DNA from: a virus
Direction: 5' to 3' (one strand)
DNA length: 33,408 nt
IMG/VR virus record: IMGVR_UViG_3300021138_000104
Span: 1-33,408 of that record
Shown: positions 1 through 33,408 of the stretch, piece after piece
How the letters are laid out: the number at the start of each line of letters is the position of its first letter
Position numbering within the stretch: position 1 is the stretch's first letter
Made by a program: the position numbers and the translations under genes
Notes under the pieces: model-generated
The model's input: the letters and a program-made list of their open reading frames with translations, nothing else
The model's database searches: none
What the model was told of the DNA's origin: nothing

Positions 1-31
1 CGCAAAAAAATACCTGTCCCTGCGACCACCT

Positions 32-244
32 ATGGAGAACAAAACAATTTTTGCTTTGCATCCAGATGTGCTTGTCGGGGGGCTGTTAGACGAGATTGAG
101 CGGTTGCAGGGCGTATTGCAACAAATTGCAGACGTTGAGCATGAAGACATCCCTGCGCCAAAAACGCCTAATGAAGGCACAACATGGACTGTGTTGGCGA
201 TGGCAATTGGTCTGGCTGAAAAAGCACTGAAGGAGGGTGAGTGA
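32..244 (+). CDS. Small EIERLR-motif phage protein, copy 1
   Basis: This 70-residue protein has no assignable catalytic function. Residues about 19-26 read LLDEIERL, the short helical motif that also occurs in the next two proteins, so the three look like divergent tandem paralogues. There is no signal peptide or membrane segment. The bases before the ATG (GACCACCT) carry no clear ribosome-binding site, and the promoter lies outside or at the edge of the window. The stop overlaps the next start by one base (TGATG), which suggests translational coupling. Confidence 0.6.
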   Translation: MENKTIFALHPDVLVGGLLDEIERLQGVLQQIADVEHEDIPAPKTPNEGTTWTVLAMAIGLAEKALKEGE

Positions 245-504
245 TGGATATTGTTGAACGGTTGCGTAGTTGGTTGAATTACGATTCAAATGATTACATT
301 GAGCCAGCCATAGCGGACATTGGAGAAGCCGCCGATGAAATTGAACGGCTGCGCAGCCGCCTTGAAAATCCAACAGAAGAAATGCTTGAGGCCGGTCGGG
401 CAGCAAACAGGCTAGTGGCAGATAATGCCCTTGGATTGGCTTGCATAGCACCGGATGCTGCGTGGCGGGTTATGGCTAATATGATTTTATCAAGGAGTGA
501 GTGA
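244..504 (+). CDS. Small MDIVERLR/EIERLR phage protein, copy 2
   Basis: This 86-residue protein begins MDIVERLR and contains AADEIERLRSRLE, a layout I recognise from many small phage proteins of unknown function. The predicted helices around EIERLR suggest a short coiled coil. I chose the ATG at 244 rather than the GTG at 241 because it forms a TGATG junction with the upstream stop and keeps the shared MDIV N-terminus. AAGGAGGG at the end of the previous gene serves as ribosome-binding site. The C-terminal part is Ala-rich with no motif I recognise. Confidence 0.7.
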   Translation: MDIVERLRSWLNYDSNDYIEPAIADIGEAADEIERLRSRLENPTEEMLEAGRAANRLVADNALGLACIAPDAAWRVMANMILSRSE

Positions 505-749
505 TGGATATTGTAGATCGGTTGCGACATACTGAAGAAGAAACTGCCACTATTGGGCAAGAATTGGTTTATCTTCAAGTTCCTGTAAATCCAGATGGGC
601 CAGAAGCCGCTAACGAGATTGAACGGCTGCGGGAAATTTTGCAGATGTGGGTAAAATTTTGGGAAGCAGATGGGGAGGATAATATATTTGAACCTTTGCT
701 GGCGGAAAAAGCAATGGAGGCTACCCGTGAAGCATTGGGCATAGAATGA
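504..749 (+). CDS. Small MDIVDRLR/EIERLR phage protein, copy 3
   Basis: This 81-residue protein is a clear paralogue of the preceding gene: it starts MDIVDRLR and carries AANEIERLREIL. The DNA around both starts is nearly identical (AAGGAGTGAGTGATGGATATTGT here), which supports a recent local duplication. The ATG at 504 overlaps the upstream stop by one base. It is acidic in the second half and has no membrane segment. Function unknown. Confidence 0.7.
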   Translation: MDIVDRLRHTEEETATIGQELVYLQVPVNPDGPEAANEIERLREILQMWVKFWEADGEDNIFEPLLAEKAMEATREALGIE

Positions 750-817
750 TTATCCAGCTTGACCCAACGATCCCGTTAGAAACACCAAAAGGTATGGCAA
801 AGGCTCAGCCGAGATAG
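746..817 (+). CDS. 23-aa microgene resembling the start of a common phage protein
   Basis: The ATG overlaps the upstream stop (ATGA at 746-749) and the frame runs 23 codons: MIIQLDPTIPLETPKGMAKA and three more. From memory, MIIQL-P-IPLETPKG is the N-terminus of a widespread phage protein of roughly 60-70 residues of unknown function. Here the frame stops soon after that conserved start and I see no matching C-terminal part in another frame, so this is probably a truncated remnant. It could still be translated, because it is coupled to the gene before it. Confidence 0.4.
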   Translation: MIIQLDPTIPLETPKGMAKAQPR

Positions 818-889
818 CGATCCAAAAAACCACACGCGACACAGGATCGGTGAATTGGAATGGGTTTGTATCTTAAAAAGGGGGGAGTA

Positions 890-1012
890 ATGTGGATAGT
901 TTTAGGATTAATGTGGATAGTTTTAGGATTAATGTTAACCATTGTGATAATTATTTGTTTAGCGTTTTGGGCTGTAACTAGCTTGTTCGACAACATGGAG
1001 GATGGATACTAA
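890..1012 (+). CDS. 40-aa single-span membrane microprotein with tandem duplication
   Basis: A strong purine-rich ribosome-binding site (GGGGGGAG, 879-886) precedes an ATG at 890. The 40-residue product is almost entirely hydrophobic for about 30 residues and ends in a short acidic tail (DNMEDGY), so it should be an inner-membrane protein with one span. The first seven residues, MWIVLGL, are repeated exactly; at DNA level this is a 21-bp perfect tandem duplication (890-910 and 911-931). Its stop overlaps the next gene's ATG (TAATG), which supports real coding. A holin-like or immunity role is possible, but nothing in the sequence shows one. Confidence 0.65.
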   Translation: MWIVLGLMWIVLGLMLTIVIIICLAFWAVTSLFDNMEDGY

Positions 1013-1470
1013 TGAAAACGATTACATTTCTATTGGCTATGACAACTATAGCGGCAGCTCAGGATCTTCCTCAGAAACCTAATCCGGTCTTAACCCCGGG
1101 TGCAATTGATTCGTCAGCAACAAAAGATAAAATCTGTGTGTACGGATACACCAGTCAGGCTGGCGTTCGTAATGTGACACAAGCCACCAAGAATGCCGTC
1201 TTTGCTGAGTATAAGGTTGATAGCAAAGCAGATAAATTTGAGATCGACCACCTTATTTCGTTGGAGCTGGGAGGATCTAACGACATTAAAAACCTATGGC
1301 CGCAAGCCTATAATACCACGCCCCTGAATGCTCATGTTAAAGACGCTCTCGAGAACAAGCTACATGCTTTAATTTGTTCAGGAAAAGCAAACCTTGCTGC
1401 GGTGCAGCATGATATCGCTGACGATTGGACTAAGGCTTACATAAAATACGTTGGACCACTACCAAAATGA
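1012..1470 (+). CDS. Exported HNH-family nuclease
   Basis: This 152-residue protein has a typical Sec signal peptide (about residues 1-17: Lys at 2, hydrophobic core, AAA-Q cleavage region). It is followed by an HNH core around residues 76-110: FEIDHLISLELGGSNDIKN then LWPQ. D79-H80 supply the metal/catalytic pair, with Asn and His residues downstream (N94, H108, H118). C42 and C122 are the only cysteines and could form a disulfide, consistent with periplasmic life. DHLI-LELGG-N-NLWPQ is the signature of a known family of bacterial secreted HNH nucleases. An exported nuclease is unusual for a phage early region and could act on DNA in the periplasm. The ATG overlaps the stop of the membrane microgene. 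Confidence 0.8.
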   Translation: MKTITFLLAMTTIAAAQDLPQKPNPVLTPGAIDSSATKDKICVYGYTSQAGVRNVTQATKNAVFAEYKVDSKADKFEIDHLISLELGGSNDIKNLWPQAYNTTPLNAHVKDALENKLHALICSGKANLAAVQHDIADDWTKAYIKYVGPLPK

Positions 1471-1480
1471 GGAGAGACAA

Positions 1481-1720
1481 ATGACTGACAAATACCCAAA
1501 TAGCGGAATCATAGGGAAGAATGACCGCAAAACGGAAGATAAGCACCCAGATTTGAACGGGAGCGCAACAATCGGAGGCGTTGAGTATTGGCTATCTGGA
1601 TGGCGCAAAGAGAAAAACGGCAAGAATTTCTATACCCTATCTTTCAAGCCTAAAGAAGCTAGTCAATCAACCAGCAAAGCAAGTTCATCATCTGATATAG
1701 ACGAAGACATCCCATTTTAA
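1481..1720 (+). CDS. Small protein with an SSB-like C-terminal tail
   Basis: This 79-residue protein starts at the ATG at 1481 behind GGAGAG; the in-frame TTG at 1451 lies inside the previous gene and is not favoured. The first half (GSATIGGVEYWLSGWRKEKN and a following F-TLSFKPK) looks like a small beta-rich domain seen in other phage proteins. A Ser-rich linker (residues about 64-73) then leads to the terminus DIDEDIPF. An acidic stretch ending Asp-Ile-Pro-Phe is the hallmark of the SSB C-terminal tip, which recruits RecO, PriA, exonuclease I and other partners. It may be a small ssDNA-related protein or a mimic of the SSB tail; no complete OB fold is evident in so short a chain. Confidence 0.7.
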   Translation: MTDKYPNSGIIGKNDRKTEDKHPDLNGSATIGGVEYWLSGWRKEKNGKNFYTLSFKPKEASQSTSKASSSSDIDEDIPF

Positions 1721-1745
1721 TCGCCGCAATTAAATGGAGAAACAA

Positions 1746-1898
1746 ATGTTACCTTTAATAAACTTATCTGACCTTACTGTTAGGCTTATGAAGGCAATAG
1801 AGGAAATGCGGGAGCATGAGCGCATACACGGCCCCATCAGCCAACGTGGTCCAAAGGTTGGGGAAAAACGCTTGACAAAGAAGAGGCAAAAAGACTAG
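1746..1898 (+). CDS. 50-aa basic microprotein
   Basis: An ATG at 1746 follows ATGGAGA (ribosome-binding site) and opens a 50-codon frame. The N-terminal half is an amphipathic/hydrophobic helix (LINLSDLTVRLMKAIEEMRE). The C-terminal half is strongly basic and ends KRLTKKRQKD, a plausible nucleic-acid-binding tail. No homologue is recognised. The last codons contain the -35 element of the promoter proposed for the downstream RNA. Confidence 0.5.
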   Translation: MLPLINLSDLTVRLMKAIEEMREHERIHGPISQRGPKVGEKRLTKKRQKD

Positions 1899-1901
1899 CT
1901 T
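1872..1901 (+). promoter_or_regulatory. Candidate sigma-70 promoter for the structured RNA
   Basis: TTGACA (1872-1877, a perfect -35) is followed 18 bases later by TAGCTT (1896-1901, a weak -10). A start site about 7 bases further on would fall at about 1908, exactly where the first hairpin of the putative RNA begins. The match to the RNA boundary is the main support; the -10 is poor. Confidence 0.4.
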
Positions 1902-1907
1902 AAAAAA

Positions 1908-2311
1908 AGATGGCCTCGGAGAGACTAGCTCGATCCGAGGCCCATCTGAACCGAATGTTTCTCTTGGCGGGGAAACGGTTCAGACGAGAAATGTTATAAA
2001 GTAACATTTTCCGACTGTCCACATTCCCCACCAAATGATCTTTTGGCTTCTGGTTAAAACGGGAGCATCCGGCGGTCGGTAAACGGCGGCGCACCAGAAG
2101 TTCGGGATACCGTGGGAATGTGTCCATGTCCCAACCGCAGCCTGTAGGCGTGAAGCGGGGACACCAGAAGTGTGGAGCTTCTGAAAGTAGCACGTCTGTT
2201 GGTGGGGCCACCTTGCCCATCAGCCCTCTGAAGCGACGGCGGCTCCGCTGGACAGCTATCAGTTGTCAGGACCACCCAGCCTAGCCTTGATTGGCAAAGC
2301 TGGGAATGGTC
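1908..2311 (+). ncRNA. Putative structured non-coding RNA of unknown class
   Basis: No convincing gene occupies 1899-2389, but the stretch is dense in perfect complementary segments. They are: 1912-1920/1934-1942 (9 bp, extendable); 1946-1953/1976-1983 or, as 7 bp plus inner 1957-1961/1972-1976; 1990-1996/2002-2008; 2020-2028/2114-2122 (9 bp, enclosing 2031-2035/2042-2046 and 2047-2054/2093-2100); 2127-2131/2159-2163 plus 2135-2138/2155-2158; 2165-2170/2178-2183; 2201-2204/2209-2212; 2251-2257/2261-2267; 2270-2274/2307-2311 with 2275-2280/2299-2304. Several stems are nested or coaxial, as in large folded RNAs. G-U pairs (2255 with 2263; 2045 and 2046 with 2102 and 2101) favour the plus strand. 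The motif ACCAGAAG occurs twice (2093, 2163), so CTTCTGGT at 2047 could switch partners. It does not match RNase P, tmRNA, 6S or group I intron cores that I know. The 3' end is undefined and may run into the HNH gene leader. Confidence 0.65.
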
Positions 2312-2389
2312 GCCCTTGCCTCTTAGCTCAGACTCACCACAGGACAGAGAGTAGGAATGTTATAGTATTACTTAGTAGGGCGGCGGACA
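2312..2389 (+). other. AT-richer linker between the RNA and the HNH gene
   Basis: This stretch has no strong stem and no terminator-like T-run on the plus strand, so the RNA may be processed from, or read through into, the HNH transcript. GTTATAGTATTACTTAG at 2359-2375 is AT-rich and could hold a weak -10 for the HNH gene, but I see no matching -35. Confidence 0.3.
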
Positions 2390-2791
2390 GTGACGTTACG
2401 GAATGATGCAGTGCAGCATAAAAAGTACGATGAATTTATAAAGTCTGGGGCATGGGCTGAAAAGAAGAAGCTTTTTAGGTCAACCAGAGATTGGCCTATT
2501 TGTTTCAAATGCGGTGCATGGGACACACCAATGGACGTGCATCATTTAACATACAAAAGATTTGGCGGCGCCGAATTGATGGAGGATTTAGAGTATGTTT
2601 GTCGTCCTTGCCATAATGAAATCCATAAAGATTCACTCATTAAAAGGATAATTACGCGCAAAAAAGGGAAAACATTAAAACTCAAATCAAAGGCAGCGAG
2701 AAGGAAAAGAGCAAAGGAAAAACAGAAAATGAAAAAAGAGTACGCCGCCAAAGCTCCAGAAAGGGTTGCTAAATATTTAAGCGAACAATAG
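2390..2791 (+). CDS. HNH endonuclease
   Basis: This 133-residue protein has a complete small HNH fold: a zinc pair C-x2-C (CFKC, residues about 38-41), the VHHLTYKRFGG core (about 50-60), E-LEYVCRPCH with the second C-x2-C, and the terminal metal-binding His in CHNEIHKD. The C-terminal third is a very basic helix rich in Lys/Arg, suited to DNA binding. No AP2 or RuvC domain is present, so it is a free-standing HNH enzyme. Phage relatives serve in homing, host DNA cleavage or packaging. No ATG exists in frame near the start; GTG at 2390, or GTG at 2411 behind CGGA, are the options. It lies directly behind the structured RNA, which may be chance, a leader or a mobile unit. Confidence 0.85.
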   Translation: MTLRNDAVQHKKYDEFIKSGAWAEKKKLFRSTRDWPICFKCGAWDTPMDVHHLTYKRFGGAELMEDLEYVCRPCHNEIHKDSLIKRIITRKKGKTLKLKSKAARRKRAKEKQKMKKEYAAKAPERVAKYLSEQ

Positions 2792-2846
2792 CGGAAGCGG
2801 AAGTGTGTCTACTGCAATGGTGCAGTGCAACAAAAGGGAAGAACCG

Positions 2847-3101
2847 ATGAAATCCTTACAAACACTCATTAAAATGTTCCGTCACCACCCCAAGTGGATC
2901 ATTGATGTCGCTCAATCCTCTGCATATGACGATGAAGGCGTTAAGCTCAATGGTAAAATCACGTTCCAAGCCAAAAGATGGCACTCAGGCGGGTTGTATT
3001 ATGACTTGGTTGCCGATTTTGAAACATTGGTTGAGGCGGGTAATTTCATCGCCAACTATAATCAATACCCCGTCGACTTTGAGGAAATTAACAAGCCATG
3101 A
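2847..3101 (+). CDS. Hypothetical 84-aa phage protein
   Basis: The ATG at 2847 is preceded by GGGAAGAA at a good distance; earlier in-frame GTG codons lack a site. The protein (MKSLQTLIKMFRHHPKWIID...) has a short amphipathic N-terminus and then an alternating beta-like pattern (KLNGKITFQAKRW, GLYYDLVADFETLVEAGNF). No catalytic motif or membrane span is visible. It overlaps the following start (ATGA at 3098), so it is part of the replication operon. Function unknown. Confidence 0.6.
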   Translation: MKSLQTLIKMFRHHPKWIIDVAQSSAYDDEGVKLNGKITFQAKRWHSGGLYYDLVADFETLVEAGNFIANYNQYPVDFEEINKP

Positions 3102-3316
3102 CCGATGATCCTCACTATGCGACGCCTGAAGAGGCTGAAAAAATGGGATGCCCCATGAGCATGAACAGGCCAGAATTTGCTGCCTCTTGCATAGGTAAAA
3201 CCTGTATGGCTTGGCGGTGGGGAAAAGAATTGGTGGAATTTGAAAACGGACCTTTCCTTCAAGATATATGGCGGAATAGCACAACCCACGGCTATTGCGG
3301 GATGGTGCGATCATGA
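3098..3316 (+). CDS. Small Cys-rich CIGxxCMAWRW protein
   Basis: This 72-residue protein carries the pattern M-GCPMSMNRPEFAASCIGKTCMAWRW. Cysteines at 18, 31, 36 and 67 could bind zinc. C-I-x-x-x-C-M-A-W-R-W is a signature I recognise from many small phage proteins of unknown role. It starts inside the stop of the gene before (ATGA) and its own stop overlaps the next ATG, so translation is coupled on both sides. Confidence 0.65.
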   Translation: MTDDPHYATPEEAEKMGCPMSMNRPEFAASCIGKTCMAWRWGKELVEFENGPFLQDIWRNSTTHGYCGMVRS

Positions 3317-3684
3317 AAACGGGATTGGATTACTTTCTGGCAGACGTAAAAACTCTGACCAAGCAAAGGCCACCATACAACGATGCGTTTACATCTAGGT
3401 GCGTCAATGTCCTTGGCACTGCAATAACAATTATAGAGGGGTTAAAGATTGTGATCGACAAGCAAAAAGCTGAGATTGACCATATCAAGGGAGTTAAATT
3501 TGAAAGGATTAAGGGAATCAAGGCAAGCACAAACTTAGAAAGGGAAGCTGTAATTGTGTCCGACTTTAAGTCCGGCATGAAGAAGGGGCATATCGCGGCA
3601 AAGTTCAAGGTAACTCCTGCCAGAATATCCCAAATCCTTACTCGCAACGGCTTCCCGCCTGTGCCGTATGAAGGTCGGAAATGA
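3313..3684 (+). CDS. HTH protein upstream of the helicase
   Basis: This 123-residue protein starts at the ATG at 3313, which overlaps the previous stop (ATGA); the in-frame TTG at 3295 is less likely. The central part is a long Lys-rich helix. Residues about 91-117 (DFKSGMKKGHIAAKFKVTPA followed by RISQILTRNG) form a helix-turn-helix of the resolvase/sigma-region-4 type, so it probably binds DNA. It may regulate the operon or help replication initiation. Its stop overlaps the helicase ATG. Confidence 0.6.
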   Translation: MKTGLDYFLADVKTLTKQRPPYNDAFTSRCVNVLGTAITIIEGLKIVIDKQKAEIDHIKGVKFERIKGIKASTNLEREAVIVSDFKSGMKKGHIAAKFKVTPARISQILTRNGFPPVPYEGRK

Positions 3685-5183
3685 AACACGAACTGCGCGA
3701 TTATCAGCAGAAGGCGATTGATAATCTAAGAGCCTCGATTGCTTCCGGCAATAAGCGAGTGGTTCTTCAGGTTCCAACTGGCGGTGGTAAGACAGCCATC
3801 GCCGGAGCAATCATTGCATCCGCTTTAGATAGGGGTAAGAGGGCTATCTTTACTGTTCCGGCCCTGTCTCTCATTACTCAAACGGTGAGTAGCTTTGAGC
3901 GGGATGGCGTTGATGAGATCGGCGTTATCCAAGGCCAACACTGGATGTACGATGCTGACGCTCCAGTCCAGATATGCTCCGTGCAGACGCTTGCTCGGCG
4001 GGGTGTTCCAAAGGCCGATCTGGTGATCGTGGACGAGGCTCATGTCATGTTTGACTTGTATTCTCGGTGGTTCAACGATCCTGAATGGAAGGATGTGCCG
4101 ATCATTGGCCTGTCTGCTACGCCGTGGACGAAGGGGCTGGGCAAGCTATACGAAGATCTGGTGGTGGGAACCACTACGCAAGAGCTAATAGACAAGGGCT
4201 ATCTTTCAAAGTTCAGGGTGTTTGCCCCATCAAAGCCCGATCTGGAGAATATCAAAACCGTTGCCGGAGATTTCGATCTCAATGAATTGGGCAACACAAT
4301 GAACAAAGCGCATCTGGTCGCTGATATCGTCGAGACTTGGATCAAGCGCGGAGAAGATCGCCCGACCCTGTGCTTCGCCGTAAACCGCGCCCATGCCGCT
4401 AATATCTGCGATAGCTTCAACAAAGCTGGCATCCCTGCGGCCTATGTCGATGGTGAGACGCCGCTTGATGAGCGGGATGATCTCGCCAAACAGTTCAAAA
4501 ACGGAGATTACAAAGTCATTTGCAATGTTGGCGTTATGACAACGGGTGTGGATTTGCCATTTGTGTCTTGCCTAATCCTCGCAAGACCCACCAAATCTGA
4601 AATGCTTTACTGCCAGATCACTGGACGCGGCCTTAGAACCTTTGCTGGGAAAGAAGACTGCCTCATTCTAGACCACTCGGATACAACGGCGCGGCTTGGT
4701 TTTGTTACTGATATCCATCACATCAAGCTCGACGATGGCAGGAAGAAGTTAAGCGTATCCAATAATCGAAAACGCGATGAGCCGCTCCCAAAGGTTTGCC
4801 CATCCTGCACGTTTGTAAAACCAGCAAAGATTAAGGTCTGCCCTGCCTGTGGGTTTGATCCTAAGCCAAGGGCGAATGTATTCTACGCAAGTGGTGATCT
4901 AAATGAGGTAACAGGCAAGGGAGCTAATAAGACATACGGGATTATCATGTCGTCCTTTGAGGAAAAGGAAGAATTCTATCGGGAATTGCTGGGTTTTTGC
5001 GAGGAAAAAAACTACAAGCGCGGCTGGGCTTTCCATCAATTTAAGGATCGCTACTCTGAATATCCGGATAAAGAATTTATAACCATCCCGCTTATGCCAT
5101 CGATCAAAACCAAAAACTATCTAAAGAATTCGTGGATCAAACGCCGAAAGGCCGAGGCTAAAATGGCTGGGGGCTTCGTATGA
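3681..5183 (+). CDS. SF2 DEAH-type helicase with C-terminal zinc finger
   Basis: This 500-residue protein shows the superfamily 2 motifs in order: Q-like YQQKAI (8-13), motif I PTGGGKT (32-38), motif II DEAH (119-121 region, VIVDEAHV), motif III SAT (145-147), motif V NVGVMTTGVDLP (282-293) and motif VI QITGRGLR (312-319). A four-cysteine knuckle follows (C373, C376, C387, C390). This layout is that of the phage UvsW/RecG-like DEAD-DEAH helicases that unwind branched DNA at replication forks. The primase follows with a 4-bp overlap, which supports a replication role. The C-terminal 100 residues are not recognised. Confidence 0.92.
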   Translation: MKHELRDYQQKAIDNLRASIASGNKRVVLQVPTGGGKTAIAGAIIASALDRGKRAIFTVPALSLITQTVSSFERDGVDEIGVIQGQHWMYDADAPVQICSVQTLARRGVPKADLVIVDEAHVMFDLYSRWFNDPEWKDVPIIGLSATPWTKGLGKLYEDLVVGTTTQELIDKGYLSKFRVFAPSKPDLENIKTVAGDFDLNELGNTMNKAHLVADIVETWIKRGEDRPTLCFAVNRAHAANICDSFNKAGIPAAYVDGETPLDERDDLAKQFKNGDYKVICNVGVMTTGVDLPFVSCLILARPTKSEMLYCQITGRGLRTFAGKEDCLILDHSDTTARLGFVTDIHHIKLDDGRKKLSVSNNRKRDEPLPKVCPSCTFVKPAKIKVCPACGFDPKPRANVFYASGDLNEVTGKGANKTYGIIMSSFEEKEEFYRELLGFCEEKNYKRGWAFHQFKDRYSEYPDKEFITIPLMPSIKTKNYLKNSWIKRRKAEAKMAGGFV

Positions 5184-6136
5184 GTCATATCGTTGAGCTT
5201 TGTAGGGGAAAATGGCCTAACATTCTTACGCATTTTCAAATAAGTTTTAAAATCAAACGGCACTGCGCTTGTCCTGTCTGCGGTGGAAAAGATAGATTTC
5301 TTTTTGATGATAAGGAAGGTCGCGGCTCCTTTTATTGCAACCATTGCGGAGCTGGTACGGGTTTCAAATTACTTTCGCTGGTCAAAGGCTGGTCGATGCG
5401 CGACACCTTAGAGCAGGTCGAAAAAATAGTAGGGGGAATTGAAAAAAGCATGGAACAACAAACTAAAACATTATCGGACGCTGATCGTCGTAAAATGCTT
5501 AATGATACTTGGACCGGAGCCACGCCATCAGTTGATGGGGATCCCGTTCAGCTTTACATCAGCAAGAGGACTGGCTTAAGTACTATTCCTTTAACGCTGC
5601 GATATCATCCGGCCCTGTATCATCCGGAAACAAGGCTAAATCATCCGGCGATGATCGCTAAAATTACCAATCTAGACAATCAAGCTGTTTCAATCCATCG
5701 GACTTATTTGACGGCTGACGGCAATAAAGCAAAGCTGGTTCGTACCAAAATGCTGATGGCTGGGACAATATCAGACGGCTCAGCCATTCGATTATTCCCT
5801 TACACTGATACGCTAGGTATCGCGGAAGGTATCGAGACAGCCATTTCCTGCTTTGCGCTGTTTAATATTCCTACTTGGGCGGCTGTAAGCGCTGCCATGC
5901 TGGTAAAATGGGTGCCTCCAGCCGTGATTCGCAAGGTTTATATCTTTGCTGACAACGACAAAGGATTCACCGGACAACTTGCGGCCTATCGCCTTGGCTG
6001 GACACTGCAATCTAAAGGTCAATTCGATGTTGTAAGGGTGATCGTTCCTGATATAACGGGAGCTGACTGGAATGATATCCTTTCGATGTTCGGCTCAGTT
6101 CATGCTAAAGACATGGTTAAAGGTAAACTGGACTAA
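5180..6136 (+). CDS. DNA primase: zinc finger plus Toprim domain
   Basis: This 318-residue protein has an N-terminal zinc-binding domain (C31, C34, C53, C56 in CPVCGGKDRFLF and YCNHCGAG), typical of phage primases. A middle domain (about 100-200) precedes a Toprim fold whose acidic residues are visible: E216-G217 (GIAEGIETA) and D258-N-D260 (FADNDKG). The tail GADWNDIL is also common in Toprim primases. It lacks the RecA-like helicase part of T7 gp4-type fusions, so a separate helicase, perhaps its upstream neighbour or a host enzyme, must supply unwinding. Last gene of the left operon. Confidence 0.9.
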   Translation: MSHIVELCRGKWPNILTHFQISFKIKRHCACPVCGGKDRFLFDDKEGRGSFYCNHCGAGTGFKLLSLVKGWSMRDTLEQVEKIVGGIEKSMEQQTKTLSDADRRKMLNDTWTGATPSVDGDPVQLYISKRTGLSTIPLTLRYHPALYHPETRLNHPAMIAKITNLDNQAVSIHRTYLTADGNKAKLVRTKMLMAGTISDGSAIRLFPYTDTLGIAEGIETAISCFALFNIPTWAAVSAAMLVKWVPPAVIRKVYIFADNDKGFTGQLAAYRLGWTLQSKGQFDVVRVIVPDITGADWNDILSMFGSVHAKDMVKGKLD

Positions 6137-6170
6137 TTGATAGGCTGCTCTCCTGTGGCTTAACAATGAA

Positions 6171-6202
6171 AGCCCCCGAAAGGTTTAATCCCATCGGGGG
6201 CT
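6171..6202. terminator. Bidirectional intrinsic terminator
   Basis: A perfect 9-bp stem (AGCCCCCGA 6171-6179 with TCGGGGGCT 6194-6202) encloses a 14-base loop. It lies between the primase stop and the end of the minus-strand operon, exactly where two convergent transcripts must be stopped. Downstream on the plus strand is CATTTT, and on the minus strand TTTCATTGTT; both are imperfect U-tracts. Confidence 0.8.
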
Positions 6203-6205
6203 AAC

Positions 6206-6358
6206 TCATTTTGAAATAATCTCTAACCATTTCGGAATTGGATGCTGTCCTGACAACCACCTCCGGACCGTCCTCACGCTCACTCCGATCCTAAGCGCGA
6301 AGGCTGTGCGGTTTTCTTTGTTGGATTTTAACATCGCATCGAGCTGTTTAGGTGTCAT
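6206..6358 (-). CDS. 50-aa Cro-like HTH DNA-binding protein
   Basis: The minus-strand frame starts at the ATG complementary to 6356-6358, behind AGGGGGCAAGAA. The product MTPKQLDAMLKSNKENRTAF followed by ALRIGVSVRTVRRWLSGQHPIP is a compact helix-turn-helix of the lambda-repressor/YdaS-like type: helix 2 ENRTAFALRIG, turn, recognition helix SVRTVRRWLSG. At 50 residues it is about the minimum for such a fold. It is the last gene of the minus operon, overlaps its upstream neighbour by 11 bp, and is a likely transcriptional regulator of the phage. Confidence 0.8.
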   Translation of the reverse strand: MTPKQLDAMLKSNKENRTAFALRIGVSVRTVRRWLSGQHPIPKWLEIISK

Positions 6359-6557
6359 TTCTTGCCCCCTGCCTTGTCAGATCGACAAGATCAATTTGCT
6401 TCGATTGATCGCCAAACAATCCACCTACTTCACGTTGAACAACCTTGGGTGTAAGCTTCCGATCTGCTAAACGCTGGGCGTGTTCTTTCATGCTGATAGG
6501 CTCCGCCCCTGAAATTGTGGCTTGCCCGTCCGGCTTCATGGTGCTTTTACTCATCAT
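6348..6557 (-). CDS. Hypothetical 69-aa protein
   Basis: The frame begins MMSKSTMKPDGQATISGAEP and ends in the HTH gene. Two adjacent ATGs (6557 and 6554) follow GGGGTACTG; either could be used. It is hydrophilic, with a probable helix around residues 23-50 (KEHAQRLADRKLTPKVVQRE). No known motif. It overlaps the gene on either side by about 11 bp, so it is embedded in a coupled operon. Confidence 0.55.
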   Translation of the reverse strand: MMSKSTMKPDGQATISGAEPISMKEHAQRLADRKLTPKVVQREVGGLFGDQSKQIDLVDLTRQGARNDT

Positions 6558-6798
6558 CAGTACCCCATCTAATCATGTTTTCGCCATCAACCAGAACAGC
6601 ATCGACTGATCCACTTAAACCTACGCAATCAAGCGCCGCAATAACCGCTTGCATCGCGTCACAAAGCACCCCGCCATTAAATCCCCATCTTTCCACTTCG
6701 TCACTGTGAGCGGGTGCATCGCATACATAGAGCGCCTCAGCGGCCTTTGCTTCGCCATACGATTTGTAATATTCCGTGTTCCAGAATTGTAATTGCAT
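6547..6798 (-). CDS. Hypothetical 83-aa protein with shared leader
   Basis: MQLQFWNTEYYKSYGEAKAA starts a compact mixed helix/strand protein with Cys at 26 and 46 and no recognised motif. The start is fixed by the operon's conserved leader AGGAGAACCACACA directly upstream of the ATG (plus-strand 6799-6812). It is acidic at both ends (SDEVERW, WGTDDE). Function unknown. Confidence 0.6.
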   Translation of the reverse strand: MQLQFWNTEYYKSYGEAKAAEALYVCDAPAHSDEVERWGFNGGVLCDAMQAVIAALDCVGLSGSVDAVLVDGENMIRWGTDDE

Positions 6799-6814
6799 TG
6801 TGTGGTTCTCCTAA

Positions 6815-7243
6815 TTAAAACACGCGAACGGCGTTGCTAAGCTTTTGATTTAAGCCGTATTCTGTGACGGTCGAAACGTCCTGAAAGGGTGCAGCCTGTT
6901 CGAACTGCGCCACTGGCTGGCTCTTGCTGTCGTACTTAACCGGCGCTTCCATCTCAGCCTCAGACCACAAAGCAAGGCCATCTTCGACCTTGTAAGCGTA
7001 ATCCGTTGCAGCCTGATCGGTATCATCGAACCGACAAACAACTTCAAAATAAGTGCCAAAATCATGGCTTTCGCGCTTGATGGAAAGATAAGCGTTCTCC
7101 GGCTCCGGCCCGTATACCTTGCGCAGCGCTTCGATATAGTAGGAGCATTCCAGCTTATTGAGGCGCTCCGCCCCTTCTGTCACGCCAGTTTGAGCGCAAG
7201 CTTCATCCGCTGGGGTTGGGCCAATGTATAAAATGTCAAGCAT
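6815..7243 (-). CDS. Hypothetical 142-aa protein with shared leader
   Basis: MLDILYIGPTPADEACAQTG opens an acidic protein. Residues about 30-90 hold an alternating pattern (ECSYYIEALRKVYG, NAYLSIKRESHDFGTYFEVV, CRFDD) like a small alpha/beta fold. The N-terminal part GPTPADE-CAQ-G resembles early-phage proteins that I cannot name. The ATG follows GGAGAACCACACA. No membrane span or catalytic motif is seen. Confidence 0.6.
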   Translation of the reverse strand: MLDILYIGPTPADEACAQTGVTEGAERLNKLECSYYIEALRKVYGPEPENAYLSIKRESHDFGTYFEVVCRFDDTDQAATDYAYKVEDGLALWSEAEMEAPVKYDSKSQPVAQFEQAAPFQDVSTVTEYGLNQKLSNAVRVF

Positions 7244-7263
7244 TGTGTGGTTCTCCGTGTTGT

Positions 7264-7312
7264 CTGATGGTCATCATCAGGCGCAGCCTTACTGCACGAC
7301 GCCCGAAGGCGT
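7264..7312 (-). other. Two leader hairpins upstream of the 142-aa gene
   Basis: On the minus strand a 5-bp stem closed by a cUUCGg tetraloop (7299-7312; stem ACGCC/GGCGT) is followed by a perfect 6-bp stem (7264-7269 with 7275-7280). Both lie between the stop of the 154-aa gene and the shared leader of the 142-aa gene. There is no U-tract, so mRNA stability or processing is more likely than termination. Confidence 0.5.
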
Positions 7313-7321
7313 TTCGACCTG

Positions 7322-7786
7322 TTAAATCCAAGCGTGTTTCAAAGCATAGCCGCCGTCATGGTCTGGCTGGCCGTTGCGCGTCCCGTGTGGCTCTGGGGTG
7401 CCGTTCGGCCAAAGTGCAGCGCCAAGATTGTAGACGACGCTAAAGCCCATATCCATTCCGCAGCCGGTGACGGTCAAGCCCTGCTTGGCGCGTTTCATAT
7501 CCAGCAACGAAGCAATTGATCCGGTAATGAACAGGGGTTGATTGTCTTTGATGACGTAAAAATCAATGTTACGAGACATGCCAGAGGCTGAAACATGACG
7601 CAGGACGGAATAAACGGTATCACCAGCCTCCAGCAATCCTAACAGGCTCGCAGCCGATTGGATTTTTAAACCGATCTTGCCTTCGCGCTGACTTAGGCGT
7701 TTTCCGCTCAAGAAAGGGCCATCGTAAACCTTTGGGTTATTGGTGGCGATGATCGTCCCGTGTGGCAGTTCGATATAAGCTTGCAT
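7322..7786 (-). CDS. Hypothetical 154-aa protein with shared leader
   Basis: I place the start at MQAYIELPHGTIIATNNPKV because AGGAGGACCACACC lies just upstream; an in-frame extension to 7864 runs through an intergenic hairpin and is unlikely. The protein includes LRHVSASGMSRNIDFYVIKD (residues about 61-80) and GCGMDMGFSVVYNLG, which I recognise as a recurring pattern in uncharacterised phage proteins (hxSxSGMSRxIxxY). The fold looks beta-rich. No known enzyme motif is present. Confidence 0.65.
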   Translation of the reverse strand: MQAYIELPHGTIIATNNPKVYDGPFLSGKRLSQREGKIGLKIQSAASLLGLLEAGDTVYSVLRHVSASGMSRNIDFYVIKDNQPLFITGSIASLLDMKRAKQGLTVTGCGMDMGFSVVYNLGAALWPNGTPEPHGTRNGQPDHDGGYALKHAWI

Positions 7787-7820
7787 GGTGTGGTCCTCCT
7801 GTTTAGTTGCCAGACATTGG

Positions 7821-7860
7821 CAATCTATGATCCGGCCCCGCAAGGCCGGACTGTAGATTG
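7821..7860 (-). other. Long bipartite hairpin in the intergenic gap
   Basis: CAATCTA (7821-7827) pairs perfectly with TAGATTG (7854-7860), and inside it CCGGCC (7832-7837) pairs with GGCCGG (7844-7849), separated by a symmetric 4x4 internal loop. It fills the gap between the 53-aa and 154-aa genes. On the minus strand it is followed by CCAATGTCTGG, not a U-tract, so it is probably an mRNA processing/stability or translational-insulation element. Confidence 0.55.
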
Positions 7861-8022
7861 TCACGCTCTAGGCTCAGCATCTAAGACGGCTTGTCTAAAT
7901 CTTGGGGTCGTTCCCAATAGGTGACAACCTAAATTGTGCCAGAAAATGAAAACGTCTAGAGGCTTCGATCCGTAGCGTTCCGCATAGCCTTCGCATCCGT
8001 CAACGATAAATTTCCACTTCAT
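7861..8022 (-). CDS. Hypothetical 53-aa protein
   Basis: The ATG at 8022 lies behind GGGGGGCGAA and overlaps the stop of the upstream membrane microgene (ATGA); this is preferred over a longer in-frame reading to 8163 that would cover that microgene in another frame. The product (MKWKFIVDGCEGYAERYGSK, then PLDVFIFWHNLGCHLLGT) has two cysteines and a hydrophobic, aromatic middle. No family is recognised. Confidence 0.55.
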   Translation of the reverse strand: MKWKFIVDGCEGYAERYGSKPLDVFIFWHNLGCHLLGTTPRFRQAVLDAEPRA

Positions 8023-8123
8023 TTCGCCCCCCATATCATGCCTGAAATTGTCCAGATTGCAGCGATTAACGAAAGCCAGACGGTCAACTCGTAAAGCGCT
8101 TGCAGCGTGTCGGTCGTGGTCAT
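8019..8123 (-). CDS. 34-aa single-span membrane microprotein
   Basis: This is a 34-codon frame hidden beneath longer spurious frames. Its ATG (complement of 8121-8123) follows GAAAGGCAACGCC, and its stop overlaps the next ATG. The sequence MTTTDTLQALYELTVWLSLI followed by AAIWTISGMIWGAK has one clear transmembrane segment (about 13-31). Size and topology fit a small phage membrane protein, but there is no evidence for a specific role. Confidence 0.6.
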   Translation of the reverse strand: MTTTDTLQALYELTVWLSLIAAIWTISGMIWGAK

Positions 8124-8134
8124 GGCGTTGCCTT

Positions 8135-8695
8135 TCAATAGGGGTTAACGCCGCTCGAAGCATTGCGGCCCTTTACCGTAATTGCTCCGGCTTTGTTCAA
8201 ATAGTCGCGCTTTGCTAGGCTGGCCTTGATGGCCTCAAGCTCTGCGCCTTGGATGCCAAGCCGGTTGAACTGCTCGGCGCGATAGCTGGATTTTAGACCG
8301 CGTATGACAGCCAGAACCTTTTTTTCGGTGTCGGTCAGTTCATCGGTCGAGGCCGGTAAAAGCTTGGTAGCGTCATCAGGGTGAACGTAGAACGTCAGGC
8401 CTAAATCTTTGCCTTGAAACATGACCGAGGCAACGACAGCAAAGCCAGAGCGCAGCGCGATGGTGCATTCTTTCCTGTTGTCGCTGAATGGGGACGACAT
8501 ATCATCAGACGCAGGAACAGCGCGACCGGTTGCAAGTTCAATAGCCTGATAGGTTTCGCGTGATCCACCAGACCATAAACCGGCCTCGGCTGGGATAGTT
8601 ACAATCTCGCAAACGCGAGCGCGAAAGGTCTTTCCGGTATATCCAGCCTTAAGGTAAACTGGAACTTGTGACGGTTCGAGGTGGATCGTGTTCAT
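8135..8695 (-). CDS. Hypothetical 186-aa protein with shared leader
   Basis: The start MNTIHLEPSQVPVYLKAGYT follows GGAGAACCACCC; an upstream in-frame ATG at 8749 lies in the hairpin region and is rejected. Residues 1-110 look beta-rich (RARVCEIVTIPAEAGLWSGG, ECTIALRSGFAVVASVMFQG). A helical C-terminal part (about 115-170, DELTDTEKKVLAVIRGLKSS and QGAELEAIKASLAKRDYLNK) has the pattern of a small winged-helix-like DNA-binding unit. The two-part build suggests an early regulatory or modification protein; no catalytic motif is visible. Confidence 0.6.
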   Translation of the reverse strand: MNTIHLEPSQVPVYLKAGYTGKTFRARVCEIVTIPAEAGLWSGGSRETYQAIELATGRAVPASDDMSSPFSDNRKECTIALRSGFAVVASVMFQGKDLGLTFYVHPDDATKLLPASTDELTDTEKKVLAVIRGLKSSYRAEQFNRLGIQGAELEAIKASLAKRDYLNKAGAITVKGRNASSGVNPY

Positions 8696-8738
8696 GGGTG
8701 GTTCTCCGTGTTGTCGGTTCCTGCATGGCAACCGGTGG

Positions 8739-8762
8739 AAGGCTGGCACGGTGTCCAGCCTT
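8739..8762 (-). other. 8-bp intergenic hairpin
   Basis: AAGGCTGG (8739-8746) and CCAGCCTT (8755-8762) form a perfect 8-bp stem with an 8-base loop, in the gap before the 186-aa gene. No U-tract follows on the minus strand. It is the same kind of gap-filling hairpin as at 7264-7312 and 7821-7860. Confidence 0.5.
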
Positions 8763-8772
8763 CGGCCTGTTG

Positions 8773-8997
8773 TCAGCGCGTTGTTTTTAAATAGTTCGCT
8801 TCAAAGTCCTCAATGTGGAAATGCCAGCCATCGACCTTGATATATTCGTTCTCGTCGGTGCAAAATGCGCGAAAAACACCCTTCAAGTCTGCATCGGGCT
8901 TCACCAGCAAGGTCAAATCGTAGTGCGTCGAGTAGGCTCCGATAAGCTTGGTATAGCCGGAAAGCATTGCAGCCTTTTCCATGATAGTGTCGTGCAT
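8773..8997 (-). CDS. Hypothetical 74-aa protein, first gene of the minus operon
   Basis: MHDTIMEKAAMLSGYTKLIG starts behind GGAGAACCACACT. The rest alternates strand-like and charged segments (HYDLTLLVKPDADLKGVFRA, FCTDENEYIKVDGWHFHIED) and ends in a basic tail. It is the promoter-proximal gene and therefore probably the most strongly expressed of the cluster. Function unknown. Confidence 0.6.
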   Translation of the reverse strand: MHDTIMEKAAMLSGYTKLIGAYSTHYDLTLLVKPDADLKGVFRAFCTDENEYIKVDGWHFHIEDFEANYLKTTR

Positions 8998-9010
8998 AGT
9001 GTGGTTCTCC
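8998..9010 (-). repeat. Shared translation-initiation leader (copy 1 of 5)
   Basis: Read on the minus strand this is AGGAGAACCACACT directly before the ATG. The same leader, GGAGAACCACA-N-ATG with few changes, stands before four other genes of the cluster: plus-strand 8696-8706, 7787-7799, 7244-7256 and 6799-6811. The Shine-Dalgarno core is AGGAG/GGAGAA; the conserved ACCACA spacer goes beyond what ribosome binding requires. Confidence 0.8.
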
Positions 9011-9018
9011 TGTTGACT

Positions 9019-9048
9019 AGGACGTGGTGTCCTGTGCGATACTAGGAC
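9019..9048 (-). promoter_or_regulatory. Mutually exclusive hairpins in the minus-operon leader
   Basis: AGGAC at 9019-9023, GTCCT at 9029-9033 and AGGAC at 9044-9048 allow the middle segment to pair with either flank, giving two alternative 5-bp hairpins just upstream of the first gene's ribosome-binding site. This could be an operator with three half-sites or a simple RNA switch; the stems are short. Confidence 0.35.
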
Positions 9049-9070
9049 GCCGCGGCCGGATTGTTGTCAA
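9039..9070 (-). promoter_or_regulatory. Candidate minus-strand promoter
   Basis: A perfect minus-strand -35 (TTGACA, complement of 9065-9070) lies upstream of TAGTAT (complement of 9039-9044), a fair -10, but the spacer is 20 bases, longer than the 16-18 usual for sigma-70. It would transcribe the nine-gene minus operon. The -35 overlaps that of the divergent plus-strand promoter. Confidence 0.35.
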
Positions 9071-9089
9071 CTGATTTTTATCGTATAAT
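9061..9089 (+). promoter_or_regulatory. Sigma-70-type promoter for the packaging/head operon
   Basis: TTGTTG (9061-9066) and a perfect TATAAT (9084-9089) are separated by exactly 17 bases. The predicted start near 9096 gives an untranslated leader of about 300 bases before the small terminase gene. An inverted repeat right behind it (9103-9123) would suit a repressor. Confidence 0.65.
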
Positions 9090-9102
9090 GTTTTCAATGG
9101 TT

Positions 9103-9123
9103 TATCGGTATGGTCTGCCGATA
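9103..9123. promoter_or_regulatory. Operator-like inverted repeat
   Basis: TATCGG (9103-9108) and CCGATA (9118-9123) form a perfect inverted repeat with a 9-base spacer, starting about 8 bases after the predicted transcription start. It is a plausible site for a dimeric repressor such as the small HTH protein at 6206-6358, or a 5' hairpin in the transcript. Confidence 0.45.
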
Positions 9124-9399
9124 GGTAAGATTTCAAATCGCGCAAATGATTCGGTTTGCTGGTAGTCTAAAGAGTAGAAACAAAAGACCAGCAAAAGACA
9201 GACAGCAGCCGAAGCCAAAGCAGGAAAATTAATCCGCCGCAGTCATCACATTGCCGGCACATAATAAGAAAGAAACAGAGAAGAAGAGAAAGAGGAACAG
9301 GGTAGACGTGTCGCCGGTTTGATTTCCTCCGCTAGATTGATTACAATCAAAGCAGTAGAACGAAATATCAACGGGTTAGCAAAATCGAAGGATTAGAAT
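9124..9399 (+). other. Purine-rich untranslated leader of the terminase operon
   Basis: I find no gene here. From about 9170 to 9300 the plus strand is strikingly rich in A and G and poor in T (for example GAAAGAAACAGAGAAGAAGA). A perfect palindrome-like element TTGATT-AC-AATCAA lies at 9337-9350. GGATTAGAAT before the ATG at 9400 gives only a weak ribosome-binding site. The leader may hold protein-binding or origin/packaging signals. Confidence 0.4.
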
Positions 9400-9774
9400 A
9401 TGGCAAGGGGAGGCTCAAGGGCTGGCGCGGGGCGTAAGGCTGGTACGGGGGATGCTGCCATGCGTAAGATGACGCTGGCGAGGGTTCTAAACTCGATTGA
9501 GAGCGGCCCAGATAAGACGCCCTTGGCCTTTTTGCTGGGTGTAATGCAGGATAATAAGGCATCACTACGCGACCGCATCCAGTGTGGTGTTGCTGCTGCA
9601 CCATATGTTCACCCTAAGCTAGCATCCGTCGAGATCAAGGGCAATGCTTCCGCACCGTTGCAGATACAAAGCGAAATAGGTATAGCTCTCAAGGCCTTAG
9701 CGGAACTTGCTCGTAATCGTGATGAGCTGATTGATATCACTCCATCGGTCTTACTTGAACCAGCTAGTCGCTAA
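9400..9774 (+). CDS. terS: Terminase small subunit
   Basis: This 124-residue protein opens with MARGGSRAGAGRKAGTGDAA; the G-G-x-R-x-G-A-G-R-K basic start is characteristic of phage small terminase subunits. A helical middle (KTPLAFLLGVMQDNKASLRD) and the PYVHPKLASVEIKGN segment also match that family. It recognises the packaging site and loads the large subunit. It stands immediately upstream of the large subunit gene, as usual. The length is typical of short TerS proteins. Confidence 0.85.
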   Translation: MARGGSRAGAGRKAGTGDAAMRKMTLARVLNSIESGPDKTPLAFLLGVMQDNKASLRDRIQCGVAAAPYVHPKLASVEIKGNASAPLQIQSEIGIALKALAELARNRDELIDITPSVLLEPASR

Positions 9775-9882
9775 AAGTGGACGCGGCGTCATCTCTGGGT
9801 AGGACGAGGCGTCCGGAGGTGAGACCCCCCAGCCGGAATTCCGAAGAAAATTCACACCCCCCACCCACCCGGATTCAAATTT
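9775..9882 (+). other. Gap between terminase genes with symmetric repeats; candidate packaging site
   Basis: The 108-base gap holds three inverted repeats: GACGC-G-GCGTC (9780-9790), GGACG-AGG-CGTCC (9802-9814) and the 10-bp palindrome CGGAATTCCG (9834-9843). A C-rich tract (9855-9870) follows. cos or pac signals commonly lie in or next to terS, so this may be the terminase recognition or cleavage site. There is no direct proof, and the large-subunit ATG at 9883 has only a weak ribosome-binding site. Confidence 0.35.
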
Positions 9883-11337
9883 ATGAAAATTACAGAAGCG
9901 ATTGACAAGATACAGACCGGAATGACTGAGCTTGATCCTATTGGTCAGGAAGCTATCTTGGCTAGGTTGGGTTGGTTACAGACTGCGCGGCCTAATCAGG
10001 TTGTGCCTGAGGAGAATGATTGGGCATTTTGCGGGGTTCTTGCGGGGCGTGGATTTGGTAAAACGAGGATGGGTGCGGCATGGGCTTGGTGGAAAGCTTG
10101 GTCTATGCCGAAATCTTACGGGGCAATTATTGCTCCAACGCGGTATGATGCTCAGAGTGTTTGTATTGAAGGACCGGCGGGGATATTGGCTCAGATTCCG
10201 AACGGGGCGGTTAAGTCTTATAATAAGAGTGAATTGAAGATCACGTTGATTAATGGATCGACGATACAGGGATTTTCAGCGAGTGAACCGGATCGTCTAA
10301 GGGGACCGCAGCATCATTGGTCTTGGGGGGACGAGATGGCGGCTTGGGAGAACGGGGACGAAGTTTGGGATATGTTGCAGTTTGGAATGCGATTGGGGGA
10401 TCATCCTCAATCACTATGGACGACGACCCCCCGGCCTACGTCAACGGTACGGAGGCTGGTAAATTTGCAAGGTACAATTTTGATTCGTGGAAGCACGTTT
10501 GATAATGAGAAGAATTTGCCAACTAGCTTTTTTGATAATCTTGCGCAATATAATGGGACTAAGATTGGTAGGCAGGAGCTTATGGGAGAGCTTCTGGATT
10601 CGGAAGATGGTGGGATAATTAAAAGAGATTGGTTTAATATTTGGCCTAGAACTGAGCTTTTGCCACCATTTCAGATGATTGTTGTTTCGCTTGATACGGC
10701 TTTTACTGAAAAAACGAGGAATAAGAAGAGTGGAGATCCAGATCCAACAGCTTGCACAGTGTGGGGTTATTTTGACCATGATGGCATGGTTGGTTTCCTT
10801 TTGCTGGATTGTTGGCAAGATCACTTGGGTTTTCCGGATCTCGTTGAACGCGCCAAGAAAGAAATGAATGTCAGATGGGGCGACGAGGAGTTTAATGCTT
10901 TTATTAAACCCAAAATCGGATCAAGTAAGCCCTACAACATGGGTAAAAAGCCAGATCATCTTATCATCGAAGACAAGGGTTCTGGTATATCCCTTCGGCA
11001 AACTCTTTATCGAGAGGGAATTTTTCCGTTTGGTTATAATCCCGGAAGGGCTTCTAAGCTCCAGCGTCTTCACGCCGTATCGCATTTCTTTGCTTCTGGC
11101 TTAGTTTATGTAGTGGAATCAAAGAGAATGCCGGGAGCACCTGCATCTTGGACGGAGGAAGTGTTGGCTCAGCTTTGTTCCTTTGCTGGGGAAGGCTCCA
11201 TTCGGCATGATGACTATGTAGATTCGACGACACAGGCTTTGCGGTGGATGGCAGATAATGCTAATATCTCCGTAACTGACCAGCCAGAAACAGATTCTCC
11301 CCCGTCCCGTGAAGTGGTAAATCCCTATGCAGCATAA
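9883..11337 (+). CDS. terL: Terminase large subunit (packaging ATPase/nuclease)
   Basis: This 484-residue protein has the Walker A motif GRGFGKT (55-61), the adenine-binding region near residue 40-50, Walker B WSWGDE with catalytic E151 (146-151), and the coupling motif TTPRPT (180-186). The C-terminal RNase H-like nuclease shows D271 (VVSLDTAF), D364 (IIEDKGSG) and the HDDYVDS acids at 442-448. It cuts concatemers and pumps DNA through the portal. Length and motif spacing are normal. It overlaps the next start by 11 bp. Confidence 0.96.
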   Translation: MKITEAIDKIQTGMTELDPIGQEAILARLGWLQTARPNQVVPEENDWAFCGVLAGRGFGKTRMGAAWAWWKAWSMPKSYGAIIAPTRYDAQSVCIEGPAGILAQIPNGAVKSYNKSELKITLINGSTIQGFSASEPDRLRGPQHHWSWGDEMAAWENGDEVWDMLQFGMRLGDHPQSLWTTTPRPTSTVRRLVNLQGTILIRGSTFDNEKNLPTSFFDNLAQYNGTKIGRQELMGELLDSEDGGIIKRDWFNIWPRTELLPPFQMIVVSLDTAFTEKTRNKKSGDPDPTACTVWGYFDHDGMVGFLLLDCWQDHLGFPDLVERAKKEMNVRWGDEEFNAFIKPKIGSSKPYNMGKKPDHLIIEDKGSGISLRQTLYREGIFPFGYNPGRASKLQRLHAVSHFFASGLVYVVESKRMPGAPASWTEEVLAQLCSFAGEGSIRHDDYVDSTTQALRWMADNANISVTDQPETDSPPSREVVNPYAA

Positions 11338-11716
11338 TCCTACAGGTTTTTCACCCCTCGAATTTGCCGATGGCGGGTTTATTAATGGTGGGGATATCAA
11401 TTGGGCTAATTTGACCGATGGAGATGATACTCAAAATCAAATGAACCAAATGATGAGTAGCGGGGGAATGACTCAATCCCCTTTGTCGGCAATGGGAAAT
11501 CAGTTGCAGCAGCCAGATCCATCTCAAATGATGATGCCGCCTTCTTCTTTAATGCTACCTACTGTTTCTGGGTCGCAGCTTGCAATGGCAAAAGGGGGCC
11601 ATGTTACTTCTGTGGCCGGTGCGGAAAAGCTGGCTGCTTTGATTAAAGCGGAATTTGAAAAAAGAGGAATTGATTTCGACAAATGTATGAAAATGTTGGA
11701 ACAAAGACACCAATGA
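11327..11716 (+). CDS. Met/Gln-rich protein with an AKGG motif
   Basis: This 129-residue protein has a disordered, Met/Gln/Ser-rich first two thirds (QNQMNQMMSSGGMTQSPLSA) with FADGGFINGG near the start. Then comes LAMAKGGHVTSVAGAEKLAA (residues about 85-104, K89-G90-G91) and a short C-terminal helix. The K-G-G element recurs in four other proteins of the head and tail modules. It may be a minor virion component. It overlaps terL by 11 bp and the acyltransferase start by 4 bp. Confidence 0.6.
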   Translation: MQHNPTGFSPLEFADGGFINGGDINWANLTDGDDTQNQMNQMMSSGGMTQSPLSAMGNQLQQPDPSQMMMPPSSLMLPTVSGSQLAMAKGGHVTSVAGAEKLAALIKAEFEKRGIDFDKCMKMLEQRHQ

Positions 11717-12105
11717 TTGAGGATATCTTATCCCTTATGGCTCATTCAAAGGTCCACAAGCGGTGGTTTGTGGAAGATATTTTTAATATTATCTTGCCTC
11801 CGTTCGACCTTGGGCATTCTATTGTGGTTCAGGAAAAAGATAAATGTGTTGCTTTTGGGACATTTGCGTTCTTGAGTGACGAAGTTTTAGATAAGTTCTT
11901 TACCGGATCAGGCAAATTAACCCGGAAAGATTTTAACAGTGGCCCCAATATCGTTCTTGTTGATATTATTGCTCCCTATGGTCATGCAAGGGAAATAACA
12001 TCCAAAATAAGGCAGCGTTTGATTGCTTTGGGGCATTGGGGTAAAAAAATAAAATATGTTCGTTACTACGGACCAGTCCGCGTTTTAAAGGAATCTTTGC
12101 TATGA
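11713..12105 (+). CDS. HlyC-like toxin-activating lysine acyltransferase homologue
   Basis: With the ATG at 11713 (ATGA overlap with the previous stop; an ATG at 11683 would add ten residues) this 130-residue protein follows the HlyC/CyaC pattern along its length: S-x-V-H-K-R-W (His15, matching catalytic His23 of HlyC in PLHRNW), ILPPF (ILPAI region), a V-A-F-G-T-F-A-F-L-S-D-E-V segment, K-D-F-NSG (EDWTSG) and LVDIIAPYG with Asp84 (catalytic Asp of IDWIAPFG). Family members transfer fatty acyl chains from acyl-ACP to internal lysines of RTX toxins. No RTX toxin is present here, so the substrate is probably another phage or host protein. It is coupled to the next gene by a 4-bp overlap. Confidence 0.85.
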   Translation: MIEDILSLMAHSKVHKRWFVEDIFNIILPPFDLGHSIVVQEKDKCVAFGTFAFLSDEVLDKFFTGSGKLTRKDFNSGPNIVLVDIIAPYGHAREITSKIRQRLIALGHWGKKIKYVRYYGPVRVLKESLL

Positions 12106-13988
12106 TGTCTTTGTTGGAAAAACACCTTCATAACATTCCACGCGGTGGTGGAGGTGGTGGAGGTGGTGGAGGCGGTGGAGGTGGTGAAGGCGATGGAGGC
12201 AATGATAATAACAATACCGCTAACACTGATGCCCAAGCTACCGCTAAAACTGAGGCTGATGCCCAAGCTACCGCTGATGCCCAAGCTACCGCTGATGCCC
12301 AAGCTACCGCTGATGCTAAAGCTACTGCGGATGCTCAAGCTGCTGCGGAAGCAGCAAGAGCGCCTTTCCAGCCGGGTGGATTAGCAGATACTACGTTCGG
12401 AAAAGTACCTACTGTATCCTATGAACCATCTAACAGCGTCACACCGACACCTGAACCTACTGCTCCACCAGCGCCAATGCCAGCACCAAATGTTGATGTA
12501 AGCGCAGCGACTCCGGGGCAACCTTCAATACCAAGCACAAGTATTGGAAATTCCAATAATGCTGCAAATGTTGAAGCTGCTCAAAAAGCACAACAAGAAG
12601 CAGATAATGCAAAAGCAGCTGCGGATGCCCAAGCTGCTGCCGATGCAGCAACAGCAATGGAACAAAAAAAAGCAGAAGATGCAGTAAGAAGTTCTTTTTT
12701 TTCAAACAATGTTGCAATGACCGCTCCTACTGCTTTGGGCGGTTCCCAAGTTGGAAGCTTTGAAAATGTTGCTAATGTTACTCCCAACTCAGTTGTTAGC
12801 AATATTGATATTAATAACCCAGCAACATGGGGAGCGCCTGAACCTGCGACTCCAGCACCAAATTATGATGTAAGCCAAGCTACTCCGGGATTGGCCACAA
12901 CTCCATCGCCTATCCCAGCTTCAGCGTTGGAAATAGGAAAGATATTAGCTGATTTAAACCCTATTGGAACTGCAAAAGCTAAAGAAATTGCCCCACCGGA
13001 CGTAACCGATCCTTATAAAGATACGTCAATAACGTATCCGGGTGGTGTTATTCCAACACCTCCAACCCGTCCAGTGGAAGTAGCAGTGAGTGAAGCTCCG
13101 CCAGCTCCGGCTCCGGCTCCAACAATATCATATCCGGGTGGTATTATTCCAACACCTATAGCCCGGCCAACCGATCTTGCAGCTCAAACTCCAAATTTGT
13201 TTGAAAATATTGTTAAATCAATCACCAACGCAAATTATCCAGCAATAGGTACTAATTTAGCCGTCGGGGCGGTTAATCCTGTTGCTGGCTTAATTAATAC
13301 GGGAGCTGGTTTATTAACGGGTCAAAATTTAGGAAATACAATTTTTCCAGATAACCCATCAACAAGCACTACTACTCCAGAATCAACTTATAACAAGCCA
13401 TCGCTTACTGATGCTCAGTACAAAGATTTAATGAACCAACCCGGATTTGGTTCAGAAGACCCCGAATTAATTGCTGAATTTAATAATTACAATGCAAATA
13501 CTAATGGCGACCAATCAGGACCAACAACTACAGCTGGAGAATTAGCTGTTGGTCAACGAACGCCAGCAACAATGGTTCCTCATGTTAATGCTGATGGAAC
13601 CGTAACTATGGTTCCTAATTTGGGAAGCAATCTTACTAGTTTTATTGAAAACCTTTTTAACCCAACATTAACCAAAGTTGGGTCAGATGCTTATTTAAAA
13701 TCAACTCAACCTCATCCAGTAACCACAGATAATGTTGGAAATAATGGTGGAAATAATGGTGGAAATAATATTATCCCACCAATCCCAGCTCCAGTCCCGG
13801 CCCCAAATCCAATTACTGCGCCAGTAGTTATTCCACCAGTCCAGTCACCACTTGCTACTAATTGGTCAAGGAAGTATCTTGGAGTAGCACAAGATCCATA
13901 TTCTTATGGCTATGGACCTGAACATTCTTTTTATACGTCTGCTAAAGGCGGCTATGTTAGCCCATTAAACAAGATTCGGAATAAGTAA
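12102..13988 (+). CDS. Large low-complexity Ala/Pro/Gly/Asn-rich protein
   Basis: This 628-residue protein opens with a run of 14 glycines (residues 15-28), then a helical ADAQAT repeat region (about 50-90), then long Pro/Ala/Thr/Asn-rich, probably disordered segments with recurring units (PTPEPTAPPAPMPAPN; ITYPGGVIPTP and ISYPGGIIPTP). It ends in YGYGPEHSFYTSAKGGYV and nine more residues. No enzymatic domain is recognised. Its position between the acyltransferase and portal, and its translational coupling to the acyltransferase, make it a candidate substrate or an internal virion protein. The C-terminal AKGG element matches other proteins of this phage. Confidence 0.7.
   Translation: MMSLLEKHLHNIPRGGGGGGGGGGGGGGEGDGGNDNNNTANTDAQATAKTEADAQATADAQATADAQATADAKATADAQAAAEAARAPFQPGGLADTTFGKVPTVSYEPSNSVTPTPEPTAPPAPMPAPNVDVSAATPGQPSIPSTSIGNSNNAANVEAAQKAQQEADNAKAAADAQAAADAATAMEQKKAEDAVRSSFFSNNVAMTAPTALGGSQVGSFENVANVTPNSVVSNIDINNPATWGAPEPATPAPNYDVSQATPGLATTPSPIPASALEIGKILADLNPIGTAKAKEIAPPDVTDPYKDTSITYPGGVIPTPPTRPVEVAVSEAPPAPAPAPTISYPGGIIPTPIARPTDLAAQTPNLFENIVKSITNANYPAIGTNLAVGAVNPVAGLINTGAGLLTGQNLGNTIFPDNPSTSTTTPESTYNKPSLTDAQYKDLMNQPGFGSEDPELIAEFNNYNANTNGDQSGPTTTAGELAVGQRTPATMVPHVNADGTVTMVPNLGSNLTSFIENLFNPTLTKVGSDAYLKSTQPHPVTTDNVGNNGGNNGGNNIIPPIPAPVPAPNPITAPVVIPPVQSPLATNWSRKYLGVAQDPYSYGYGPEHSFYTSAKGGYVSPLNKIRNK
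12144..12185 (+). repeat. Glycine-codon microsatellite
   Basis: Fourteen consecutive Gly codons include three exact GGTGGTGGA units (12144-12170) followed by diverged units. Copy changes by slippage would alter the glycine arm length in steps of three residues without breaking the frame. Confidence 0.85.
12255..12344 (+). repeat. 18-bp tandem repeat array
   Basis: Five tandem copies of GCTGATGCCCAAGCTACC encode the six-residue unit ADAQAT/ADAQAA. The first three copies (12255-12308) are identical and the last two diverged. Related single units occur at about 12228 and 12622, so the array has probably expanded and contracted by recombination. Confidence 0.85.
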
Positions 13989-13989
13989 C

Positions 13990-16452
13990 ATGGCAAAAAC
14001 CCCTAAAATCGTAAAATCTGTTGAAGAAAAAATCTTGGGTGAATTTGTTGACGCCCCAGATAATGAAAATGATGTGGAAGATACGGCAGATGGCGGCGCT
14101 ATTGTAACTATGGAAGGGAGCGAAGCTGATGAGTCCCCTGAATTTTATGCTAACCTTGCTGAAGAAATACCTGATTCTAGTTTGGACGACCTTGCAACAA
14201 ATCTTCTTGATGCTATTTCAAGAGATAAGGAAGCTCGTAGCCTTCGTGATAAGCAATATGAAGAAGGGTTAAAACGGACAGGGCTTGGTAATGATGCCCC
14301 CGGTGGCGCTCAATTCCAAGGAGCGTCCCGTGTTGTTCACCCTATTCTAACAGAAGTATCAATTGATTTTGCTTCCCGCGCAATTAAAGAGCTGTTTCCT
14401 CGTACTGGACCGGACTCCGGCCCTATTAAAGAACAAATTATTGGTGACGTAACAGCTGAAAAAGCTGAAAAGGCCAAACGTAAAAGCCGCTATATGAACT
14501 GGCAGCTTACAGAACAAATGCCTGAATTTAGGAATGAATTGGAGCAATTGCTTACTCAAGTTCCGCTTGGTGGCGCTCAATATATGAAAATGACATGGGA
14601 TCGCCGGTTAAAGCGGCCTAAGCCATTTCTAATTACCATTGATGATATGTATCTACCATATTCAGCTACTTCGTTTTATACGGCTGAGCGTAAAACCCAA
14701 CGCCAATCTATTACTCAACTTGAGTTTGATCGCCGGGTGACGTCTGGATTATACCGGGATATTGATCTTCTTCCATCCTCCATGCCAGAACAGACCCGTG
14801 CTGAAAAAGCCAACGACAAAATCGAAGGGCGGGAGCAGTACGAATATTACGATGAAGATGGATTACGAGAAATCTATGAGTCGTATGTAGAATGTGAAAT
14901 CATTGAAGATGATGAAACAGATGGGGAAATTGCTCCATATGTTGTGACAGTTGACGTCGCCAGCAAAGAGATTTTATCAATTTATCGCAATTGGGATCAA
15001 GACGATCAAAGGCGCATAGCTCTTGATTGGATTGTTGAATTCCCTTTTGTGCCTTGGCGCGGCGCTTATCCAATTGGCATTGTCCATATGATTGGTGGCC
15101 TTTCGGCTGCAATCACTGGATCGCTCCGTGCGTTAATGGACAGCGCCCATATCCAGAACTCGCAGACTGGTTTGAAACTCAAAGGTGGATCGAAGGGCGG
15201 TCAAAGCCTTAATATCCAACCGACACAAGTTATCGAAGTTGAAGGTACACCAAATAACGACGATATTCGCAAAACCTTTATGCAATTGCCTTTCCCCGGC
15301 CCATCACAGACGCTTTTTACTCTTATGGGATTTTTGGTTGATGCAGCTAAAGGTGTAGTTAGAACGACATTTGAGGACATATCGGATAATCCGGATCGTC
15401 TTCCAGTTGGAACAACCTTAGCTCTTATTGAGCAGGGGATGGTAGTATTTAACGCTATTCATGCCCGTCTCCATGATGCAATGGGCAAGACATTAAAGGT
15501 TCTTCATCGTCTTAATAAAACCTATTTAGATGAGGACGATGTCTTAAATGACCTTGGCGAACTTATGGTTCGTCGATCGGACTTTGATGGCCCAATTGAT
15601 GTCATTCCAGTATCAGATCCAAATATCTTTTCAGAAGTTCAAAGGTTTGCTCAGCTTCAAATTATTGAGCAACGCGCTCAGGCCATGCCGGATTTGTATG
15701 ATCTTCGCAAGGTAGAAGAGCTTATTCTGGATCGGTCCAAAATACCGGATGCTAGAAACTTATTGAAAAAAACTCCTGTTCCTCAACGCCTTAATGCTGT
15801 CAATGAAAATGTGGCAGCAACGATGGGTACTCCAGTTGTAGCATTTCCAGATCAGGACCATTTGGCCCATATGCAGGTGCATTTAAGCTATATGTCTAAT
15901 CCGTTGCTGGGGGGAAACCGAGTTATAGCACCAATAGCCATTCCAGCATTGTTAACACACATTAAAGATCATATTGCTCTTTGGTATGTAACAGAAACAG
16001 TTCGGATTGCATCTCAGGCAGCTGGTATGGATATTTCAAAATTAATGGACCCTAAAAATCCAGAAGTCGATCAGGAATTTGACCGTATGCTGGCCTCTGC
16101 TGATGCTCATGTCGAAGCTGAGGCAGCTCGTTCTTTGAAAGATGTCCCGGCTATTATTCAAAAAGTAATTGCTCTTATGCAATCCTATCAGCCAACACCG
16201 CCAGATCCAACAACGCTGGCAATGCAAACTCAACAAGCTGCTATACAGCAAAAAGCTCAAGCTGCTCAAATTTCTAGCCAAATTGACCAGCAAAAGATTA
16301 ATGCTGATATGCAGAGCAAACAATTGGAAATTCAGGCGCGTGAATCTATGAACCGCGAGGATAATCAGACGGCTATGCTGATATCTGCGTCTGAAATACA
16401 GGCTGGTCATTCGACCAACCTTAAAAATGGCACAGGTATCGGAAAAGGTTAA
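13990..16452 (+). CDS. Portal protein
   Basis: This 820-residue protein matches large podovirus-type portals: an acidic N-terminus, the [20 protein letters not shown] region (about residues 103-122) with [13 protein letters not shown], a central alpha/beta body with [17 protein letters not shown], an [14 protein letters not shown] segment, and a long Gln-rich coiled C-terminus ([20 protein letters not shown]). Twelve copies would form the DNA channel at the head vertex and bind TerL. Its place just after the terminase block and before scaffold and capsid genes supports the call. Confidence 0.9.
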
Positions 16453-16456
16453 TACA

Positions 16457-16774
16457 ATGATCGACACAAATCAGCATAAACGTATGGCAATGGGAAAAGC
16501 GATTCCACAGCCAAAAGGTAAAACTACTCCTTTTAAAATGGGTGGTCTTTTAGATAACAAACCAAAAGATGTTAAACAGCCAGATAAGAAAAATATGCCA
16601 TTTAAAAAAGGTGGCAAGGCTTTTGAAGGTTCTGCAAAGGACGAAGCCCAAGATAAGAAACTTGCAAAGAAGCACCATATGTCTATGAAGGCATGGGAAA
16701 AATCCCCAATGGATGCCAAGCATGACCGCCAGAAGTCTATGAAAGGACTTAAGCGTGGCGGTAAGGCTTGCTGA
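16457..16774 (+). CDS. Small Lys-rich KGG-motif protein
   Basis: I start this 105-residue protein at the ATG at 16457, just after the portal stop and behind GGAAAAGG. It is extremely basic (Lys in nearly a quarter of positions) and holds three related elements: PFKMGG (25-30), PFKKGGKAF (48-56) and LKRGGKAC (98-105). It is probably disordered and may bind DNA or sit inside the head. The repeated Lys-Gly-Gly elements, also found in other proteins of this genome, could be anchoring or modification sites. No enzymatic motif. Confidence 0.65.
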
Positions 16775-17012
16775 AATCCCACTAATTGAACGGGTTCTCA
16801 TTGCGTTGAAAAAAGAGCAAAAAGAATTTGCTGACAGCGCAATGAGAAGCCCCGCTCACCGAGACGCCTTTGAGTATGGGCGTGTGACCGGACATTATTC
16901 CGGATTGATGAAAGCCGTTGAGACCATCGAAATGGCTTTGAATGTAGAGAGCGAGGATGACGATCATGGTTACAACCGCCGTGGTGAAACTTCCTTCATT
17001 ATCAGAGATTGA
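16755..17012 (+). CDS. Hypothetical 85-aa helical protein
   Basis: GTG at 16755 behind AAAGGACTT overlaps the previous gene by 20 bp and gives [20 protein letters not shown] and a helical body ([29 protein letters not shown]). It ends in an acidic, disordered tail. The YGR-TG-Y-GL-KA-E-I pattern is one I associate with small uncharacterised proteins between portal and capsid genes of phages. Its stop lies within the next gene. Confidence 0.55.
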
Positions 17013-17394
17013 TGAAGCGTTTCCAAATGTAAACTTTGGCATTAGCCCAACTGGATCAAGAGTTTTGGTTCAAATCAGGCGTCCAAAGACAAAAATCGGG
17101 AGTATTATACTTTCGGATTATACTAAAGATGCGGAGCAAGATAACACCCAAGTGGCAAAAGTTGTCTCTGTAGGGCCGTTGGCTTTTCGCAATAGAAATA
17201 CTATGGAGCCGTGGCCGGAGGGGGCTTGGTACACCAAAGATGACTTTGTATTCGTTTCGAAGTATGGTGGAGCAAGATGGCGTCGGGAAATCCCCGGTAC
17301 TAAAGGTGAAAAGGTTGAATTCGTGATCTTTAACGACCTCGATATTGTTGGCATCGTTGACGGCGACCCACTCGCCGTTCAAGCCTATATTTGA
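16966..17394 (+). CDS. GroES-like co-chaperonin
   Basis: This 142-residue protein shows the Cpn10 pattern: P-T-G-SRVLVQIRRPKTKIGSII (residues 28-48), LSDYTKDAEQDNTQVAKVVS VG (49-70, split here), then WYTKDDFVFVSKYGGARW (88-105) and FVIFNDLDIVGIV (119-131), matching GroES P-x-GDRVLV, GGIILPD, VVAVG and G-VLF-KY-G segments. The mobile-loop region lies around residues 38-58. By analogy with T4 gp31 it would cap host GroEL to fold the capsid or another large protein. Start at the ATG at 16966 (GAGG eight bases upstream) is preferred over 16957. It lies just before scaffold and capsid genes. Confidence 0.8.
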   Translation: MVTTAVVKLPSLSEIDEAFPNVNFGISPTGSRVLVQIRRPKTKIGSIILSDYTKDAEQDNTQVAKVVSVGPLAFRNRNTMEPWPEGAWYTKDDFVFVSKYGGARWRREIPGTKGEKVEFVIFNDLDIVGIVDGDPLAVQAYI

Positions 17395-17407
17395 GGAGGA
17401 ATAGATT

Positions 17408-18331
17408 ATGAATGATAAGCCAAATATTTCAGAGGACGACGACGAAGAAATGGAAGTCATTGAGCTTGGTGAAGAGCTGGATGATGAAGATGGAGAAGAT
17501 GATCGTCTCGAATCTGACCAACGTGAATCTCAGGATGAAGGTGACGATGGCGATGAGGTAAATGCTCGCCAATTGCGCCGTAAACGCCAAAAGGTTCGCC
17601 AAAAAGAAAATATGAAGAGAACGCGTGAAGAGAATTCTCATCTCCTCCGCGAGCTTATTGAGGCCAAAGAGCGGCTTGCTGCTCTTGAAAACCGCAATAT
17701 TACTTCAGATGCTCAGACCGCAGATCAGCGATTTCAATACGCAATGGCTCAAATTTCTAGGGCAGAAGCGCAATTGAAGGAAGCTTTTGAAACAGGCGAT
17801 GGCGATAAAGCTGTTGCTGCCCAAAAGCTCCGTGAGACAAGCATATATGCCGCCAGAGAAGCTGAAGAGCTTAAAAAGCGGTTATCTAATCCGCAGTTGC
17901 AGCAAAAGCCTAGTATCCTAGATCCAAGGACCGAGACTCATGCTCAGCAATGGATGCAAAAAAATCCTTGGTTTAGCCCTTCTGGGGAAGACGAGGATTC
18001 GACTATCGCCCGTGCAATTGACGAAGCATGGGCGCGAGAGGCTCAAAAGAAGGGTATCAATCCTTCTAGTGAAGACTACTGGGACGAACTTGATTCGCGT
18101 GTGAAGCGGAGACTGGGGACAGTTTCTGCTGATCGGGAGCGGAAAAGATCAGCCCCGCCTGTAACTGGCCGTGGAGAGTATTCTGCTCGACCATCTACAA
18201 GCGACAAACAAATCTATCTGACGCCTGAACGGAAAAAGGCTTTGCAGGACGCAGGTGTTTGGGATGATCCCCAGAAACGCAAGCGTTACATTAAGCGATT
18301 CCAAGAATATGACCGTCAGAACCCACGTTGA
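17408..18331 (+). CDS. Scaffolding protein (probable)
   Basis: This 307-residue protein has a very acidic N-terminus (residues 1-50, mostly Asp/Glu), then a basic patch (RQLRRKRQKVRQKENMKRTR), a long coiled coil (about 73-165) and a basic C-terminus (ERKKALQDAGVWDDPQKRKR). Length, charge pattern and coiled coil are typical of phage scaffolds, whose basic end contacts the coat protein. The gene has a strong ribosome-binding site (GAGGAGGAA) and lies two genes before the capsid cluster. No sequence-specific scaffold motif exists, so this rests on composition and context. Confidence 0.7.
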   Translation: MNDKPNISEDDDEEMEVIELGEELDDEDGEDDRLESDQRESQDEGDDGDEVNARQLRRKRQKVRQKENMKRTREENSHLLRELIEAKERLAALENRNITSDAQTADQRFQYAMAQISRAEAQLKEAFETGDGDKAVAAQKLRETSIYAAREAEELKKRLSNPQLQQKPSILDPRTETHAQQWMQKNPWFSPSGEDEDSTIARAIDEAWAREAQKKGINPSSEDYWDELDSRVKRRLGTVSADRERKRSAPPVTGRGEYSARPSTSDKQIYLTPERKKALQDAGVWDDPQKRKRYIKRFQEYDRQNPR

Positions 18332-18347
18332 GCCTTAGGAGAGTATT

Positions 18348-18866
18348 ATGTCAAATGAAGAACGTCTGAAAAAGAGCCAAGATTCCAATCGAAGCTCCCG
18401 CGAAATGGAAGACCGTGCCGTCACTGAAGATCGCAATATCTCCGATGACGACCGGATTTCCATGTTTAGGCAGTCTTTCTTTCAGTCTGCTCTGCCGGAT
18501 TTACCTAATATCCCCGGTTTCCACATTTGCTGGCTTACAACAGCCAATCCCCGCGACTCTATTCATTCTCGTCGCTCCCTTGGATACACACCAATATTGC
18601 CTGAGGAAGTCCCCGGTTGGGAACACGCTTCCGTTCAAACAGGAGAATATGCTGGATGTATTGGGGTGAATGAAATGGTGGCCTTCAAATTGCCCATGAA
18701 ACTTTATGAGGCATATATGAATGAAGCCCATTATGAGCGGCCTCTGAAGGAGGAAGGGAAATTGGCTGACACTGCGGATTTCATTCGCAGCCAAGCTAAG
18801 CAGCATGGTGGAGATATGTACGAGGGTGACGGGTTGTCGGCTTTGCGGTCTCCAATGAGCCGCTAG
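18348..18866 (+). CDS. Conserved head-module protein of unknown function
   Basis: This 172-residue protein has a charged, disordered first 35 residues and then a folded region with FFQSALPDLPNIPGFHICWL, TTANPRDSIHSRRSLGYTPI and ENE-like GVNEMVAFKLP. AGGAGAG precedes the ATG. Between scaffold and head proteins it is probably a minor head or assembly component; I recall similar proteins in podovirus head modules but cannot name one. Confidence 0.6.
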   Translation: MSNEERLKKSQDSNRSSREMEDRAVTEDRNISDDDRISMFRQSFFQSALPDLPNIPGFHICWLTTANPRDSIHSRRSLGYTPILPEEVPGWEHASVQTGEYAGCIGVNEMVAFKLPMKLYEAYMNEAHYERPLKEEGKLADTADFIRSQAKQHGGDMYEGDGLSALRSPMSR

Positions 18867-18897
18867 GCTCTTAACCGAAACCAAAAAGGAACGAAGA

Positions 18898-19479
18898 ATG
18901 TCTTCTTCTGCATCTCCCTTTGGCCTTCGCCCCATCTACTCGATGACGGGTACGGTGCGGCCAATGTCAGGCCAAATTCTCTCAGGTTACGGTACTTCGA
19001 TTTATCAGTACCAGCCTTGCCGCTATGGCCTTGCCGGTGATTCCGGCGGGGTCGAAGGTTACATTGTTGCCGCCGCAGTCGGTGATCGCTTGATTGGCTC
19101 CTTTATGGGTGTCGAATATGTGGATGCGACTGGTCGCCAGCGCGTATCTAACTTCTTCCCAAGTGGTACAACGTACCAGACGGGTACAACGTCGGTCTGC
19201 TATTTCACAAGTGATCCCTATATTACTTATGAAATTCAGGGTAACGCTACATTGTCAATTGCCAATATTGGTAATCAGTACAATGTTAATTCAGCCACTG
19301 GCACGTCGCCTTTGGGTCTTTCAACCACTGCTTTGGACGTTTCGTCTTCTGCCACCAACGCACAGCTGCGCGTTGTTGGTTTGTCGAACTATATCGACAA
19401 TGCTTGGGGTGATGCTTACACAATCGTGCAAGTTCAAATCTCTGAGCATCAGAACGTCGCTAACATCGCTGCTTACTAA
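18898..19479 (+). CDS. Probable head decoration or minor capsid protein
   Basis: This 193-residue protein (MSSSASPFGLRPIYSMTGTV) is rich in Gly, Ser, Thr and Tyr with a beta pattern throughout and no basic or membrane segments. The F-G-LRP start followed by GYIVAAAVGDRLIGSFMGVE resembles virion decoration or head-stabilising proteins encoded directly before major capsid genes. AAAAGGAACG precedes the start. Evidence is composition and position only. Confidence 0.6.
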   Translation: MSSSASPFGLRPIYSMTGTVRPMSGQILSGYGTSIYQYQPCRYGLAGDSGGVEGYIVAAAVGDRLIGSFMGVEYVDATGRQRVSNFFPSGTTYQTGTTSVCYFTSDPYITYEIQGNATLSIANIGNQYNVNSATGTSPLGLSTTALDVSSSATNAQLRVVGLSNYIDNAWGDAYTIVQVQISEHQNVANIAAY

Positions 19480-19492
19480 GGAGGTCTAGACT

Positions 19493-20410
19493 ATGGCACT
19501 TCCAATGCGTAGTACAGACTTCCGGTCTGTAGTCGAGCCAATTCTCAATGAAACCTTTGATGGTATCTATGATGTCCGTAAGGATGAATGGGCTACTGTC
19601 TTCAAAGAGCAAAAAGGCATTCCCCGCAACTATCACGAAGAGCCAGTTCTGTTTGGCTTCGGCGCTGCCCCAGAGCTTCCTGATGGCACCGCAGTAACTT
19701 ACCAGTCTGGTGGCGTACTCTTCCTTGCTCGTTACGTTTATCGCGTATACGGCATGGCGTTTGCGCTCACGAAGGTTCTCGTCGAGGACGGCGATCATAT
19801 CTCGATTGGCCGTACTTACGCTGAGCATCTTGCTCGTTCGCTCATCGAAACCAAGGAAACCCTTGGTGCTAATATTCTCAACCGTGCATTTACGGCTGGT
19901 TATGTTGGCGGCGACGGCGTGACGCTTGTTAACACGGCTCATCCTATTGCTAACGGTCAGACATTTTCAAATCAGCTTTCAACGGCAGCTGCGCTTTCGC
20001 AGACCTCGCTTGAGCAAATGCTGATTCAGATTCGTCAGGCCGTAGACAATAATGGCAAGAAGATCCGTCTTGAACCTAAGAAAATCGTTGCATCGCCTTC
20101 AAATTACTTCCAAGCGGAAGTTCTTTTGAAGTCGGCGCTTCGTACTGGCACCAATAATAATGACATTAATCCGATCACCACGACCGGAGTTTTGGATGAG
20201 GGCCACACGAACTTGTCACGTCTAACTTCAAACACCGCATGGTGGGTTGAAACTGATGCGCCAGAAGGTTTGAAGCTTCTTATGCGTCGTCCGCTCGAAA
20301 AGAGCATGGAAGGCGACTTTGAAACCGACTCAATGCGCTATAAGGCGACAGAGCGTTACAACTTTGGTTGGACCGATCCTCGCGGCGTATTTGGTACGGC
20401 AGGGCTTTAG
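19493..20410 (+). CDS. Major capsid protein
   Basis: This 305-residue protein has a strong ribosome-binding site (AAGGAGG) and features of HK97-fold capsid proteins: an N-terminal helical arm with FRSVVEPILNETFDGIYD, the ALTKVLVEDGDHISIGRTYA helix with a long spine helix, an A-domain stretch LVNTAHPIANGQTF, and a C-terminal strand with YNFGWTDPRGVFGTAG. YNFGW-DPRG-FGT is a pattern I know from major head proteins of several phages. It stands behind scaffold and decoration genes, and a strong terminator follows. Confidence 0.88.
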   Translation: MALPMRSTDFRSVVEPILNETFDGIYDVRKDEWATVFKEQKGIPRNYHEEPVLFGFGAAPELPDGTAVTYQSGGVLFLARYVYRVYGMAFALTKVLVEDGDHISIGRTYAEHLARSLIETKETLGANILNRAFTAGYVGGDGVTLVNTAHPIANGQTFSNQLSTAAALSQTSLEQMLIQIRQAVDNNGKKIRLEPKKIVASPSNYFQAEVLLKSALRTGTNNNDINPITTTGVLDEGHTNLSRLTSNTAWWVETDAPEGLKLLMRRPLEKSMEGDFETDSMRYKATERYNFGWTDPRGVFGTAGL

Positions 20411-20421
20411 TTGACATTTCT

Positions 20422-20456
20422 CTGGGGCCGGCCCAAAAACCGGCCCCAGTTTCTTT
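20422..20456 (+). terminator. Strong intrinsic terminator after the capsid gene
   Basis: CTGGGGCCGG (20422-20431) pairs perfectly with CCGGCCCCAG (20440-20449), 10 bp with an 8-base loop, followed by TTTCTTT. It is a textbook intrinsic terminator that would end most transcription of the head operon and keep capsid mRNA abundant. Confidence 0.9.
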
Positions 20457-20483
20457 GACTATTATGTAATTTTGTTGCATTAT
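20455..20483 (+). promoter_or_regulatory. Candidate promoter for the downstream virion operon
   Basis: TTGACT (20455-20460) lies at the end of the terminator T-tract, with CATTAT (20478-20483) 17 bases downstream; TATAAA at 20481 is an alternative -10 at a longer distance. A promoter directly behind the terminator would restart transcription for the tail and fibre genes. Confidence 0.45.
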
Positions 20484-20523
20484 AAATCATCTGAAACGGT
20501 CAAGCTTTTCAAGGAGAAGACCA

Positions 20524-21249
20524 ATGGGACAACAAAGTGATGATCTCTGGATGGGTACAGCTACTGGCCCCCAGACTGCTGGATGGGCTAATGGTGGCAA
20601 TCCGGGCGTAATTGGCCGTGGCATAGGTCCAATGGGCCGCATTTATATTTATGACATTGTGCCAGCTGCACTATCGGCAACCGCAGTTTGCGCTGCACAG
20701 GCTGTAGCAGCTGCTGGTAACGCAACGATCAATGGTGCTTCGGCTTCGGCTAGTGTAGCAACCTTTGATTATGCTCGCGCATTTTCGATTGTTACGTCTA
20801 ACGCTGGCAATACCACGCAGACGGTAACGATCACGGGTACTGACTATTATGGTCAGACTCAGACCCAGCAGCTCACCTGCAATGGTGTGACGGCAGTTGT
20901 CAGCACCAAGACCTTTAAAACGATTACTCAGGTTGCTGTTTCAGCTGCAATCACGGGTACGCTTTCGGTTGGCAACGCTGATGTGTTTGGTCTTCCATAT
21001 GCAGTCACGAACGCTGGCTACTTGATCCGCACGGGTTGGGATAACGTCGTCTCTGACAATGCTGGTACATTCGTTGCTGCTGATGCAACCACGCCATCCG
21101 CAACCACGGGCGACGTTCGTGGTACTTATGCTCAGTCTGGCAACGCAGCAAACGGCACCCGACGCCTCGTTATTGCCATTGGCATGACGGCTATTCAGGC
21201 TGGTCCAAATGCTACCCAGATCGGCGCAATCGGTGTCACTCCGGCTTAA
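20524..21249 (+). CDS. Virion structural protein, Ala/Thr-rich
   Basis: This 241-residue protein starts behind AAGGAGAAG. Residues about 35-60 (GRIYIYDIVPAALSATAVCA) open a body of repeated beta strands rich in Ala, Thr, Val and Gly (VTITGTDYYGQTQTQQLTCN, FKTITQVAVSAAITGTLSVG). The pattern is of an Ig-like or jelly-roll virion surface protein. Being first after a dedicated terminator and promoter it is likely expressed in high copy. No specific family is recognised. Confidence 0.6.
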   Translation: MGQQSDDLWMGTATGPQTAGWANGGNPGVIGRGIGPMGRIYIYDIVPAALSATAVCAAQAVAAAGNATINGASASASVATFDYARAFSIVTSNAGNTTQTVTITGTDYYGQTQTQQLTCNGVTAVVSTKTFKTITQVAVSAAITGTLSVGNADVFGLPYAVTNAGYLIRTGWDNVVSDNAGTFVAADATTPSATTGDVRGTYAQSGNAANGTRRLVIAIGMTAIQAGPNATQIGAIGVTPA

Positions 21250-21256
21250 TTGAGTT

Positions 21257-21276
21257 GGGGGAGCTTAGTCTCCCCC
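21257..21276 (+). terminator. Hairpin with pyrimidine tail, weak terminator
   Basis: GGGGGAG (21257-21263) pairs with CTCCCCC (21270-21276) around a 6-base loop, followed by TTCCTTC. The tail is C-interrupted, so it is probably a partial terminator or an mRNA 3' end protector between two virion genes. Confidence 0.55.
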
Positions 21277-21298
21277 TTCCTTCACATGGAGAACACTA

Positions 21299-21703
21299 AT
21301 GGCTAACGTAGTCACATCGCAGACGATCCTTGATGGTGATCGCCTTGCTATTTTTAAATTTACCAATCTTTCCGATGGCACCGCTGAAACTGGCGTTGTT
21401 AAAATCAATGTCTCAACATTGAACAAAAACCAGTTTGGTGCAGCTTGCACGGGCTTGATTCTTAATAAGGTCTGGCACTCAACGCATGGCATGGAAGTTG
21501 AAATTTTGTGGGATGCAACCACGGACCAGTTAGCTTGGGTTCTTCCGCAGAACACAACGTACTGGCAAGATTTTTCTAGCTTTGGTGGCATCCAGAACAA
21601 TGCTGGCACCGGGAAAACGGGAAACATCGCGTTTACAACCTTAGATATAAGCGCAGGTGATGTGTACACCGTGATTCTTGAGTGCATCAAAACCTACGGA
21701 TAA
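21299..21703 (+). CDS. Virion-associated protein of unknown function
   Basis: This 134-residue protein (MANVVTSQTILDGDRLAIFK) is beta-rich, with ETGVVKINVSTLN, GMEVEILWDATTDQLAWVLP and a C-terminal DVYTVILECIKTYG. ATGGAGAAC precedes the ATG. The DG-R-I-K-T--SDGT-E pattern is familiar from small structural proteins of phages, but I cannot assign a role. It sits in the post-capsid virion operon. Confidence 0.6.
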   Translation: MANVVTSQTILDGDRLAIFKFTNLSDGTAETGVVKINVSTLNKNQFGAACTGLILNKVWHSTHGMEVEILWDATTDQLAWVLPQNTTYWQDFSSFGGIQNNAGTGKTGNIAFTTLDISAGDVYTVILECIKTYG

Positions 21704-21707
21704 TGCA

Positions 21708-21875
21708 ATGGCTAAGACTCCAGCATGGCAGCGATCTGAAGGCAAAAACCCTAAAAAAGTTAACAAATCGTTAACTCCTGCTCAAAAATCTTCCGCAAAG
21801 GCTAGTGCTAAAAAAGCTGGCCGTCCTTATCCCAACCTTGTCGATAACGCAACTGCTGCGAGGAAAAAGAAATGA
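21708..21875 (+). CDS. MAKTPAWQR-type small basic protein
   Basis: This 55-residue protein starts at the ATG at 21708, five bases after the previous stop. MAKTPAWQRSEGKNPKK is a signature I know from small, very basic phage and marine-virus proteins of unknown function, and it is followed by a Lys/Ala-rich chain with AGRPYPNLVDNATAARKKK. It is probably DNA-binding or virion-internal. It overlaps the next gene's start by 4 bp. Confidence 0.7.
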   Translation: MAKTPAWQRSEGKNPKKVNKSLTPAQKSSAKASAKKAGRPYPNLVDNATAARKKK

Positions 21876-22306
21876 AATCCTTTAAACATACACACAAGAT
21901 GCACCACGGCGCTCATCCATTGTTCGGTGGGAGCGCTATGGCCCGTCCAGCTCCGGCAATGCCTCCAATGATGCCTCCGGGTGGTATGGATGGAATCCAG
22001 AGTGCAGGGGAGGATATGGCTTCATCTGCTCCGGGCGGTATGGGTGGTATGGGTGCTCCAGATGGTGGAGCTCCTGATGGTAGCGGCAATAGTGCTGGTG
22101 CTGGTTACAAAAAAGGTGGCATGGCCAAAGGTGGCAACTGGATTAAAGATGCTACCAAGAATAAAGGTGCTCTTCATCGTTCGCTTGGTGTCCCAGAAGG
22201 TAAGAAAATTCCTATGGGCAAGATTAAGAAAGCCGAAAAGTCCTCCAACCCAACGCTTGCAAAACGCGCTCGTTTGGCTGAAACGCTGAGAGGTTTTAAA
22301 AAGTGA
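21872..22306 (+). CDS. KGG-motif protein with KGALHRSLGVPEG C-terminal domain
   Basis: This 144-residue protein has three parts: a His/Lys start (MKSFKHTHKMHHGAHPLFGG), a Met/Pro/Gly-rich disordered middle (about 20-78), and a basic C-terminus beginning YKKGGMAKGGNWIKDATKNK and continuing GALHRSLGVPEGKKIPMGKI with SNPTLAKRARLAETLR. The KGALHR-LGVPEG...A-RARLA-TL domain is recurrent in small proteins of many phages and large DNA viruses and is thought to be virion-associated; I know of no defined function. Two KGG elements precede it. Confidence 0.7.
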   Translation: MKSFKHTHKMHHGAHPLFGGSAMARPAPAMPPMMPPGGMDGIQSAGEDMASSAPGGMGGMGAPDGGAPDGSGNSAGAGYKKGGMAKGGNWIKDATKNKGALHRSLGVPEGKKIPMGKIKKAEKSSNPTLAKRARLAETLRGFKK

Positions 22307-22521
22307 AAAAACCATCAATTAAAATGGCTCGTGGCGGCGGGGCGACTACGGTTCCAATTCGTAAGGCTCCTGCTTATAAGCCCCCTAAAGCTCCTGCTAT
22401 TCCAGTTGCAATGGCTGTTCCTAAGATGGCTGCTCCAAAGGCTCCCCCCTCATTAGCTACTCTTGCTGTTTCCAAAAACCCGCAAATGTTGCGTAAGGGT
22501 GGAAAGACCAAAAAGAAATGA
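22303..22521 (+). CDS. Pro/Ala/Lys-rich KGG-motif protein
   Basis: GTG at 22303 overlaps the previous stop and has GAGAGG upstream, so it is preferred to the ATG at 22324, which has no site. The 72-residue product holds MARGGGATTVPIR near the start, a Pro/Ala/Lys-rich disordered middle (KAPAYKPPKAPAIPVAMAVP) and the terminus LRKGGKTKKK. It looks like a small basic virion-internal or DNA-binding protein. It overlaps the adaptor gene by 4 bp. Confidence 0.6.
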   Translation: MKKPSIKMARGGGATTVPIRKAPAYKPPKAPAIPVAMAVPKMAAPKAPPSLATLAVSKNPQMLRKGGKTKKK

Positions 22522-23573
22522 CAACTAGCGGGACGGTTTCAGCAACGGTATTTAACACCAATAATATTCTGGATCAGGCATTCAGAAGGTGCAAAGTGTC
22601 GCCTGAAACTGTAACGTCAGAAATGCAGCAAACGGCACTAGATAGCCTGTATTTGCTCATTTCATCCCTATGCAATAGGGGTATCCAACTATGGACAATT
22701 GAGAAAATCATTCTCCCGTTCTATCTCGGCAACGGATACGTTACCACACCTGTTGGAACAATTGATCTTCTCAATACAAACCTTAGAACTATCAATCAAT
22801 ACACTGGCTCGATCTCATCCAGCAGCGGTTCGCCTAGCTTGGCTGACGATAGCGATTTAAGCACAGCTTGCGTTCAAACAGCTCCAAATGGTTGGATTAT
22901 TCAAAACCTATTGCAGCCAACGCTTGTGACTACGCTTGGTGTCAATATGTATGCCGCTGGCACATACAATCTAAAAATTGAATGGTCTAATGATAGCACC
23001 AACTGGGTTACGGTAGTTAACCCCGGTGCAGTTGTTTATCCACAAAATGGCTGGAATTGGTACGATATTAACCCATCCATTACTGCCCAGTATTGGCGCT
23101 TGTCTGAAACGGGTGGGGCTACGCTTAGTGTTGCCGAGTTTGTAACAGCTGGCAACCCAACCGAAATTCCTATTGCTCGTCTTAATCAAGATGATTATAC
23201 CAATCTCCCGAATAAGACGTTCCAAGGGCGCCCGCTGCAATTTTGGCTTGATCGTCAGTTGGCTGCTCCAGTAGCTCGGCTATGGCCTACACCAGATCAA
23301 CAAGCGCAGTTTGCTCAATTTGTTGCATGGCGGCAGCGTCATATTATGGATGTCGGCTCATTAACGGAAACCATTGAGTTACCACAACGCTGGGTTGATG
23401 CTATAACTTGGGAGTTGGCAAATCGTCTTTGCTTTGAAATTAAGGAAGTCGATATTGCTATGGCTGACCGTATTGCACCACGCGCTGCCGAAGCAATAAG
23501 CATGGCATTTATGGAAGAACGAGACAATTCGCCATTTATGATGGCTCCCAATATCTCGATGTATACGAGGTAA
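22518..23573 (+). CDS. Head-to-tail adaptor (P22 gp4-like) with inserted discoidin-like domain
   Basis: Residues 1-92 (FNTNNILDQAFRRCKV, LDSLYLLISSLCNRGIQLWT) and 214-351 (IPIARLNQDDYTNLPNKTFQ, WLDRQLAAPVARLWPTPDQQ, ELPQRWVDAITWELANRLCF) together match the packaged-DNA stabilisation/adaptor family that docks under the portal in podoviruses. Between them, about residues 97-213, lies a domain with the F5/8 type C (discoidin) pattern: DLSTACVQTAPNGWIIQNL, then TTLGVNMYAAGTYNLKIEWS, SNDSTNWVTV, WYDINPSITAQYWRLSE and V-EF. Such jelly-roll domains bind sugars or surfaces. The insertion sits in a loop and keeps the reading frame and both halves intact. Confidence 0.8.
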   Translation: MTTSGTVSATVFNTNNILDQAFRRCKVSPETVTSEMQQTALDSLYLLISSLCNRGIQLWTIEKIILPFYLGNGYVTTPVGTIDLLNTNLRTINQYTGSISSSSGSPSLADDSDLSTACVQTAPNGWIIQNLLQPTLVTTLGVNMYAAGTYNLKIEWSNDSTNWVTVVNPGAVVYPQNGWNWYDINPSITAQYWRLSETGGATLSVAEFVTAGNPTEIPIARLNQDDYTNLPNKTFQGRPLQFWLDRQLAAPVARLWPTPDQQAQFAQFVAWRQRHIMDVGSLTETIELPQRWVDAITWELANRLCFEIKEVDIAMADRIAPRAAEAISMAFMEERDNSPFMMAPNISMYTR

Positions 23574-23575
23574 TT

Positions 23576-23878
23576 ATGGCCGTATGGCTTGATACGACTG
23601 GCAGAGGCACTCTTGGTATTGGCATCTGCGACCGCTGCCGTAGAAAAATGTCGATTGATGATCTGTATCCGGATTTTAATTCTCCCGGACTTCGTGTATG
23701 CTTAGAAGATAGAGACGAGTTAGACCCTTATCGTTTACCAGCGAGGCAACCGGAAAAGATAACCCTTCCGTTTTATCGTCCAGATGTCCCGATTGGCACT
23801 TCGCCCAAAGGTTTGGTTACGGAAGACGACAATAACTTCATCGTCACACAAAACATCGAAGAATACATATTGCCATGA
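23576..23878 (+). CDS. Conserved small zinc-knuckle phage protein
   Basis: This 100-residue protein carries GICDRCRRKM (C18, C21) and LRVCLEDRDELDPYRLPARQ with a further Cys, then PFYRPDVPIG. C-x2-C plus DPYRLPAR-PE is a conserved small phage protein that accompanies head-to-tail connector genes; its function is unknown. It follows the adaptor by two bases and overlaps the fibre gene start by 4 bp. Confidence 0.7.
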   Translation: MAVWLDTTGRGTLGIGICDRCRRKMSIDDLYPDFNSPGLRVCLEDRDELDPYRLPARQPEKITLPFYRPDVPIGTSPKGLVTEDDNNFIVTQNIEEYILP

Positions 23879-26800
23879 GCGTACCTTCAAATCTCGTACC
23901 AATTCCAATTTCTGGTCTTCCTACGCCTCCAACTCCGGTTGTGGGAGCAGATTTGGTTATGGTTGTTCAAAATGGAACAACATACCAAACAACCATTTCA
24001 AATTTTGTTGGCGCTGTTGCGACTCCTAATACTACCAACATTTATGCTGGTACTGGGTTAATTGGTGGTGGCAATCTTGGGTCTAACGTAACCCTTGCTA
24101 TTGGCAATACAGGCGTTAATAGCGGAACATATGGTTCATCTACTCAGGTTCCAATCTTAACGGTAAATGCTCAAGGGCAAATTACCAACGCAACAAGCAC
24201 AACATTTTCGGTTCCGTTTAGCGGTATAACCGGAACGCCTACAACGCTTGCCGGATATGGCATTACGGATGCTCAACCGTTAAGCAGCAATCTGACTGGT
24301 CTTGCTGGACTTGGTACTTCAGGCATTATGGTCAATGCTACGGGTGGATCATATCTTACCCGCTCCATTGCCGCTGGTAATGGATTGACTGTTACTAATG
24401 GCGATGGGATTTCTGGCAATCCTACAATTGCAATGCCAAATCAATCCGTCATTCCGGGTACTTATGGCTCTTCAACTAACACCCCTGTTATTACAGTTGA
24501 CCAACAAGGCCGAATTGCAACAATTGGAGTTATTCCAATATCGAGTGGCAGCGGAACAGTTACCAGCATTGCTACTGGTACTGGTTTATCTGGTGGTCCA
24601 ATTACTACTTCTGGAACAATTTCACTTGCCAATACAGCAGTATCAGCTGGGTCGTATGGATCAGCTTCTTCGGTTGGAACATTTACAGTCAACAACCAAG
24701 GGCAATTAACATTAGCAGCAACTACGCCAATTGCTATTGACGCAACTCAAATTACATCTGGAATTTTAACCGGAACCTACGGTGGTACTGGTGTTAATAA
24801 TGGTTCTAATACGATTACGGTTTCTGGAAATGTAAACCATTCTGGTGGATTTGCTCAAACAATTGCGGCAACAGCCACAACAAGCGTTACATTGCCAACA
24901 TCAGGTACTTTGATGAGTTCTGTAACAGCATTGCCGGGGGCAGTAACAGGTACTCCATCTAGCAGCACATATTTGCGCGGTGATGGTACTTGGGCAACTA
25001 TTAGCGGAAGTGGAACGGTTACAAATATTGCTACCGGAACAGGTTTAACTGGCGGACCTATAACAACTACTGGCACAATTGCCATAGCTAATACTACGGT
25101 AACAGCAGCCTCCTACGGTTCCTCAACATCCATCCCATCATTTACCGTAAATGCCCAAGGGCAACTGACGGCAGCAGCTGGAAATGTCGTTATAGCCCCA
25201 GCTGGGACATTATCTGGCACAACTCTTAATAGCGCTGTTGTTTCATCCTCTCTTACGGGCGTTGGAACGATTACTTCTGGCGTTTGGAATGGCACTGCGA
25301 TTGGTGCAACATACGGCGGAACGGGTCAAACAACCTATGCAACTGGTGACATTCTCTATGCATCCGCAACCAACACGCTTTCCAAATTAACGGCTGGCAC
25401 AAACGGTTATGTATTAACCCTTTCAGGCGGTGTCCCAACGTGGGCGGTATCTGGCGGTAGCGGGACGGTCAATAGTGGTACAATACGTCAATTAACCTAT
25501 TACGGATCTACTGGAAATGCAGTTTCTGGTACTCCAAACGCGACTATATCTAATGGCGCATTGACGCTTGGTGTGTCTACATCAATTGCCGGTAGCTTGG
25601 TTCTTTCGGGCAATACGTCTGGTGCGGTTACGGTAAAGACAGCGGCGGCGGCGGGTACTTGGTCTTTAACTTTGCCAACAACTGCCGGGACAAACGGTTA
25701 TGTGCTTTCAACGGATGGCACAGGCGTTACATCTTGGATCACCACTTCGGGCGGCGGTGGAACGGTTACATCAGTAGCGCAAACTTTTACGGGCGGGTTA
25801 ATTTCAGTTAGCGGATCGCCCATTACTGGTTCTGGTACACTTGCATTGACGGTTGCTGGCACTTCTGGTGGCATTCCATATTTTAATTCTGCATCAACTT
25901 GGGCTTCTTCTGCCGCATTAACTGCAAACGCCCTTATGATTGGTGGCGGTGCGGGGGCCGCTCCAGCCACAACAACAACTGGAACTGGCGTATTAACGGC
26001 TCTTGGAAATAATGTTGGCTCTGCCGGGGCTTTTGTTGTCAACGGTAATGCGCTCGGAACCCCGTCATCAGGTACTTTGACCAACGCAATTGGGCTTCCA
26101 TTAACAACGGGTGTTACGGGGCAATTGCCAGTAGCAAATGGAGGAACTGGGGCCGCAACGCTCTCAGGGTATTTATTCGGAAATGGTACGTCTGCGTTTA
26201 CTGCTGTTACTTCAATCCCTAATGCGGGGCTTGCCAATAGCTCAATTACAATTGGAACAACTAGTATAGCCCTTGGAGCATCATCATTAACTCCAGCTGG
26301 CTTAACAAGTGTTACGGTTACGCAAGATCCAACTTCAGCATTACAATTAGCAACCAAGCAATATGTTGATTCGGCGGTTGCATCGCTAAATATCCATACG
26401 GAGGTTCAGGCTGGTACAACAGCTAATTTGACTGCAACGTATAATAATGGCGCAAGTGGTGTAGGAGCAACTCTTACTAATTTGGGTTCATTAGCTGCAT
26501 TTACGACTGATGGTTATACAGCATCTCTTAATGACCGTATTTTGGTTAAAAACCAAACATTACAAGCTCAAAATGGTGTTTATACCGTAACAACGCTTGG
26601 TTCTGGGGCAATAGCTTGGGTTCTTACAAGAGCTACAGATTATAATACAGCTGGTACTGGACCTAACCAAATTGCTCCGGGCGACTATTTATTTATTCAA
26701 AATGGGACAACATTAAACGCGACTGGATGGGTTCAAACTACTCCGCTTCCAATTACAGTCGGCACTACAGCGTTAGTATTTACACAATTTTCCGGAGCTG

Positions 26801-28524
26801 GAACTTACACAGCTGGTACAGGGTTAACACTCACCGGAACACAATTTAGTATTCTTAATACAACGGTAGCGGCTAATTCCTATGGCTCTTCAACAGCAAT
26901 ACCAACATTTTCCGTAAATGCTCAAGGTCAGCTTACAGCTGCATCTACGGCTGCTGTAATAGCTCCAGCCGGGACATTATCTGGCACAACTCTTAATAGT
27001 GCAGTTGTCTCATCATCTCTTACTAGCGTTGGTACTATTACAACTGGTCTGTGGAACGGCACTCAGATCGGCGCAACCTATGGTGGTACAGCTCAAACAG
27101 CTTATGCAACTGGTGACATTCTTTATGCTTCAGCGGCTAACACGCTTTCCAAATTAACGGCTGGCACAAACGGTTATGTTCTTACTGTTGTAAGTGGTGT
27201 ACCAGCTTGGTCAGCAGCTTCTACAATGGTTTATCCCGGCACTGGAATTGCCAACTCCACTGGCTCTGCATGGGGTGCTTCGTACGCTACAACTGGATCG
27301 GGAGCTGTTGTTGCTTTAGCAACTTCACCATCATTTACAACACCAACTTTAGGCGCAGCCTCCGCCACATCTATCAATAAAGTTGCTATTACCGCACCAG
27401 CTACAAGTGCTACTTTGACGCTCGTTAATGGGTCTACGCTTGCCACGGCTGGTGCATTTTCTACTACATTGACGGCTACAGCGACAACAAACGTAACTTT
27501 GCCAACGTCTGGAACGCTAACAGCCCTTGGGAATAACACCACTGGCTCAGGGTACATTGTTCTCGCAAACTCACCCATCCTGACTACGCCGACAATTACG
27601 ACATCTGCGACTGTTCCATTTGTCATCGGTGGCACGGGTACGGGGTCTACTCTAACATTACAATCAACGTCTGGCGTTGGCGCGACTGATTCGGTTGTGA
27701 TTAAAGTTGGCAACAACGGTGCAACAACAGCTTTAACAGCATCAACAACGGGACAGATTACTGTGAATTCTGGCTCACTAACAGTTGGTGTTGCTGGTAC
27801 TACTTCGGGAAGTTTTGCTTTATCCGGTGGGACTAGCGGTACAACAACGCTGGTTGTAGCAACATCAACAGCCGGTACGTTGATGCTCCCAGCCGTAAAC
27901 GGAACTATTACAGCACTTGGAAATGGCACGACTGGCTCTGGTATCATTGTGTTGGCTACATCTCCAACACTTACTACGCCAACCTTGGGCGTTGCGTCTG
28001 CTACAACTATTAATAAAGTTACTCTTACTGCCCCCGCCACGGGTTCTACGCTAACCATTGCAGACGGTAAAACATTAACGGTTAGCAATACGCTAACTTT
28101 GGCTGGCACTGACAGCACCGTAATGACGTTCCCATCATCTACCACGACTGTTGCTGGTTTGGGTACAACGCAAACATTCACTGCGACAAACACATTTAGC
28201 CAAGTCAACTACACAAATAATGCCGTTACGGTTACATCTAACGCTGGTACGGTTCCAATAACCTACCGCCTAAACACGTTTATTAACTCTTCTGCTGCCA
28301 CAATGGCTATTACTATGGCGACAGCGAGTGCCGTTGACGGACAAATGTCTATTGTGCGTATTTATGATTTTAGTGCGGCTGCTCAAACTATTGGTTGGAC
28401 TAATACGCAAAATGGTGCAGTTTCAGTTCCAACAACATCAAACGGTTCTACAACACAGCCATTGACGGTGGGTTTTATGTATAATTCAGCATCATCGCTT
28501 TGGCGCTGCATAGCTTCGGCATAA
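23875..28524 (+). CDS. Long repetitive tail fibre protein
   Basis: This 1549-residue protein is made of beta-rich repeats dominated by Gly, Thr, Ser, Val and Asn. Recurrent units include GTGLTGGPITTTGTIAIANT, SYGSST-IP-FTVNAQGQLTA, IGATYGGTGQTTYATGDILY and SGTLTALGNN. A conserved fibre block, LQLATKQYVDSAVASLNIHT followed by LNDRILVKNQTLQAQNGVYT, is at about residues 825-920; ATKQYVD is a well-known phage fibre element. The C-terminal 120 residues are less repetitive and may form the tip. The N-terminus (SNLVPIPISGLPTPPTPVVG) would attach to the virion. It is the largest gene of the window. Confidence 0.88.
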   Translation: MSVPSNLVPIPISGLPTPPTPVVGADLVMVVQNGTTYQTTISNFVGAVATPNTTNIYAGTGLIGGGNLGSNVTLAIGNTGVNSGTYGSSTQVPILTVNAQGQITNATSTTFSVPFSGITGTPTTLAGYGITDAQPLSSNLTGLAGLGTSGIMVNATGGSYLTRSIAAGNGLTVTNGDGISGNPTIAMPNQSVIPGTYGSSTNTPVITVDQQGRIATIGVIPISSGSGTVTSIATGTGLSGGPITTSGTISLANTAVSAGSYGSASSVGTFTVNNQGQLTLAATTPIAIDATQITSGILTGTYGGTGVNNGSNTITVSGNVNHSGGFAQTIAATATTSVTLPTSGTLMSSVTALPGAVTGTPSSSTYLRGDGTWATISGSGTVTNIATGTGLTGGPITTTGTIAIANTTVTAASYGSSTSIPSFTVNAQGQLTAAAGNVVIAPAGTLSGTTLNSAVVSSSLTGVGTITSGVWNGTAIGATYGGTGQTTYATGDILYASATNTLSKLTAGTNGYVLTLSGGVPTWAVSGGSGTVNSGTIRQLTYYGSTGNAVSGTPNATISNGALTLGVSTSIAGSLVLSGNTSGAVTVKTAAAAGTWSLTLPTTAGTNGYVLSTDGTGVTSWITTSGGGGTVTSVAQTFTGGLISVSGSPITGSGTLALTVAGTSGGIPYFNSASTWASSAALTANALMIGGGAGAAPATTTTGTGVLTALGNNVGSAGAFVVNGNALGTPSSGTLTNAIGLPLTTGVTGQLPVANGGTGAATLSGYLFGNGTSAFTAVTSIPNAGLANSSITIGTTSIALGASSLTPAGLTSVTVTQDPTSALQLATKQYVDSAVASLNIHTEVQAGTTANLTATYNNGASGVGATLTNLGSLAAFTTDGYTASLNDRILVKNQTLQAQNGVYTVTTLGSGAIAWVLTRATDYNTAGTGPNQIAPGDYLFIQNGTTLNATGWVQTTPLPITVGTTALVFTQFSGAGTYTAGTGLTLTGTQFSILNTTVAANSYGSSTAIPTFSVNAQGQLTAASTAAVIAPAGTLSGTTLNSAVVSSSLTSVGTITTGLWNGTQIGATYGGTAQTAYATGDILYASAANTLSKLTAGTNGYVLTVVSGVPAWSAASTMVYPGTGIANSTGSAWGASYATTGSGAVVALATSPSFTTPTLGAASATSINKVAITAPATSATLTLVNGSTLATAGAFSTTLTATATTNVTLPTSGTLTALGNNTTGSGYIVLANSPILTTPTITTSATVPFVIGGTGTGSTLTLQSTSGVGATDSVVIKVGNNGATTALTASTTGQITVNSGSLTVGVAGTTSGSFALSGGTSGTTTLVVATSTAGTLMLPAVNGTITALGNGTTGSGIIVLATSPTLTTPTLGVASATTINKVTLTAPATGSTLTIADGKTLTVSNTLTLAGTDSTVMTFPSSTTTVAGLGTTQTFTATNTFSQVNYTNNAVTVTSNAGTVPITYRLNTFINSSAATMAITMATASAVDGQMSIVRIYDFSAAAQTIGWTNTQNGAVSVPTTSNGSTTQPLTVGFMYNSASSLWRCIASA
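25110..27185 (+). repeat. Internal duplication within the long fibre gene
   Basis: A unit of about 100 codons occurs at roughly 25110-25425 and again at 26872-27185, encoding TLSGTTLNSAVVSSSLT...YATGDILYAS...KLTAGTNGYVLT in both. At DNA level 41 bases are identical (25372-25412 and 27139-27179), and so are 29 around 25204 and 26973. This points to recent duplication or recombination, which can change fibre length. Confidence 0.8.
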
Positions 28525-28534
28525 GGAGATAGTG

Positions 28535-28720
28535 ATGCGTTCGGCTATGATTGACATTAACACCAATATTGTCGTTGGCGTTATTATGGCTGACGCAAGC
28601 GTTGATTTGCCTCCCAAAGATACATTTTTGATAAATTTGCCTGACGATTCTCCCGTTGGAATTGATTGGCTTTATGATCCATCTACGCAACAGTTTACCA
28701 ATCCATTGGTGGGTGCATAA
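28535..28720 (+). CDS. Small fibre-associated protein
   Basis: AAGGAGAT precedes the ATG at 28535 (preferred to GTG at 28532). The 61-residue product MRSAMIDINTNIVVGVIMAD then ASVDLPPKDTFLINLPDDSP and IDWLYDPSTQQFTNPLV fits a familiar small phage protein (MID-NTN-V-NVI-AD...V-IGW-YDP-T--F) found between fibre genes, perhaps a fibre adaptor or chaperone. No other motif. It overlaps the next gene by one base (TAATG). Confidence 0.6.
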   Translation: MRSAMIDINTNIVVGVIMADASVDLPPKDTFLINLPDDSPVGIDWLYDPSTQQFTNPLVGA

Positions 28721-29961
28721 TGGCTACGAACGTCATCATCCTTACCAGTGGTTCATCATGGACTGTTCCAGCAGATTGGAACAACGCTAACAATACCATT
28801 GAAGCTATTGGCGGCGGAGGCGGGTCAGGAAGTAACTATCAAAATGGTGCTGGTGGGGGTGGCGCATATACTAAATTAACTAACTTTACGCTTACACCAA
28901 GTGCTGGAGTTTTTATCCAAATAGGCGTTGGCGGTGCAGCTGGTACGGCGGGTACGGACACTTGGTTTAATAAAACTACCAATGCTTCCCCATCCTCTTC
29001 TACAGATGGTTTATTAGCTAAAGCGGGTGACACAACAGCCGCAAATGCCGGTGGTTTGGGAGGCGCAGCTGCATCCTGTATCCCGTCATCGGGAGCGTTT
29101 AGCGGTGGTGCTGGCGGCGTTGGTGGTAACGGATCGGTTGGCACTTATCCCGGCGGCGGCGGTGCGGCTGGTCCAAGTGGCGCTGGTGGTATTGGAGGCA
29201 ATGGATATACGGCATTAAACGGCGGTGGTGGTGGCGGCGGCGGTGGTAACAATGGTGCGGCTGGCGGCACGGGAACTTCAACCGCTGGTGCCGCCGGTGG
29301 TGCTGGCCGTGGAACATCGGGCGGGTCTGGCGGTTTAGGGGCAACGGCAACCCCCGCTGCGGCTACATCCGGGCAAGTCGGTACGGGTGGCGGAGGCGGC
29401 GGCGGGTCAAAAGATGGCAGCACAACTTCTGACGTGGGTTCTGGGTTGGGTGGCAACGGAAATCTTTGGACTTCTACAACCACTACATCTACTGGGGCTA
29501 CTATAAACATATCCACAAGTCTTTTTACCGTGGGAGCCAATTTAATTCCCCCTGCTGGATCAAAAGTTGTATTTACAACTACTGGTGCGTTGCCCACAGG
29601 AATTACGGCAGGAACTAGTTATTATGTATTAAATTCTGCACCAAATCTTCTTATTTCTAACGTAAATTTTCAAGTTTCTGCTACCCTTAATGGATCGGCC
29701 ATTACATTAAGCGGAACGCAATCTGGAACACATACAGCCACGTTTACAGCGGTTGCCGGACCCGGAGGAGGCTCTGGCGGAACTTCCTCAAGGAATAGCG
29801 GTGGCGGGACTTCTCAAACAGGTTCGGCTGGATTGTATGGTGCTGGCGGTGGTGCGGCAAACCAAACAGCAAGTTACGGAACTGGCGCAAACGGTGTTAT
29901 TGTTATAACTTATACAACGGGTTCGGCTCCAGCCAATGGTAATTTTTTCTTATTGATGTGA
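28720..29961 (+). CDS. Glycine-rich fibre tip protein
   Basis: This 413-residue protein starts with WTVPADWNNANNTIEAIGGG, the usual start of glycine-rich phage fibre domains, followed by about 180 residues of dense Gly arms (GGAGGVGGNGSVGTYPGGGG, ALNGGGGGGGGGNNGAAGGT) and the typical end GANGVIVITYT. Such domains form polyglycine-II bundles at the receptor-binding tip in some phages. Residues about 250-345 (ATINISTSLFTVGANLIPPA, GALPTGITAGTSYYVLNSAP) form a non-glycine beta domain inserted in the Gly-rich region. The Gly loops are a natural place for hypervariable receptor contacts. Confidence 0.8.
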   Translation: MATNVIILTSGSSWTVPADWNNANNTIEAIGGGGGSGSNYQNGAGGGGAYTKLTNFTLTPSAGVFIQIGVGGAAGTAGTDTWFNKTTNASPSSSTDGLLAKAGDTTAANAGGLGGAAASCIPSSGAFSGGAGGVGGNGSVGTYPGGGGAAGPSGAGGIGGNGYTALNGGGGGGGGGNNGAAGGTGTSTAGAAGGAGRGTSGGSGGLGATATPAAATSGQVGTGGGGGGGSKDGSTTSDVGSGLGGNGNLWTSTTTTSTGATINISTSLFTVGANLIPPAGSKVVFTTTGALPTGITAGTSYYVLNSAPNLLISNVNFQVSATLNGSAITLSGTQSGTHTATFTAVAGPGGGSGGTSSRNSGGGTSQTGSAGLYGAGGGAANQTASYGTGANGVIVITYTTGSAPANGNFFLLM

Positions 29962-30024
29962 TATGGTAGCGATAGCCATAACAACTGTTTTAAGATAAGA
30001 TGCTCGAAACAAGGAATCTTCTCA

Positions 30025-30576
30025 ATGTCAAATACTTTTACTTCTTATCTAGCCAAAAGCGTTGGGCCAACTCCAGCAGCAATTATAACGGCTGCGGCAT
30101 CTACTCAAACGACAGTTATTGGCTTGACGGTTGGAAACACAACAAGTAGCGCAATCAATGTTGACATTTATGTTACCCGGTCTTCAGTTTCTTATTATGT
30201 GGCAAAAGGTGCGTCAGTTAATCCGGGAACAACCTTTGTTGCAGTTGGTGGCGATCAGAAGTTAGTTTTGGTATCGGGGGATATTTTGTACGTTGCAACA
30301 TCTGGAACAACTTCGGTAGCAACAACGGCTACGAGCGGAACGGGAACAACCGCAACAGTGTCCTTTGCTGCCCAGCCAGTAGCTCCAGCAGTTGGTTCCT
30401 CGGTAACAATTGCGGGTGTAACGCCAGCAGGGTACAATGGAACCTATACGGTGACATCTGCCACGACTACATCAGTTTCATATGCCAATGCAACGACAGG
30501 CGCTCAAACGGTTGCGGGTACAGCTACCCTTGCACCAGCAGCAGATGTCATTGCTTCGGTTTTGCAAATTAGTTAA
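30025..30576 (+). CDS. Beta-rich virion protein in the fibre block
   Basis: This 183-residue protein (MSNTFTSYLAKSVGPTPAAI) has a first beta domain (TTVIGLTVGNTTSSAINVDI, YYVAKGASVNPGTTFVAVGG, QKLVLVSGDILYV), a pattern I associate with small neck/fibre-attachment proteins. A second region (GTTATVSFAAQPVAPAVGSS, VTIAGVTPAGYNGTYTVTSA) is like a bacterial Ig-like repeat inserted before the last strand. CAAGGAA precedes the ATG. Probably exposed on the virion. Confidence 0.6.
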   Translation: MSNTFTSYLAKSVGPTPAAIITAAASTQTTVIGLTVGNTTSSAINVDIYVTRSSVSYYVAKGASVNPGTTFVAVGGDQKLVLVSGDILYVATSGTTSVATTATSGTGTTATVSFAAQPVAPAVGSSVTIAGVTPAGYNGTYTVTSATTTSVSYANATTGAQTVAGTATLAPAADVIASVLQIS

Positions 30577-30587
30577 TTGGAGCTACC

Positions 30588-30803
30588 ATGTCATATACAG
30601 GCGTACTTGGAACAATACCTTCAAGTCAAATAACTCAGCCGACTGGCTCGGGTGGCGATCAGATTTTCTTTCAAAACGGTAAAACGATAAATAACAGCTA
30701 TACGGTCCCAGCTAATACTAACGCTGGCACATTTGGCCCCATTACAATTGTAGCAACAGCAACGGTGACAGTCCCATCAACCTCAAATTGGACGGTGATC
30801 TAA
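30588..30803 (+). CDS. Small fibre-related protein
   Basis: This 71-residue protein MSYTGVLGTIPSSQITQPTG continues GGDQIFFQNGKTINNSYTVP and ends in ITIVATATVTVPSTSNWTVI. The second and third parts (D-VF-EN---V---YTI----NA---GPI-I-----VTVP-GS-W-I) are a conserved beta-helix-like end found repeatedly in phage fibre genes. It is probably an attached or shed fibre module. TTGGAGC precedes the ATG. Confidence 0.65.
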   Translation: MSYTGVLGTIPSSQITQPTGSGGDQIFFQNGKTINNSYTVPANTNAGTFGPITIVATATVTVPSTSNWTVI

Positions 30804-30804
30804 T

Positions 30805-31356
30805 ATGGGAAATGTTACCCTTAATGGTGCAACTTCTGGTCAAATTACCCTGTCACCAACGGCGGTAGCGGGTACGAATACAGTCACCGTTGCAGCCCAA
30901 ACAGGTACGCTTAATGTGGCGGCCCCTGCGTTTAGTGGGTACGCATCAGCCTCACAGACCGTGACGCTAAACACTACCACCAAAGTCGCGATCAATACCA
31001 AAGATTTTGATACAAACACCAACTACGATGCAACGACCAATTACCGTTTCACGCCGACGGTTGCTGGTTATTACCAAATAAACGTAGCTTTAAGAGGTCA
31101 GGTTGTTACTACATTTACACAGTGTGTAGCTTCTATATACAAAAACGGTTCTGAATATAAAAGGTTTGCGGCCAATGCACCCTTTAGCGCAAATTCTGCA
31201 TTCACTCAAACTGGCAATGCCGTAGTCTATTGTAACGGATCAACAGATTACATTGAATTTTATGGTACTGTAAACGGAACTGGAACGGCAACTTTTGATG
31301 CCTCTAGTTCTTCTGTAAGTTCGCAGTTTTCCGCCGCGCTTGTGAGGGGGGCATAA
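30805..31356 (+). CDS. Fibre protein with C1q-like C-terminal domain
   Basis: This 183-residue protein starts with a short beta N-terminus (MGNVTLNGATSGQITLSPTA). Residues about 42-180 carry the C1q/TNF-like jelly-roll pattern: FSGYASASQTVTLNTTTKVA, FDTNTNYDATTNYRFTPTVA with GYYQINVALRG, then SIYKNGSEYKRF and FYGTVNGTGTATF near the end. C1q-like domains are trimeric and often form receptor-binding heads in phage fibres. It begins two bases after the preceding stop-linked gene and precedes two further fibre genes. Confidence 0.75.
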   Translation: MGNVTLNGATSGQITLSPTAVAGTNTVTVAAQTGTLNVAAPAFSGYASASQTVTLNTTTKVAINTKDFDTNTNYDATTNYRFTPTVAGYYQINVALRGQVVTTFTQCVASIYKNGSEYKRFAANAPFSANSAFTQTGNAVVYCNGSTDYIEFYGTVNGTGTATFDASSSSVSSQFSAALVRGA

Positions 31357-31357
31357 T

Positions 31358-32416
31358 ATGACCGCAACACTCAAAACTACTATTATCCAAGAGCCGTCAT
31401 CGGCCAGTTCCAACATCCAGCTTGATGCCAATGGAAACACGTATCTTGTCCCAGTGACGGGCAACGTAGGTATTGGGACGATTTCGCCGGGAAATAAACT
31501 TGTCGTTTCAAATAATACAAGCTCTGCTCCGGCAGGTCCGTCCAGCACTATTGCATCAATTATTGGAGCAGATAACGGAACTTCTAGGCTTTTAATTGAC
31601 TCTTTTGGGGCATCAGCATCATCTAATTTGTCTCTTAGAAGGGCATTTGGTACTGCTGCATCTCCAAGTGCCATTACATCTGCTGACAGTATTCTTGGTA
31701 CTGTAGCTGCATTTGGTTATGGCGCAACGGGTTATTCTTCTACAAATCGGGCAAACGTCGGTTTTTACACTGCCGAAAGTTGGACCGATACAGCCCAAGG
31801 AGCATATGTTAGCTTTACTACAACTGCTACTGGATCAACAACTACTTCAGAACGTATGCGTATCGACTCCTCCGGCAATCTGCTGGTGGGGACGACAAAT
31901 TCAGTCCCCGGAAATGGAAGTGGTAATAACGTATCTGGTTTTTCTGCAAATAATAATGGAACTACTTGGTGTAGTCGTAGTGGTTTTTACGCATTATCAG
32001 CAAATAGAGTTGATATTACTGGCGGCGTTATTGAATTAAATAGTGCTGGCAACGCAGTTGGTTCAATATCTGTTACATCATCAGCTACAGCATATAACAC
32101 GTCATCCGACTACCGCCTCAAAGAAAACGTAACGCCAATGATGACTGGCCTTACAACGGTCAGCGCATTAAAACCGGTCAACTACGACTGGATCAAAGAT
32201 AAGTCTGAAGGTGAAGGTTTCATCGCCCATGAGCTTCAGGCTATAATTCCTCATGCAGTTACTGGCGTTAAAGATGCGGTAGACGATGAAGGAAGGCCTG
32301 TCTATCAAGGCGTCGATTACAGCAAAATCGTAGTTCATCTCGTTGCTGCCATCCAAGAGCAGCAAGCCACTATCACATCCCTAACTGCTCGTATCGCTAC
32401 GCTGGAGGCTAAATAA
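31358..32416 (+). CDS. Fibre protein with S74-type self-cleaving chaperone, copy 1
   Basis: This 352-residue protein has the beta repeat GNVGIGTISPGNKLVV (35-50), a variable middle, ERMRIDSSGNLLVGTT (165-180), and a C-terminal intramolecular chaperone from about residue 249: S250-D-Y-R-L-K255-E-N-V, LKPVNYDWI, GFIAHELQAIIPHAV, VDYSKIVVHLVAAIQEQQA, then a coiled-coil end. S250 and K255 have the five-residue spacing of the catalytic Ser-Lys pair of endosialidase-type S74 domains, so the chaperone should trimerise the fibre and cut itself off. The middle part (about 185-240) is probably the receptor-facing section. Confidence 0.9.
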   Translation: MTATLKTTIIQEPSSASSNIQLDANGNTYLVPVTGNVGIGTISPGNKLVVSNNTSSAPAGPSSTIASIIGADNGTSRLLIDSFGASASSNLSLRRAFGTAASPSAITSADSILGTVAAFGYGATGYSSTNRANVGFYTAESWTDTAQGAYVSFTTTATGSTTTSERMRIDSSGNLLVGTTNSVPGNGSGNNVSGFSANNNGTTWCSRSGFYALSANRVDITGGVIELNSAGNAVGSISVTSSATAYNTSSDYRLKENVTPMMTGLTTVSALKPVNYDWIKDKSEGEGFIAHELQAIIPHAVTGVKDAVDDEGRPVYQGVDYSKIVVHLVAAIQEQQATITSLTARIATLEAK

Positions 32417-32890
32417 CATGGCTATCACCCTAAACGGCTCCACGGGCATTCAAAACGTCCTTGGCTCAGCAGCAGCTCCCTCTGAAAGCAATACCACGTC
32501 ATCCAACACTGGCGTATATTTCCCAACCAGCACGACGCTTGGGTTGTCCACGGCGGGTACAAATGCTGTGTATGTCGATGCTTCGCAGAATGTAGGTATT
32601 GGGACGACTTCGCCGGGATATAAATTAGAAGTTTATGCAGCATCTAACAGTCTTCAGATTGAGTCGGTTGTTCATAATTTTAATATTGGTACTGGTGTTG
32701 CGGCTATTGGTTTTAATACAGCGGGTTCTGGTGAAACGTCATCTACCAAAGCTGGTATTGGTTTAGTCCGTGGTTTTGCTTTTGGTGGCGGAGCATTAGC
32801 ATTTTACAATAACAATTCTGGTGCAGCCGGTGACTTCACAACCGCAGATGAAAAAATGAGACTTGATGCCTCCGGCAATCTGCTGGTGGG
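31466..32890 (+). repeat. DNA repeats shared by the two S74 fibre genes
   Basis: GTAGGTATTGGGACGA is identical at 31466-31481 and 32592-32607, and a 22-base identity occurs at 31869-31890 and 32869-32890 (the codons around S/AGNLLVG). These short identities flank the variable parts and could act as recombination joints between fibres. Confidence 0.8.
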
Positions 32891-33302
32891 TTACACTTCT
32901 TCAAACGGTTCATATAAATTACAGGTCAATTCGCAGATTTTTGCAACATCATCAACGATTGCAACATCTGACGCCAATTACAAAACAAATGTTACGCCGC
33001 TTATTGGTGCGTTAGACCTTGTAAACAAATTAAATCCGGTTTCTTTTAATTGGAAACAGCATCCGGTTCATGATTTTGATACACAAAACACAACGGTTGG
33101 TTTTTTGGCTCAAGAGGTGCAAACTGCATTGTCCGGTCAGGCTTACGTCAACAGCATTGTCAAAGAAAGCGAAGTTACACTTCCTGATGAAACCAAAGAG
33201 AAATTTCTTGGTATTGCGGAAGGCAACATGATTGCCATTCTTACAAAAGCAATTCAGGAACTTAAAGCAGAATTTGACGCATATAAAGCAAGCCATCCAT
33301 AA
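32418..33302 (+). CDS. Fibre protein with S74-type self-cleaving chaperone, copy 2
   Basis: This 294-residue protein shares QNVGIGTTSPGYKLEV (58-73) and EKMRLDASGNLLVGYT (145-160) with the gene before it. It ends in a divergent S74 domain: S184-D-A-N-Y-K189-T-N-V, LNPVSFNWKQHP, VGFLAQEVQTAL and a helical end (AILTKAIQELKAEFDAYKAS). The Ser/Lys dyad is kept although the flanking residues differ from the usual SD-RLK-N. The N-terminus differs (ITLNGSTGIQNVLGSAAAPS), a common fibre start. It is probably an alternative receptor-binding fibre. Confidence 0.88.
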   Translation: MAITLNGSTGIQNVLGSAAAPSESNTTSSNTGVYFPTSTTLGLSTAGTNAVYVDASQNVGIGTTSPGYKLEVYAASNSLQIESVVHNFNIGTGVAAIGFNTAGSGETSSTKAGIGLVRGFAFGGGALAFYNNNSGAAGDFTTADEKMRLDASGNLLVGYTSSNGSYKLQVNSQIFATSSTIATSDANYKTNVTPLIGALDLVNKLNPVSFNWKQHPVHDFDTQNTTVGFLAQEVQTALSGQAYVNSIVKESEVTLPDETKEKFLGIAEGNMIAILTKAIQELKAEFDAYKASHP

Positions 33303-33314
33303 GGGGACATACTA

Positions 33315-33408
33315 TGACACTTGATCTTAACATCAACGATATCAATCTTATCCTTCAAGCACTTGGCAATGCGCCATACGCACAAGTGTTTGAGTTAGTG
33401 CAGAAAAT
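33315..33408 (+). CDS. Small phage protein, cut by the window end
   Basis: AAGGGGAC at 33302-33309 precedes the ATG at 33315. The 31 visible codons read MTLDLNINDINLILQALGNA then PYAQVFELVQK, which matches the start of a small phage protein of unknown function that often follows fibre genes (MTL-LNI-DVN-IL-ALG--PY--VF-L--KI). The 3' end lies outside the window. Confidence 0.6.

Follow-up and report, generated by a model that had tools for sequence, protein, structure and literature searches.

ROOL is a large, elaborate RNA of phages and prophages that contains pseudoknots, is often encoded near tRNA genes and has no known function (PMC12286853). GOLLD is a large phage RNA, also of unknown function, that often exceeds 800 nt; its 3′ part is conserved and its 5′ part less so (PMC12286853). 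The RNA described here is encoded in a 33,408-base virus record (the window, meaning the whole stretch of DNA that was analyzed) and belongs to a family that is likewise large, knotted, and phage-encoded. It shares with GOLLD the division into one conserved and one less conserved part, but it is about 450 to 500 nt long, its conserved part is at the 5′ side, its 3′ part is exchangeable, and it has no Rfam match, the 3′ region included. It differs from ROOL in that no Rfam model for that RNA matches in the window or the homologues and in that the window has no tRNA. GOLLD RNAs are encoded by phages, often near tRNAs. The new RNA is phage-encoded and, in contrast to the window, some of its loci have tRNAs within about 1.6 kb: these lie about 1.5 kb upstream of the RNA in L161 (1344–1515) and L163 (11238–11409), and locus L167 also has tRNAs. 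Among known kinds, GOLLD and ROOL come nearest, and the new family is comparable in kind without being a member. The resemblance to them proposed in a sequence-only reading of the window holds for the kind of RNA, but not for membership.

The packaging RNA (pRNA) of phage phi29 is about 174 nt. The new RNA is similar in that it is phage-borne and, in most members, located near packaging genes, but it is about 450 nt, is accessory, is found in the early region of four members, and matches nothing in Rfam. Its sporadic presence and the exchange of its core beside a near-identical portal gene argue against a part of the packaging motor. The HEARO/OMEGA systems resemble the window in that an HNH gene adjoins a structured RNA. 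However, the window encodes its HNH domain as a stand-alone protein of 133 aa in which PF01844 is the only Pfam match, no IsrB/IscB-type nuclease is present, HNH-type genes adjoin few members, and there is no Rfam match. Group I and group II introns are distinguished from the new RNA by the lack of an Rfam match and, in the loci examined, by its intergenic position behind a promoter-like motif.

The window locus contains no convincing gene between a small ORF ending at 1898 and an HNH ORF starting at 2390, which bears out its description as a gap without a credible gene in a phage early region; the early-region location of the window copy is likewise supported. The features of the locus are the following.

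1872–1901, plus strand: sigma70-like promoter, with the −35 element TTGACA at 1872–1877, the −10 element TAGCTT at 1896–1901, and a spacing of 18
1902–2350, plus strand: structured RNA of type A, recognized by its fold z-score, 24 distinct homologues, covariation, and the lack of an Rfam match
2390–2791, plus strand: ORF for an HNH endonuclease (PF01844, E = 2e-5; phrog_144), a neighbor outside the RNA
3681–5183, plus strand: DEAD/DEAH helicase gene (Pfam), a neighbor of the RNA in the window, L003, L004, and L151

The RNA is about 450 nt (450–500). It lies within the interval 1899–2389 that the sequence-only reading had assigned to it, but sequence conservation runs from about 1902 and fades after about 2347 rather than continuing to 2389; the 3′ end is placed, with uncertainty, at about 2350. 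The plus strand of 1899–2395 folds with −201 kcal/mol (z = −5.3), and 0 of 100 dinucleotide shuffles were as stable. The minus strand of the same gap also folds well (z = −4.6 against dinucleotide shuffles), and single-sequence folds of two type B members are only mildly unusual (z = −1.6 and −1.8). Many indels among the members are not multiples of three (1, 2, 8, and 10 bases) and no reading frame stays open in all of them, which indicates that the RNA region is not a protein gene.

Twenty-four distinct homologues were collected from viral contigs after removal of copies. A 5′ domain of two hairpins is common to all members, and the cores are of two types: type A comprises the window and 8 others, and type B comprises the 15 others. 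Three routes and a last scan led to these members. The downstream helicase (window 3681–5183) was used as bait in route (i) and retrieved L003, L004, and L005, which have two similar hairpins in the gap before the helicase. Route (ii) used the hairpin-2 motif and then short core motifs, and retrieved L045, L056, L058, L059, L063, L065, L072, and L073; the core patterns contain neither the promoter nor the 5′ domain. A portal alignment was the basis of route (iii), which gave L077, L113, and L151, where the RNA was found afterwards. Selection by routes (i) and (iii) is independent of the RNA sequence. The last scan used a 5′-domain pattern and added L158–L174; conservation of the 5′ domain is partly built into these members, and their promoters and cores lie outside the pattern. 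Model R1 detects L003, L004, L113, and L151, which were absent from its training, at E-values of 1e-4 to 2e-6, and model R2 detects the held-out L063 at E = 3e-50. The type A core model gave no credible match to type B with filters off, and homology between the two types beyond the 5′ domain is unsupported. Types B1 and B2 have short motifs and aligned helices in common and may represent a single fold that has diverged strongly. Four further candidates were rejected: L010 has the appearance of coding sequence, as do L085, L108, and L081, which a folding survey upstream of portals had flagged.

Comparison with Rfam, which the sequence-only reading had proposed as a check, leaves the RNA without a match at gathering and at permissive thresholds. 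Rfam 15 has no match to it at gathering thresholds in a search of the whole window and gives only two chance matches at E up to 10 in window 1700–2600. Among the homologous loci, seven have no match (E up to 1) and seven more match tRNAs only (E up to 2). Neither ARAGORN nor Rfam finds a tmRNA or tRNA in the window. DNA matches between named phages and the window are of chance length only, three homologues have none with named phages, and plasmids have none with the window. Searches of bacterial and archaeal genomes with two core patterns gave no match with one and three matches without a recognizable RNA by eye with the other, and the HNH protein as bait gave one distant match at which the RNA is absent. 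No description of the RNA was found in the open-access literature, a coverage that omits most subscription papers. These results, together with the fold z-score of −5.3 and the covariation, confirm that window 1902 to about 2350 is a member of an uncatalogued family of structured RNAs that is absent from Rfam, and the proposal of a large structured RNA of no recognized class is upheld.

Covariation in type A was counted in nine sequences (window, L045, L063, L056, L074, L058, L065, L073, and L151) with a structure of 52 explicit pairs written by hand. In this set, 97.2% of cells are paired and 15 pairs have double changes; there are 32 double-change cells, compared with 9.8 in shuffles and 1 to 3 with slid partners. 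The type B structure consists of 43 pairs predicted from its own alignment and was counted in 11 sequences. It has 95.2% of cells paired, a percentage favored by derivation from the same alignment, and 54 double-change cells compared with 16.9 in shuffles and at most 13 with slid partners; the double changes are still informative. Both counts are based on small sets of sequences, and the shuffle controls ignore relatedness, whereas the slid controls keep it. Covarying stems had been named beforehand as support for an RNA, and compensatory changes are strong in both the hand-written type A pairs and type B. The type A pairs contain 38 G-U cells and 6 A-C cells, and this excess identifies the plus strand as the RNA, as had been read from the window sequence. 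These counts show computationally that selection acts on structure at the RNA level, with the strand fixed.

The type A structure in the window has the following parts.

1909–1945, plus strand: hairpin P1, 1909–1919 paired with 1935–1945 with one bulged base, and an inner GAG/CUC at 1921–1931
1946–1983, plus strand: hairpin P2 (CUGAACCG/CGGUUCAG), 1946–1953 paired with 1976–1983, with GGCGGG in the loop
1969–2029, plus strand: candidate pseudoknot PK1, P2 loop 1969–1974 with 2024–2029
1988–2011, plus strand: hairpin P3, specific to the window and located between the two halves of PK1
2047–2100, plus strand: P4, 2047–2054 paired with 2093–2100, with covariation
2114–2132, plus strand: candidate pseudoknot PK2, GGGA 2114–2117 with UCCC 2129–2132
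2120–2164, plus strand: P5, 2120–2125 paired with 2159–2164, and P5a, 2135–2138 paired with 2155–2158
2146–2197, plus strand: long-range helix P8, 2146–2152 paired with 2191–2197, crossing P5
2165–2183, plus strand: hairpin P6, 2165–2170 paired with 2178–2183, from RNAalifold pairs with compensatory changes
2199–2223, plus strand: hairpin P7, 2199–2206 paired with 2216–2223
2270–2311, plus strand: P11, GACCA 2270–2274 with UGGUC 2307–2311 and CCCAGC 2275–2280 with GCUGGG 2299–2304

P1 is part of the 5′ domain common to types A and B and exhibits GC/AU and CG/UA exchanges. The P2 helix is nearly invariant and its upper part covaries. In the core, P4 encloses an invariant CGG/CCG at 2060–2071 and the pairing 2075–2078/2084–2087. 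P5 and P5a are 100% paired in the nine sequences, with CG/UA, GC/AU, and GC/CG double changes, and P8 retains 7 of 7 pairs in 9 of 9 sequences, double changes included. The P5 and P8 region is a pseudoknot because the two helices cross and both vary with the pairing kept. P7 has changes on both sides in six of its eight pairs; P11 has 98% of cells paired and two pairs with double changes. PK1 is a candidate only, convincing by eye and not statistically secure: a similar pairing occurs at a similar offset in most members and 1 of 300 permutations is as good, but most of the helices fall short of significance when taken singly, with a combined p of 0.066 in a strict test. PK2 is mostly invariant and has one double change, in L151.

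The 9-bp helix 2020–2028/2114–2122 of the sequence-only reading is an exact complement in the window, but the complement is absent from the other eight type A homologues, and the helix competes with P5. The conserved alternative is 2120–2125/2159–2164, which covaries and re-uses some of the same bases. RNAalifold pairs that link the −35 region or the −10 element to the transcript were dropped as promoter sequence, and manual placements of P6, P9, and P10, in which pairs are lost in several rows (through alignment slips for P6), were excluded from the counts. Two copies of a short motif (CTGGACAG / CAGGACAG) are present in the 3′ part of type A, at about 2247–2254 and 2340–2347 of the window, and both switch together to CTGATCA in L045 and L063.

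The −35 TTGACA that had been placed at 1872 is exact at 1872–1877. The window promoter combines this perfect −35 with a weak −10, scores 9/12 overall, and is missed by a stricter scan. TTGAC is aligned in 8 of the 8 promoter regions of A2. A TTGACN...TATNNT-like motif directly upstream scores at least 9/12 in 22 of 24 homologues, compared with 6.8% of random stretches of the same loci; the motif is partly common by descent, and the 22 members are not 22 independent observations. Several promoters score 11/12, and those of L003 and L004 score only 8/12. This analysis shows computationally that a conserved promoter-like motif precedes the family RNAs.

The cores differ between phages that are otherwise almost the same. 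L077 (type B1) and L172 (type B2) have flanks that are 98% identical upstream and 98.7% identical over 1.5 kb downstream, whereas their cores have no BLAST match and 49% global identity. The same pattern is found in L164 and L169, with flanks 99% and 92% identical and unlike cores. L072 (type A) and L172 have 89% in common in the promoter and 5′ domain, and their cores are unlike. These comparisons show computationally a recent exchange of the RNA core between near-identical phages.

Of the 24 members, 18 are followed by the portal as next conserved gene, 4 (window, L003, L004, and L151) by the helicase, and 1 (L113) by terminase genes; the remaining member, L163, is cut off by the contig end. 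Portal-linked members lie between terminase and portal, 519 to 1125 nt before the portal start. The 5′ domain occurs in 13 of 49 records searched whole, one match each, and these 49 include some chosen for carrying it. The RNA is rarer still among portal relatives retrieved without reference to it, with its absence uncertain in contigs that are often incomplete. The computational survey shows an accessory distribution of the RNA and a position that changes between genomic slots. In L079, the slot upstream of the portal, which is occupied by the RNA in relatives, contains a tRNA-Gly gene (1866–1940). Endonuclease-type ORFs lie directly 3′ of the RNA in the window (HNH, 2390–2791) and L077 (HNH, about 6508–6961), and L161 has a NUMOD3 protein with a possible GIY-YIG-like start at this place; such adjoining ORFs might drive exchange of the RNA locus. 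Window 1012–1470 encodes a 152-aa protein with a signal-like N terminus and a sub-threshold match to PF13930 (DNA/RNA non-specific endonuclease), and a relative of it lies just upstream of the RNA in L065. A GroES-like co-chaperonin (PF00166) is encoded at window 16957–17394 and is also annotated in MW202675, a named phage with a portal related to those of RNA-bearing loci.

The explanation that we consider likely is an accessory phage RNA of about 450 nt, from a family not in Rfam, that is transcribed independently and acts in trans. Transcription would start at the phage-borne sigma70-like promoter, so that host RNA polymerase would make the RNA. The RNA would fold into the common two-hairpin 5′ domain and a knotted core, and would act in trans, as RNA or as an RNA-protein particle, without regulating its neighbors. 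We infer expression as a discrete transcript and action in trans. The partner that the RNA meets would be variable and would most likely be a host factor or a defense of the host or of a rival phage; such a partner is suggested by the accessory nature of the RNA, its presence in several genomic slots, and the swapping of its core between near-identical phages. The role at a host or defense interface is the least certain step and is put forward tentatively, at somewhat less than an even chance, by analogy with other phage cargo genes that are also swapped between near-identical genomes.

The portal as next conserved gene in 18 of 24 members could mean a functional link, and this counts against the explanation. 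In every locus the RNA lies upstream of a gene on the same strand, which would agree with a cis-acting leader, a long 5′ untranslated region controlling the next gene (portal, helicase, or HNH). A scan of the 3′ side in three loci revealed no intrinsic terminator, and the RNA could therefore be part of a longer message. We consider a leader unlikely: the downstream genes differ between loci, L045 has a separate promoter-like site between RNA and portal, and TTGCCT..TATAGT is seen by eye at this place in type B2 loci. A leader of the HNH gene in particular, as suggested by the sequence-only reading, does not stand, with that gene missing at the corresponding place in most homologues and the RNA preceding at least three kinds of gene. 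The location between terminase and portal in 18 members would also suit a packaging RNA, which like phi29 pRNA would belong structurally to the portal-bound motor that packages DNA. The earlier suggestion of such a role is weakened and this explanation is improbable, with the RNA not found in most phages that have homologous portals, an early-region location in the window, L003, L004, and L151, no match to a packaging RNA in Rfam, and cores that are unlike although the downstream DNA, portal gene included, is 98.7% identical.

A divergent intron or ribozyme spread as a mobile or catalytic element by neighboring homing-type endonucleases would account for the changing position, the core exchange, and the HNH ORFs directly 3′ in the window and L077 with the NUMOD3 protein in L161. 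However, the RNA interrupts no gene, has its own promoter, and matches no Rfam intron family, and most members have no adjoining endonuclease, which makes such an element very improbable; the endonucleases may still explain how cores are exchanged. An explanation at the level of DNA, for example a replication origin, or by stems that arose by chance, is strongly disfavored and has the least to be said for it. The minus strand also folds well and the window copy lies in an early replication region, but the ratio of G-U to A-C cells and the compensatory changes fit a plus-strand RNA, and the slid controls collapse.

Large phage RNAs known so far are very few, and what they do is an open question; the family adds 24 distinct members and is absent from Rfam 15. 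Covariation is present in two core types, and the compact size suits probing and cryo-EM. No annotated phage record with the RNA was found, and a new Rfam entry could start from the present alignments. The exchange of cores between phages that are otherwise nearly identical opens a testable genetic route to the role of such RNAs. It is conceivable, though we would not favor it over its negation, that the family is polymorphic, with a conserved promoter and 5′ domain joined to alternative knotted cores as swapped cassettes, each core specific for a different host factor, defense system, or competitor. If this is true, the swapped cores would be the RNA counterpart of swappable anti-defense or immunity genes.
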